In this document: one piece after another, positions 1-64,000 of the stretch
How the letters are laid out: each line of letters starts with the position of its first letter
How positions within the stretch are numbered: position 1 is the stretch's first letter
NCBI GenBank assembly: GCA_003194525.1
Contig: NBIV01000039.1
Span: 248,001-312,000 of the forward strand
DNA: 64,000 nt
Source of the DNA: Gracilariopsis chorda
Lineage: Eukaryota; Rhodophyta; Florideophyceae; Gracilariales; Gracilariaceae
Direction of reading: 5' to 3'
Program-made: the position numbers and the translations under genes
Notes under the pieces: generated by a model
The model's input: only the letters and a program-made list of their open reading frames with translations
Database searches by the model: none
What the model was told of the DNA's origin: nothing

Positions 1-1446
1 TTTCTCATCAGAAGTCAACCCAGAAAGGTAGCGAGCAATATTAGCATAGTACGGTTCCAGTCCAGAAAACTGTACGGCGTCAGAGACCAGACAAACCAAA
101 CCCCCTTCGTCTTCGTGCACTTCAACTTCATTTCCATGAACGACCCTAGAGAGATAATCGGCAGCACCATTATCCTCGCCTGCGCGGTACTCAATCTCGA
201 AGTCATATTCAGCCAGGAAATCGAGCCAGCGTGCCAAGCGTCCGTGTATATCTCGCTTCTGGAATGCATAACGCAGAGCCATGTGATCAGTGATAACCTT
301 GAATGGAACAGACGAAAGAAGATACACCCTGAACTTCTTAAGAGCAAATATTACCGCCAAAGCTCCTCTTTCGCATGCAGAGTAATTTTTCTCTGCTGCA
401 GTCATGGTACGACTGGCAAATTGAAGCGGGTGAATCTTTCCAACCTCTTTCTTCTGAGATAACACTGCGCCAAGGGAAACACTGGAAGCGTCGGTCTCCA
501 CAATGAAAGGCTCCCCGAAGTATGGAAACAATGGGGGCTCTGTCAGCTTCTTCTTCAAACTGTGAAAGGCATCAAGCATCTCATCCGTCCATGTCAGAGT
601 CCTGGTCCCAGATGTAGCACTGTGAAGAGCTGAAGATGTCTCTGCAAAGCCTCTGATGAATCGGCGATAGTACCCTGCCAATCCAAGAAATGACCTTAGA
701 TCTGTCGTAGTTCTGGGGATTGGGGCGTCCTGTATCTTCTCAATCTTTGAATAGTCCACAGATACCCCACTGGAATCAATGACATTTCCAAGAAGAGATA
801 TTCTCGGGAGTGCAAAGAAACACTTTGACAACTTAAGCTTAAGGCCGTGCTTACTAATGCGTTCCAGCACTACCTTCAGATGAACAGTATGCTCTTCCAT
901 GCTATTAGAGAATATAACAACGTCATCAATATAGATCCTCACAAACGGCAGATCTTTAAGAACATGGTCCATCACCCGCTGAAAGGTAGAGGGAGCATTC
1001 ATTACACCAAAAGGCATGACTTCGAACATGAAAGATCCATACCTACAAACGAAAGTGGTCATCTCTTTGGATTCTTCAGATATTCTCACTTGCCAGTATC
1101 CAGAAAACAGATCGAGTGTAGTGAACACGCAACACCAGCCAAGGTCGTCAAAGATTTCCTCCATTCGAGGCAGCGGCCAGCGATCGGCCTTCATGACCTT
1201 ATTGAGTTCTCGGTAGTCCACAAAAAACCTTGGAGATCCATCTTTCTTAGAGGCTATGACCACTGGGAACGACCAGGCCGACGAAGAAGGGGTAATAATA
1301 CCGGCTTCAAGTAGGAGATCTATTTCCTTTCGAATGAAAGCTTTGTGCTTCGGGGACATTCTTCTTGCCCGGAAATATATTGGCTTATCAACAGTGAGCT
1401 CGAAGGAATGTGAGACGGGGACATCGGCAGGGCGCAGATCTGTTAG
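1..1446 (-). CDS. pol: Reverse transcriptase and RNase H of element A, open at the window edge
   Basis: The frame remains open from the TAA at 1447 to base 1. RT blocks read in order: SPKHKAFIRKEID, SSAWSFPVVIASKKDG, FFVDYRELNKV, FTTLDLFSGYWQVRI, MPFGVMNAPSTFQRVMD, then the catalytic YIDDVVIFSNS (codons at about 901-933). RNase H follows, with VITDHMALRYAFQK near 270-300 and RWLDFLAEYDFEIEYRAG downstream. The last visible residues are a linker that normally precedes the integrase zinc finger. Domain order and spacing are of the Ty3/gypsy (Metaviridae) type. No in-frame stop was found in the stretches I translated. Confidence 0.85.
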
Positions 1447-2406
1447 TTACCACGCGATTACATCAGCTTCTTTCAGGCATGAGCTCATCTCCTTTTGTTC
1501 TTTCTCTGGTACATGACAGAGCTTTGAGAACAACAACTCATCATGCTGATCCATAGTAGTGATGTCCAACTCTGGTATCATGCCATTACTTTCGTCTTGA
1601 GTCTTGCCTGTCAGAGCGACGACCAGTTCATCATCCTCCTCGGAATCGCTCTCATCACAAGCAGCGTCGGAGTCAGACGTAAAATCGTTAATATCCGTGT
1701 CACCTTCATCCCCTTCTGATACTTCAACGCGAGCATAGTCAAACCCAAGTGTCACTTTCTTGCCAGCTATTTTCATCTTAACTTGTTGATCACCAAGATC
1801 TAGGCAGGCCTGAAGCGTCTGAAGTGTGGGACACCCAACAATAATATCGAATGGAGGCCCTCCGATTACAAGGAAGTCCAATGGAATTGAAATGCCTCCG
1901 AACGAAATGGGCACATCATGAAGTATACTCTTACATACAGCGCTTGTTCCATTAGCAACCGTGATCTTCTTTGAGGTAGGTTCGGGCTCCAACGATAGTT
2001 TCATGCACTGCTTAGTGGACATGAGGTTAGGGACAGCACCAGAATCAAGCAAAGCTTCGGTTTCAGTTCCATATATCCTTACAGGAACCGCTTTCAGACT
2101 TCTAGGCTGTCTGCCAACTGGGGCAACAAAAGAGCGCCGGACATTGCTTTTTCGGCTAATGAACTTTCGAATCTCTTTTTTAGCGTCATCGGCGTCTCCA
2201 CGGATTAATTGCCCAAACGTGAGCGCAGATGAGGCATGAGCCAGCTCCGTTAGAACATTATACTTGCTTGCATGATCCTGTATGCTCTCTTTCCTGGACT
2301 TTTTCTGTTTTTGTTTCTTTTGCTTCTGCTCATGACCCTTTGTGCGGAGGAGTCTCTCTTCATAGCCAGGTGGGTTCAACAAGGAAGGGATAGGTGCTCT
2401 GCCATC
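1447..2406 (-). CDS. pro: Retropepsin-like protease region of element A
   Basis: Open frame directly downstream of the Gag TAA and in the same frame, with no clear ATG of its own, so it should be made as a Gag fusion if expressed. The aspartic protease signature ALLDSGAVPNLMS lies near residue 110 (D-S/T-G active site, here DSG), and the second hydrophobic flap motif PFDIIVGCPTLQ lies near residue 180. An acidic segment rich in Asp and Glu follows. The frame ends in TAA at 1447-1449, immediately before the RT domain, which again continues in the same frame. Confidence 0.8.
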   Translation of the reverse strand, partial: DGRAPIPSLLNPPGYEERLLRTKGHEQKQKKQKQKKSRKESIQDHASKYNVLTELAHASSALTFGQLIRGDADDAKKEIRKFISRKSNVRRSFVAPVGRQPRSLKAVPVRIYGTETEALLDSGAVPNLMSTKQCMKLSLEPEPTSKKITVANGTSAVCKSILHDVPISFGGISIPLDFLVIGGPPFDIIVGCPTLQTLQACLDLGDQQVKMKIAGKKVTLGFDYARVEVSEGDEGDTDINDFTSDSDAACDESDSEEDDELVVALTGKTQDESNGMIPELDITTMDQHDELLFSKLCHVPEKEQKEMSSCLKEADVIAW

Positions 2407-3426
2407 TTAACGGCACTGCTTCGGGAGCGCTTCACCATCGGCACTTCTCTTGGTCGTAGCGACGACTTCGGCACTCTGAGGGTTCTCAGTTACGATGGAA
2501 ACGGTATCAGACCTCTTCTGTGCGCCGGACGAAGAATCTTTCTGTTCCTCTCTGTTTCCCGACACCTTTCGAGTCTCTTCGGGCCTGATACGTCTCCAAC
2601 AATCAATCTCAGAGTGCCCAAGCTTTCCACACCTAGCACATCTGGTATCACGGTGTGGGTTGGCATCACATTGAGACGCGTAGTGACCGGGCTTCCTACA
2701 GTACGCGCATGTTTTCTCGTAATCTCTGCGCTCCGCCTGTGACTTCTTAACCATGAGAGTAAGCTCTGCAAACTGTTCGCATAATTTATCAACCTGGGAC
2801 TCCAAACCCTGGTGGAAAGAATGATCCAATGATCTGTGGTTTTGGACAATACGCTTCGGTGAGCCCATGAATGAAACATGCGAACCCATCGCTTTCTTGG
2901 CAGCATCGAAGGCTTTCACTTGAACCTTCAACTCTTCATAATCTTCTGAACCACGAAAGACGATAAACTGAGCTAAATAACCGTATTCCATCACCGCTTT
3001 TCTTAACAGGCCGAGTTTTGCCTTGCAATTGAATCCAGCTTTCTGGAAGAGGTTTTCCACATGACTCAAGGAACCAACCAAATCTCCATAATCCAGTTTA
3101 GCCGATATTGCCAGGCGAATATCTTCTTCAGGTTCTTCGACTTTTCCAAAGCGGTTGATAAAAGCTTGTTTCACGGATTGGTAATCTTTTGCTTCTTCAG
3201 AGAGGGAACCATTAATGGCGTAAGTATCATAATAAAACTCGAAGGCTTTCTTCTCTAGAAAGCCAAGAAGCTCGAGCGCCATATCGCCTTCGGTCTTTCC
3301 TCTCATAGCAACATTCTCAAAGTAGAAGAAAAACATCACAACGTCTACAGACAGTCCATCGAAAGAAGTGAATGTAGGGCTAGAATCAGAAGAATGCCCT
3401 CCTCTAGAGTACCATGTGGGCACCAT
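2407..3426 (-). CDS. gag: Gag polyprotein of element A (capsid plus two CCHC zinc knuckles)
   Basis: Predicted 339-residue Gag starting at the ATG on 3424-3426. The first two thirds are an alpha-helical capsid-like region, including a stretch like DYQSVKQAFINRFG typical of retrotransposon Gag. Near residues 245-280 there are two consecutive CX2CX4HX4C knuckles (CAYCRKPGHYASQC and CARCGKLGHSEIDC) that would bind the element RNA. It ends in TAA at 2407, and the following protease region continues in the same frame. A Lys/Ser-rich tail follows the knuckles. Function is assigned from family knowledge; the knuckle spacing is seen directly. Confidence 0.85.
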   Translation of the reverse strand: MVPTWYSRGGHSSDSSPTFTSFDGLSVDVVMFFFYFENVAMRGKTEGDMALELLGFLEKKAFEFYYDTYAINGSLSEEAKDYQSVKQAFINRFGKVEEPEEDIRLAISAKLDYGDLVGSLSHVENLFQKAGFNCKAKLGLLRKAVMEYGYLAQFIVFRGSEDYEELKVQVKAFDAAKKAMGSHVSFMGSPKRIVQNHRSLDHSFHQGLESQVDKLCEQFAELTLMVKKSQAERRDYEKTCAYCRKPGHYASQCDANPHRDTRCARCGKLGHSEIDCWRRIRPEETRKVSGNREEQKDSSSGAQKRSDTVSIVTENPQSAEVVATTKRSADGEALPKQCR

Positions 3427-4959
3427 CACGAGACGGTGACACAGGGGGCCAAAATAAATGACAAATTTGCCTAAAAAAGGTATTCCTCGTAGCTCGAAGC
3501 CCCAAAAAGATGAAACAACACGATCAAAAGATCAAATGAACAACCAATGCAGGGACCAAAAGGACTCAACCTGCAACGATAACAACAAATACAAAAGGAG
3601 AGCACAAGGCTCAATCCAAATATAAACTTCTTGATACTTCTTGAAACGGCGCACAACCCAAGAATTATTTGAAGGGTCACTAGGAGTCAGACTCCTGGCT
3701 TCCGGTAAGACACTCCGAATATGAAGTGATTTCTGCAGCCTAGCCGCTTCTGCACCAACCAGAAGCAGGTGCGTACAATCCTTACAGGGCTTCCAAAGGA
3801 GAGCTACTAACAACGGGATATGCTTTCACTCTATACCCAATCTGGCCCTTTGCAGCAGAGGTTGCACGGCACGTCGCCTGCGGACAGCTTCTCGTCAAGC
3901 ACGTCCGTCCGGAAACCACCAGGTCTTTCGACCGTCACCATTATCCGAGCAAAGCTCCGGTGGGGCTCACAGACGACAGAAGCGCCTTTGGTACACACTA
4001 CCCGTCTCCAGTCTACGCCAAGGGCGCTTCAACCGGTCTCAGCGACGGTAATGCCCCACCCCAAGTATGCACAAAGCGGCAAGCGCCTCACTAAGTGCGG
4101 TTGAGAGTTGATGGTTGATAGTAATAGTTGAGACAGTTGTGGGGGTGAGGAATTGAGATTTTGTTCTCCTTAAGATGAGTCCAGAACGAAGTTCGGGACT
4201 CAACTCGCCCTTTTAGAGAGTCAAAAAGCATGCAAAACAACACAGAAACGCATTACTACTTTCTACTTACTCATAAGTGCGTCTAGGTTACTCCATTGGC
4301 TTCTAGAAGCCTCTGGAGCTGCACAGTAACCAATAGTAATTTAGCAACTGGCGACTGCATCACCAAAATACAGTGGTAATGCTGGGGCAGCGAAGCTTAC
4401 AATGCTCCAGACACTGCTGGAGCACTCTACACGTGTGTTCCAGCAGTGCTGGAATATTCTACCAATTTCGCAACCGACAATAATATAGAGAACTGGTAGA
4501 CTTACTCTTAACACTACATTCATGAGTTATGTGAGTCAACAGATTACGGCACCTGCAAAAGTTGCAAATCTGCTATTGGTTCGTTTTGAAAATAGTAAAG
4601 TGCATTGAAATATCTGTGATCTAATACGTCTATTTCCATGAAAAGGTTCCCAAACACAAGCATATTTCTTTGTCTATCCTTCCTACAACTATACGTCCCA
4701 TGCCTATAAGCTTATCATAATAATATGGATGTATGCTAGTGTTTAGGTCGATGTTGTGGACACGTGTAGGAAAGTTTCTCACATTACCCATTGTATGTTT
4801 CAATCTCAAAGATAATCTGTTTCCCCCTTCATACTTCGTTGCTATCAGCTTTTTTGATGCTGGGAAGTATCCTCATATCAATGCAAAGTCGGGGCATGTC
4901 GTGTTTGCCAAAGTTCATGTCGTCGTTGTGGGTGTTCTTGTGATGGAGTATCTCCTGCT
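3427..4959. other. Leader/LTR-candidate region of element A and unassigned DNA
   Basis: No supportable gene. The part next to gag (about 3430-4250) probably holds the 5' leader and LTR of element A, because gag starts at 3426 and no other element end is visible, but no PBS matching a tRNA 3' end was recognised. From 4260 to 4960 the DNA is AT-richer with no coding signal that I trust. Confidence 0.4.
4404..4454. repeat. Pair of short perfect palindromes
   Basis: Two adjacent dyads: 4404-4423 (GCTCCAG, 6-nt loop, CTGGAGC) and 4438-4454 (TTCCAGCA, single G, TGCTGGAA). The core CCAG...CTGG is shared, so this may be a duplicated binding site or the eroded end of an element. Confidence 0.6.
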
Positions 4960-6872
4960 GTGGCATTGAGCCGCAAACGAGGAAATCAAGGCACCAGAAA
5001 TACACGGGGTCTTCCCGTCCGGCCGGCACCAAAGAAAGCTTGGCTATCTATAGGTAATGCCCTCGAAAACGGTCCAAGGCTCGTTAGACCATTCTCAGAC
5101 ACTACTTTGCAAACTGTGTCGGATATTTGGCGTTCATTTGGATGGAATCTGGCTACAAAACAAAATCTACCCCATCAGCATGACAGAGAGAATAACGTCT
5201 CTCTTAAGGAAAAAAACGTCGATGGAGCACAATGATTCAAACTGTGCTGTCCGGATCAGTGCAACTATCCCAGCTCATCTATCCGGCTGGTAATTCGGAA
5301 TTATTGCAAGACATTGCCAGAAATATATTGGCATCAGTGCCATCTGAGAGCAAGCAGATGGGAAAAATAGTTGAAGCATTAACAAAAACATACGCAAATG
5401 CACCAAAGGGTAGTCTTCAGGGCCGTGTTGCTGGAGCTGTTCTAGTGAAATCGCTATCGAAAAGGGACATATTTTAACTTCGTGATCAGAACAAGAAGGT
5501 TTCTCTCGGAGGCCTAAGCTTAGATACTGCATCTAAAAATTCCAGGGAAATGGTTTCTGGCAAGGCAATTCGTAAAACACAGGTCTCAAGGGCTAGGTTT
5601 GATCCAACAGCTGTTGCAGAGGCTCTAAAATTTTTGTTCAATCCGTCACATGTCGGGACTCTTTCATGGGGATATAAGGTTTTGAGAATATCTGCAAATG
5701 AAACGATTCCGCTACCAGCCTTGTCACATCGCGAAATAAGAAAAGATATCTACTTGGAGTACGTGACGTTTTGCGACCAAGAAAGTGCTACACATATTTC
5801 TCGGGGTTCGTTTGTGTTTAGCTAATGTTTAGTGTTATATTTGGGTAAGAGAGACTTCCCACTGCTGTTGAAAATGTTACTGTTCTGTTGGGTAAACGAT
5901 ACAGTTCAGTTTCTGCACCTACTTGCGGAGGATTTCGCCGAAACTCAACATCTTGCAAGCTAGTATCCTATCACATATAAATCATGTGCAACTTTTTCCG
6001 GCAGCAGTATGATTCTCATGCAGTGAGAATGGGTGACAAATCTCACAACCATGGCATTTATTATGGCTTGTAAAGGTCTCATAATAATCCAACACGCCAG
6101 AAAGAATATTGCAATACATATCAGTTTAGTACCGTTGTCTTCATAGAACTCAGGTGGCTGTTTCAAGTATATACAAACAAGCCTCCCGATTCCATGCAAG
6201 ACGCGTTGTCTGTATTGACAGATATAGACGAAAAAATAAAACTGTATGGCGGTCATCGTATACGCGTAAGTAATCAGCAGGATGTAATCTGTTCTTTGCA
6301 TTCTTCTTTGGAACCAACGTGTACACAAGGAGATCCAACAACACATGCTGGAGCTGTAATGGACTGGAAGATGAAATTAGAGACTATGTTGGGACGCGAA
6401 ACGACCCAGCAACACTTCGGTAAACGCGTTATTGTATGGCATAGATTTTTAGCAAGTTATTTTCTTCTGGAGGATGGAGAGGATGTTTTTATACTGTATA
6501 CTGCGACCAAGTACTCGATGGTACTAGCAAGCAGAACAACCTGGCAGTAGTTACAATGACTGAATGCTTTCTATTGCAACTTAAACAAGAAATAACATTC
6601 TTAGAATCTGTCACACAGCAGTCTAACAACGCTGGTTGTTATCATTCGAACGAGCTACTACTACTTTTACCGATTATTAGTGAAGCCTCAGCCATGAAAG
6701 CTTTACGGTTCATATATACTAAACGCAAGATGGTAAGGGACTTATTTACGCGCATTTAGCGAGAGGTACTGCACACATCAAGACGTTCATAAGAACGTCT
6801 CAAAGAAACAAAATACGGACAATTGCAACACAGAAAGTCTTGGCAGCAGCAATGGCATGTGGAAGAGGTATA
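4960..6872 (+). pseudogene. Decayed DDE-type transposase-like gene, 5' part
   Basis: Coding fragments in shifting frames. A block at 5232-5822 is one frame with a single TAA at 5475 and contains the motif LSWGYKVLRI and a downstream DIYLEY. A block at 6194-6550 contains DWKMKLETML, FGKRVIVWH and a late Tyr-rich end. A block at 6556-6759 contains SNNAGCYHSNELLLLLP and continues in another frame with HIKTFIRTSQRNK up to the chromovirus insertion. Acidic residues in DWKMK and in the degraded S(D/N)NAGCY motif are candidate DDE ligands. I recognise the pattern as a dispersed transposon protein found in protists and invertebrates but cannot name the superfamily. The gene continues at 12040. Confidence 0.6.
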
Positions 6873-7084
6873 TATGGATTGGCAGGACCTCACGATATTC
6901 GTTCGCAAGCAAGCAGCACCCAAAGGCCAATGGATCGATGAGGAGCTCCTTCTCCCCCCTCTCGCTCCCTTGGCTTTAATAAAGTAGTGTAGATTTCCAA
7001 AATTATAATTAGAAGTTGGGAGCACTGGCTCGACGGCGCTCAAAATACCCGACAGCAACTGACAGCGAGCTTGTGCGCGCCGCA
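6873..7084 (-). repeat. 3' LTR of chromovirus B
   Basis: Direct repeat partner of 11826-12039; the best-conserved core spans about 6897-7084. Left boundary is uncertain by a few bases because the terminal bases are mutated (TG at 6875 rather than at the exact target boundary). Confidence 0.7.
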
Positions 7085-7090
7085 GTGGTC

Positions 7091-7666
7091 TCAGCAACAA
7101 TGTTCGTTTGTTTCCTCAGGAAAGAAAAGTCGCATAGCTCGCTGCTTGAGCTCGCTTTTTTTCTTCATATAAAGAAAGTCCTGTAAAACGCCAGGTAGAT
7201 TTTCTGCTATGTTGCTGAGTGGGTTATACGTGAGGTCTACCTCATCGGGTAAACCATCCCACTGGACTAGTAGATCAATACCATTGGGTCCATCGCGGAT
7301 ATCACACAGCGAGTCAGCAGTCTGTACCTCTGTTTCGTTCATGCGCGCATACTGAAGCAATGCTGGATCAGCTTTCTTGCCATGCAGGTCTGCACGGTAC
7401 AGTATCATTTGGGATACATTCACCACCTGTTTTCTTTGATCAATGATGTTTTCGACTCCCAAAACCCAATCTGATTTGCTGGAAACAACACAGCGTGGCT
7501 CTTTCCACATGAACTGCAACTTGTGGGTCCTTTGTGATCGTGCTTCTTTAACCAGAACAAAACTGGCAACCAATATTTCGCTGCAGCGTATATTGGTCTT
7601 TTTTTTATGATGCTCGAGACTTCTTATCCGGCTCTTGCTCACTGTCGACTCGACATTTCTATGCAT
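7091..7666 (-). pseudogene. pol: Integrase C-terminus with chromodomain-like segment, element B
   Basis: A 191-residue open frame ending just inside the left LTR. The second half carries GIDLLVQWDGLPDEVD followed by YNPLSNIAENLPGVLQDFL, which is the chromodomain pattern (conserved aromatic-x-W, then a helix) of Ty3/gypsy chromoviruses. The usual W of the TWEP motif has been replaced (TYNP), so one wall of the methyl-lysine cage may be missing. The first half looks like the SH3-like GPY region (VSSKSDWVLGVENIID). Chromodomains direct integration toward marked chromatin in known elements. Confidence 0.65.
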
Positions 7667-8745
7667 GTCGTACAGTGTCTTTTAAAGTTCATCGACCCCA
7701 ATAGGCTGCCTCATGCGGATTTCATCGTGACATGTAGCGTGAGCAAACCGCTTGACCGGCCACGCCATCATGAGTGGCCTCAAGGGAACATGCCCAGTAA
7801 CACCATCGAGCAGTGTGCCTTATACGAGAGGTTCATCACTGCTGCGAATGCCAAGACGCTATAAAGGCTCATGATTCAGCACGCTCTGAACACATTCTGC
7901 AACTCGTGGCCATTCGTTCTTCTTGATCTTCCATTCCGACAGAATACCTTTGCAGGCTCTTAGCACTTCTCGAAAATTCCTATCTACTGACCCATTGCTC
8001 CGAGGACAGTATGGCGTCATAAAGTAATGCGAGTAGTAGAACTCTTCAGAAAGCCGGGGTAGTAACTGATTCTTAAAGTATGCACCTTGATCAGATACTA
8101 ATTAGTCCCAGCCCCCAAATGAAGCAATCCACATGCTCTTTGCTTCGGCGACTGCTTTGCTGTCCGCCTTTATGCAGGGCCACAGCCACAAATAAGGTGA
8201 AAGGTCATCACAAATAATTGAAATGTACTTCTGCTGCGTCGTGCTCTCTCCCATGAAAAAAACGCAGTGAAGAATCTCATTGGGTTTTGTAGTATGTATG
8301 GCACTTCAAAATGGACGGGAGATCCGCATGCCCGCTTGAGAGACAATGTACTGTATAAATATTTGATGGAGTATATCACATCAAGTCTTTGTGTTCTCCA
8401 GAACACTTGTTCACGCAACAAGTTGATGGTGGCGTCCACTCCACGATAACCACGCACTCCACAGTGCGCTACGACCATGAACTTCAGCAGCAGTTCTTTG
8501 TCCGATTCTGAAATAAGAAAAGCAATCGAAACCATCCAGGTGTTTGTAGTGTTGTTCCACGTCTGATTCATACAGTTGTTGGCCGCTATCCCTGCTTTGG
8601 CTTCAGATTCTCTTACCATGCCTACAGTCGTCCATATGAAATCTTTCCGGGTAGGTATAATTTGTTCGGCTCTCATGACCAAATTTTGAACTGATCTCAT
8701 AGATTTTTGGCATGTTTGGTAGGATTTGGTCCATCTTGTTAGCAT
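7667..8745 (-). pseudogene. pol: Integrase zinc-binding and core domains, element B (broken)
   Basis: Minus-strand translation gives a zinc-binding-like stretch (VVAHCGVRGYRGVDATINLL, then WRTQRLDV) at about 8380-8480. At about 7870-8110 it gives a core stretch VSDQGAYFKNQLLPR, then FMTPYCPRSNGSVDRNFRE. The position that is Glu in the D,D-35-E triad reads Asp here (GSVDR). Stops and frame changes separate the blocks, so no integrase could be made. The piece next to 8200 is the first-Asp region but is too degraded to place that residue. Confidence 0.6.
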
Positions 8746-8787
8746 GTCTGCAAAGATATTAAGCTTCCCAAGAATATGTTTGATCGT

Positions 8788-9405
8788 TTAATCAAACTGG
8801 GACAGGTACAGCGCCCATCGTTGCACCTTCGTGATAAAATAGCGTCCCAATGTCGGCTCAAAAGCATGGGGATTGAACGCAAACATCAGATTGCGGTGAT
8901 CAGTGTAGACATGAACTGGATTCTCGCCCAGAACGAAGTATTCCGGCTTTCGAAACACTTGATATATTCCGTACGCTTCTTTTTCAGGTGTAATGCATCT
9001 TTGCTGAGAGGAAGAGAATGGTTGACAAAAGAAAGCGAGAGGTAAGTGAGCCTGTTGGTTAATCTCTTTATGCAGTACCGACCGGTGCACGTGCGTGACC
9101 ATTCCAGACCAGTCCTTCTCAGAAGCGTCCGTCATGATACATATGACCTGATCAGATTTGGGATAGGACAATTGTACGGCATCGTTAAATCGCTGCTGAA
9201 CAGTCTTGAAAGCTGCTTCGTGCTCCGTTCCCCAGCCCAAACGTGTCAAGGGTATGTGTTGAATTCACGTTTTCGACCGCTTGGACGATATCTTTTATGC
9301 TTCTTCCAGAACCTCACGTAGCTTATATAGCAACTGTATGGCGTCCGGAATGCATTGAGACATCCACCGAACGCAGTGTAGAAACTCACAGAGTTTGGCA
9401 GCGGA
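8788..9405 (-). pseudogene. pol: RNase H domain of chromovirus B
   Basis: The frame at 8788-9249 reads QVICIMTDASEKDWSGMVT (first RNase H Asp), then CITPEKEAYGIYQVF (Glu motif) and VHVYTDHRNLMFAFNP (TDH motif). All three motifs are present in the order expected of gypsy RNase H, followed by the tether reading RWALYLSQFD. It is split from RT by a frame break near 9250-9400. Confidence 0.7.
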
Positions 9406-10158
9406 TTAGGGCGTGTCAATATGTTTCAGAGCCTCAACACGGGTAGGGTCAAGGCGATAACCGTTCTCGTCGATTATTCTGCCACACCACTTCACCTCTT
9501 TGTAGAAGAATGAACTCTTCTTAATTGAGATAAACAGCCCCTTTTCCACACATATCTGCAAGAACCGTTCCATTATGTCAAGTAGCATTGCCTCATTTTT
9601 GGCATGGATGGTAAAATCATTAATCTGCAGTTTAAAGTTGTCCTGCAGCTCCGCGAAGGCTGTTTGGACGCATCGTTGAAAATTTGGTACTGCATTCGTC
9701 AGGCCCATGAGTACTCTTCGCGATGAGAATATTTTTGTCGGGCTGATCACACCGCCTTTATCGTAGGAGTCCGGGTCAGGAGGAACTTGCCAATATCCGG
9801 ACACAAATCAATAATGATAAAGACCTTGCTTCCGGCGAAGTCATGGATTTCTGAATCGACATGAGGCATTGGCCAGACGATATTCTCAGTGGCAGAGTTG
9901 ATGGGGCGGTAGATCTACAGTCATCCTGAACTCTGCTCTTAAGCTTGGTGTCGCGACGACTAATGGCGCGGCGAGCCACTTCGCGTATGGATATGCCATC
10001 ATAAAGTTCATGTGCACAAGTTTCCGTACAAAAGCATCCATGAATATCCGCTGTGTTGGCGGGTGCTTGCACGCTTTCACCTTAACTGGTTTCCGTTTTT
10101 TACATGTTTCAATACGCAGCGGAGGAAAGCTGGCCGGGGGGGACTTTCCCAGCCTCAA
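9406..10158 (-). pseudogene. pol: Reverse transcriptase domain of chromovirus B (catalytic motif altered)
   Basis: Upstream block (about 9886-10150) has PPLRIETCKKRKPVKVKA and a KWLAAPLVVATP stretch followed by FRMTVDLPP, i.e. RT fingers. The downstream block (9406-9804) has SGYWQVPPDPDSYDKGG, LMGLTNAVPNFQRCVQ and, where Y/F-x-D-D should be, LQINDFTIHAK: the first catalytic Asp is Asn (ND). Two stops separate the blocks. The altered catalytic pair shows that this copy is dead. Confidence 0.65.
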
Positions 10159-10379
10159 CCGAAAACCCGCTTATTCCTAGTGAAACACTCGTCAAAACGC
10201 TGTTGTCATGTTCTACATAGATTTTTCTCTCTGCAGTCGTCTAGGGATTTGTCCATCGCAGCTCTAATATCTGAGTCCGAGTCTTCGCCAACATCCAGAT
10301 ACACATCTTCATCATCGATGTCATCCTCGTCCTCATTCGTGGCACCGTGCACTAACCCCTGCCCTTGTGTAGAGAGCAG

Positions 10380-11143
10380 TTAGATCTTGCTGCTATCTTG
10401 GTGTCTTTCGAGCTCCATTGTCGATGATACGTACAGTATTGGGATATGAACATCGTGTCCGACACTAGACATTGCAGCTGCCAGCAGTACGTGGTTGTTC
10501 AAACCTAGAGCGTTCAAGAGCTGTCTGCCTATCACAATCCTGGATGTCTGCTCATTCGCCACCAACCAATCAAAATTGGGAAGGATCATGCTCTTCCCAT
10601 GACTGATTTCTAGCATCACGTCCGCAGTGACTTTGAGATCGCATGTGCTTGGTGGTGCGGACTTGTTGAAGACATCAATGTGGCTTTTTGTGCGAGCTTA
10701 TGAATAGACTTCACACCCTCGAGCTTGCAAATCTGGTCGTACACATCTTTTGGTAGGATGTTTGCAGAAGCACCCTTGTCTGCAGTGACTTCTGTCTCAT
10801 GTTCAAAGCTACAGAAATACGCGTCGAAGACTGTGGAGGATAGATGCTCATCGTCACCAACTTTTTTCACAGAACCTGAGCCTTTGGTGGACTCCTTTCG
10901 ATTCTCTCTGAATGCTTTCATCAGAAACTTGACTTCTCCTGTAGTGGATTTCTGCCAGTCACGCATGTAGTGTCTCTTTCCTTCACAATTCGCTTTATTC
11001 AAGCAGAAATTTGTTTCTCGTTTGGGTTTAACATTGCGACTATCGTCTTCTCTGTCTCGCTTCCGCTTGTTTGATGGCGTGGTGGGCTGCTTGTTGGTAG
11101 AAACAATTGAGTGGTTTATGACATCTCTTTGGTTGCGATGCAC
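10380..11143 (-). pseudogene. Protease-like and Gag C-terminal region, element B
   Basis: The frame at 10616-11143 has a Lys/Arg-rich start, a degraded Cys-containing zinc-knuckle-like stretch (CLNKANCEGKRHYMRDW) and then VTADKGASANILPKDVYDQI, which aligns with the retropepsin D-S/T-G-A motif but with DKGA (active-site Thr/Ser lost). The adjoining frame 10380-10619 carries a late-protease-like stretch with RIVIGRQLLNALGL. The two overlap with a frame change, as expected of decay. Confidence 0.5.
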
Positions 11144-11825
11144 ATATTCGTGCTTCTCTGCCTCTTCTGCCAGTCACCTCCCGTAACCTCCAAACTCCTT
11201 CTTTTGAAGCCCAGCATGCGATTCCATTTACAGAATGGATTCCATGTGATCCTGAAAGCGACGCGGGCGTACGCGCTCACGAATGTGTTTGATAGCAACT
11301 TCAGGATTTCTCATTATTGCATCACTGTATCCATGATCACGAAGAGCGTTACGGTACTTGACTACCAAATTGTAGACTCGTCCCTGAGCATCTTCAATAA
11401 CCATGTCTATCTTAACGTTTTTGATCATCTTGTCCCAATGATCCACTCGAATCTTGCTTTTAGCTATCTTCGACTTCTCTTGGAGACATTATTCAATCAT
11501 ATTGTCGTTGACTTCCTTAAGAGAAGCTGCATCAATAAACTTTCTTTCAAGCATAGTCTCCAACACAGTTTCGGTTGCACTCATCTTTAGTGACACTGGA
11601 TTGATGTTGAGACCGTCCTTGTTCTTTTCGGCGATCTGTTCTTCATAGCGCTTGCGCTTGCGCATGAATTGCAAAATTGAGGCTACATCGATCTGTTCTA
11701 ACTGCTGGGCCTCGATTCTCACCACAGTAGTCTGCTGCACATGAACTTTGGTTTCCGTGGCCTCGTTCTTTTGCGTCATCGTAAAGTGCAAAGTCACACA
11801 AACCTTCCTGCAAAAAAGTTATAAC
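11144..11825 (-). pseudogene. gag: Degenerate Gag region of element B
   Basis: Broken open frames (11228-11446 and 11489-11797) of charged, helical protein with no recognised motif. Position between the 5' LTR and the protease-like segment marks it as gag. Nothing further can be said from sequence. Confidence 0.45.
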
Positions 11826-12039
11826 TATGTAAATTCGCGGGACTTCGTGCGATTCGTTCGCAAGCGAGCAGCACCCAAAGTCCAATGGATCGATGAGGAG
11901 CTCCTTCTCTCTCCTCTCGTGCCCCCGGCTTTAATAGAGTAGTGTAGATTTCCAACATTCTAATTAGAAGTTTGGAGCACGGGCTCCACGGCGCTCAAGA
12001 TAACGGACAGCAACTAACAGCGAGTTCATGGGCGCCACA
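11826..12039 (-). repeat. 5' LTR of chromovirus B
   Basis: Starts TGTAAATTCG at 11828 and ends GCGCCACA at 12039 (TG...CA termini on the plus strand). It shares long runs with 6897-7084, for example the stretch around GATCGATGAGGAGCTCCTTC. Divergence from its partner is visibly higher than between the LTRs of element C. Confidence 0.75.
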
Positions 12040-13470
12040 AGGTATACAGAACAGCTTTGTGCAACTTATTTATTTGGACAGGAAAAGGCTGTCAGTACTA
12101 AGCAGCAGGGTTGATAAGATTTGTGTAGAATCTAAGCTCTACTTCTCGCGCTGCAACGACTGCTTCTTTCACAGTCTGGATCAGGCTTGGAGTATAGACG
12201 GCGTGGTTTTGTAAACTGACAGGAGCGGAACAGATCCAATGCCAACCATACAGTATAATTCTAGAGCTTTTTCATAGTCTGGTGTAGGCGAGGGAGTTTT
12301 GTTCAAGGTTTCATTAGCTAAAAAGAAGATAGTGTCACTTGGAGACCAGTCGAATTACAATGTGGAAGCGAAAGTAGCAAGTCCAGCTGAGGAGCTGCAT
12401 GCGCCAGGTAATATTGACGAAACGCCAAAAGATAATGATATGATTTATCTTGTGCAAGAATAGGTAATAGACGGAAATATTGATGCATCGTCTCCACATG
12501 TGGATGAATCCGTTGGAATGGAACAGGAAAAAATATTGATATGGACGATGACCGAACTGATAAAGAAAGTGTCCAGTAAGTTTTATTCAATTCAAGTAGC
12601 GGAAGAGACGGCCTTGATGCCTCAAGTTCCATAGAGGAACATAAATCCATAACTTCTGCAGACCAGTATCGTGCATATGGCACACCCTCAGAAGCCTTCT
12701 CAAAGAACATGGTGACTGGTGGTGCCATTACAAAACATTCTAGACTTTGTGAAGTAATTGGTCCTCGTAATCGAAACAGATCTTCAAGATCAACGAGGGT
12801 GATGGAAAGCCACATTGAGAGGAGTGACATGATTGAATTTGCTGTTCGACAGGCTAGGAATCTTATTGCCAGCAACACAACATGTATAAGGGATGGAAGA
12901 GACTACATGGTTGAAAACGACTTGTCTGCTGAAAGTAAAATTAATGATAGATCAAAGAAGCTCCAAGGATGGGCAAGTAGACCTCTGAGGGGCAAGCAGT
13001 ACGGGAAAAGGTATATTGGAATATACAGAGACGATATCAGGGAAATGTTTCAGTGAGGGGCTGATGTTTCAACAAATAAGATTAGACCGTCAGCCATGTT
13101 GGAGAAACTAAAAGAAAAATACCCATGTAGATATAGTCTACCTGGAGAGAATGAAGTCAGGCAAGAAATATCACGATTGTTCTCGACATCAAAAAAGGGA
13201 CATAATCGAAGTGAAAATGCTTCTACTACGTAAATGGGTGTACAAAAAAGGCGTTCACGTATCCCGGATGTTGTAATTGGGATACTTACGTCTTTGTTGC
13301 AGGTAGACCCTTCCATCAAACCGAAGGAGGGTGTCCGTAAGTTGATGGAGGCCCGGACAGATAACGATGTATTACGAGAGACCACTTTACCTTCCGAACA
13401 GCTTCTGAGGTCGAGGACAAGTAGTATGAAGGCTGCGCTTAAGCGAAGGGAAATGTACAACTTGATGTAG
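12040..13470 (+). pseudogene. Decayed DDE-type transposase-like gene, 3' part
   Basis: The first codons after the chromovirus (NSFVQLIYLDRKRL, about 12050-12090) continue the reading left off at 6872. From 12601 one frame runs to 13470 with just two stops (TGA at 13054, TAA at 13231). It contains a basic region, YIGIYRDDIREMF, then KLKEKYPCRYSLPGENEVRQ followed by an ISRLFSTSKKG stretch, and a C-terminal SLKxxxKRRE-like end. This looks like a C-terminal DNA-binding or oligomerisation module. Between 12220 and 12600 the frame is lost. No host function is implied. Confidence 0.55.
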
Positions 13471-13568
13471 CTAGAACTCTACGCAGTAATGTTTCCAGCA
13501 GAAAGTGGTGAACGTTGCGGTTTTTGTCGGGAAGTAGGGTTGAAGCTAAAATGACATCCCTTGACTAC

Positions 13569-13625
13569 ATGAAAATTAAACTATTTTTTATGATACCTGA
13601 TCGTACAAAATAGTTTAATTTTCAT
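13569..13625. repeat. Perfect 19-bp inverted repeat with 19-nt spacer
   Basis: Arms at 13569-13587 and 13607-13625 (ATGAAAATTAAACTATTTT and its exact complement). It lies about 100 bp after the last codon of the transposase-like pseudogene. It could be a transposon end structure, a tiny MITE, or a 3' end-forming hairpin. Confidence 0.75.
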
Positions 13626-13639
13626 TATTTTCAACAGCA

Positions 13640-14892
13640 TTTATGCAATCTCGAAGTTAGACATTTGGGAGACCGAATCCTTGACCCAGGTTGCCCGATT
13701 CGGGATTTTTCACACCAATAGAAAGGTATTGCTCACAGCTCTCGAGCGACGTAAGTTTGGTTACATGAAACGAAATAGCGGAATTGGAGTTTCTGAAAGT
13801 ACCGTAATATAATTAGGACTTTGACCCACATTACTCGTCGATGGTGTCTTAATGGTTGTGAGCGTGGGAGTGGAGCTCAGGGTATGAACGAACGTGTGTT
13901 TACCATTATTTCGCAATTGGAGACAAGGGCACGAGTGCAATAATTTACCAAGGATAGGTGCCCCCGTTTAAGTGAGCATAGGAGAGGCGGGCGGCCGTTG
14001 GCGGATGACAGCAGGTGCTGTCAACTTGGTTCAGCTCGAATCTGGGAACGAGGCTATGGTATTCTGTTATAAGAATTGAGCCTCTTCGTAGTCTCACTGA
14101 CTCCGCGATGCGCCGAAAGGACTTCGCGGACCCCTCTGTCTCACCATGTATTCCAAAGCCTATGGGGACGAAGTCAGTGCTGTTTCTTTCACACAGACGT
14201 GCATTCTTCGACCGTTTTTGAGCTTCAGCGCGCGTTGCAGCACCAGTTCCACTTTTCCATGCTGCAATAGTATGCGAAGTTTTTATTTTGTGCACTCAGT
14301 ATCGTGACATCTATACGTACCTGCCGTTCTGAACAGGAAATAACATCGATGAGAATATCTTAACACATATTCTCATTTTGCGGTAAATGAGTTTTTGAGG
14401 AAAAAGAGCATTCTGTATGTGCTTGCATACAGAGTGGCGGCCGTTTGAGGGAGTGTCGAAGCGCTTTGTATGATCTTGTCGATCCCAACCCAACTGGACA
14501 GTCTAAGGCATGGTAACTTACATCGTCCATCTTTGGCACGGTTGTGTAACTTGTATTTGCACAAGCCGGGCGAGGCTCCAAGGGTACTGATCCTGAGGAG
14601 AACGCCCACAAAGGCGCAAGTCTATCATTGGGAGGATCCAAGAAATCACAGTTTCATAGTTTTCCCAGACCTCAGCAGTAGTGACATTCCCTTGCTTACA
14701 ATCTACACAGCTTAAAATTTACACGTAGATGGAAGGTTTCTTTTCATGTGCCCTTTTTAGTATTCATAACACGAACAACTGCAACGTTCCGGCCACCATT
14801 CTGCTTAGATACTCAACTGTTTCGGTTTGTCGAGAATGACATTCTACATAACACTGACGTCTTTTGCAAAATAAATTCGCATTAAACAAAAT
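13640..14892. other. Unassigned interval with a dispersed-repeat fragment
   Basis: No gene supported. A piece around 14629-14660 encodes HWEDPRNHSFIV on the plus strand and matches a minus-strand copy at about 27385-27425 (YWEDPRNHSFTV), so both are fragments of one dispersed element. The rest shows only short random frames. Confidence 0.5.
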
Positions 14893-15314
14893 ATGCAGCG
14901 CTCCCGTATTACAATTGCAAATCTCGTGGCATCCGCACCATCTCGAAAACTTCACTCCCCCAATTCCAACCACACAGACCAAGAAGAAGATTCGTGTAAC
15001 AACGCAGAAGAGTCAGGTCATGGAAGAAAATATAAGGCACAGAACTACAGCGTTGAAGACGAACAGAAAGTGCTGGATATTGTAGAAGAAGTGGTACCAA
15101 TTGGTCAGAACGGATGGGCCGAAGTGAAAGTAGCATATGATGAAAACGCAAAGTGGAATGACAAACCTTGTAGAACTGTGTCAAGTCTGAAGAAGTAGTA
15201 TGATAATTTAATTTAGACAGCAAAACTTACTGGCGATCCAACATGTCCGTTATCAGTGCGTAGAGTCAAACTAGTTCAAACTGAAATTCTCGCGAAGATC
15301 GATGCTACGATTTA
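14893..15314 (+). pseudogene. SANT/Myb-like DNA-binding protein pseudogene, 5' part
   Basis: From ATG 14893 the protein has a polar N-terminus and then NYSVEDEQKVLDIVEEVVP, GWAEVKVAYDENA, RTVSSLKK, and after two in-frame TAG codons (15196, 15214) TAKLTGDPTCPLSVRRVK. The W-containing three-helix arrangement and the TGDPTCP signature are known from SANT/Myb-like proteins of fungi and oomycetes, many linked to transposons. Both TAGs fall where Lys is expected (AAG to TAG). The frame is cut after 15314 by element C and resumes at 25234. Confidence 0.6.
15310..15314. repeat. Target-site duplication ATTTA, left copy
   Basis: ATTTA directly abuts the LTR terminus TGTGGTGCAA and is repeated at 25229-25233 after the terminus TTGCACTACA. 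Five bp is the length expected for Ty3/gypsy integrases. Confidence 0.9.
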
Positions 15315-16141
15315 TGTGGTGCAATGCCCCAAAGGGGAAAAACACCGAAAGAAGTTCGGGATCTTCCTCTCACGAGGTGAACCCAGTTGGGTAGAGCCCT
15401 CCCAGAGGTGTCACGGCGAAGCCGGTTTGTAAGACCAGGGACACCTGTCGCGACTCGCGCAGGGAGGTGAAGGCGAAGAATCGGTATCTGCGTGGGCGGG
15501 GTGTGATCCTCAGTAGGGGTATGTTTCCACGTAAGTGGGGGTGTGTGAGCGTATGCGCACACGAGGGCCGCGGATAGCGGGAGGTGCTACCCTAAAAAGG
15601 GGAAGAAGGAAGGGCGAAGAGGAGGAAGAGAGGACGAAGTGAGTCGCGAGAGCGACGAACAGATAGGGCAATGCCGGTGGACAGGACTCCCTATACAGGG
15701 CGAAACACCAATATGATTGGAACAATTATATTCCCAAGGATGGGCTTCTTTAGAAGTGCAAGGGGGTTAGATGTCCCGTGGTTCACGGCGTTTCCCTCCA
15801 AGGAGGAGTAGAGCACGCGCGCAAGCGGCAACAACTAGAGCCAATTCCCCAGGTTGGGGTCCCTTGTTGGAGAAGGTTTACTGGTGCGACGGCAGTGCGC
15901 CGTCGCACTAAGTACTAACTTCCCAGAAATGGGTGTGAAAATAATAAATAATATTAACTAAAATACTCCACATTTCGTGGCAACATCCACTACTGTGGCC
16001 AACCGCCAATTGACCCAAAACCGTGTCACACGTGTCCATATACACCATAGTGGGGCGTAGTTCATATACAAACTACACAACCGATAATATCGGGAAAGCG
16101 TTCAACTACCTAGAATCCCTCCCTGAGGGCGTTGCACTACA
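15315..16141 (-). repeat. 3' LTR of element C
   Basis: 827 bp, TGTGGTGCAA...TTGCACTACA, with imperfect inverted termini. Same length as the 24402-25228 copy. It contains many GC-stemmed hairpins and one long dyad with 9-bp arms (GCGACGGC...GCCGTCGC type). Confidence 0.95.
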
Positions 16142-16153
16142 TATCCCCCCCTA
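16142..16153 (-). other. Polypurine tract of element C
   Basis: On the minus strand TTAGGGGGGGATA lies immediately upstream of the 3' LTR: the classical position and composition of the plus-strand primer for reverse transcription. Confidence 0.8.
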
Positions 16154-16396
16154 AGACGGGAAAACGACCGCGGACGCGGAGGGTTCCCAGACAAAAATGG
16201 GTGATAAAAGCGCGTACGCCGTCTCCGGTTCTTCTTTCCTGGCATAGCCGGCTATTGTAGTATAGTGTTGTGGGGAGCTAGCTGCTCCCTTGAATAAACT
16301 TTCCCGTTTTGAACGGTGATTCTCGTTTGAGTTCCCCGTCTTCGACGGACCTTGCCTTGTTATCCTTTCCTATCGCCCTCCGTTCGCGCGGCAACG

Positions 16397-17350
16397 TTAC
16401 CCAGCTCTGGCATTTACCAGCGTGGCTGGAGCTGCAGTTCCCGTTTGACGGTGGTATCGCACGACCTGCGACCGTGGGAGGTGTTCGATTGGCTCCCACG
16501 TATCCCCACTGGGGTCATACCCGTACCAGCGGACGCGGTATTGTAGAATACCATCCTGGTCCCAGGTGTGTCCGACAAGTCGGTCTACTACGAACTCTCG
16601 TTCGTAGACCTGCCGGCCGTGCCGGGTGGTGGTTGTATTCCCTTGCGGGGGCTGCCCGCTGTGCGGTATAATGTCCCTTAGCAGGGTGGTTGGCGATAAC
16701 TCCGGCGTTGCCGTGCGCTGTGATAGCGGCCGCTGCTCATGCGGGAAGATATCCCTCAAGAGGGTGTGTGGTGCCACGGTTATCACCGGCAAGTCATTCC
16801 CCATTGGGGCAGGTTCATTTCCGCTTTCGGGGTATTGTGGGCGAACCGCCAGTCGGCGGGGGACTTGGGCTCCGCCTTCGCGGTTGAGCTCACGAACCGC
16901 GAGTTTGCGGGAAGATGACCGCTCCTGCGGAATTGGCATTTCCACAATCCCCTGGGGGGTCCCGTGCGACACGGTGATTGGGTGGCAAACCGCCTCCCTG
17001 CCAGGCGCCCGAGCGCTCTGCACCATACGTTCCGGCGATGCCGTGGTGTCCCCGGCTACTGAAGCGTTGCATGGGGCTAACTCCGGTACACCGGTATTTT
17101 GGTCAAAATTCCCCTTTGGGGGGTGCCGGGCAGGTGCAGATGACACCCTTTTCAGGGGCTTGGCCGCTAAGTGCGGTGCACCGTCTCCACGCTGAGGAGC
17201 AGCGTCCGGTATGACCGGTTTCGAGTGTGCGATGGCGTGCGCTTTTTCCGAGTTCCTCGGGTCTTCCCCGCAGCGTTGCGGGAGGTGGCGCAAACTATTC
17301 CCCGGAACGGGGCCTTCAATTCCGTCGACGACGGGAGGCGTTTCCGGCAC
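16397..17350 (-). pseudogene. pol: Chromodomain and proline-rich linker at the end of element C pol
   Basis: Frame of about 318 residues, open upstream to about 17635, so it can be reached from the integrase frame by one frame change between 17572 and 17635. The first 240 residues are a low-complexity linker rich in Pro, Ala, Arg and Ser. The C-terminus is a clear chromodomain: VYEREFVVDRLVGHTW, LQYRVRWYGYD, then DTWEPIEHLP (about 16430-16615). The aromatic cage residues (Y/F near the start, W of RWYGY, W of TWEP) are all present. Chromodomains of this kind steer integration toward methylated-histone chromatin. The linker is unusually long; its sequence may owe more to the hairpin tiling than to protein constraint. 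Confidence 0.8.
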
Positions 17351-17571
17351 TTGCGGGCCAGGGTCTGAACCTTCGGCTGCGGCTTGGCTGCCTTTTTCCC
17401 CAGGAGGGGTGTGGGGATTTCCCAGCCGCGCTGGTGTATCTGGGCGCCTCTTCTCCGCAGGGCGCTGGTCTGATCGACCTGATTGTACCGCTTCCGCGGG
17501 GACTTCCGCAAACGGCGGCTTTGAGGCATCGCCCTGCTGAGGGGATTGAGGGCAATCGTCACCATACTCCC

Positions 17572-19707
17572 TTATTGGGGATCCTTCCCTGACAGGGGTG
17601 TGCGGTAGTTGCGCTTCAACTTCCCGTGTAGCACGTTATATTTTCCGCGTTTGTGGCGATGCCTCCAGGGATGGATCGGGCGATTGCATTTCTGCTGCTG
17701 CGGTATTGGAGGGAGGCTTCTCGTTTTCCCGTGCAAACGGTGTATTTGCCGCTTTTGCGGGGCCTGCGCGTCTGGTTCCTGTTGCACAGCACTGCCCGGG
17801 AACGGGGGATTAGTGTCGCGTGACATAATCCGTGCTCCACGTTCAGTGTTCCGTATGTTACGGTGGGTTTCCCGTTGCGACGGCGATATCGTTCCTCGAA
17901 AACGAGTGTTCTCCTCCCCCTCCTTAGACGGAGCGGCGGGATAAGGGATAACATTCCCCGCCTGGCGGGTATAAATGCGCGCCAGTGTAGCAGAAGTGGT
18001 AGGGGCGGGCGCTGAGAGGCCCGAATTACCCGGCTGAGCCGGTGAGTCCGACAGAGTCGGTAGGTCTGAGAGTCCCCGGCTGGGGTGTGGTAGTACCGTA
18101 GACCTAGTACTCCCGGATGATTCCGGTGTTGCAGAGTCCGTAGAAACAGGGTTGCGTGGATCCAGGACTACCTCTGACGAGGGAGGAGGGGCAATGACAA
18201 CACGATCACGGGAAATCCGTTCGTGCGTGTCGCCCATCTCTACCACGACAGAGTCGGTGTTAACAGAGATGACCTTGAAGGGTCCCTCCGCCACAGGCCA
18301 GAGTTTGTGACGCTTCTCCCGTTCCGGGTTGTAGTATTTCTTCCTGATGAAGACGTAGTTATTTGCCCAAATCGGGGGGGTTTTTCCGCGCAAGCGAGCG
18401 TCAAAATCCCGCTTGTAAGCGCCTTGGGCCCGTGCCATAGACTTCCGCGCAGCGGGGACCAGCCTGGAAAGCCATTGCTTCCATTGCTGCCAGTAGATAC
18501 CCACAGATGGGAAATTGTCCAAGGTAGCTTGGCGTTCCAGCGCCACAGGCGGGGGTGTTCTAGATAGAACCAACTCGAATGGCAAAACTCCGGTAGTCCG
18601 GTGTACCTGCGTATTGTACGCGTAGGTTACCGCATCAGCGTACATGTCCCAGTTCTTTGGGTGGTCTGCGACGTAGGAACGTAACGCCACGAGTAACGTC
18701 CGGTTAAACCGTTCAACTTGCCCATTACACTGGGGGTGGTAGGTAGTCGTGAACAAGTTCTTGACATCCAGGATGCGACAAACATCCTGGAAGAACTTGC
18801 TCACGAACTGTTTCCCGTTATCGGAGAGCACCTCCACAGGGGGACCGTAGACAAAAATCCAGTGCGTCACCAGAGCCTGGGCCACCGTGAGAGCGGTTAT
18901 CCTCCGAAGAGGGACAGTCCGTACCAGCTTAGAAACGCGGTCGGTAATGACAAGTAGAAACTTGTTTCCACGTTTAGTGGTGAGTAGTGGTCCGAGAATA
19001 TCGATCGCGATAAACTCGAATGGCGCCCTTGTGGGGAATATTTTCATCTTCTTCGCATTTTTGCGGAGCGTGACGCGATTGTTCGCGCATTCGCTACAAA
19101 ACTGCACGGTTGCGTAGCAATCCACGGCCATGGCGGGCCAATAGAAATCCCTTCGCAGGGTTAGGTAGAGTTTCCTCCCACCTGGGTGACCTCCGATGGG
19201 GGCGTAGTGTGATAGATGTAACACCCGCGATTGCAGGGAATGTGGTACCACAATCTGTGGGCAGGCTTCGACCTTCCTTACGAGGTAGCCTTTGTCGTTT
19301 ACCCCGAAAGGGAGATCTTCACCACCGTTGATACGGGCACGAATCCTCGTACAGAATGGGTCGCCGAATTGTTCCCGGATCATTTCTTCCGGTGATACCG
19401 GTACAAAGTTTCCCGGTAACGGGTTCTCAGATTCATCTCGCGATGCAAGTAGTTCGTCAAAATCAGCATCCTCGTTCCCGTTTTCTGGCCCAGCCTCGAC
19501 GGCACATTCCGGATCATCCGGGTCTATGGCCATGAAACATGGGACTTCATCATCCTTCGTTGGTAGTGCTTCCCCACTTGTGGGTGACCGCGACAAGGAG
19601 TCGGCTTGGGTGTTCTGCGCGCCCTTTTCATAAATGACTTGAAAGTCATATTCCGCGAGGCGGAGTCTCCAGCGCATGAGGCGTCCCGACGGGTCGGAGA
19701 TATTCAT
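17572..19707 (-). pseudogene. pol: RNase H end and integrase of element C
   Basis: 711-residue segment in the same frame as RT, following an in-frame TGA at 19708. It starts with the RNase H tail (RWRLRLAEYDFQVIYEKG, then NTQADSLSRSP). The integrase zinc finger reads HLSHYAPIGGHPGG ... FCSECANN (HHCC). The core reads FIAIDILGPLLT (Asp), VEVLSDNGKQFVSKFF (Asp) and HPQCNGQVERFNRTL (Glu), a complete D,D-35-E. A GPY-like region (YVFIRKKYY ... KLWPVAEGPFKVI) follows, then a long polar tail ending at TAA 17572. Because the catalytic triad is intact, damage to this copy is limited to the stops. Confidence 0.9.
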
Positions 19708-19995
19708 TCACCACCTCAATGAAGAATGATCCGTGTACACGGTGAAGTGAATTCCCATAAGGTAGGGGCGCAGAGTGGTCATCGCCCATACGACGGCGAG
19801 GCACTCTTTCTCCGATACGGAGTAGTTCCGCTCATGAACATTGAGCGAGAGCGACCAATAACCAATTGGATGTCGTTCCCCCTCGGGGGTGGTTTGAAAA
19901 AGAGCACACCCGACTTGGTAGTCGCTCGAGTCCGTATCTACGGAGTATGGCAACCCAAGTTTTGGGAGATGTAGGATTGGTGCTGATGTGACAGA
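19708..19995 (-). pseudogene. pol: RNase H segment between two in-frame stops, element C
   Basis: In frame with RT and integrase, bounded by TAG at 19996 and TGA at 19708. It contains YSVDTDSSDYQVGCALF, CLAVVWAMTTLRPYL and FTVYTDHSSLRW, the RNase H core motifs (DTDSS, E of SEKECLAV, TDH). The TGA replaces a codon that is Leu in related elements, so a single substitution explains it. Confidence 0.85.
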
Positions 19996-22104
19996 CTACT
20001 TGAAGGAGTTAAAAGCTTCCGATTGCTCGGGCGTAAATGTTCCCAGTTTTGGGGGGTTCCACTTTCGCAACAACGCGTTCAGGGGCGCCGCCGTATCCGA
20101 AAAGTTCGGGATAAACCTTCGATAGACGTTGACCAGCCCCAAAAAGGAACGCAGTTCCGTTTGAGTACGGGGTTCTTTCGCCTCAACAAGGGATTTGACT
20201 CGAGCTTTCTCGATCGCTAACCATCCAGGACGGATAATGTGACCCAGATACTTCACAGTACCCGTGAAAAACTCGCATTTCCTCAACTTGAGGGTAATTC
20301 CCGCATCGCGGAGTACGGTCAGCACGTCTCGGACGTGAGTGAGATGGTCGTCCAACGAGTTGGAGAAGATGATAATATCATCAAGGTAGACCAGACAACT
20401 CCGCCACTTAAAGCGGTTGAGTAGAATATCTACTGCACGCTGAAAGGTGACGGGGGCGTTGGTTAACCCGAATAGCATCCGCTTGAAGCGGTACGTTCCT
20501 GCGTGGCAAGTGAATGCGGTTTTGTCGCGATCCTCCTGTCTGACAGGTACTTGCCAGTATCCCCAATTGGCATCGAGGGCCGTGAACACGGTGGCGTCTC
20601 CAAGGGAGTCAATACACTCGTCCATACGAGGGATAGGGTATGTATCCCCAACGGTCACGGCATTGAGCCGGCGGTAGTCGACACAGAACCTCCAGGTTCC
20701 GTCGGCCTTTAAAGCCAGTACAACTGGGGATGCCCAGGGTGAATGAGCGGGCTCAATCACACCTGCGCGGAGCATCTTGTCCACTTGGGACTGCTCCTCT
20801 TCCAGAGCTTTCGGACCTGCCCTGTAAGGGGGTTGTGCAACCGGTCGCGCACCGGGGATTAATTCGATCCGGTGTTCCGTTGCATTAATCTCGCCAAGCG
20901 AGCCATCCCACATTGTGGTGAATTCCCGTAACATAGTACGGAGTTTGTCACGGTGCGACTCTGGCACGTGGCTGAAGTCCAGCGCTTCAAGTGCTTTTTC
21001 CGGATCAATCCGGTCGTTGCTCGATGGAGCATTGTCCTGTGGAACCGGTGTGGTTCGCATTTCCGAGTTACTCGGTATGTTCGACGCTGAAGTAGCGGTT
21101 TCCTCCCCCTCCTTAGACTTGACGTCTTCGGACGGCGGGGCGAACTCCTCAGAAGAGGTGGTAACTCCGAGTACATCGGCGGCTGTCATCTTCGTTGGCG
21201 GCATTCCCATAGGATGGGGGGTTACACTCCCAATTACTTGGTGTTTTACCAGATACTGGGGGTGTTTGCCAAGGTTGGCAACCAATATCCGGAAAGGAAC
21301 ATCCGGGGAAATGGAGACAATTCCATTAGCCAGCGCTAGCTGGGATTTCTCGTACAACGAGGCGAGGGGTTGTATAACCCGAAGACCGTGTTGACGGGAA
21401 TTTACCTGCACCCAGACTTGGGACTCAGCCGGTATAGAAACCGAGGCAGCGACGCGGAGCTTGGTGGACTCGCGGGACGTGGGCGGTGGTTCCTGCGCAG
21501 CAGGGAGCGGAACTTGTTTCCGAGAGGACCGCTTTAGCGGGCGGCGAACAATCGGAACCGACGATCCGTCGTCAAGTTCTACACGCCTGAGGCGGGGCCT
21601 GATTGCGTCGACAAATCTGTCGCAGTAATCACATCCCAGTATCACTGGTGCTGCCAATGAACGGCAAACGATGAAGTCCAACTTCACCACGGAGGTACCA
21701 AGTCTCACGACGAGGTCCACTGTGCCCACCGTTTGTAACGGATTGTTGTTCGCATCCGAAAGGTCGGGGACCGCGTCAGAGCGGATACGAGACCACACAA
21801 GCGGGGGTAACAATGATTCCACAACAAAGTTGGGGCCTGCACCTGTATCCAGGACGGTGAGAAACCTCACCATAAACTGGGGATCAAGGCCAAGGTTGGC
21901 ATAGACCTTATAATTGCGCTTGGCCAAGACCAAGACTCTACCGGGAATCCGGGGATTTTTACTCCGTATCCACGGGCGACGCAACACACCGAGGTGCGCA
22001 GAGTCCGCGTCAGCGGTGTCTTTCCTCGAGAGGACTCTCACCGGGGAGCGAGGCAAGGACGCCTCGGGCGCCAACAGCCTCTTTCTTGAGGACGCCTCTC
22101 CCAA
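19996..22104 (-). pseudogene. pol: Protease and reverse transcriptase of element C
   Basis: 702-residue segment. Retropepsin motif FLTVLDTGAGPNFVV near residue 85 and FIVCRSLAAPVILGCDYC downstream. RT: FCVDYRRLNAVTVGD, FTALDANWGYWQVPV, MLFGLTNAPVTFQRAVD, catalytic LVYLDDIIIFSNS, KCEFFTGTVKYLGHII. Both catalytic Asp are present. There is no ATG at the start and the frame is open upstream past 22122, so translation would come by a -1 shift from the nucleocapsid frame; the sequence GGAAAAC just before that frame's TAA (minus strand, about 22124-22130) is a possible slip site. Ends at TAG 19996. Confidence 0.9.
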
Positions 22105-22121
22105 AGGGGAGACTCCCTCAG

Positions 22122-22619
22122 TTAGTTTTCCGCCTTCGGCGGTGGGTTGGTTTCCTCGACAACGAGTGCTTCATCCCGCTGACGAAGGGTTCTATCCGCA
22201 TAAGCGGGGGTTGCAACGGATGGTTGCGTGATCTCCCGAATCGGGGTGTATGAAGCTTGCCGCGCACGCGGGGTCTGTGGTAGGGCGTGGGAAAAGTCCG
22301 TTTTAGCACGGAGGTAGGAAGCCGTCGGGACGGAACGTTTCTCCTCTGGAGTGAGGGCCTCATAATTTGCCACCACCTTGGCCATATCCTTCAGTGAACA
22401 AATACAATGAGGGGAGGTATGGCCATGGGCATAGCACAGGTGGCAAATGAGAGCCAATACCGCGACACGCGGATTATTATTCCGAGTATCGGAGAAGCGA
22501 ACCGCAGGGCGGGTGTCAGTCCATCCAGGCCGTTGATAACGGGATTGACCGTTTGAAAACGGGAGTCTTTGGGGTTGAACCCGACTGTTACCACCATACA
22601 AAACAGGGTCTTCCGTTCC
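22122..22619 (-). pseudogene. gag: Nucleocapsid extension of Gag, element C
   Basis: Continues the Gag frame beyond the TAG at 22620. It carries one CX2CX4HX4C zinc knuckle, CHLCYAHGHTSPHC, near the middle, then a charged tail ending at TAA 22122 (PPPKAEN*). Its separation from capsid by a stop codon is odd because Gag normally includes nucleocapsid. Confidence 0.75.
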
Positions 22620-24296
22620 CTAATCACGGGTCATCTCCGTCGTTGACGGTAAATCACTGGTGGGTATCGACACACCATCCTCCTGCACCAAATGCACGGT
22701 ATCAAATCCCTGTCCAGGGTTCCCATCCGCGGTGAGCGGGGGTGTGGAAGCTTCGCTTTCCAGCAACAACGCCTTGGCGGATTTAGACCGATGGTTCGGA
22801 GTTCTTGCACGGAGTGCATCCCCTTCCGCTCGGGCGTGTTGGACCAGCTCGAGATAGGTGATTCTCTGCTTGTCCTCCCGATAACGGGTAACTAAACTCC
22901 GGATTGCCGGGTCAAGACCATCGATGAACATGGTACTGCGCTCCCCAGCGGGGTATACGTTACCACATCTGTGGAAAGCCTTGTTAAGGCGCACCGAGTA
23001 ATCGGTCTCGGTCTCTCCAGCACGCTGGCGTGTATCTCGCAAAGCGAGGATAGCCTGCTGAATAGCGGTGTTTGTGGCGTAGGAGCGCAGAAGATACTGC
23101 ACAGCCTCCGGCCAGCAAGTAACTCCTCCCTCGGAGGCACGAGAAGATCCTCTGACAGAGTTGTATTGGTCCTCTGCCACTCCCCGTAAGAAATACGGTA
23201 AAGCCAAATAGGCTTGTCCCTCATTCATACCGAGGATATCGGCCTCCGCTACAAAGCGGGATAGGAAATCCAGTACTAGGACTGGGTCCTCTCCAGTAAA
23301 ATACTGGTTGCGGAGCGAGAGCTGCATTCGCTTAATGCATTCTCGCACCTTTCCCGTACCACGGGGCGTACGTCCAAGTGACAAGTCTTCGAGCCGGTAG
23401 TACCGGTATGATAAAAGCTTCCGGTAATCCGGGTTTGTCGGTTTCAATTCCCGAAGACCGCGGTGTCTTCTCCCCTTCTGGCGGGTTCGGACCACACCTT
23501 CAGTGGCCGATGACCGCTTCGAGCGGGAGGAGTAGCCTCGCTTCTCGTCCTCCGAGTCGGAGTCCGAGGAGCTCGAGCTAACCGAATGGTTTCGGGGTGA
23601 GTCCGACGATGTCGAAGAATCGGAGTCCGAATATTTTCGGTAGTGTTTCCGTCGATGACGGCGTTTCTTCTTCCCAGCAAGCTGGTCGTTGTGCGATGCC
23701 TCGTTTACCGGATCATCCCGGGATGGTTTGTCCATGAGGACGAACTGCTCCAGCGTCTCCAGGTGGGCACCAATCCTATCAAATCGGGCTTCAACTCCTT
23801 CGATGAAGGTGGCGGGTTGTCCCAAACTCTCCAACACGGAGTTGACGTCAGACCGTAGAATACGGAGTTCCTCGGCGACCTCCTTTACGGGCGTTGCCAA
23901 GACCACCTCTTGGAGGGATTTTAGTTCCCGTACAAGGGTGTCATAGGCGGTCCACAGAGCGCGGACCTGGGATTCCAGGGACGTCCCCGGGGGGGTGTTA
24001 TCGCCCGTTCCACGGGGGTTTGAAGCCGCGACAGCGGGAGCGGGCCGGGGTGGCTGGGGCACTGCGGCAACAGCCGGAGTCGATGCTGCATTCCCCTGCG
24101 GGGGTGATAACGAGGGCAAAAGGAGGTTCCGGGGTTCCCGGCCGGGGGTATCATTCCGCGATGAAGCGGCGCCAGCACGGCTGGAACTTGTCCGTATAGG
24201 GATACAGGGTACGAACTGAACTTCGGAAGTGTCCGCGTTGTCGCGGGAGCGACTACGCGTAACCACTGGCTCCGCATCGGAGGGATTTGTCGACAT
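22620..24296 (-). CDS. gag: Gag capsid polyprotein of element C
   Basis: 558 residues from ATG 24294-24296. N-terminal 100 residues are Pro/Ala-rich. A helical segment follows, then a Ser/Asp/Arg low-complexity stretch (SDSDSSTSSDSPRNHSV) near residues 215-250, and a capsid-like domain (about 300-520) with YFTGEDPVLVLDFLSRFV, SVRGSSRAS and ETETDYSVRLNKAFHRCG, typical of retrotransposon Gag (RETROTRANS_GAG-like). Ends in TAG followed by GGA, 324 residues before the pol TTG codon. The 3' context UAG-GGA resembles the readthrough site of murine leukaemia virus gag, which would let nucleocapsid be added at low rate; decay by a point mutation is the simpler explanation. Confidence 0.85.
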   Translation of the reverse strand: MSTNPSDAEPVVTRSRSRDNADTSEVQFVPCIPIRTSSSRAGAASSRNDTPGREPRNLLLPSLSPPQGNAASTPAVAAVPQPPRPAPAVAASNPRGTGDNTPPGTSLESQVRALWTAYDTLVRELKSLQEVVLATPVKEVAEELRILRSDVNSVLESLGQPATFIEGVEARFDRIGAHLETLEQFVLMDKPSRDDPVNEASHNDQLAGKKKRRHRRKHYRKYSDSDSSTSSDSPRNHSVSSSSSDSDSEDEKRGYSSRSKRSSATEGVVRTRQKGRRHRGLRELKPTNPDYRKLLSYRYYRLEDLSLGRTPRGTGKVRECIKRMQLSLRNQYFTGEDPVLVLDFLSRFVAEADILGMNEGQAYLALPYFLRGVAEDQYNSVRGSSRASEGGVTCWPEAVQYLLRSYATNTAIQQAILALRDTRQRAGETETDYSVRLNKAFHRCGNVYPAGERSTMFIDGLDPAIRSLVTRYREDKQRITYLELVQHARAEGDALRARTPNHRSKSAKALLLESEASTPPLTADGNPGQGFDTVHLVQEDGVSIPTSDLPSTTEMTRD

Positions 24297-24386
24297 GAGA
24301 AAATGCCGTTACGACGGGAAACGATCACGGTACTTCCGGTGAATAAAAACTAACCTCGTAAGAGGGAAAACAAAAACCGATTCTAG

Positions 24387-24398
24387 GTCGGGAGACCA
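24387..24398 (-). other. Candidate tRNA primer-binding site of element C
   Basis: On the minus strand the internal region begins AAG and then TGGTCTCCCGACC, three bases after the LTR end. TGG pairs with the CCA tail of a tRNA and the next bases would pair with an acceptor/T-arm 3' strand reading GGTCGGGAGA. Which tRNA it is cannot be told without a tRNA set of the species. Confidence 0.65.
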
Positions 24399-24401
24399 CT
24401 T

Positions 24402-25228
24402 TGTGGTGCAATGCCCCAAAGGGGAAAAACACCGAAAGACGTTCGGGATCTTCCTCCCACGAGGTGAACCCAGTTGGGTAGAGCCCTCCCAGAGGTGTCA
24501 CGGCGAAGCCGGTTTGTAAGACCAGGGACACCTGTCGCGACTCGCGCAGGGAGGTGAAGGCGAAGAATCGGTATCCGCGTGAGCGGGGTGTGATCCTCAG
24601 TAGGGGTATGTTTCCACGTAAGTGGGGGTGTGTGAGCGTATGCGCACACGAGGGCCGCGGATAGCGGGAGGTGCTACCCTAAAAAGGGGAAGAAGGAAGG
24701 GCGAAGAGGAGGAAGAGAGGACGAAGTGAGTCGCGAGAGCGACGAACAGATACGGCAATGCCGGTGGACAGGACTCCCTATACAGGGCGAAACATAAATA
24801 TGATTGGAACAATTATACTCCCAAGGATAGGCTTCTTTAGAAGTGCAATGGGGTTAGATGTCCCGTGGTTCACGGTGTTTCCCTCCAAGGAGGAGTAGAG
24901 CACGCGCGCAAGTGGCAACAACCAGAGCCAATTCCCCAGGTTGGGGTCCCTTGTTGGGGAAGGTTTACTGGTGCGACGGCAGTGCGCCGTCGCACTAAGT
25001 ACTAACTTCCCAGAAATGGGTGTGAAAATAGTAAATAATATTAACTAAAATACTCCACAGTTCGTGGCAACATCCACTACTGTGGCCAACCGCCAATTGA
25101 CCCAAAACCGTGTCCCACGTGTCCATACCCACCATTGTGGGGCGTAGTTCATACACACACTACACAACCGATAATATCGGGAAAACGATCAAGTACCAAG
25201 AATCCCTCCCTGAGGGCGTTGCACTACA
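24402..25228 (-). repeat. 5' LTR of element C
   Basis: 827 bp with the same termini as the 15315 copy. About thirty perfect short dyads were counted by eye, eleven with stems of five or more pairs, including CCGTG-GTT-CACGG at 24863-24875 and a nine-pair stem at 24972-24994. Confidence 0.95.
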
Positions 25229-25233
25229 ATTTA
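25229..25233. repeat. Target-site duplication ATTTA, right copy
   Basis: Partner of 15310-15314. After removal of the element plus one copy, the SANT-like reading frame continues without a shift. Confidence 0.9.
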
Positions 25234-25408
25234 CAATAGCAACATGCAGAAGAAAAGAAATCAGATAACCGAACGTGAATTAGAAGCTCAGGTAGAGACA
25301 TTCAACAATAGACGTACCAATAACCCAAACTCGACTCAACCTATATGCGAAGAGTTTTTTCGCAAACGACGGCGCATTGAAAAGAACGAAACCATTCAGG
25401 AAATATGA
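25234..25408 (+). pseudogene. SANT/Myb-like pseudogene, 3' part
   Basis: Continues the frame of 14893-15314. It is a highly charged, probably helical segment (QITERELEAQVETFNN, then EEFFRKRRRIEKNETIQEI) ending in TGA at 25406. Such a coiled tail is common after SANT-like domains in this family. Past the TGA the DNA still reads as charged protein for about 100 bases, so the original end may lie further on. Confidence 0.6.
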
Positions 25409-25992
25409 TACTCTATTCACATTCTTCCCGAAAGCACTGTGAAGAATGGAGAGTCTTTGGTCACAAAAGACAATTTAACTGATGCTCTTGAGCGTGCATT
25501 AAGAAGAATTCACCAAAACATGTAACAACCTTTGTATGAGCCGCTCACTGGCGAAAAAGGGACACTTTACGCGGTTGAGACTACTCTCCTTTCGCAAGAT
25601 GACAGAGTATTGGTTGTCCTCCGTTGTCTCCAACAGAGCATACGCTGCAAGACCAATGGGTATGATACTCAGCTCATAAATACGACTGTAGATATGGCAG
25701 AAACTCCCAACTCGACTTCCTCTTCGCGTCTGCAGCCTTCCATCGCCTCCATTGCGGCCACGTTACCTAGCTGCCAACCTTTTCTGCTTTTCTTCCTGCT
25801 GATTCTACCGTAAGCTCTGCCTAAACTGACTTGCATTGTGCTTCGACCCGCCGCAATGGTTTCATTTTCCACTGCACGCAGCCTTATCATGGCCGTAAGC
25901 CAATCTTCATGAAGGGGAGGGTATGGGTTGTCATTTACAGTGTGGTGGATATGTACAGTATCAGCTTGCCGGTCGTTTACATTGTATTGTTT
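25409..25992. other. Gene-free interval
   Basis: Short frames only; the first 100 bases are probably the decayed end of the SANT-like gene. Confidence 0.5.
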
Positions 25993-26760
25993 TTAGAACG
26001 AGCCGTGCACAGTCCTTATTTTATTGTTTCCAACCTTTCTTGTGCGATACTTAGAAAAGTGAAAGGCCACACTAAGCATTCTGCCTCGTTTACGTGAGTT
26101 GGATGGAAGTGTTGTACTCAGGCGGCGAAACGGTGCACGCAACTTCCGAAATCCCCACTTTGCACTCTGCGGCTCGCTCGGATATAACCGTTGGAGCAAT
26201 AACTGGGTTGCGGTGCACTCGTAGGACTTGGGAATAGTCTTTATCTCATTGAGCTTTCGTGCTCGCAGAAAATCCCCATTTTTCACCCGTTTCTTGTTGA
26301 AAAAGGCGCTATCACTCAGAATAGCATAACCTGGAGGTGTGATTGTATCGTCTTTTAGAGAGAGCCAATACAGTCCTGAAAAATAGGCGAATTTACTATC
26401 ATGCCAACTTTCCGGCAAGTGTAACACAGCGTGGATTACCTCGCTCTTGACGTTTCACACAAGAAGATTGGTCACCTCAATTTGCGTCGTTAAAGCTTAC
26501 AAATACGCATTCTGCGCATCCATATCGTTGAAACTAACAAATTTGAAGCGTGTTTTGTTTTTCACACCGAACATTCTCCACAGTGCATACCCATGCGGTC
26601 GATAACTCTGCAACAGCTGTGTTGATTCTTTTATTTCGTCGACAGTTCACCATTCGATTTGAAACGCGTCGTAACTTGAGTCTATCATCACATCACACAG
26701 AATCTTCAGCAAATAATCTAACAATTTTGATAGTGAACTCGGCGTGATTCAAAAAGCTCT
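25993..26760 (-). pseudogene. PIF/Harbinger-like DDE transposase remnant
   Basis: Minus-strand reading gives FKFVSFNDMDAQNAYL near 26530, then VIHAVLHLPESWHDSKFA, PPGYAILSDSAFFN, and a C-terminal block LLLQRLYPSEPQSAKWGF, FRRLSTTLPSN. This matches the order (D...D...D/E with a SWHD and a DSAF block) of HARBI1-like nucleases in fungi and algae. Stops (TAA and TGA near 26440-26500, TGA near 26660) break the frame. The N-terminal helix-turn-helix and the ends of the transposon were not found. Confidence 0.65.
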
Positions 26761-28235
26761 GTATAGTTCGTACATAACATGTATCGTTCATATGTACGGA
26801 AATGTAAGCCGCAAAAAATCTTCTGAATTTAGGAGAGGCTTTCGACCATTGCAAAAAGTAGTATAGTCAAATGGAGAACAATTTTGCACTTCTGATCTTC
26901 GTTTTTCAAACTATGGATGAAGTTCAACAAAGAATAAGAAGCGAGGCAACGATAGCGCCACAAAAAACTGAGAGTTCTCACCGTTTTTCAGAAGAGATTT
27001 CCATGAAGTGTCATGACAAAGGGGGGGTTGTATGCTATGTATGGTGTAATCTAATATTTGGCACGACTTGTTGTGCGACGGTTGAGGTTGGTGTAGTACA
27101 AAGAGAATTTTGTTTATTGCGATGGCAAGGATGACAATAAGCTCTACGTCTGAATCCATGCGGGCTTTGAGAAAAGAAAAATTCACCACATTAGAGTTAG
27201 TCGATGATCATTTACACGTAAAGAGAGAAGGAGTGCTTGTTTCCTTACTCAAATCTTGCTTTTCATTGCACCACACAGCAATTGCGAATGTAGGGCGAGT
27301 ATGTGCTCGGGGTCATATTTTCCACACTTTCAGACAACAAGACGAGCGTTTCTAGCCACTCTGATTCGCTCAATGTTTGTGAAACTGTGAAACTGTGATT
27401 TCTCGGATCCTCCCAGTAGGGAATGCCCCCTACAGTGATTGCTGCGGGTACGGCCCGGATAGCCAGCAATTCGCGCAATCAAGTATGAGGAGCGGAAAAC
27501 AGCTTAGCAGTTTGGTTTAACCTCTGTGGATGGCTTCAAAGCTAAGAAAGATGTGATGGGAAGCTGTTCGTCGCAATGGAGTGGCCAAGACAAAAGAAAG
27601 CGCACACGGGATAACCCTTATCCAGTGCGCGCCACTTTCCATCTGTTTGTGCCAGTAACTTGCGCATAAAGGCAGCCGTACATCGTTGAGCAAAGTGATA
27701 TGCACCAATGCGCGAAGCGGACGGCCACCGCAACATGTATTTTCTCGTGATGATTCAGGTGACCATCCATGGCAGCAATACGAGTCATCGCTGAACAAGA
27801 CGGTCGGCGGGGCAGTGCCATCATACAACAGCGCAGAAGCGCAGGCACCTTCCCGGCGTCATCGGCTTCGACGTGGGAAGAAGAATGTCTTCGTCGCGCT
27901 CGACGGCGGAGTGGTCAGTGTGTCGCTTCAGCGCTGCGCAGCAAACGTGGCACACATTCACTCGACGTGCGGCGCCGCTGCCGTCGCGCGTGCGCGCGTG
28001 GCACCGTCCAATGACAGGGCCGCATTGAGATTCCGATCCGCCAGCGTTTGCAGCGCTTTTATTCCTTCCTTCTGCAGATCGCCGCCTCCTCCCATAAAAC
28101 CCCTGTGGCCAACGGGAACATTCCGAACCGACGACGCTCATCCTCCGTCTTTATCGCTTCGCCCCGCCCGCGAAAACCATCTACCTCCGGCTGTTACACC
28201 GATCTCATCGTTGTCAACACCATTCATTCAACGCT
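26761..28235. other. Intergenic interval upstream of enolase
   Basis: 26761-27500 has no gene; around 27385-27425 it holds a minus-strand copy of the repeat fragment also seen near 14640. 27500-28235 is GC-richer and leads into the enolase start; the last 200 bases are CT-rich, as expected of promoter and 5' UTR. No TATA box was assigned. Confidence 0.45.
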
Positions 28236-29561
28236 ATGTCAGGCATTATCACCGCCGTTACGGCCCGTTCCGTCTTCGATTCCCGTGGTAATCCCACCGT
28301 GGAGGTCGACGTCACCACTGCCGGTGGTAAGTTTTCGGCTATGGTGCCGTCAGGTGCCTCCACCGGGATCTACGAAGCGCTAGAACTGCGCGATGGCGAT
28401 AAGTCTGCCTACCTCGGCAAGGGTGTTGACAAGGCGGTTGCCAATGTCAAGGACAAGATCGCTCCCGCTCTTTGCGGAATGGATTCTTCAGATCAGGCTG
28501 CCATTGATGCCAAGATGATCGAACTCGATGGAACCGAAGGGGGCTTCAAGAAGAACCTCGGTGCCAACGCCATTTTGGGCGTATCGATGGCATGTGCGAG
28601 AGCTGGAGCCGCTGCAAAGGGTGTTCCTCTCTACAAACACCTCAACAACCTCGCTGGTAACCCCAAGATGTTGCTCCCGGTGCCCAGCCTCAACGTTATC
28701 AACGGCGGTAGCCACGCTGGTAATAAGCTCGCTATGCAAGAGTTCATGATCCTTCCAGTGGGTGCCTCTACTTTCCGTGAGGCCATGAAGATGGGCGCTG
28801 AGACTTACCAGTACCTCAAGAAGGTTATCAAGAAGAAGTACGGTTTGGATGCCACTGGTGTCGGAGATGAGGGAGGCTTTGCCCCGAATATTCAAGATAA
28901 CACTGAGGGCCTTCGTCTGCTTGAAGAAGCAATCGAAATGGCCGGATATACCGGTAAGATCAAGGTGGGGATGGACGTGGCGGCTAGCGAGTTTTGGAAG
29001 GACGATAAGAAGGTTTACGACCTGGATTTCAAGACTGCCGATAATGATGGCTCGCAGTGCCTCACAGGTGAGGCACTCGGAGACCTGTACAAAGGATTCG
29101 TGGCTGATTTCCCAATGATTTCTATTGAAGATCCGTTCGATCAAGATGATTGGGAATCGTACGCGAAGCTGACAGCGGCAGTGGGCGAATCTGTTCAGAT
29201 TGTGGGTGACGATCTGTTGGTAACGAACCCGACTCGCATTCAGACCGGCATTGACAAGAAGGCTTGCAACGCTCTTCTGCTCAAGGTCAACCAGATCGGA
29301 TCCATCACTGAAGCTATTCAAGCGTGCAAGATGTCGCGTGATGCTGGATGGGGGGTCATGGTGTCGCATCGTTCCGGTGAAACCGAAGATACTTTCATCG
29401 CGGACTTGTGCGTTGGTCTTGGAACCGCACAGATCAAGACAGGCGCGCCCTGCCGTTCCGAACGGCTTGCTAAGTACAATCAGTTGTTGCGTATCGAGGA
29501 GGAACTCGGTGACGCCGCCGTGTACGCCGGCGCCAGTTTCCGCACCCCCTGGACGCTGTAG
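28236..29561 (+). CDS. eno: Enolase (2-phosphoglycerate dehydratase)
   Basis: Single-exon 441-residue protein, full length for the family (430-445). It catalyses 2-phosphoglycerate to phosphoenolpyruvate in glycolysis and gluconeogenesis. Seen: N-terminal domain start [20 protein letters not shown]; mobile loop SGASTG at 39-44; [13 protein letters not shown] at 159-171; Mg ligands in MDVAASE (Asp247), SIEDP (Glu298) and GDDL (Asp325/326); GDEGGFAPN with the acid Glu212; signature [14 protein letters not shown] at 347-360 with catalytic Lys350; SHRSGETED at 377-385. No organellar targeting extension, so cytosolic. No frame damage and no intron. The terminal ...TPWTL lacks the insertions seen in bacterial forms. 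Confidence 0.98.
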
Positions 29562-29604
29562 TTATGTTTCTTAGACAGTGGTAATGCGAAGCCGTTTGTG
29601 GCGT

Positions 29605-29862
29605 TTACAATGAAACTTTAGGCCATTTTTGAAGCGCTTTGCCGTCTTGCCCCCGAATCATGATCCTTGTGTGCGGGGTTGTCGGCTGTACTGGCACCTG
29701 TGTCTCGAGTGAACGCAAGGACTGAACGGGGCGCGCATCGCGCTCAACCTTGAATTCATGAGGGACAGGGAAACGGGGATCAGACTTGATGGAGCTTTCT
29801 GACGCGCTGATATTGGCAGCTGTGGTGAAGCTATTGGGAGTCAGTTGCAGGAAGCGAAACAT
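29605..29862 (-). CDS. Small hypothetical protein, 85 residues
   Basis: ATG at 29860-29862, stop 43 bp beyond the end of enolase on the opposite strand. The N-terminus FRFLQLTPNSFTTAANISAS could be a mitochondrial presequence (basic/hydroxylated, few acids), and the C-terminal half (HTRIMIRGQDGKALQKWP) looks conserved-protein-like rather than random. No family recognised. It may equally be a chance frame in the enolase 3' flank; a 21-bp tandem repeat lies directly upstream of its ATG. Confidence 0.35.
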   Translation of the reverse strand: MFRFLQLTPNSFTTAANISASESSIKSDPRFPVPHEFKVERDARPVQSLRSLETQVPVQPTTPHTRIMIRGQDGKALQKWPKVSL

Positions 29863-29865
29863 GAC

Positions 29866-29922
29866 TGTAGCCTTATCCCGTCGCTATGTAGCCTTACCCC
29901 GTCGCTATGTAGCCTTACCCTC
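29866..29922. repeat. 21-bp tandem repeat, 2.7 copies
   Basis: Units at 29866-29886, 29887-29907 and a partial third at 29908-29922 (TGTAGCCTTACCCCGTCGCTA, one T/C difference). Confidence 0.9.
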
Positions 29923-30388
29923 GGTGTGGTACGAACTTCGAACTAAGAAGGTCTTATGATGCTGCAGCATTCTCTCAGGATGTGTCGGTAGATAGCGCAT
30001 CAAGACGTCGAGCGGCGTGTGCATCTTGGCTGAGAACGTGGGCGGGGGAGGCGGTGAGATAGATCAATAATATATCAATATTTGGAAGCAAAAATGTGCT
30101 GTTTTCTGTACAATGGAACAGCATCAACCATCATGACAGCGCCAGCAGTGTAAGTTGGCATGGCCATAGCGATTGCGTTGTGCGCTTTTTTTTCAACGTG
30201 TTCATGCGCGAAGTGATTCGAGCCATGCACTAAGCAGCAGACGCCTCATTCCACACATCTGCCACTTTCCCCCCTCGCGCTTCGTTTCTGGTGCGGCTTC
30301 TTTCCTTCAAATCCGCTTAAACACTCATCTCGTCCGCCACCGTCACCCTCACTCTCGCTCTCACTTCCTCCAAACAACCAAAATAGCC
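29923..30388. other. Intergenic region and Rab1 5' UTR
   Basis: No gene. The last 100 bases before the Rab1 ATG are strongly CT-rich (CACCCTCACTCTCGCTCTCACTT-like), which is typical of a leader. Confidence 0.5.
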
Positions 30389-31586
30389 ATGAATCCGGAA
30401 TAGTAAGCTAACACCAACCTTTGCTGCCGTCCTTCCCCCTTCAGTTCGGCACCTGCGCCCGCTGTGAACTAACCCTTCCGCCCACGCCTATTTCTGCGCT
30501 ATTTCCGCAACTTCTAATCGTGCAGCGATTTCTTGTACAAGAACCTTCTCATCGGTGACTCGGTAAGTTGAGAAAGCTGAAACGCGCACCTCTCTCCTTA
30601 GCGTCGCGTCCCATGGCTCTGATGCTGTATTGTTGCATCGCACACTGCGAACAATAGCAAAACTGGTCTCGAACATCGTAACGAACCAAAGCGCATTTTT
30701 CAAACACACGATGTATTAACTGCTTCATCGTCTCCCGACCGATTTGTGCCATCTTGCGAACTGTCAACCACTGTTGCTGTTTGTCTCGCCAACCAAATCG
30801 TTCATTCTATTCATCCTTTCGCGCTACACAGGGGTAAGTTTCCATCCGCCAGCAGTCGCACAATATCCTTAACCTTTGCTTTCTGATTTCTAACTCAAGT
30901 GTTTGCTCGGAACCATTGTAGTGTGGGCAAATCATGTTTACTGCTGCGCTTTGCTGATGACACATATACTGAAAGCTATATTTCTACAATCGGTGTCGAC
31001 TTTGTACGTTTAGCCCGCGTTTTTTCTTGCACTGCGGTCACCTCAATCCCACTCCGCTCTCTCCGCACAACAGCCAGCTGACTTGTAATGCACCTTGTTA
31101 TGTCGACTACAGAAAATTCGTACCATCGAACTCGACGGAAAAATCATCAAGCTCCAAATCTGGGATACAGCAGGGCAGGAGCGTTTCAGAACCATTACAT
31201 CCTCCTACTACCGCGGCGCACACGGTATCATTATAGTGTACGACGTTACAGATCAAGAATCATTCAACAATGTCAAGTCATGGCTTCAAGAGATTGACCG
31301 ATTTGCATCAGAACATGTGTGCAAGCTTTTAGTCGGCAACAAAAACGACCTAACATCGAAGAAGGTGGTGGACACCGCCACAGCGAAGGAATTTGCCGAC
31401 TCTCTGGGTATCAAGTTTTTGGAAACTTCTGCAAAGACAGCCGAAAACGTCGAAGCTGCTTTCACCGCAATGGCTGCGGAAATTAAGGCCTCTACTTCCT
31501 TCCAACCAACTAAGACTCCCAACGGTGGTACCGTACATGTCTCAGCAGACGATAAAGAAGTCAAGGCGTCGTCTGGATGCTGCTAA
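30389..31586 (+). CDS. rab1: Rab1/Ypt1-family small GTPase, five exons
   Basis: Exons inferred: 30389-30402, 30526-30562, 30833-30834 (2 nt), 30923-31004, 31113-31586; total 609 nt, 202 residues. All introns are GT-AG (donors GTAAGC, GTAAGT, GTAAGT, GTACGT). It regulates ER-to-Golgi vesicle traffic. Seen: N-terminal MNPEYDFLYK, P-loop GDSGVGKS, switch I with TIGVDF (effector Thr), WDTAGQE, GNKNDL, ETSAK, and C-terminal GCC geranylgeranylation site. RabF motifs IGVDFKIR and KLQIWDTAG are typical of Rab1. The P-loop is intact only if the 2-nt exon GG is included; direct joining of 30562 to 30923 shifts the frame. The protein length matches the family (about 200). Confidence 0.95.
30833..30834 (+). 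other. Inferred 2-nt microexon of the Rab1 gene
   Basis: The sequence around it is CACAG-GG-GTAAGT: a perfect acceptor, two bases, a perfect donor. Exon 2 ends ...GAC TCG and exon 4 starts T GTG GGC AAA; GG completes the Gly codon of S-G-V-G-K-S. Confidence 0.75.
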
Positions 31587-31683
31587 ACGACGATTTGGAA
31601 GTGGAGTACAATCGAAGCGCCAGCGGAACGGTGGGGAGTGTTTAGTGTTATTGCTACACATGTCAATAAGCGTAGGCAGACAG

Positions 31684-32529
31684 CTATGGAGATATCTTAC
31701 GAGGAATGTAATACGAAATGCTAATATCGGAGGAAACTGTTAAATGCACCATAACGTAGTGTGAGTGGATGAAGCAAGTGGCGTGTAATGGCTGTGCTTG
31801 GTGACCAAACAAACATCTACTGAAATTACGCAAGTCTACAACTGCTTCCACTTCGGGGATGGGCGTACTTCTTTGTTGCTCCTGATGCGATTCGTCATCT
31901 TCGTAGCTTGCAATAGACAAATCCGTAAACATCGCAGAGATGGAAGCTGTATCCGTATCAATTCCAAGAGAGAGTTTGGCTCTGTCGTCATATAGTATCG
32001 CCTTCAAGTGAAGGGAATTGCATAGCACCTTCATACGATCAACAAGTGTGTGTATTTTGGCCAGCGGTGGCAGAGCAAATCCGCTCACCCTGTCGTGGTC
32101 TGGCGGTTGGTACTCCGAAAGCCTGATGGCCGACAGAACAACCACTGGAATATCCTGCATAATAGGTCCCAGAGGGGTCATCATCTCAAACGCAAGCACA
32201 GGAACACCTTTCTTGGCCAGTTTGATGAGTATGTGATCGGCTGCGGTGGCAGAGCGTAAAGCGCGAAGGAGGTTCTGCATATCCATTTCCAGCCCGATTT
32301 GATTGGCATTCTGAGACTCGATTCTGTAGGATTGGAACCAGTCGCTTCTTGCAAAGTGAGCATAGGCAGCAACGGAGCCTGATACATCGGCCTGAAAAAT
32401 GATGCGAACATTGTCAACTTCAGGAGCAGTGAGGTGGAGCACACATCGTTTGCCAACTTTGTCAAGCAACTGAGCTACCCTAAGGAATTCAGAGACTCTA
32501 TCTGGGCGCAGGCGGCTTTTAAATCTCAT
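31684..32529 (-). CDS. hus1: HUS1, subunit of the 9-1-1 DNA-damage checkpoint clamp
   Basis: 281 residues (human HUS1 is 280), single exon, ATG at 32527-32529. It forms with RAD9 and RAD1 a PCNA-like ring loaded at damaged DNA to activate ATR signalling. Seen: N-terminal MRFKSRLRPDRVSEFLRVAQ, first beta-sheet with LHLTAPEVDNVRIIF, the interdomain region LEMDMQNLLRALRSATAA, the GPIMQDIPVVVLS block that aligns with the H/Q-DIPI motif of HUS1, and the C-terminal half ending VHLTVSSDISISYYIP, which matches the family end (YFIP). It converges with Rab1 (97 bp between stops) and diverges from SKP1 across about 0.7 kb. Confidence 0.9.
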   Translation of the reverse strand: MRFKSRLRPDRVSEFLRVAQLLDKVGKRCVLHLTAPEVDNVRIIFQADVSGSVAAYAHFARSDWFQSYRIESQNANQIGLEMDMQNLLRALRSATAADHILIKLAKKGVPVLAFEMMTPLGPIMQDIPVVVLSAIRLSEYQPPDHDRVSGFALPPLAKIHTLVDRMKVLCNSLHLKAILYDDRAKLSLGIDTDTASISAMFTDLSIASYEDDESHQEQQRSTPIPEVEAVVDLRNFSRCLFGHQAQPLHATCFIHSHYVMVHLTVSSDISISYYIPRKISP

Positions 32530-33223
32530 GCTGTATCAAGGTGCCGTAGGCCGAGTCGCAAATCGGTAGATGCGCTGTGTTGCGCCTATTGACTGGAACT
32601 ACCTGACCCGTACTCCATGGCCATCGAAGTTGTTTGTTTGAATGTCTGCTGAACAGCTTGTGATCTGTATACCCTTGGTGCGAAGGTTAGCGGTCTAACC
32701 CTTACCCAGTTATGAGCGATGCAAAGCAGCAGAGGTGAAGGTAGAATGGTACAACGGTACCCAGAAAAGCGTTCCCCGTGCGTGAGACTCACGAGCGGAC
32801 TAGCAACTCAGAGCATGGGGTCTGAACTTTCGCGCCAAAACTATCGGGTTTCAGCGACAGACATGTCAGAGGACTTACAAATCTGTAGGGAACAGTGAAG
32901 GCGTGATCTCATGTCCTTCCGTCTGAATGCGGACATTGGATCACAACGAAGGTTCAAGGCAGAACACGTCGTTTATGTGGACACGTTGAACTGCATTCGA
33001 GTGAGTGCACTTGGGTTGCTGCGTGCGCGTGCACTGTAGAGCAGGTAGTGTACCCTTGGTACGTGCCTTTCCGTTCACAGTTCAATTTGTTTCAGAACCG
33101 CGCTTGCAACTTCTGGTTCCAGCCCCCCTTTCCTCCCTCTCGACCTCCGAATTTGATTCTGCAATACCCAACGCTACTTCTCGGACCGCAACCATCTTCC
33201 TGCTCCCTCCGTTTCGAGCGAAA
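32530..33223. promoter_or_regulatory. Shared upstream interval between HUS1 and SKP1
   Basis: No coding sequence supported. It holds two copies of the motif TACCCTTGGT (32670-32679 and 33051-33060), the second 160 bp before the SKP1 ATG, and a CT-rich leader before 33224. A bidirectional promoter is inferred from the divergent arrangement. Confidence 0.5.
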
Positions 33224-33941
33224 ATGGCAGATGTTCCGAATCAGATAAACAACATCACCCTAAAGCTCAAGAGCAAAGATGGGGAAATATTCGAAGTTGA
33301 AAAGCCCGTCGCCATGCAAATTAACTTCGTCAAGGGTATGCTTGAAGACGTCGATGAAATAGACGGAATGGAAATTCCAATGGGCGAGGTCGAAGCAGCC
33401 ATTCTGGCAAAGGTTGTCGAGTACTGCAAGTTCCACTACCAACAAGAATTAAACCAGACAAACGCAGACGAAGTGGATCGCTGGGAAAGAGCATTCGTTC
33501 AAGTTGACAAATCCACTCTATTCCAGCTCATTCTAGTACGTTCTCTCTCAACCGTTTTATCGTTCGCCTCTTTTGCGGCCGTTTAGACACAACAATCTTG
33601 CTCACAACCTTCGAACTATGTTTCGCGTTTGATTTTCGCTGATTGGGTGAGCGAAGGCGGCAAACTTTTTGGATGTTCAATCCCTTCTTGACCTCACATG
33701 CAAAACGTACGTATAACACAACCCATACCCCAGGGCTACGCGGTCGTGGCACCACAAACATGCTGACCAAATCGTTGCGTGATTCCATCCGATCGCCTCT
33801 CCACCTTTTAGGGTTGCGGATATGATCAAGGGCAAAACACCTGAACAAATCCGGGCTGAGTTTGACATTGATAACGACTTCACTCCGGAACAATTAGAGG
33901 AAGTCCGTCGGGACAATGCTTGGTGTGCAGAAGACCGTTAG
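33224..33941 (+). CDS. skp1: SKP1, adaptor of SCF ubiquitin ligases, three exons
   Basis: Exons 33224-33535, 33657-33706, 33812-33941 (312+50+130 = 492 nt, 163 residues). Donors are both GTACGT; acceptors GAAG and TTTTAG. SKP1 links cullin-1 to F-box proteins. Seen: BTB/POZ fold start [27 protein letters not shown], the F-box-binding helices [39 protein letters not shown], and the end [33 protein letters not shown], broken here only by introns. Length is standard (about 160). The terminal WCAEDR is a small variant of the usual WCEEK-type ending. Confidence 0.95.
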
Positions 33942-34751
33942 TGTACATACATTGCATGCTACAGCCGCAGATACTACGCTCTCAAGTGGCACAGAAAGAA
34001 CGCTTGTGGAGAATGGATCGGGAAGACTCCTCTAAGAGTCAGGAAACCGTACATATGCATGAACTATGATGAATGGAATATAGGCTTCGTGTTGTAAAGT
34101 CAAATGTATGCGTGCTACAAACTGGTTTTCGGATAAAACTGGTTTGGGCAAAGCATGAGATGCCCTCTGGGTTGCTCAAAGAATTGGGTCCGCCTCAAAC
34201 GGAAAACGATCTTTAACACAAAAACGTGTGGTCAGCCTTCTCATACCCAAGTCTGAGCTTTTGGTGGCACCTTTGAGATACTTCCGCCCACGTCCTTTGC
34301 GTCAAAACACACAAGTCATCTTCACGATTTACGATCGCAGCAATACTCATCCGTACACAACTACAGTTGATAGCTTTGCACCGCGTATTACTTCCACGGG
34401 GCGGGAAAACCGAGTGTGGCGTATGCAAGGCGTTAGAAACCCGTCGTTAGTAAGAAAAGACGTATCCACAATACACATGAACTTCGAATACTTCAATGCC
34501 GACGGCAGGTCGAACTTATATCGTGTGTTGGACCTGGACCACGTAGTACTTGCCCACCGCCTCGCACGAGCATCTGACGAACTGCAGCCGTGAAGCAGAC
34601 TTCTTTAAGTCACAATAAGTTAGAAGATTGCAAATGTCGAGACGCGAGTGAACCATCACATTCCTTGTTAACGCAAGAACAGCACAACAAAAGGAAAGGG
34701 CGGGCATGTGTTGCTTAGAGCGGTTCTGTTGGCTTTTCTTCCAATAGCGGA
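33942..34751. other. Intergenic region between SKP1 and the transporter gene
   Basis: Convergent 3' flanks. An open frame of 121 codons (34228-34593, GTG start) exists but has no recognisable motif and no ATG near its start, so it is not called. Confidence 0.4.
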
Positions 34752-36065
34752 TTACGAGACTGCAGCGCGTTTGGATGGAACCCCACTCTGCTCGTCGAGC
34801 ACGCGCTCGCTTTCAACAAAAGCGCAAAATACAAAACTTATGTAGAGATAACCCAGACTCAAACTTGCGAACATGCCTCTCCATGATCCGCCCAGCCAGT
34901 CCATGACCTTTGTGGATAAAGGAATAGAAATAAAGCCCGCGAAGCTGGCCATAGTGTTGGATGTGGCTTTGAAAATTCCAACAACACTTGGTGCAGCCAT
35001 ATCCATGAAAGAACTGGCGTAACCGCCACTGTTGAGACTCATGAATGCCAAACTCAACGATATGTACATTAAAGCTTCATGAACTGTCTTTGCGGCGGCA
35101 AAGGCGACCAGTAATACTGCAGCGCCCAGATTAGCAATAAGAGTAACGGTTTTTCGAACGCGCGTGAGTGTCATTCCATATCGCAGAAGAGCGTCGGCTA
35201 GATAGCCGCCTATGTTTCCGCTGACGGCCATAGAAAAGTAAGGGACAAAGGTAAAGGACAGGTCTGTGGTTTGGATGGAATACACGTTCTTGAAATATGA
35301 TGGGAGCCAGCTTAGAATGACGTAATGTACGAGACCAAATACAGCTTGAGTTTGACAGACCGCTAAAGTACGTTTGTTGCGCAAGATCGCCATAATTAGA
35401 CGCACTTCTTGGTTGGAATTGAGGGAGGTGCCAATACTGGAACTTGACGAAGAAGTGTATCCTTCTTCCAGCGAAACGGGTTCAAACCCGGCATTCTTCT
35501 CGTCGCGATCGTACGCAATGAAGTGCCAGGCTGCTACCCAGACAAAGCCAACAAGCCCAAAGGAATAAAAGATTGCTTGCCAAGATGCGTGGCGAATTAT
35601 GATCGGGGACGTAATAAGAGCGATTGTGGTGCCGACATGGGTTCCCGATATCATGAGTGCAATTCCTCTGGCACGCTCATTGGCGGGAATCCATGTGGAC
35701 AGAAAGTGGTAAAGCGAGGGATAGGCGACTCCTTCAGAAGCGCCCATAAGAATACGACAAAGCACCAGAACTGTAAAGCCCGTTTGGCAAGCAAGCGGAG
35801 TGCATATGGTGAAGAAGGACCACAACAGGGCACCAACGCTGAGAACATTTTTGGCGCCATAGCGCCTGCATAAGAGAGCGCCACCAAGGTTCATTGGCAG
35901 ATAGCCCAAATAAAAGTAAGACAGGATTAAGGATTGTTGATGAAGGTTGAACGAGTACTGTTCAGATATGCTGATTATGGCGACGGACATGTTGACGCGG
36001 TCGGCATAGTTTATGCAACAACATATGGAGCAGAGTACGACCATGACATATCGTTCGGGAATCAT
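34752..36065 (-). CDS. SLC17/PHT4-like anion:cation symporter (MFS)
   Basis: 437 residues from the ATG at 36063-36065 (MIPERYVMVVLCSIC). Upstream codons stay open to 36194 but only with a TTG start and a His/Pro-rich composition, so they are left out. Major facilitator protein with about 12 hydrophobic segments. Seen: INYADRVNMSVAII in helix 1, YLPMNLGGALLCRRYG, RILMGASEGVAYPS with the conserved R in helix 4, a central charged loop with poly-Ser (about 190-210), GGYLADALLRYG and GGYASSFMDMAAPSVVG near the end. This arrangement is that of the SLC17 family, which in plants and algae moves phosphate or other anions. No transit peptide is evident; membrane and substrate cannot be told from sequence. 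Confidence 0.88.
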   Translation of the reverse strand: MIPERYVMVVLCSICCCINYADRVNMSVAIISISEQYSFNLHQQSLILSYFYLGYLPMNLGGALLCRRYGAKNVLSVGALLWSFFTICTPLACQTGFTVLVLCRILMGASEGVAYPSLYHFLSTWIPANERARGIALMISGTHVGTTIALITSPIIIRHASWQAIFYSFGLVGFVWVAAWHFIAYDRDEKNAGFEPVSLEEGYTSSSSSSIGTSLNSNQEVRLIMAILRNKRTLAVCQTQAVFGLVHYVILSWLPSYFKNVYSIQTTDLSFTFVPYFSMAVSGNIGGYLADALLRYGMTLTRVRKTVTLIANLGAAVLLVAFAAAKTVHEALMYISLSLAFMSLNSGGYASSFMDMAAPSVVGIFKATSNTMASFAGFISIPLSTKVMDWLGGSWRGMFASLSLGYLYISFVFCAFVESERVLDEQSGVPSKRAAVS

Positions 36066-37499
36066 AATGATACAGTGAAGGATGAATGACGAGCTGTGAG
36101 GGCGTAAGCCGGGAGGGCAGGGGTGAATGTGGATAGGCAGTGATGGATGCGGGTCAGCAATAATTAGTTGGATGGGGTGCGTTTGAAAGCGCAAGTTAGC
36201 CGTGGCTGGACATAATGATTACAAGAAAGAACGATTGGCGGGCGCACTGGGCTGCGGTGCTCGTGTGTCCGCTTCGCATCACCTTCGGTTGAAGCGGTGC
36301 GAATGGCGTGACAGCGTTTCTGGTAGCTGCCAGCGCTCGAATTATTGCGGCTGGGCGCCACAACGATGTGCGCAGAGTTCTTGGCACAGTGTGCTCACAC
36401 CGTGGTAACTGATGCAGCGGTCCAACCGCGGCTTACAGTATCAAAGACACATCTTCAGACAGCGTTCTTGTTCCTACCAATCAACACATCACTCTGCTGA
36501 AGTGTACCAATGCTCTGGCTGATGCTAAGCGGGAGGAAAGCCAAGCAAACGGTACCGTTGGTACCAAGGGTAGAGCACAAAATGCGTTTCGGTGGTAGCT
36601 ATCTCTAATAAACCTCTAACACAGGCCGAAGGGATGCGAAGGGGAAAAGGTTATGCGGGTACTAGGGTAGCCTTCTAATCCTTTTGCGTGCGCTAGACAA
36701 TGGGCAGGCGAGTGTTCTGGTGTGCTGAGAATACGAACGTGGTAGCGGTGCACGTAAACGGATAAGGGTGAACCTTCTTAACCAAACTTATAACGATACC
36801 ATCACAAATGCTGCTGTATGTATTCTTGTCAGCTGTCTTCTTCTTTATTGCGAGTTCAATAAGCTTGATTACGGCATATTGATAGTGGTTTCTTATGAGA
36901 AAAACCTCTCTCTCCCAAGAAAGACTAGCAACTTCTGTGGCCACTGGCGGACTATCTCTGTCAAAGTCTTACCTGTCCTGTTTGCTGGGGCAGGGAGCTC
37001 CCGTCTCTTTCATTCCGTCCGCCTGGGTCAGTTGTCGTCGTTTATGTTATTAAAAGTAGACAAGGCCTCATTTCGATTGAGGCCTTCTACCGTTCAGATA
37101 TCCTGTGTTGGAAGCTACGGCCGGTACGAAAGTATTTGCCAACGCAAACGTACTGTGTTCTTCGATTCACCCCTTTCCGATTCACGTGAGCAAGACTTTT
37201 GACACACTATGCGTGGGATAGTGGGCGTCTGCTAGAGCTGGAATAATGTTTAGTCCAATAATGAAAGCAGATGATGGCCTGTAAAAGTGTTGGTCTACCA
37301 GGTGAGAGAGCGTTTCTTTGATCGGAAACGATCTGCGCTATGTAGGGATTATACATGGGCACCTATGAAGAGAGAGAGAGAGAAAACAATGGAAGCAAGG
37401 AGTGGCACACACCGGGCGCATGAGCATACCCTTGGTACAAAAGTGTATGCTCACATTGCCCAATAATACCCAGAGCACATGATTACCGCTGTAGAAACC
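36066..37499. other. Intergenic region with a GGTACCAAGGGTA motif
   Basis: No supported gene. GGTACCAAGGGTA at 36560-36572 and its complement TACCCTTGGTAC at 37427-37438. A 144-codon open frame at 36768-37202 is hydrophobic at its start but has no family features and is not called. Confidence 0.4.
37369..37382. repeat. (GA)n microsatellite
   Basis: Seven uninterrupted GA/AG units. Confidence 0.9.
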
Positions 37500-37735
37500 A
37501 TCCCAGGTTAGCGCTACCTTCGGTACTCGATTCGGTTCGCGATAACCCTTGGGGTTGGGTTAGACTCGCTAGCTTTTGATGGCACTCGTTTGCATTCGAC
37601 TGATTCAAGTTTTGAGATTTTGAAAGCTGGTTCTGAGAGCGTCGAATGGCCTTTCTTCTGGGGGTCAAATCTCTGAGGGCTTCGCTCACCATCCGACCCC
37701 AGCTCTGGGTTTGCTACATCTACATTAGTTTCCAT
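37500..37735 (-). pseudogene. Truncated, inverted relative of the membrane protein at 39007
   Basis: The minus strand encodes an N-terminus with NPELGSDGE and, further on, ANRIEYRR; the gene at 39007 has IPELGSDGG and VNRIVYLGW at the same places. DNA between also matches in part (AACTTGAATCAGTCG against AACTTGAACCAGTCA, and GTGCCATCAAAAGC against GTGCCGGCAAAAGC). Similarity stops after the first 65 codons, before the first membrane segment. This is a broken partial duplicate, about 1.3 kb away and in the opposite orientation. Confidence 0.65.
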
Positions 37736-37814
37736 TACGTCGCTTAGTAACGGCTTCAATTCTGTTGTGTATTCGATATCTCTCTAGTAATACCTGCCGG
37801 GCCGGGGCCGGAAC

Positions 37815-38355
37815 GCAATCGATTGCAACCCTAGAACTGCAATTTGGGACTTGCTCAGGTGCAAGAAGATTGCAATCTGATGGACTCCAACATAACAGTC
37901 TTCCCCTCAGATTGTTCACGATTGCAATCGTGGGGCTGTACCAAATCTCCCTACATGTCGCTTCTTTAAACTTGATAGTATTAACCTAATACATGAATGC
38001 GCAAAAGTGTAAAGGTTCTAAAACAAGGGTCCTATTAATCTGACCGGTACGCATTGTACTTGGACATCTTCAACTATACTTCAGCGGTACAGGTAGATTG
38101 CTACCCTTGCAACCCATCTTCATTTATTTTGAGATATATCACTTATGACATGCTCACAAACCGTGAATGCTCGTATATTCGACGCTGTAATAGGTCAGAA
38201 AGCGATTAGCTTAAAGAGCATAGATGGAAGCACTAGATGTAAGCTAAAAAAACTGGGCTGCGATGGCGCCGATAATTGAAGATTGCAACCGGATTGCAAT
38301 GAAGCAAAGCGATTGCAATCATGTGTAAGATTGCATCCTTGAATCGCAATCTTCC
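37815..38355. repeat. Cluster of GATTGCAAT-type motifs (first cluster)
   Basis: GATTGCAA or GATTGCAATC at 37821, 37868, 37919, 38281, 38292, 38311 and degenerate forms between, some palindromic (CGATTGCAATCG at 37918). The same motif clusters again at 46290-46480. Origin unknown. Confidence 0.7.
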
Positions 38356-39006
38356 CCTCGGACTGGATCCGCCCCTGAATACCCGAAGGTACAGTAAATG
38401 CTGCAGGTGCTGACTGGTTTGTGTCTGATGTAGCTTTGCATCTTCAACATAGAAGTTGATTCTTAACCTTTGCCTTTGGTAACTTCAAAAAAAAACCAAA
38501 AACCGCAGACTGGGACGTGGAAGATTAAGTTGACGCAGTCTGAAAAGACGCCCATTTCTTTTACAGCAACAATGCACGGTGCAGGTAGCAGTTCTTCATC
38601 CTTATTCTTGGCTACGATGTCACAAGAGGGTAAGATATTACACAAAGATAGTCCTAGATGTTGTGGTTTGGTGTCGTGATTGGATCCAGTCCCAAGATGA
38701 GATGCAAATCAGATAAACGAAAAGCTACCGATATAATACCGATAGATGCTCAATGCATTGTTGATATAGAGTCATTGGTGGTCGGTTTCAGCTCTAAATC
38801 ACCGTAGTCCCAGGCCAAGTCCCGGTCTGCTTGTGTACAAAAGGGTTGCCACAGGCCATAAGCAACTTGCGTGTTGAATGTACACAACCAGATTACGACA
38901 CAAGCAAACTGGTTGACGCATGCAGCGTTTGCCATCACCTCAAGTCCTGTATTCGTGGTGAGATACCAAATAACGAACGGAACTGAAAACGACTGGCATC
39001 GACGTA
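38356..39006. other. Upstream region of the membrane-protein gene
   Basis: No supported gene; the stretch immediately before 39007 is probably the leader of the next gene. Confidence 0.4.
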
Positions 39007-40389
39007 ATGGTAAGCAATATACACGAAGATGCAGAAATCCCAGAGCTGGGCTCGGATGGTGGAGAGAACTCTCAGGGGTCGACTCTCAGCAGTAACGGGC
39101 TTTCGACCCCTCATAACTTGAACCAGTCAGTCAACCAGTCGATGCCAAGTCTAGTGCCGGCAAAAGCTATCGTGAACCGAATCGTGTACTTGGGATGGGT
39201 AATTGCGGTATTGGGTCCAGTTGTAAACGTCTGGTGGTCCTTCCACGTGAAGAATGGCTTCTCTAATGATGGTTTGGTGTTGAACATCATGATCTGGTTT
39301 TTATTCGGCATTGGCTGGTGCTTGGCATTCTCATTCACGCTGAGTCCGATGTTTGCCATCCTCGCTTTCATTATCAGGCTGTTAGACATTGTTCCAGCTC
39401 TAGGTTCGTCGCTATGGGTGTTGGGAAGCACTTTGTTGCTATGTGGCGTAGTAAGAGACGGGAATCTTCCGTTTTTAGCCAATCTGCCGCTGTTCAGTCT
39501 GATCGCCGTCAATTCAGGAGTTGCGTTTGTGACGCTGTTACTCGACTTGAGGAAACCCGAAGTGAAAACAGGAGATTGCTGGGAGTACATTTGGGCTCCT
39601 ATAGGTTTTGTGCTACGCGACGGACAGCTACGCTTCGTTGGTCCGTGTGCGTCCTCAATGGTGCTCAGGTGGCTGTCGATCTCTGATGCAGCTCGTGAAT
39701 CGTTTTCTAAGCTCGTGGCAGGAAACAAAGACTATCTGCAAGGACGCAACATGGACAGTTTTGCATATCAGTTCGAAGAATGGAGAAAGCACGCACGCAA
39801 AATAAGAGGGATGCTGTTGCGAAGACGGTGCTTTCTGGTAGTGGGCTTCGTCATTGAGAGCGTGGGAGTGTTGTCCAGCTGTCTATCTCTTTATGTACTC
39901 CTGTGGCGCGGTCGCTTAGGCACGCCAGTCTCCTGGAGCATACCGGTGTGGATGATCGCGTGGGCCCCATTGTGCCTGTTCTCGGACTACCTGTGGAAGT
40001 TAGTGCACATTGGAAGTACATTCAGTTCCGTCGAAGAACTGCGTAGCTCGATGCTATCCAGGCTTCAATCGCGTTGGTGTAACTACGCCGGGCCGTGCTC
40101 AAGCTACTTGGCGAACGGAGCCCAACTTGGCGCACCGTTTTGGGCGGATTTGTACGGCGGTGTTCCAGCCACGGAGCTGGCAACATTAGGAATTGTGGGT
40201 GACGCTGATGAAAGTGAGGAGACGCAGCGCACTGTGCTGAGGAGCTCTGTTCCTTCGATACGACTGTTAGTGTCGCGAGTTGAGGAAGGTGTCGTGAAGA
40301 CAACGGTCTGTGAAGGAGAAAGCGAGAGGCTGTCCGCAGCGACGGGTCTGAGTGAGACGCAGCTGCAGGAACAAGACATTGTTACGTGA
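39007..40389 (+). CDS. Multipass membrane protein of unknown function
   Basis: 460 residues, single exon, ATG at 39007. The first 50 residues are polar (Ser, Asn, Gln). Hydrophobic segments: IVYLGWVIAVLGPVVNVWW (about 57-75), NIMIWFLFGIGWCLAFSFTL, MFAILAFIIRLLDIVPAL, SLWVLGSTLLLCGVV, FSLIAVNSGVAFVTLLL, then after a charged cytoplasmic-like loop (about 185-265) RCFLVVGFVIESVGVLSS, LSLYVLLW and VWMIAWAPLCLFSDYLW, followed by a 130-residue soluble tail. Seven or eight spans. No transporter, channel or enzyme motif recognised. The partial relative at 37500 implies a small lineage family. Not a pseudogene: the frame is intact. Confidence 0.75.
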   Translation: MVSNIHEDAEIPELGSDGGENSQGSTLSSNGLSTPHNLNQSVNQSMPSLVPAKAIVNRIVYLGWVIAVLGPVVNVWWSFHVKNGFSNDGLVLNIMIWFLFGIGWCLAFSFTLSPMFAILAFIIRLLDIVPALGSSLWVLGSTLLLCGVVRDGNLPFLANLPLFSLIAVNSGVAFVTLLLDLRKPEVKTGDCWEYIWAPIGFVLRDGQLRFVGPCASSMVLRWLSISDAARESFSKLVAGNKDYLQGRNMDSFAYQFEEWRKHARKIRGMLLRRRCFLVVGFVIESVGVLSSCLSLYVLLWRGRLGTPVSWSIPVWMIAWAPLCLFSDYLWKLVHIGSTFSSVEELRSSMLSRLQSRWCNYAGPCSSYLANGAQLGAPFWADLYGGVPATELATLGIVGDADESEETQRTVLRSSVPSIRLLVSRVEEGVVKTTVCEGESERLSAATGLSETQLQEQDIVT

Positions 40390-41019
40390 GAGAGTCAGAG
40401 CTATCTAGCTAGAAAGAGGCAGATTAACTTCAGGCGAGCAGCGAATTGATCCTCGGGGTCTTCATTGGTGTACAGATGGACACGTGTACATTGTGCTGGA
40501 ACGAACTCGCACCATGCTCGGCGCGTAGATGCGTAGACTTCATTCTTTCAGACAGCTCTGCTGTCAAAACGTCAACAACGAACAGACAAGCTGCACAGTA
40601 AACTTCATGTATATATACCGACGGTACCTTTGGTATCGAAGGGTAGATATCGGAACGCTGCAGTGCCACCTGCGTGTGTGTATCCACTGGAAATAGTATC
40701 CAGACGAGACTTGCGTCAAAGCCGTTCACGCTTCACCCACCTTAGCGCGCTCCTTCTTGCTCTCAGCCGTTCACGAAACACAAATCCTCTCACGCTCCCA
40801 ACAGCTTTTTCTAGCCCCTGCGCTCGCAGCTCTGTACATCGCGCTGTCTTCAACCGTTTTGTCGTTTTCAACAGCTCCCCCGTGCGATCTTCAAGCTTCG
40901 TTTCACGCTGTCCAAGTCGCTCTTCCCCAGCTACCATTTAACTTGACCCCACCTCGCTCGTTTTCGAACACACTACTGTATCCAGCTCTAGTCCATGATT
41001 GTCCGGCTCAACATAACGA
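40390..41019. promoter_or_regulatory. Upstream region of the Doa10-like gene
   Basis: No gene supported. Contains a variant of the repeated intergenic motif (GGTATCGAAGGGTA at 40632-40645) and a CT-rich stretch from 40730 that probably includes the 5' UTR. Confidence 0.4.
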
Positions 41020-44000
41020 ATGGCGGAGGTTGAAGCAGATCGAGAGTGCCGCATTTGCCGCGGCGAGGATGAGCCTGGTCGTCCTTTGCTCCATCCGTGC
41101 CGCTGCTCCGGTTCCATCAAGTTCACCCATGAAGACTGCCTTGTCAACTGGCTAGCACAATCTGGTTCAACGCGATGCGAGTTGTGTAATCATCCCTTCC
41201 GTTTCGAACCTCTCTACCAGCCTAACACCCCTTCTGCCTTGCCCACCCAAGAGTTTCTAGTCGGTATTCTGGCGCTTTTCAAAAAGTCTATCAAGACCGC
41301 CGCCCGCATCGTCCTGGTCTTCACCGTTTGGCTCTTCTTTCTTCCAGTTGGTACTTGTTGGACTTGGTACGCCTTATTTATCACATCACCCACCCAGCTC
41401 CCAGCGCTGCTGGCTTCCAGGGGTCCTACCGCAATTGTCACAGACGCTTTTTACGGTTTTCTGCTATCCGCCGGTATTGTTTTTGTTTTTCTTGGCGTTT
41501 CTTCCTTGCGCGAATACGTCCGACATCTCCCGCAGGACGCTCCAGAAGATGAAGATGAGCAGTTCCATATGTTTCCCGATGATGATCTTGCTCAGGATAT
41601 TAACAACCTCGAAGGCGCCGCAGACGTCCAAGGTGTCGTAGACGTCCAAGCCTTGCTGGACCTCGAGCATGCCCAACGTGATGAAGCAGAGCCTGACAAT
41701 CCTCCTGGTAATCACGACCACCACTCTGGTGATGTGCAACTTCCACATGACGAGGACCTAGACCAAGAACAAGATCTCAACGGAGAACTGGTGGACGAAG
41801 TTGATGAGCTCGTGCGTGATACCTACGACTTCTTTGTTGATGACGACAATGAAAACGAAAATGACGACCCCAACGGCGACCTCGGTTTAGAAGACGAAGA
41901 CGAAGAGCGCAACTCGGAGCGTGATCAAGATGTCATGATTGGCTATCCCGCAGGTGAAAGCGATGGATATGCAAGCAGCAGCGATTACATCGAAGATGAG
42001 GATTTCGACGACGTACTACACCAGCATATGCTTGACAACCATGCTCAACGTGCCGAAATGCTCAACGGGCCTCAAGAGGACGGCCCAGATGAACCAGAAG
42101 ATGAAGACCAGGATCCACGCGGTGATGGCGGAGCTTTGTTTGGTCTCTTTGAACTCGACCCAGATGAAGTACCTCTGGAAGAAGTTGTCGGACTGCGTGG
42201 CCACATACGAAATTTGTTTGATAACGCAGGAACTGTACTCGTCTCCAACGCCGTTTTCCTGGGCATTTTCACACTTATTCCACTCCTTATAGGCCGTCTT
42301 GCTCTCCGCTTGTTTTCCATACAATCATTTCCTACGCAGAGCGTCTCTCTCGGATACATAGCGTCTTTGGTGAGCAACTCTAATGCACCAGTGCTCCCAG
42401 CTGCTACGCCCGGTCGGAATGGGTCCGCGATCTTGACGGCTGCTTCATCTCAGTTTCCAGATAGGGAGAGAACTTCTTCGGTTCCTGTTCTTGGAGAACG
42501 TTTCGCTTTCAATGAGAATTCATATAGCTTTGAAAACCAAAGCATACTGCACGGTGCGGACGATCAAGAGCAACCACTGGTTTCTTACATAGACAACTTC
42601 TTAATAGTTCTTCTTGGATATGGGATGATTGCTTTAGTAGCAGTTGCTTATATTGGGGCGATATCTCTACTGCGACATCGCTATCCAAGACTTGATTCCC
42701 CCATAACCCGCCAGGTTGCCCGAATGCTGCGATACGTTGCAACCTTTATTAAGATCATTGTACTTATTCTATTCGAATTCGGCGTCTTTCCCCTCGGTTG
42801 TGGATGGTGGCTGGATATCTGTACTTTGCAATTATTCGGAGGCACTACCCAGTCCCGGTTCGCATACTGTCGTCAGTCGCCCTGGACATGTACCGGCGGA
42901 CATTGGGTGCTTGGGATTGTGTACATGGCACACATTTCTCTGTTTATATCCCTTTTAAGAGATGTCATTCGGCCAGAGCTGTTGTGGTTCTTGAGGAATC
43001 CTGACGATCCTGAATTTCACCCATTCCGTGAGTTGGTTGAGAAGCCGTTGTCCAGGCACGCGCGGCGGATGTGTCTGAGTGTCATTATCTACGTTCCGCT
43101 CGTCTTGGCCCTTGTTTACGCACCAAGTCAGCTCTGCTTGAAACTTCTTCCTCACGTGTTCCCTTTTCGTTCTGAAGACTTCTCTCACATTCTCATTGAC
43201 GTTCCGTTCGGGAACCTACTTATAGGTCCTCTCATTCGTCTTCTTTATTTTGGGCGACCCGAGGTATCCATGCAAATACTCATATCTGCATGGATTCGTG
43301 GCATATCTGCCTTTCTTGGTATTCAAGATCTTGTCGTTAAAGGTGAGAACGAAAACGAGAACCCTGCTGTTCCGAATCGGTTGGAAGGTGTTCAAGATGG
43401 CATCCCTGGACTACCTCCAGGTGATCCTGGTCCCCTAAACCGCATGTTTGCTCCACAACAAGGTTTAGATTACGCTGAAGGTGTACTAGATCCGGTTGAT
43501 ACAAGCACGGAAGATGAGTACCATGAAGAGAATGAGGGCAGTCGGAAGTATGTCGGCATTCGAGCCGCAGTAATGATATTCGCAGCTTGGGGAACACTGG
43601 TCTTCATTGAAAGTTCACTAATTGCAGTTCCTACAGTTCTTGGAAGATGGTTAATGGGCACAGTTGGCCTTCCTGTTAGACATGACCTTCACCCCTTCCT
43701 GTTGGGTTTGAACGTTCTTCTTGGCGCCGTTAATGGAATCTGCAGACTGGCCAAGTACTTCAAAACCTTGGACACACTGGCTATGATTTCATTAGAGATG
43801 CCTTACCTTCTGCTTGTGGGAAAAGGCACTGTGATTATATCAATATGGTTGGGAGTGATACCGCTGATGACAGGCCTCCTATTTGAACTAATATTGGTCC
43901 CAATCCGTGTATCACATAACGAGACCCCCTACTTCTGCCTTCATCAAGACTGGGCTCTTGGTCTACTATTGTTGAAAGTGTGGTCTTGCATAGCCGCGAG

Positions 44001-44388
44001 CGGTGGGTTTGGAGCGAAGTGGAGGGAAAGAGTACTTCGAGCAAGGGAAGGAGATCTAGCCGGTTTGGATCACAACTTTCTCCGTATCATGAGGGAGGTT
44101 GTGCTACCCGTGTTTCTGTGGGCCCTAACTGCCCTATGTGTGCCTTACTCGATAGCAAAGGGTGTTTTTCCGGCTTTGGGGATTGTGCAATGGGTCTCTG
44201 ATATGGTGTATCGCTATGCTTATTTCACTACCGCATGTTTCTATTGTTCTTTTGAACTACTGCGATACTCTATGTCGGTGTTACGAGACCTGCACGACTC
44301 AATACGTGACGACAAGTATCTTGTAGGAAAACGTCTTTACAACTTTGGTGATAATCACGACGAGGTGGAATTGAGTCAAGAGCAATAA
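41020..44388 (+). CDS. Doa10/MARCH6-like RING-CH E3 ubiquitin ligase
   Basis: 1122 residues in one exon. N-terminal RING-CH finger C10-x2-C13-x13-C27-x1-C29-x7-H37-x2-C40-x12-C53-x2-C56 (C4HC3), reading CRICRGEDEP, CRCSGSIKFTHEDC, CELCNHPF. Then two hydrophobic spans (about 90-170), a long acidic loop rich in Asp and Glu (about 175-390), and at least ten further spans to residue 1090. The family (yeast Doa10, human MARCH6/TEB4, plant SUD1) sits in the ER membrane and ubiquitinates misfolded membrane proteins and sterol-pathway enzymes. The order RING-CH, acidic loop, many spans and total length (about 900-1300) fit. A second acidic loop lies near 785-850. No damage. Confidence 0.93.
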   Translation: MAEVEADRECRICRGEDEPGRPLLHPCRCSGSIKFTHEDCLVNWLAQSGSTRCELCNHPFRFEPLYQPNTPSALPTQEFLVGILALFKKSIKTAARIVLVFTVWLFFLPVGTCWTWYALFITSPTQLPALLASRGPTAIVTDAFYGFLLSAGIVFVFLGVSSLREYVRHLPQDAPEDEDEQFHMFPDDDLAQDINNLEGAADVQGVVDVQALLDLEHAQRDEAEPDNPPGNHDHHSGDVQLPHDEDLDQEQDLNGELVDEVDELVRDTYDFFVDDDNENENDDPNGDLGLEDEDEERNSERDQDVMIGYPAGESDGYASSSDYIEDEDFDDVLHQHMLDNHAQRAEMLNGPQEDGPDEPEDEDQDPRGDGGALFGLFELDPDEVPLEEVVGLRGHIRNLFDNAGTVLVSNAVFLGIFTLIPLLIGRLALRLFSIQSFPTQSVSLGYIASLVSNSNAPVLPAATPGRNGSAILTAASSQFPDRERTSSVPVLGERFAFNENSYSFENQSILHGADDQEQPLVSYIDNFLIVLLGYGMIALVAVAYIGAISLLRHRYPRLDSPITRQVARMLRYVATFIKIIVLILFEFGVFPLGCGWWLDICTLQLFGGTTQSRFAYCRQSPWTCTGGHWVLGIVYMAHISLFISLLRDVIRPELLWFLRNPDDPEFHPFRELVEKPLSRHARRMCLSVIIYVPLVLALVYAPSQLCLKLLPHVFPFRSEDFSHILIDVPFGNLLIGPLIRLLYFGRPEVSMQILISAWIRGISAFLGIQDLVVKGENENENPAVPNRLEGVQDGIPGLPPGDPGPLNRMFAPQQGLDYAEGVLDPVDTSTEDEYHEENEGSRKYVGIRAAVMIFAAWGTLVFIESSLIAVPTVLGRWLMGTVGLPVRHDLHPFLLGLNVLLGAVNGICRLAKYFKTLDTLAMISLEMPYLLLVGKGTVIISIWLGVIPLMTGLLFELILVPIRVSHNETPYFCLHQDWALGLLLLKVWSCIAASGGFGAKWRERVLRAREGDLAGLDHNFLRIMREVVLPVFLWALTALCVPYSIAKGVFPALGIVQWVSDMVYRYAYFTTACFYCSFELLRYSMSVLRDLHDSIRDDKYLVGKRLYNFGDNHDEVELSQEQ

Positions 44389-46284
44389 CGGCAAGCAGAC
44401 ATGTTGTTGAAATAATTCTGGTCAGTGTAAATAGAGCACTTGTAGCACGAAACCTGGACTTCTGTTCTTTTGAGCCAAGGGCTGATGACTAGACTTGCGT
44501 AGAAGAGGTTCAGGGAGCAGTAAATTCTTCGGCTTTCTTGGTTAGATACCATTAGGACCGCATTCGTAATTTCAGCAGTGAAACAATGAGGACAAAGCAG
44601 AGGTAGAAGGATATCCAGTGCCACTGCATGTTAAAAGTCTACCACTGAGCTCTGTGTCCGGCGCGGTCCGTGCTAATCGCAACAAATGAACTGAGATATC
44701 GAAAACCGGTCTCAAGGGGTACTAAGCCCACAACAACGAAGAGGAAAGCTAGAATAGAGATAGAACAGGTCCGATTTGGTTCCTCCAAATACAAATAAAC
44801 ATCACATTACAAAGTCGTAAGGGCCAGAAAACAAGAGTTCAAAGAACGGACTCCGTTCCACGAAGAAACGGAAACGAAGGCCTGGTGGTCTCTGTCCCAT
44901 CAGTAGTCTACAGAGACTCTCTATAGACTATTGATGACGCGCAGGGATACATCCATGTCTCACAATAAGAATGCTCATCATTCAAACATTTGAGCGCTAG
45001 GCGCCTAATTACGACTCCCAGGTTGGGCTCCGACGAGCCCTCTCTGATCCCAAGGCTAAGTTCCCGGAAGCAGACTCCGAAGAAGTTCCTTGGGGCTCGC
45101 TGGCGGTTAGATCTGCAGTTGGGTCTACAAGAGGGAACTTTCAGAGGTCAAGTGGAGATCAGCTTCAGAAGTTAATATCGTATCCTTGGAAATTGGGGAG
45201 CGAAGCCCATACAAACACAAGCACACACACCTTCAAAATGAATCACTGTGTGTATGTATGTATGTTTATGGCGCACGCTACTAGTTCTGAAACCGTGGAA
45301 GGAACTCTTATAAAACAACTTCTCTCTTCGCGAGTATTCCAACAAATCACTTCATGAACCAGCATGTTATGGAGACGTGACGCGTTGCATTGCTTAGGCT
45401 TTTCCTTTCCAGAAACGGGAGAAAACCTCGAACGAAAACATCGAAGTGTAATTGCAGGACTTGGGGAACAAACGACGTGCAACACTATCATGTGGTGGGG
45501 CACATCATCATCATCATCACCATCATAATCATCATGTACCCCACTGTCCGAAACGAAGGGAATCTAGGAGGTTAAAGCTTCTGCCTCTAACAGAATAGAA
45601 GAATCTCGAAGGAAGCGGCTCACCCGGAACTGTGTCTTTTCTTGCTCTGAACTCCGCCGGAGAGAGATGACGAGGGGAAACACCGAGGTCCATCTGGCGC
45701 ACAAATGCATACCTCCTCAGTGATTCTCAACAAGAGAAAAACGAAATGGATCGATGGTCGAATGCGTTTCGGGAGCTCGGTCTCAAGGCAGACGAAAGGG
45801 CAACGAGCCAACGCCTATGATGTCGGAATAGGACTTCGTCTCCACAGCAATGAGCAGTCCAGAATGAGATACGGAGAGTTTGCATCCCTTTAACCTGGTT
45901 ATAAAACGGCGTTTGAATGTGCGCCCTGCAACTCAGGGAATGAAACCTCAAACCAGAACCAAAGCTGGAAATTACCAAGGGCAGATATATGCGTGTGCGT
46001 ATACACTTCCCACGGTGTGAAGAAATGAGTGTCTTCGCTTGACGTAGCATTGGTAGAAGGGTTAGCGGTACCAGGAGTAGAGATTAAAAGGCTAGCAACT
46101 TACCCTTTATACATCTGTACAAGTGATCCACGTTCATCATGATGAGCCGCAACCGTCGTTCCGCGCTCGTTACCACGCTACCCAGGGGTGCTTTTCTTTT
46201 TCATTACTGGGCGGGTGACGCCTGTTAAGATAGATACTGGACAGTATCAGACACACCGTGAGCAGGCGAGTTCCGTTTTTTGTA
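44389..46284. other. Gene-poor interval
   Basis: No gene supported. Contains an (ATC)n microsatellite at about 45503-45535. Open frames here are short and lack motif or composition signals. Confidence 0.45.
45503..45535. repeat. (ATC)n microsatellite, imperfect
   Basis: Ten to eleven CAT/ATC trinucleotides with two point interruptions. Confidence 0.9.
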
Positions 46285-46480
46285 CGAAATTGTATGCACG
46301 ATTGCGGTGAGATCGTCAGATTGTTACTGAGATTGCGTCGAACACGATAGATTGCAACTGGGATTGCAGTAAATTACCCTTGGACGTAAAGAGATTGCAC
46401 TCGGATAGCGCAGATTGCGAGAGGTCTGGCAATTAATTGCCGGATTGCTACAAAGCGGAGCAATCCCATCCCCATCGGAT
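46285..46480. repeat. Cluster of GATTGC motifs (second cluster)
   Basis: At least nine occurrences of (A/G)GATTGC or its complement within 190 bp, spaced mostly 15-25 bp (for example near 46300, 46329, 46350, 46363, 46392, 46412). Same motif as 37815-38355. Confidence 0.7.
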
Positions 46481-47771
46481 TGGTTGCACCCCTGTTCTCA
46501 CGGTGTGTCTGACTTCCCCTCGCTTCCGGCGGGAAGAAGGGAAATGGGTTCGATTTCGAGTCTCCTTGCGAGGTTGGTACTTCACAGACTACTCTACTGC
46601 TCTTCGCACGCGAATTACGTCAGGCTTTTTCCATTTGACCTGAAGTGGAAGTGTTGTATGGCGCCTGAAACCCTGCTTCGGAAGGATACACACACGGTAT
46701 GCGTATCCACGAACAGCCGAGCGCAATCCGTATTGAAATCAGTGATGTGGCGCATGCGCGATCCATTTCTGTGAACACTCGGTGCCAGCCAGATGCACAG
46801 AGATTACTAGTAGAGTGCGTCGAATCGTGTCAAAAGCCACCAGCGCACTGCGCCATGGAGCACTCACAGTGCCATTAGAGGAGAGAGGATTGGGCCCGCC
46901 GCAGATGCGGTATTACGATAAGTCCGTTTCCGGGAATGGTAGATGGCCCCAAGCACATGACGTGTCGAAGGGCAGGCCGTGACCGAATCATCAGCCAGTT
47001 CGCGTGGTGGCGCAGCCAAAAGCCATTTGGCTTCAGCTCCAACGCACGATCGCCTCCAACAAACAACGCCTGGCTCGGCGCATCGCCACAGTGAGTGCTC
47101 CCGCGTCGAGCACCCGATCAACACCGGTCCCACACTCCGGCTCAGAGCTGCCTTGTCCCGTTACTCGACGTTCGATTCCACATTCATCTTACCTCAGCCC
47201 CTTTACTCACTGTATCCCAGGGATACGCGCACCATACCTAACACTACTCAGGTCTAAGCCGCCTTCCGCTGCCCCCCAACACGTATCCGATAGCCCCCGT
47301 CAAAGACATTCAGCCGTGGTCCACCCAATATAGGCTTCCTACCAGCCCTCTCGAAGTGTCCCTGTGCTAAGTACGTGCAACCTCCACCCTCATCTACCCG
47401 CACTTCGCCGGAACTCCACTTACTCCAATCACTCCATGTAAACCGTTCCCGTCAGTCCCTGCTTACTCACTTGCTTTCAAGGCCTCCATCTCCATTCTCT
47501 GGTGAGCACTTCAACGCCCTCACCCCCAGTTCCCGAACAATCCAAATTTCAAATCTTGCCTAAGCCACACTTGTCACTATCACATCCGTTCCTCCACACT
47601 ATTAAACCCAATTCCCCTCCACTTCTTCAAGCTAGCACCCGTAGAAGTAGAGTCTACCGATCCTGTCCATGTCCAGGTCGTTTTCCGCGAAAATATATTC
47701 TCATCAACCGTTCTACATTTCTTCTTCCTTTCTGCCTTCTTTTTCTAGAGAAACAACTTCAACGTCATCAA
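46481..47771. other. Upstream region of the HA-repeat gene
   Basis: No gene supported. From about 47100 the plus strand is strongly CT-rich with few purines, so it is likely the promoter and a long 5' leader of the gene at 47772. Confidence 0.4.
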
Positions 47772-49032
47772 ATGAACTCTACCTCTGACTCCCGCAGCTC
47801 TTTGCATGCTACGTCGACGTCACAACCAACTTCATTAAATCCAACATGGGAGTCTCGGTATCAGGAGCTTCTTAGATGGCGTGCGGAACACGGCGACACT
47901 TGCGTTCCTAAGGCAGAGGGCGCTTTAGGTCGGTGGGTTGCTCGTCAGCGCGAATTGAAAAGAACTGGCAGTAAGTTTGAAACGCAACTTGGCACCCATC
48001 AATACGTTCTGAAAAACTGACACAGATATCCACGCGTCCCTTGCAGAACTTGATCCTGTTCGAGAACAAGCTCTCAATTCCATCAACTTTGTATGGAACA
48101 CCGTAACGGCTATGTGGGAAGAACGCTTTCGGAAACTCAGCGAATGGAAGAAGAAGCATGGTCATTGTGCCGTCCCAATCGCCCAAGGTGAGCTAGGAAC
48201 TTGGGTATCAAAACAACGCCAGCTTCGCAAGCGTGGAAAGCTTTCCAAAGAGAAGGTTGACGCGCTTGACAGTCTAAAATTTACCTGGAGCACAGCAGAA
48301 GCCGATTGGGAGGATAAGTTTAAGCGACTGGTGGAATGGGCTCGAGAGCATGGTCACGCGAGTGTTCCTTTCAACGAAGGTGAACTTGGGTGGTGGGTTA
48401 ATACCCAACGCCAATGCAAAAGGAAGGGCAAGCTTAGTCCATCTAGGGAAAGCCGTTTGGAGTCTTTAGGATTCGTCTGGAACCCGTCAAACTCTCGCTC
48501 ACGGACTTCAAACACCACAGCCACCAGCAATGCTGTTTCCTCTGCAGTGTCTTCAGCTGATACTACGCCGACTTCCACACCTGAGAAACCCGAGAAGAAT
48601 CTGTATCTTCATGATTCTTCAAATATAGTACTCTTTCCGAACGATCTTCCATTCCAAGCGCCATACTTCAAGGACGAGACGGAGCTGTTTCCAGACAATT
48701 TTTCACCTGTATCCGCTGATGTCTTATTCGCTGACATCACTCAACACCCGACCAATGAAGTATTGATACCCCAACCAAGTGAACCGTTCTCCCAAAGCTT
48801 TTGGCCTACATCAATTTTGTCATCGCCGTTGCTAAACGATAGCGCAGCTAACGGCTTCAGTATGCCTCAAAACTTACAAGCCATCCCGTCTGTTCTCGAC
48901 ACTCAAGGTTTCGGAGTGCCAAATCTTTTGCCTTCCCCTGCGGATGATCTTGAGCAATTGTTTGCCCGAGATCATACTTGTTTCCTTGACCAAACCACAA
49001 TTGACTCACTAACATGCGAAGAGCCGCTATGA
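47772..49032 (+). CDS. Protein with three helicase-associated (HA) repeats, two exons
   Basis: Exons 47772-47970 and 48047-49032 (199+986 = 1185 nt, 394 residues); intron 47971-48046 (76 bp) with GTAAGT donor and TTGCAG acceptor. Three repeats of about 60 residues, each starting with an aromatic-rich helix and carrying a H-G-(D/H) and G-(R/T/W)-W-V core: WESRYQELLRWRAEHGD (about 26), MWEERFRKLSEWKKKHGH (about 89), DWEDKFKRLVEWAREHGH (about 153). The family name comes from bacterial helicases, but stand-alone HA arrays abound in algae and diatoms and probably bind nucleic acid. The last 180 residues are Ser/Thr/Pro/Asp-rich and probably disordered, with an acidic end that could activate transcription. 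No helicase core is present. Confidence 0.82.
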
Positions 49033-49855
49033 TTCCTATTACTGTATACTGCTTTTCAACTCAACTGGAACAAATAACTGAACCATAACTACCAAAGTAA
49101 CTATGACTGTCGTTAATAGTACGTCCCATGGAGATGTAGATAATATCGGCATTGCGTCCCTAAACAAACGATGAAGCTAAAAACTCTATGTATTTCGTAC
49201 AAAACGTTTGAGAAGCATCGTTGAGCTGACCAGAAATGACGCAGCAACCCTCACTCCAATAGAATGAGCCTGCCATTACTATGGCAATGTGTTTCACTCC
49301 AGTGCCGACCTAATGTTCAGCTTTGATGCTTCCTCGCCAATTGTACTGTTTCGTAGTTCGAATATGCCGGTGAAAATATGGAAGTAGGACTGGATTGCAC
49401 TGGGAAATAGGAGCGCACGGGTTATCCCTATATCCCTATATACTTCGAGATAGGATACCACCTTTGGTTGCGCTCCATCCAGGGGCACAGTGATAGCTTT
49501 TTAACAGCTTGCATATATCCTGTTGTTTATACAAATGATAGCGACACCAAGTTTTCCGCCAGCAACACAGGGAGCTGAGGATATTACGAAGGGTAACAGA
49601 AAGTCAAACAGAATGATACACTTGTACCGTTCACAAAAAGCTTGAATTGTACACTTTTCAAATGTTCTCCAGATATCTCAGAAACTATTTGATTTTGGCC
49701 TGTGAAATGCTTTGCAATCGCTATGTCGTACTCCGATCCTTAAACTGACCACCCCGCGAGCTTCCACCTTTTTTGTGCCCCCTGTAGCCTTTGAACAACG
49801 CTTCCGATTGCCGCATCACATCTACACGTGTTTCAAGGTCAAAAATGGAAACTAT
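49033..49855. other. Gene-free interval
   Basis: 3' flank of the HA-repeat gene and unassigned DNA. Nothing recognised. Confidence 0.4.
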
Positions 49856-51850
49856 TCAAAATCTTAGCACCGCATACCACGCCGGGCAAAAACTGCAGCC
49901 GTCCTTATAGTTTTGGACAAGTTCGTTTTTTTCATCTGCGACATTCGAGCCAAAACCGACCATTGCTTCTGTTTGATGCCCCGCACTCCACTCTTCACAA
50001 TACTTTCGCAGAGTTCTAGAGAGCGCTTTTTCAGTCATTTTCCCGCACGTTTTTCTTGTTGTGCAACCTTTTTTGCTCGACATTGCCCTTCCTAAGCCTC
50101 TTTCTTTCAAAGTTTTGCCACCCTATGACGCTGTGCTTGAAGCTGAAGTTTCTTCCTCTTTTCAGGTCTATCAGATTCTTGGTTTCGTCCGTCTTCTACC
50201 ATCTGAGAAACCCTTTTGTGTTTTGTTGGTGCTCCAAAATCTAACATGAGTAACGTTAGTTGCGAATAAACGTTTACTAATACCTCTTTGTCCGTCTTCA
50301 TAGGCTTTATTGTATTCATTATGATGCTACTGGCTGCTTCTGCGTTCCGGCGAATTTGGAAAAACTTGTGGCGTACCATCACAAATCTCGTTTTAGTTAC
50401 TAGAATTTGACGACGTTTGCTACACAATTCTGCATCTTTTCATCTTTCTCGAACATATTAAGCTCTATCCTCCACGTTTTCATCCAAATTGACGTTTGCA
50501 ATAACTTTTTGCGGCTCTTCTCGTTATCGCTAAATTCTTTTTGAACTGTAACAGGTTTTTACCTTAAAGCTAGGACTTAATCATTGGATAGAAGATTGTC
50601 TGGTGTGCATAAACTGCAAACAAAAGATTAAATCGGGGTTTACGATTCTCGAGGACTAATAAGAGTCCAAACTGATCTCTAAGGTATAGAAACAACTCTT
50701 GAAATGTTTTACTGGTACGGAAGTTGCAAGATTGGAGTATATGTGAGTTTTTGGTCGCCTTGATAATGATAATACATCGTTGTTTCTCACATTTCACTAA
50801 CTCAGCAAATGCCGTTGCGCGAAGAGTAACCATCCATCGTTGGAAGGTAATAAATAGACCCTATAAAATGTGTTTGAACCAAGGTGGTAACCAGTTACAT
50901 AATCACTTCTAGAATCTGACTATCTATTGAAGAATTTTCTATAACCTTCACGACAGCGTCCGCACGATGCAGTTCGGCTGCTGAAAATCGTGGCAAACTG
51001 CAGCGCTCTTCTTCTTAATTCCAGTAAGAGGTTACATCTAGTGCTGCATTACTTACTTCCCGGCAACCCTATAGAATGGAAGGGCTTTTTTCCCAGATTC
51101 AGAGCACAAAATGACCGTGGTAATGTTTTTGTACACACCTTGCATCTTTTGGGAGACCTTGCATCCGCCCTGGTTTGAAGCTTTCGGGCCATAGGCTTTG
51201 GTTGCTGTGCCCCACATTGCATCTACAGCTGTTTCAATCATTTTTCATATCCAAGGGGGATCATCAAGGAAACCAGGTTTTTTCCAATCTTCCTCACCAC
51301 ATTGAACAAGTTCTGAATGTGTTCGTATTTCCCTCCTTTCAGCTTTGCATTATCTTCTGGATAGTGGGTTTTCAACGTTAAATCTCTATGCCTTGCGCGA
51401 GAGGATCGAACTGCATCGTTTGATGGGACATTATTTTTCCATCCTGTTCTGCAGTGCGCTGCTACGCTAGCCATAAGATATTTCAAAACTTCATTATCAA
51501 CTTCGAATCCGCAGTCTGCTCTCTCTTTCAACCTTTGAACAATCAAACTGTTTTCTTTATGAGTTAAAACTGTTTGGGCTCCTTTGCATGAACATGAGTT
51601 GTCAGTGATCTGTTTGTTTAATCGGTCATACGCTTTGCTGTCGATAAGATGCTTGAGTTTTGATACTGTTCTCTTGCTGAGGTGAGTGGCTGTGACGATA
51701 TTGTGGGTTTTGTGTTTGGTTTTTTGTCTTGCAGCATTACTACAGTGTTTTGTTTCATTTTGTATTGATTTTCTGCCCTGAATCGACTTTTTTTTGAAGT
51801 CTGTGGGCTTGTTTGTTCATCGAGAGAGCCATCATAGAGATGTGTTGAGG
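49856..51850 (-). pseudogene. pogo/CENP-B-like DNA transposon remnant
   Basis: On the minus strand 51238-51546 encodes a CENP-B-type HTH segment (SLIVQRLKERADCGFEVD, then VAAHCRTGWKN and SRARHRDLTLK). The next piece (51053-51241) continues CKVSQKMQGVYKNITTV then CSESGKKALPFYRVAGK, the start of a DDE domain with its GKxxPxxxV pattern. Further left, basic C-terminal fragments (50107-50427, 49856-50110) end in Cys-rich tails. Multiple stops break the frame. The remnant is about 2 kb; its terminal repeats were not found. Confidence 0.55.
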
Positions 51851-54299
51851 TAAAAAGGTCCGGAGAGTGTAGAACAGTGACCTACGAGAAATGGAAAGAA
51901 GCTCAAGTGCAATAAAGATGATACTGTCCATTACGTTTCTATTGGTATTGCGCGTCTACTGTTCGAAAGTTCCACCTTTTTCATATCAAACTTTTTGTCT
52001 CATTCAGACAAATGTGATGAGTTTAATTGAAGGCAGTGTGGCCGAGATATGAGGTCTGGAAGGACCGGTTCCAACTTTGACATTTTTCCATAATTAGCTT
52101 TTTGTGAAATGTACCTTCGTGCAGTGCGCGCAACTTCCTTAAGCACAATTTGAGCGTTATGTTGCACGATTTCATGACGCCAGACAACAACAGCCTTTTC
52201 TTACCCTTCTTTGCCGGAGAGTAGATCAAAAATAGATTTGTAGCTCGAGAATACCAGCACCGGCGTGCAACGCCAATAGATATTAGACCGAAAAAGATTA
52301 ATAGCAACGTAAGTGCTGCAGTGAGAGGCGCAAAAACTTCACGACCCCAACTAAGGCAAATCATAAATACATGATGATATAAGCGTACACAGGACAGTAG
52401 CCCAGTAGTACGGTAGAGAAAACCGCGGTGACAACAGATGCGCAACCAACATCCTTAGGCCTAGCGCAATATATATACGAACGTCTTCACTGAGATCGCA
52501 ACACCAAGAACTCATGTCTAGTGCGTGGTTTGTGGCAAACTTGGTAACGTGCCCAACCAGCATTTGAGGTTTGGCAGACGCTATGTGGTTGTGATAAATA
52601 CGTCGGCTGGTCTCGCAACAGACCGAGACAGCCGAGTCTCTCACAATGTGCAGAAGTCCAAACTACACAATTATGGAAGAAAGATGAGGTAGAGAAGTGT
52701 TTGAGGAAAATAGTAGCAGACAGCTCAAAAGGAAGGTGATGTTGCCAAAAGAAGGATAAGTGGTCTGGCCAGAGGTGGCTTGGAGGCCGCGAAACTCGGG
52801 CTTTTATAGACAATTGTTCTATATGCATGCCCTTTAGTTCTTCATAATAGGTCTTAGCAACAACTTATAATAACCTGTTATGGGACACATCCTTGCCATG
52901 ACCGACCAGCTGGGCAAAAGGTATTGTACCTCTTATGGTATTTATGTGTCTATATAACATCTGGAGATGGCAACCGGTGATTCCAAAAACATCATTCCAA
53001 CCACCCCAGTATGTCCAAACCAGACGCAACTGCCAATTTTTGAGAGATCTCAGACGACTCTATCTTGTCGGTTCATTCGGTTCAGTACTTTGATTTAGTT
53101 GAGATGGAAGCCAAAGAAGACCGTTATACTCCACCGCCCGTTCATACCGCTCAAAATCATCACTACAGCTATCAACTACGTATTGAGGGTTTCGGATGGT
53201 TCAAAGACTTGCTAATATAATTCGAGGAAATAGTACGTCTCATTATGGAGAAGGAAACTACAATAACGTCCAGGGCTAGGGAGATCAATGATATCATCGC
53301 CCAGGTGCCCAATGTATATGTGCGCATGCTACTCCATGCGTTTGTATTTTTTTCGAACTGTCACTGCTTCAGAAATACAGCTCCTATTACCCTCCTTCTT
53401 TCTATTATGAACGCCCGTTTTGAAACAGAAATACTTGATTCTGCGTGAAATCCGGTTCCATTGGTTGAAGTGTTTTTGCATAGTGGAGATAACTGTCGCT
53501 TCAGTCATAATCAGCAGCAGTAGTGTCGGCACCAAAAGTATTGCCGACTAATCTGGAGGACATGGTGCTGCCGCTTGTGGTGATGAACAGGTCGAGATAA
53601 TATGTGGGCGGCATGGCGGGATTGTCCGGTGGCAGTGGTAAGGTTGAACGGGCGGTGCGACGGTGCGACGGTGCGACGGTGCGACGATGGTGAATGTAGT
53701 GGCGCGGTCGCGCGGAGCATAATTTCGGTGGTGGCAGGGGCGTAGACTGCAGCAATTCGAAGAGCCTTTGCGACGATATGAAAGACGCGTGACAGCGCAC
53801 AAACGGGCGGTCCGTCCGATACAACAAGGTCCATGGCGTGGCAGAGCGTGGCCAACCTGGGCATGCCGCTGGCAGTATTTATAGTGGAAGCAATTAGAGT
53901 TGGAGGTGGTCCTGAAATGAGATTGCATCTCATACGGACTTCCACCCTCCCCCTACTTGGGGCATCGCAAAAGAAAAAAGTCGGGGAATACTGGACACGC
54001 ACTAAACCACAAACTTTTATTGCGTGGTTCTGTATGCAATCTCGGTATGACGCTTTGATTGCACGTTGCAGATCATTTAATTGAACATAGTTGTAGACCA
54101 ATTTTGTCGTAGATAACAACTACGGTTCTGCAATCATTAAAACATGTTGCGAAGCTCTTTTAAACACACGCAACAATATATGACACACGTCAAAAAAACG
54201 ACGGAACTTTCTTTCAAATCAAAATCCTTGCCTATTATTACATAGTATCCGTCTCTGCCAACACCCTGCTCATTACCTCTTTCAATTCCAGCACCTGAA
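51851..54299. other. Unassigned repeat-rich interval
   Basis: Several medium open frames on the minus strand (52023-52445, 52487-52828, 53511-54119) show no motif; the last is distorted by an 8-bp tandem repeat. Nothing is called. Confidence 0.4.
53654..53685. repeat. 8-bp tandem repeat GGTGCGAC x4
   Basis: Four exact copies at 53654, 53662, 53670 and 53678. Confidence 0.95.
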
Positions 54300-55304
54300 A
54301 TGGCGAGAGAAAAGTATTTTTTCCAATTCCGAAAGGGACAAGTACCCACACTCCGCCACGAAGGACTACCCTTACGACAAATAGCAGAGCACTTACAACG
54401 CTCATTTGGAGTTGTTCCAATCGGTTTAGGTTCAAATCCAAAACGAACTCCACAAAATGTCGTCAAGAAACTCCGCAAAAGTTTTCCGCAGCAACAGCGC
54501 GCTTTGTTAGGTAAAGATCGTAAAGGTAATTCTAGTGCGTCCGATCTGAGAAAAGATCTAAATCTCAACACATCAGTTCGCCTTGTGCAGTGGCTACTAA
54601 AACAACATGACACCCTCAAGTATTCGAAGATAATGTAAGGCCCAAAGATAACCAATGATGGTAAGGTCGCACGTCTTCGGTGGGCCGCACGCAACATATT
54701 AAAAGGAGATTATTCTTGGAACAGAGTTGTGTTTTGGGATGAGAAGAAGTTCAAACTTGATCTTCCAGATGATCTGTCGTATTATTTGCATCATTTGCCA
54801 ACGAAGCCCTGGCGCTTGTCATCCCATGTTGGAAGAGGTACTTCGCTAATGGTGTGGGGTGTGATATCATGGTATGGTGTCAGTGATTTGATCTTTTAGA
54901 CTGGAAATTAGGATTCTAAGAAGTACTGTGATACAATTGGAGCTCGGTTTTCTACCTTGGACTGCAGAAATCTTTGGACCTATGTCAACCTGTATTTTCA
55001 ACAGGACGTTTCGTCAATTCATCGCTCGAACTTTACTAGAGGTTGGCTACATGGACATCAGTTTCGCCTTTTGTATTGTCCTGCTAAGTCCCCAGATCTA
55101 AATATATTTGAGAATGTCTTGGGACCAATTGCTAGGAAATTCTATGCTAATGGAAAGCATTTTGAGAGTTTCGAAGAGCTAAAGGATTCTATCCTCAATG
55201 TATGGAGCAGTTTGACATCAGACTACATGCGCACCTTGTATTCATCTATTGCTAGACGTTCGTTGGCTGTGATGGAAAAGCTTGGTGGTGCTAGAAAGTA
55301 CTAA
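54300..55304 (+). pseudogene. Tc1/mariner-type transposase with in-frame stops
   Basis: One reading frame with stops TAA 54636, TAG 54897 and TAG 54909. The start (ATG 54300) gives a helix-turn-helix-like region (LRHEGLPLRQIAEHL). Then RLRWAARNILKGDYSW and VVFWDEKKFKLD with the first Asp, LYFQQDVSSIHRS with the second Asp, and SPDLNIFENVLG with the Glu; exactly 34 residues separate the second Asp from Glu, the D34E spacing of Tc1 elements. The GVISWYGVSDL piece is also standard. About 335 codons, the normal size. Terminal repeats were not identified. Confidence 0.85.
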
Positions 55305-57873
55305 AACAATAAAGGCGTACAGTTTAAACATATTTGTCATTACATATTTGGCGTGCTTAAAACTGTTTCGCTGTATGATTTATACATTTAATCCGTATGA
55401 AATGGGAACTGCTATGAATGTCTACAGCAATCATTTTTGGCACTACTTTTTCTTGTACAAGCGCATGATTATTGTACTCGTTGGACACTTGAAACCCCTC
55501 CTTGGGCAGTTGGGTGAGTATGCTTAAGGGAGCTGCGCGCACTGTACTTGCGGTTTCCATCGTTTCATGAACACCTGAAACATACTGGGTCTTTCCAACA
55601 GAAAGCACGCATGTATTTCAGTTGCGGAAAGGAGCCACGAACGCTGTGTCCAAAGTTTCAATGGGCCAAAGTAATTTGTGGACGCGTGCATTGTCAATCA
55701 GCATCACAGTGAATAATCATACATATTTCTACGGAGCTGTTCCACTTGGACAACTTTAACTGCCATGTATGGCCCGCCAGCTCTTATCAAGCATCTAAAT
55801 GGCCCTCTGGCTATCTCGCTTGAGGGCTCAAGTTCATAAAAGCCAGCCCCTTGCCTCTTTCACGTAGGAGTAGGGAAAGCAAGACGTTATTTTTTTCAAC
55901 AACGGCCTTTTTTGACTGTAATAGTCTGCGAGTTCCTAACTCTAAATCAAAGAATTTTGATTTTGTGCCATTATTCTAATTTCTTGAATACAAAAAGATA
56001 TATGTGGAAGGAGATTTCCATTCATTGTTCAAGAACACTTCTGTCCAAAACTCCAGACAAACTTCCAACGAATCCTTCTTTCAATACCACAACTTTCCTT
56101 TAGCATGTCCGAAAACAAGCAGTACAGAAGCCCACAACCCACAAATCAAGCAAGCAAAAAAAAACAGCATTGTATGTTGTACATATTCTTTGGATCGGAA
56201 ATCACTCAAAAGAAATTAAGCATGTTTCTCTGTGCTTCCTAAAAGAATCTTGATACCTGGGCTCACATTGACATTATCTCAATTATATTATTCAGAAAGA
56301 TATATCTTCATTCGAAATCCAATATCTTGCACCTTTCTTACATCGTAGATTCAAAAATAAAGCATTTTCAGCACAATAACCATGGCATCGCAGGCTCTTC
56401 AAAGCTATTTCTAGTTTTGTTTGCAACCTTTAGGCTTTTACCGAGTACATAAGTTAACTCCATGTCTCTTGAGAACAAGGAACTGGGGTTTCAACGGTTT
56501 TTCATATATTATCCGAAATATTAATAGCTTATAATCTTCAATTAACAAAGATTTTAATTTCATACACACAATAATAATTTCCTAGACAAGCTAAGTTTTT
56601 CCGGTATTTAAGAAACAGTTCTTTTCATATATTTGTAACAGCTTAGGACGGTATCGACAGTGAAATTTGATATCCATCATTTTGGGAAGGTCACCACTTT
56701 ATGAAGTATTTCCACTGTAAAACGTTCTTTGTCATTTGTTTTCAGGTAGCGTTACAGGCGGACGAGTGGTTTTGGTTTATGTCCGCTTTGCAAGCAGGTT
56801 GAACACATGGAATTACAGCGCTCAATAACACCACAAATTAGTCATACTTCACGGGGAGACACTTCTTTGTTGAGCTTCTGTAATGGCAGATGATGCGTAG
56901 TTGAACAAACCCAGAGTTCGTACAGCTCCTTCTGGACGTAATATATCGCAAAAATGTGATTAGTTTAAAACGTATCACTCTATTACTCAGGCTTGCGTAC
57001 AAAAAGCATATAGAATGCTTATTTGTCGGTTTGGTATCCGTTGGTCCATCGTTTGCTATTTTTTGCACCAAACAACTCTTATTGTAATGGTGGTCTCTAA
57101 GTTGCAAAAATTTCTCATCGACCACTCTAATGATAATTCATATGAATACATTCCTCATCATGAAGATAATCACGTGATATGCCGTCCCATTGTACATTTT
57201 GAAGACGAAGTACGTACTGTGGTACAACCAATTGCGCTTCTAGTACCCGCTTGGTAGTTCGTCTGGATATCATTTATTGCGAGCGCGACGAAGGCCCAAC
57301 AGGAAGTATTGAAGTTGGGTAACTGGATGGGGGTGGGAGCGCCAAACCACTAGGGGTGCAAGATAGCCAGGCGGGCTAACCATAGCCAATTAGTAGTGTT
57401 GGTGGTACGGCACACACGAGCTAGTAAAGCATAAATAGTCCTAGCTTAACCAGAAAGTTGACTTTAAAAAACAAATGGAAACAAACTTAGCCTGAATATG
57501 CTTACCTTTACCATTCTTGGAAAGGGAGCGCTGCACCCATCTTAAGGGTGAGTGAGGGTCAACCTCGAGTGCTCTATGCTACGTAGCATACGCTGGGGAC
57601 AGCTCTATTTGCTATTCAACCTGCTTGCTAAGCTCATATGAGGTCAAAAGAACGTCCAAATATTAAATCAATTTACTATCTGATGGTGCTTGCTTTCGAA
57701 TTAGCTCAATTCTACTATGCCCAATATACAAAGAAATTTCAATGATCCAAAACCAATCATAGATATTTTGTAAAATATCTATTTTGACTGCTGCGAGTTT
57801 TGTTTTCTGAAGGTTTTGTGAAGCGCAGACAGTTCTAACGCAGATTAGAAAACCGAAATTGGTTATGTTTACA
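55305..57873. other. AT-rich interval without recognised genes
   Basis: Low-complexity, AT-rich, only short frames. No elements or RNA genes recognised. Confidence 0.45.
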
Positions 57874-57878
57874 TTTAG

Positions 57879-58703
57879 TGTGGTGCAATGCCCCAAAGGG
57901 GAAAAACACCGAAAGACGTTCGGGATCTTCCTCTCACGAGGTGAACCCAGTTGGGTAGAGGCCTCCCAGAGGTGTCACGGCGAAGCCGGTTTGTAAGACC
58001 AGGGACACCTGTCGCGACTCGCGCAGGGAGGTGAAGGCGAAGAATCGGTATCCGCGTGAGCGGGGTGTGATCCTCAGTAGAGGTATGTTTCCAAGTAAGT
58101 GGGGGTGTGTGAGCGGATGCGCACACGAGGGCCGCGGATAGCGGGAGGTGCTACCCTAAAAAGGGGAAAAAGGAAGGGCGAAGAGGAGAAAAAGAGGGCG
58201 AAGTGAGTCGCGAGAGCGACGGGGACAAACGGCGATGCCGGTAACAATATCCCTATACAGGGCGAAACACCAATGCAATTGGAACAATTATACTCCCAGT
58301 GATGGGTCCCTTTAGATGTGCAAGGGGGTTAGATGTCCCGTGGTTTACGGCGTTTCCCTCCAAGGAGGAGTAGAGTACGCGCGCAAGCGGCAACAACTAG
58401 AGCCAATTAAACAGGTTGGGGTCCCTTGTTGGGGAAGGTTTACTGGTGCGACGGCATTGCGCCATCGCACTAAGTATTAGCTTCCCAGAAACGGGTGTGA
58501 AAATAATAAATAATATTAACTAAAATACTCCACATTTCGTGGCAACATCCACTACTGTGTCCAACCGCCAATTGCCCCAAAACCGTGTCCCACGTGTCCA
58601 TACCCACCATTGTGGGGCGTAGTTCATACACGCAATACACAACCGATAATATCGGGAAAACGTTCAAGTACCTAGAATCCCTCCCTGAGGGCGTTGCACT
58701 TCA
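57879..58703 (-). mobile_element. Solo LTR of chromovirus C family
   Basis: 825 bp, similar throughout to the two LTRs of element C, starting TGTGGTGCAA and ending TTGCACTTCA (last TACA mutated to TTCA). Flanked by TTTAG at 57874-57878 and 58704-58708, a 5-bp target duplication. No internal region, so it arose by recombination between LTRs after insertion. More diverged from element C LTRs than those are from one another. Strand is given by analogy with element C. Confidence 0.93.
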
Positions 58704-61120
58704 TTTAGATAGAAATAGAACCCTACCTAACAGCTTTCCAAACAAAAGTCTCATGATACTGGCAAGAATAACTATGGTACTGATTCTTCAACGCTTTCTA
58801 AACACTCTTAGCAAATTGTCCTAATCTAGCTACTTGAAATAGGTTTCAGTAGAGATTCTTCTACTGCAAGTAAACAAGTACCTCTTCACTTACGTTTTGA
58901 GCTTTTAGCGACATTTGTTTTATAGATAACGTAAAAATCTCAGGTTTAAAATCTTATGACTGTTGAATGCATTAACAGAATTTGTGGTTCCCATTACTAT
59001 GGTATAAGAAGTTTTATAAAAAGTTTAAAATTTTTGTTCCATGGAAAAGTTTTAATCTGACTTCATATGAGGACAATTTCAAACAGACACTAGTGGCTTG
59101 GCCCCACGGCACAGTAGCGGAGTATAACTACCTATCTTAAATAATTAAATTAATTAGTAATCTAATTAGTTAGCCTCTCTAACCCACGTGGCATAGTAAC
59201 CAATTGGTACACTGTGCGGTGCACTTCCTACGGGGTCAGATCTCACTGTATTACACGCACTGAGAGAGAGTATTCGCGCAAGAAATAGAGTGAGAGAGAG
59301 CTGTAGTCTGATAGATGAACTGGTGGACCAACTTCATCGAACGGGATTCGTGCGGAGAGGAGCGAGATAAACCGCGTACCTAGATTTCGAAGAGCACCAA
59401 GGGCTTTTCCGATGTTTTCATGGGTGCGATTTTGATGTCTTGAAACCCCACTCACCATCCTATCATATCCCTGTATATAGCGTTTCTGGCGTGCTTCCTC
59501 AGTATTAGTTAAAATTCTTCGTCGTTTTTCAACCACTACTGAGGCCCATTCTCAAAGTTGTTGCTCATTGTCTTCGTAGGGTTCAATTTCGATTCCATTC
59601 TTTAATGGAATATCTTTTTCATCTACTTTATTATTTTCATCTCTTTTCCCAGAGTGGAAACCTTTTTCTCTGCCATACCAACATTCTCTGCTATGGAATC
59701 GGTGTGCCATTGTCTTCTAGTTTAAAAGGCTTGGCCAATGTCTTGCGCGTTGTCCACAATGCGCGTGGAGAGGCAAGAAACACCGTGATCATACCCCGCG
59801 AAGCAGCTGGGAACATTCTGTTCTGGTTTCATCCACGAACTCCAACTGATGTTGTTAACGAAGTAGTGGTTTCAACCTAAAAAGAATCAACAGTTACAGC
59901 AGGCGCTGATAATCCTTCCTTGACCGGGCTGAGGTCTGACTCGATTATACTTGTTTTTTACTTCACAATCTTCGCTGTTCGATTACTACTATCATTTACA
60001 AGAACTGTGGCATGGTCAGGATTTGACAGATAACTATTGAATGATGTTCCGAAACCCTGTCTTTGCACTTCTTAAGTGAATCTGTGCGATGGATTGCCTT
60101 AGTCATCTTGCGAACGGGATAAAACAAGAGACGAATGTTATTCTCCTGCTCTTTGCAGAGCAGTGCTAGACGCTAAATGCAGTCCCGTTGAAGTTAAGCG
60201 CTGGTCACTGACTTCATTATATATGTTTGATCCATTCTTTGCATCCTGTGAAACTTCTTTTGTTGTCTTTGCATCCCTTTCAAAAATATTGCTCTACGAT
60301 GAGACAATATTCCGAACAGGTATTCCATCACAAATACCGGTTCTTTTGTAATGAGAAACGTGTTTGCTTTGCCACAAATTGCTTCCGCTGACCTGTTCTT
60401 AAGATCTACATGTATGTTCAAAGCGTTATTTCGGTTTTCCAAAGCGGAATAATTCTTTTTGACGCATCCCATGCGGCCCCTGCTCTCCCTCCGAAAAAGT
60501 AACAGTTCCAACACTTCTCACAGCGCTGATAAACAGTTATGGGCTTACCAGCTGCTTTCACATCTTGAAGAAGCAGAATTGGGTTGTCGTCGAACACGAC
60601 AATAGCCAACCTGGTTTCGAACTGAACGTTTACATCGTGCGCAACAAACTGAAGTAGTGTTTTACTCACCTTGATAACAGAGCTCAAACGGGTTGGCTTT
60701 TGGATTCTCAGAGATAACCAGCCACCTTGAAGCCAATAAAATCTGATCACAGCGACGCCAAGACTGTCAATGTGCCATTTATGCAAAAACCAGACAACCA
60801 CCGAGGAAGTTTTTTTAGATGTACTGGCACCGCCTACTCCGGCGTAAGCCACCGAAGCTGCACGCATTTCTGCAATAAATATACTGATACCTACACAGCT
60901 CTTTCAACTCGACGTTGAGCACAGCAGTTTTCGGGTATCAGAGGTTTCTCTCTAAAGAAGAGCTTTGTAGCGTAGTGAAGAGACGCTAGTGCCCCAAAAT
61001 GTCCGTGGCGTACGTTCTAAGACATTTCCACTCTACACTCGTGCACTACCTTATTTTTATCGTACAAGAAAAAAAGCGGGGAAACACGCACCGCACTCAC
61101 ATGAAAATCCGGAGTCGTGA
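58704..61120. other. Unassigned interval with coding-like fragments
   Basis: No complete gene. 59605-59880 (+) ends in RVVHNARGEARNTVIIPREA, which looks like a fragment of a real protein, family unknown. 60418-60867 (-) and 60194-60514 (-) overlap in two frames and include Cys pairs (CEKCWNC), perhaps a decayed gene. None can be named. Confidence 0.4.
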
Positions 61121-61563
61121 TTGCTTTGCGCTGTTCATTCTGCTCAAGCTGCCAAACAATCTACCTTGCTTCCGAGCAGTGGCTTCAAGTTGCTCCCAAA
61201 CGGTTTGTATGAACGTCTGAAACGGCTTACTGGTGCTGTTGAACTAAGCACTGAGACTGGAAAGCATCTCAAGGATTTTCCGTTGTATACTATCACCATG
61301 TACCCAGTAGTAGACGATCCCAACCACGCCATCGCGCTAACAGCTTCTCGCAAGGCTGAGGTTGAGGCAATGCTGAAAAGTTTCATGCCGTCTTCGTAAC
61401 GCACGTTGAATGCGCGGTTTTTCAATGCTCCGACCTTACCGGTGCAGCTGCTTCGTGACACCTCCAGGCTGTACGAGCTCCACACCGTTCCTGGAGGTTT
61501 GATAACTTCCTTTTATTTGGAACCACGCGAGGCAATCAACAGATCTATCATCACCTACATTTA
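61121..61563 (+). pseudogene. Unknown coding fragment with one in-frame stop
   Basis: One frame from 61121 to TAG 61563 with a TAA at 61397. Second half has NARFFNAPTLPVQLLRD, LYELHTVPGGLITSFYLEP. Protein-like composition and continuity across the stop suggest a decayed gene, perhaps of the element that follows. No family recognised. Confidence 0.4.
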
Positions 61564-61567
61564 GTTT

Positions 61568-62330
61568 ATGAACCTGCTAGATGCATCTCTGGGCACTATG
61601 AAGACGGGCGTGGATTTCTACCGTCAAAGTCGCTCGGCATCTTGCTTGTCGAGTGGTACTACCGTCTTTCCGAATTATAGAACATCAAGTCCAAGCCCAG
61701 GTAAAATTGTTCGTATGGTACTATCACCTCTACCAGGTGCAGATGATGCATTAACTCAGAGTAGTGCTCTTGCTGTCCCTCAAGCACTGCCTTTCTCTAT
61801 ACTCGTTCAAGCTGTAACGAACAATGAAAAAACATCTTTACAGGCTACTGAGCGCAATGAAAGTTCTCATAATGGTCGTCACGGACATTCAGATGACACG
61901 CAAAAGGCAAATTATGTCTTCCAATACTTCAAACACACCTGATTTACTGATGACTTGAGGTAGTCAACCGAGCTCACACTTCGGGATTACAACTTCTGTG
62001 CACGCCCGAATCGTTTTAGTGCAGCTAAGAAGGCGGACTACTTCGTAAACATCCTCGATGGCCCTGCTCGTACATTCTTTTTTAACAATGCTAAGGATGA
62101 TATGGCTTTCAATGATATGGCGAAACTTGTGCTTACAAAGTAGAACAGCAGTGCCTGACAAATTCAATTTCACAGCATGTTGAAGACGTAGTGAATCACA
62201 ATATTGATGTCCGTTAACGAAATCAAATCCTTTTTGGAAGGTCTAACGAAAACTGTAACCTTAGTACAGGAACGTTCGCCTCAATACCCTCTACATTTCC
62301 ACTCCGAAGCCACAAGATTGGTTATCCTGG
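61568..62330 (+). pseudogene. gag: Gag capsid remnant of element D
   Basis: Begins with ATG 61568 and stays in one frame beyond TGA 61940, reading FCARPNRFSAAKKADYFVN and a following FFFNNAKDDMAFNDMAKLV; further stops from about 62141. This ADYFVN...ARTFFFNNA signature is shared by Gag of a Ty3-related group widespread in marine genomes (recalled family knowledge). Confidence 0.6.
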
Positions 62331-63005
62331 TAATGCCGTGCTTGGCATGTCTTGGGCAAGGCTGCTTATAAGTACATATTGTTGGTGTAAAGTATCCCTT
62401 CACATGGTTTAGTCGCATCCTTGAGAGAAGGGCTGCAACTAGAAGAGAAAATGAATAATGTAACCAAGAGTACGGACACACACGAGGTCGAAGAAGATAC
62501 TCTGTATCAGCGATATGGACACGATCCGAAGTGTGTGAGAAATTACCCTCAGCGTAGCGACATAATATATTCGGGTCATGGTGCTCGGGATCTCTGCTGA
62601 CTCTCTTCCCAGCCTAGGACGTTCGAAGAAAGTCGTAGACATAATGAATGTCACAAGTGCCGTGCAACATGGAAGCCATGGCACAGATGCAATCCTGGCG
62701 TCATTCGAGGCAACATTGGTAAGCGCATGAATATTTAATGGTGAATCAGCAGTCCAAATCATGTCAGACCTAGTCCTGACAATGAAGGGACAGATATCTG
62801 ATGGAACTCATGCCACAGATGGTGCAGAACTTGATGTTGAGACGGACCACAACCCCGAAGGACTTTGCATCTTCGACGAGCCTACCATGGATATGGACCT
62901 TGAATAAGACATGGAGAGAGCTCATGAGGGAAGGTATACTAAACCGTTTTGAGCCTTCATGGGTAAGTATCCATATCTGAGTACCCTGAGTGACAAAAAG
63001 AGTTT

Positions 63006-63446
63006 TTGCTAGGGCGCCGAGAGTATCGGGCTTTACAATGTCGTCCAGCACGATGGGTCGCTTCACACCGAACTACTCAAGCGAGGTATAAAGGGAATCA
63101 ATCCGTTCTTAATGTGAGTATAACTCACATCCACTTTAAAGATCTAAGACGAGGGGAACCTCGCCCTCGTTTGGATACTTTCTTTGGAGATATTGGAGCT
63201 CCAAGGTCATTAATCGGAATCAAAGAACTTCGAAGAGTATTGGGAACGAAAAAGCTCCAATTGCCAAGGCATGGTAAACTTTTCTCACAAACTCGATTCA
63301 TGATCGCTGATGCCAGCCTAATCTCCCTTGGGAGAACTGTTTTACCACCAGCTACAGCGAGTGGTACCAAGCCGATCTTAGTAGAGCTTGATGTTTTGAA
63401 TGCAGACATTCATGCACTTCTTGGCATGGATGTGCTAGAATTGTAA
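63006..63446 (+). pseudogene. pro: Retropepsin-like region of element D
   Basis: 146-codon frame. TFFGDIGAPRSLIGIKELR corresponds to the D-T-G-A-P active site, with DIGAP here (Thr replaced by Ile), and LDVLNADIHALLGMDVLEL to the second conserved half (ALLGLDVLD type). The TAA at 63444 separates it from further in-frame coding. Confidence 0.6.
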
Positions 63447-63785
63447 TCTCTGATCGCTGATACAGTCGCCAATGGCTTCGAGAAGCGTATCCCAGTTAGG
63501 CTCAAAGAGGAGTACGAAAACTACGCAAAAGCATGGTTTCTCTTGATGTATCATGCCCGTAGTGTACATGCCTTTGTGGACTTGATGCTATACCCACGAT
63601 TTTATTATACAAAGGCACAACTGTACAAACTACATCGCTATTTCTTCCACCCCTCGGCAGAGAAGCTCTTCATTCTTTTTAAGAGAGCCCAACCTGACTG
63701 TAGAGCAACGCGATGCGTTTATATCAGTGATGATCCTTCTCATAGGATGTGGCAATGCTGTGACTCAACACCTCTCAGATCATGA
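63447..63785 (+). pseudogene. pol: Integrase zinc-finger-like region of element D
   Basis: In frame with the protease after TAA 63444: SLIADTVANGFEKRIPV, then YTKAQLYKLHRYFFHPSAEK, whose H-x5-H aligns with the first half of the integrase HHCC finger in related elements. The Cys half is lost by a frame change near 63720. Confidence 0.5.
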
Positions 63786-64000
63786 CCTCTCCCCCAAAAT
63801 GTGGTTGAATACTGGTGGATTGTGGTTGGATTTCACCTGGCAAATTAATTTATGAATAGCCTCAATTAGGCAGGATGCGTTGTACGCGTATACAGAATTT
63901 GGATCCGATTACGGATATACCCCTTAGGCGAGTGGCAGCTGTGGACCCTGACAGTGGGTTCTCTACGTTTATGGACCTCCGAATGTTTGCACTACTTTAT

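Follow-up and report, generated by a model that had tools for sequence, protein, structure and literature searches.

The window, a 64,000-nt stretch of a Gracilariopsis chorda contig (NBIV01000039.1, positions 248,001–312,000), contained a chromovirus copy, element C (15315–25228, minus strand), identified by its LTR pair and by Pfam matches to chromodomain, integrase and RT, and tiled with hairpins, mostly CC...GG-closed. Two 827-bp LTRs (97% mutual identity; 5′ LTR, 24402–25228; 3′ LTR, 15315–16141; both minus strand) flanked a coding region in which pol was split into pieces and RT (PF00078), integrase (PF17921/PF00665) and chromodomain (PF00385) followed in that order on successive minus-strand ORFs. 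From the 5′ LTR, the minus-strand ORFs were a putative Gag of 558 aa with a basic, Ser-rich patch (22620–24296), a putative nucleocapsid with a CCHC zinc knuckle (C-x2-C-x4-H-x4-C) recognized by eye (22122–22601), RT (19996–22104; RVT_1, 2.7e-34), integrase with a linker (17572–19707; H2C2 zinc binding and rve core) and the chromodomain ORF (16397–17350; PF00385, 1e-10). The putative Gag itself had no Pfam match, and PF03732 was present in some of its homologues. A protease had been placed in the N-terminal part of the RT ORF by an earlier sequence-only reading; a Pfam protease match was not found in this ORF. A solo LTR of the same family lay at 57879–58700 (minus strand). Element C resembled chromoviruses (Ty3/gypsy) in its LTRs, RT, integrase, C-terminal chromodomain and putative gag, and its closest named relatives were in the red alga Agarophyton chilense.

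Perfect stems with loops of 2–6 nt were counted and compared with dinucleotide-preserving shuffles. Stems of at least 4, 5 and 6 bp in element C numbered 443 (178.4 expected, z 18), 179 (44.6±6.3, z 21) and 31 (11.6), respectively, indicating that the tiling described by the sequence-only reading was real and stronger than it had claimed. Its hand count for one LTR (ca. 30 dyads, 11 with stems of at least 5 bp) lay near the 37 (12.8 expected) and 13 (3.5 expected) computed for stems of at least 4 and 5 bp in the 3′ LTR; the 5′ LTR had 12 stems of at least 5 bp (3.6 expected) and the solo LTR 10 (3.2 expected). Stable Watson-Crick hairpins were enriched 2–6.5-fold in all ten parts of the element. 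The upstream flank (15.3 kb) held 69 stems (72.2 expected) and the downstream flank (32.6 kb) 168 (147.2 expected, z 2.6). On synonymous-codon permutation (200 runs), stems of at least 5 bp were in excess in the Gag (32 vs 6.7±2.5), integrase (21 vs 7.6) and chromodomain (18 vs 4.4) ORFs and in pol of copy L011 (61 vs 13.3±3.5, permutation maximum 22). Counts were 5 vs 5.1 in enolase, 12 vs 9.8 in a MARCH6-like gene, 5 vs 6.5 in gag/protease of element A and, mildly high, 8 vs 3.1 in an MFS ORF. Hairpin density in element C thus equalled neither that of shuffles nor that of unrelated genes such as enolase. Because the excess disappeared when synonymous codons were permuted and persisted against dinucleotide shuffles, codon bias and dinucleotide composition were ruled out as its cause, as the earlier reading had argued for codon bias.

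The hairpins also occurred in three other families of this genome, X, Y and L075. With element C and L069, a contig from another organism, these families made five positive lineages, the RTs of the others being 48–71% identical to that of C. L071 (98.8%) and L074 (99.5%) were copies of Y and X, not separate lineages, and were left out of the pooled counts of hairpin forms, of sense and antisense G-U hairpins against dinucleotide shuffles and of GNNA loops. The more distant L072, L073, A and B (RT identity to C 29–37%) lacked the tiling, as had been noted for A and B from the letters alone. L070 (37%), with 49 stems of at least 5 bp (27.5 expected) clustered at its 3′ end, was left out of both tallies. 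A search for relatives among viral contigs found none. Different families shared few hairpin places, yet each was dense, from which we infer that density is kept while places turn over.

The hairpin unit was strictly Watson-Crick, 4 bp with a 4-nt loop or 5 bp with a 3-nt loop, and CC...GG-closed. The 5-bp/3-nt CC form occurred 52 times in element C (1.0 expected) and 62 times in C, X and L075 pooled (1.15 expected), and the pooled 4-bp/4-nt CC form 86 times (4.35 expected). None of the former pooled sites (~25 expected in proportion) and six of the latter (~29 expected) extended outward. The stem range of 4–6 bp given earlier therefore narrows to these two main classes, 6-bp stems being only mildly enriched, and the statement that the C-rich arm nearly always comes first overstated the case: 101 of the 162 stems of at least 5 bp began with C and 81 with CC. 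The outer pairs were CC-GG in families C and X and more mixed with TC-GA in Y. All eight 13-mers cited earlier were found at their coordinates, namely CCGTC-TTC-GACGG (16336–16348), CCGGC-TGA-GCCGG (18030–18042), CCGAC-AGA-GTCGG (18048–18060), CCGCT-TGA-AGCGG and CCTGT-CTG-ACAGG in the RT ORF (20479–20491 and 20535–20547), CCGCT-TCG-AGCGG in gag (23514–23526), and CCGTG-GTT-CACGG and CCGAT-AAT-ATCGG in the LTR (24863–24875 and 25168–25180). In those starting at 18030, 20479, 20535 and 25168 the outer loop bases were complementary, which formally allows one more pair and a 1-nt loop.

The constant CC and GG ends, 12–13 bp apart, might be half-sites of a dyad-reading protein on double-stranded DNA, or marks of small mobile palindrome insertions. 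In 12-mers, pairing was in excess at position 3 (101 vs 49) and position 4 (96 vs 46) and not at position 5 (40 vs 42). Pairing thus ends as soon as one more pair would leave fewer than 3 nt in the loop, a folding rule indicating a hairpin rather than a dyad read in duplex DNA, and the inner bases varied freely while remaining complementary. Insertion of small palindromes, of the GC-cluster or MITE-like kind, was not supported by the pol sites compared among C, X and Y (gapped sites skipped), which aligned codon by codon without gaps; the RT 12-mer CCGTG-TT-CACGG (20580–20591), for example, was not an insertion, because the aligned sites of X and Y differed by gapless substitutions. We consider duplex sites or insertions the least probable of the explanations.

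Neighbouring hairpins tended toward a spacing of ~20 nt, and element C had another peak near 42. The spectrum was broad, and a strict lattice was rejected in favour of a preferred spacing; CC hairpins made up only about one-fifth of element C, and gaps reached 268 nt. The loops carried no motif and, in a pool that counts X and Y copies twice, no base skew. The 3′ flank of hairpins was A-rich in C, and this flank bias was absent in X. Judged from sequence, the hairpins may be dispersed packaging or condensation signals, each ~20-nt bead forming one contact of a Gag that would bind many hairpins of the genomic RNA, and the CC-GG ends would be the common recognition feature of these candidate contacts. 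The fixed hairpin size with closing pairs varying by family, the preferred spacing with its second peak, the A-rich flank in C and the CCHC knuckle and basic patch attributed to Gag are consistent with this; the motif-free loops and the lack of flank bias in X speak against it.

The strands were compared by folding energy in windows of 120 nt against shuffles. The mean z of element C (75 windows) was −1.45 on the sense strand (43 windows below −1) and −1.04 on the antisense strand (paired difference −0.41, s.e. 0.15), the stronger sense folding counting in favour of packaging signals. Sense means were −0.05 for host, −0.14 for A and 0.05 for B. In X and Y the antisense strand was the more strongly folded one (X, −0.93 antisense and −0.73 sense; Y, −0.88 antisense and −0.57 sense). 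Selection on a sense RNA should tolerate G-U pairs, yet mid-stem G-T forms were near chance (0.72–1.41 of expectation in C, L011, X and Y), and pooled sense G-U hairpins numbered 165 vs 143.8 (z 1.8) against dinucleotide shuffles and gave z 2.0 against codon permutation with X and Y copies counted twice. No clear sense-RNA polarity was thus seen by G-U, and packaging appears somewhat unlikely to be the explanation.

The antisense strand had more G-U hairpins than its dinucleotide shuffles (294 vs 174, z 8.4) and an excess of GNNA tetraloops (30 vs 15.5, P 0.0007; sense, 24 vs 17.8), the latter reaching 36 vs 18.4 when two divergent C segments were added. The minus strand, as first-strand cDNA or antisense RNA, might accordingly fold into short hairpins that would, e.g., protect or chaperone single-stranded cDNA, and DNA would fit the strict pairing. 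However, the G-U strand asymmetry was not significant against codon permutation (42 vs 27.7±15.2, X and Y copies counted twice), and the antisense G-U excess of C lay mostly in the IN and IN-chromo region. In loop energies pooled with X and Y copies counted twice, antisense tetraloops (z −2.7) and triloops (z +2.8) went opposite ways with effects below 0.1 kcal/mol, and 14 loop tests were tried per set; we regard a minus-strand function as improbable. Strand symmetry was imperfect in both directions: G-U and GNNA were in excess on the antisense strand, yet the folding energy of C favoured the sense strand.

In subfamily A, CC stems were depleted of shared polymorphisms (2/721 vs 52/4096; p 0.019) and not of singletons (20/721 vs 113/4096). 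Using other copies' dyads gave 1/658 vs 52/4029 (p 0.005) and 2/615 vs 53/4244 (p 0.040) for the shared polymorphisms. The depletion was not significant in subfamily B alone (0/686 vs 13/4164, p 0.24) and was only a trend for all dyad types (10/1441 vs 47/3648, p 0.076; 10/1359 vs 45/3586, p 0.13). A count of isolated changes kept 145 private and 91 shared ones, omitting any change that in every pairing had a second difference no more than 14 columns away, as well as sites of three or more alleles and columns in which gaps exceeded three; changes private to L009 (29), L029 (30) and L017 (16) were added. Shared changes destroyed 21 dyads vs 35.7±7.0 (5 of 300 simulations as low), and private, i.e. 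young, changes 77 vs 61.0±8.6; the added changes destroyed 14 vs 12.4 in L009, 11 vs 11.3 in L029 and 7 vs 6.8 in L017. The 34 shared changes of family Y did not spare dyads (8 destroyed vs 9.7), and family X offered just 5. In an LTR-only test, 100 singletons destroyed 18 dyads vs 34.9 and gained 3 vs 10.5 under a null that fits LTRs badly.

At fourfold sites, identity between C and X was 46–62% in CC stems and 28–30% elsewhere: sites in CC stems of X matched C in 32/52 cases vs 93/330 elsewhere (p 5e-6), and sites in CC stems of C matched X in 32/69 vs 94/312 (p 0.011). For stems of C of all dyad types this was a trend only (p 0.15 against X and 0.19 against Y). CC dyads at the same place in C and X numbered 11 vs 1.0 (codon permutation, maximum 3 in 100 runs). 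These results argue strongly that the hairpins are single-strand structures which purifying selection preserves as the lineage replicates. Not every synonymous site of a mobile element is then neutral, which affects element dating.

Reverse transcriptase that folds back and perfects imperfect dyads, with no gain to the element, would leave arms of strict Watson-Crick pairing, loops of hairpin size and nearly symmetric strands. Such template switching, proposed in the sequence-only reading, was not supported by the copies: isolated private changes gained 13 dyads, about as many as chance predicts (13.2), although many of these changes may be post-insertion host mutations rather than RT errors, and 131 of 148 dyads that one copy had and another lacked (eight overlapping comparisons) differed by a single stem base, 8 of the other 17 having changes confined to one arm. 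Covariation among copies was rare, with only 3 stems changed and still perfect (187 unchanged, 155 broken), and shared changes showed no gain excess either (10 vs 8.7); recovery of density is thus placed between families only. Pairs broken between subfamilies comprised 25 G-T and 26 A-C. An early count in which shared or deep changes gained dyads at 2–3 times chance (70 vs 34; 119 vs 43) was set aside, because ~30%-divergent segments count one hairpin for several linked changes. With CC stems treated differently by private and shared changes and conserved at saturated fourfold sites, a purely mutational origin is very improbable. Of the other cause proposed earlier, selection on the genomic RNA fold, the selection held, by shared changes and by fourfold sites in CC stems, and the sense strand found no clear support: G-U was not clearly tolerated, both strands fold, and the G-U and loop hints favour the complementary strand.

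The explanation that we prefer, tentatively and at a little under an even chance, is that hairpins of the element clade are selected for local folding of both strands, with anti-annealing as a candidate function; that function by itself, proposed from sequence, is possible but rather doubtful. The selected trait would be local folding of the element's single strands at intervals of ~20 nt or more, on both of the complementary strands and with stems held short. Strands so folded would be slow to pair with complementary transcripts, with small-RNA guides or with cDNA of other copies. The setting would be a host with Argonaute-like and Dicer-like genes; its genome had two full-length Piwi-domain matches in open frames, and RNase III domains stood in tandem in two ORFs. 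Near strand symmetry and indifferent loops slightly favour both-strand folding over sense-RNA packaging. Against anti-annealing, CC hairpins covering one-fifth of C would leave many small-RNA targets unmasked, and the family-specific closing pairs suggest protein recognition over mere folding. In levivirus (Q-beta) RNA both strands are structured, which limits plus/minus annealing. The likeness lies in local hairpins formed by a strand and its complement alike; the levivirus is an RNA replicon and element C a reverse-transcribed element.

Genome-scale ordered RNA structure (GORS) in positive-strand RNA viruses has a proposed role in escape from host sensing (PMC3950689). Like GORS, the structure of C spans the entire genome and folds below composition-matched shuffles; GORS is diffuse folding energy, whereas the unit in C, a retrotransposon, is a perfect hairpin of restricted size, closed by preferred pairs and in excess on both strands. 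RNA viruses also carry multiple dispersed packaging signals, many sequence-structure motifs over the genome (PMC6281560). Such signals share a coat-protein recognition motif, whereas loops of the element-C clade were random and sense G-U was not clearly tolerated; here the closing CC-GG was common to C and X, and the loops were motif-free. The packaging structures of Ty1 and Ty3 are few and localised, unlike the element-long array of C. LTR retrotransposon RNA sequences and structures are required for encapsidation in Ty1/Ty3 (PMC4974528). In the extracts of the literature available, neither a hairpin-tiled chromovirus, among the listed chromovirus texts mentioning hairpins, nor any hairpin-tiled retroelement was found described, and this would be the first LTR retrotransposon lineage found with a selected structural code along its length, overlapping genes and LTRs. 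It may quite conceivably be that the whole genome is an array of minimal both-strand hairpins, which selection upholds at synonymous as well as non-coding positions, serving as a new anti-annealing or anti-silencing defence or as an element-long Gag/cDNA scaffold. Hairpin-bearing and hairpin-free families occur in one genome, which makes the role (packaging, cDNA handling or small-RNA escape) directly testable.

The chromovirus copy element C (15315–25228, sense on the minus strand) comprised a pair of 827-bp LTRs, 97% identical to each other, and ORFs with RT, integrase and chromodomain. Its pol was split into several pieces in the window; among other copies of the family, found by searching the 91.3-Mb genome (including the contig with the window), open frames reached 1885–1887 codons. 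The best named match was from the red alga Agarophyton chilense (RT 66%, Gag 52% identity), and most matches were nameless; a red-algal host is thereby probable. Both LTRs contained a hairpin of a 10-bp stem and a 5-nt loop (15884–15909 and 24971–24996), which overlapped a 6-bp hairpin, differed from the 4–5 bp tiling units and is possibly a separate LTR signal. C-family LTRs lay close together in opposite orientation on contigs C229, C3, C110 and C132 (e.g. C3:381287–382113, minus, and C3:382175–383001, plus), suggesting nested or inverted insertions.

The sequence-only reading had described element C as tiled with short perfect hairpins, and all eight of its listed examples were confirmed. 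Perfect stems of ≥5 bp with loops of 2–6 nt numbered 179 against 44.6±6.3 in dinucleotide shuffles. The excess was alike in LTRs, gag, NC, PR-RT, RH, IN and linker, so hairpins do occupy both coding and non-coding parts as claimed. Permuting synonymous codons (200 runs) reduced stems from 61 to 13.3±3.5 in pol of another copy (L011) and from 32 to 6.7±2.5 in gag, indicating that codon bias is indeed no explanation; dyad density thus exceeded both kinds of null. Observed/expected ratios were near 1 in the flanks (except the downstream one, z 2.6), in retroelements A and B, and in most host ORFs tested. The claimed absence of tiling therefore held for A and B and for most host genes, but not entirely for an MFS transporter ORF (34752–36194), where a mild excess (8 stems ≥5 bp vs 3.1 after codon permutation) was the sole clear one among three host ORFs so permuted.

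The excess in C fell at total hairpin lengths of ~10–14. The sharpest classes, both starting with CC and ending with GG, were 12-mers of 4 pairs (77 vs 4.7 expected) and 13-mers of 5 pairs (52 vs 1.0). Given such ends, inner positions were complementary far above expectation, stopping at a 3–4 nt loop, and pairing outward past the ends was avoided. Pooled loop bases had no bias. One-mismatch stems were near chance at mid-stem positions (G-T 0.72–1.41, A-C 0.72–1.74 of expectation), indicating that the stem is close to all-or-none. Adjacent hairpins preferred a centre-to-centre distance of 18–24 nt, and lesser maxima lay around 42 and 62; this order is liquid-like, and a lattice was rejected.

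Two further families, X and Y, emerged from an RVT_1 search, and five more loci were then compared. CC dyads were 10.5–15 times expectation in family X (7 loci) and 3.6–6.1 times in family Y (23 loci). A fourth family, L075 (RT 71% to C), had 17 stems ≥5 bp vs 5.9 (z 5.0). L074 and L071 were rejected as extra families, being copies of X and Y (DNA identity 99.5% and 98.8%). L069 (RT 48% to C), a contig in a bacterial MAG taken as a contaminant, had 31 such stems vs 12.9±3.5 and 27 hairpins of 5-bp stem and 3-nt loop vs 4.3, the latter most commonly opening with TC. The CC preference was common to C and X; Y and L069 were more mixed. Stem excess was absent from L073 (RT 37% to C, z 1.0), L072 (34%, z 1.3), element A (35%) and element B (29% over 157 residues). 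Therefore, the trait is that of one clade, here five lineages, which probably stem from two organisms. At the 3′ end of the contig of a distant relative (L070:6000–7951), 11 and 12 stems ≥5 bp per kb were seen vs 2–6 elsewhere, adjoining low-complexity proline/phenylalanine-rich sequence.

Between families, 27–32% of fourfold sites outside stems were identical. Within CC stems, identity with C was 32/52 for stems of X (p 5e-6) and 15/27 for those of Y (p 0.004), while stems of C were identical to X at 32/69 sites (p 0.011) and to Y at 27/68 (p 0.041). When dyads of all kinds were counted, significance held for stems of X and Y but not for those of C (p 0.15, 0.19). Same-place CC dyads of C and X numbered 11, where codon permutation gave 1.0 (at most 3 in 100 runs). 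CC dyads thus keep their place beyond what the protein explains, yet most sit elsewhere in each family: purifying selection with turnover of hairpin places.

Thirty copies of family C, which has at least 63 in the genome, were aligned over their RT regions of 5.1 kb each. In subfamily A (19 copies), singletons were equally frequent in CC stems (20/721) and elsewhere (113/4096), but shared polymorphisms avoided CC stems (2/721 vs 52/4096, p 0.019), also with dyads taken from copy L017 (1/658 vs 52/4029, p 0.005) or L009 (2/615 vs 53/4244, p 0.040). Subfamily B (8 copies) had 0/686 vs 13/4164 (p 0.24), and over all dyad types, chance ones included, avoidance was only a trend (p 0.076 and 0.13). 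Isolated young private changes gained 13 dyads vs 13.2 expected and destroyed 77 vs 61.0±8.6, above chance if anything; isolated shared changes gained 10 vs 8.7 and destroyed 21 vs 35.7±7.0, a value as low in 5/300 simulations. RT template switching, earlier offered as a cause, would copy one arm onto the other; it should then leave an excess of gains, one-arm changes of several bases and many compensated stems. No excess gains were seen among isolated changes and the other two were rare, which argues against it. Subfamilies were mosaics in which the divergence of some segments reached 30%, the pattern to be expected if related elements exchange templates; in the L009–L038 alignment, 20–30% divergent segments (columns 0–1000 and 4200–5260) flanked near-identical cores.

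Selection on the genomic RNA fold, the other suggested cause, was borne out as to purifying selection on stems but not as to a single folded strand. Folding energy was below shuffles on both strands, with mean z (sense, antisense) of −1.45, −1.04 in C; −0.73, −0.93 in X; −0.57, −0.88 in Y; −1.20, −1.04 in L069; and −0.61, −0.58 in L075. The simplest reading is that both strands are folded. That the minus strand is the folded molecule is a live rival: in antisense, stable G-U hairpins outnumbered those of dinucleotide shuffles (294 vs 174, z 8.4), with no clear excess in sense (165 vs 143.8, z 1.8), and GNNA loops on antisense were about double the expectation (30 vs 15.5, P 0.0007), those on sense being 24 vs 17.8. 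However, the energy effect of these loops was tiny, and under codon permutation of coding parts G-U hairpins were mildly raised on both strands (sense z 2.0, antisense z 2.9), their difference not being significant (42 vs 27.7±15.2).

Since pairing is perfect on both strands, loops are indifferent, stem length is limited and coding and non-coding parts are covered, each strand may be kept locally folded and would anneal slowly to its complement. Small-RNA silencing by the host is a plausible pressure, because two Piwi-domain matches in the genome are full-length and free of stops (contigs C77, C163) and tandem RNase III domains occur in two ORFs (C249, C12). Nearly as likely as slow annealing is packaging by Gag through the hairpins: in Gag, a basic Ser-rich patch accompanies a CCHC knuckle, and closing pairs differ by family, a better fit to protein recognition than to pure folding. 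Among the matches listed from the open-licence literature searched, no description of a hairpin-tiled retroelement was found; the nearest concepts are GORS (PMC3950689) and dispersed packaging signals (PMC6281560), and the nearest element biology is Ty1/Ty3 packaging (PMC4974528). Partial Piwi-domain fragments were numerous in the genome, many with stops (C483, C648, C777, C944); some recurred every ~8008 bp on both strands of C483 and C648, possibly a repeat or mobile element carrying a decayed Piwi gene.
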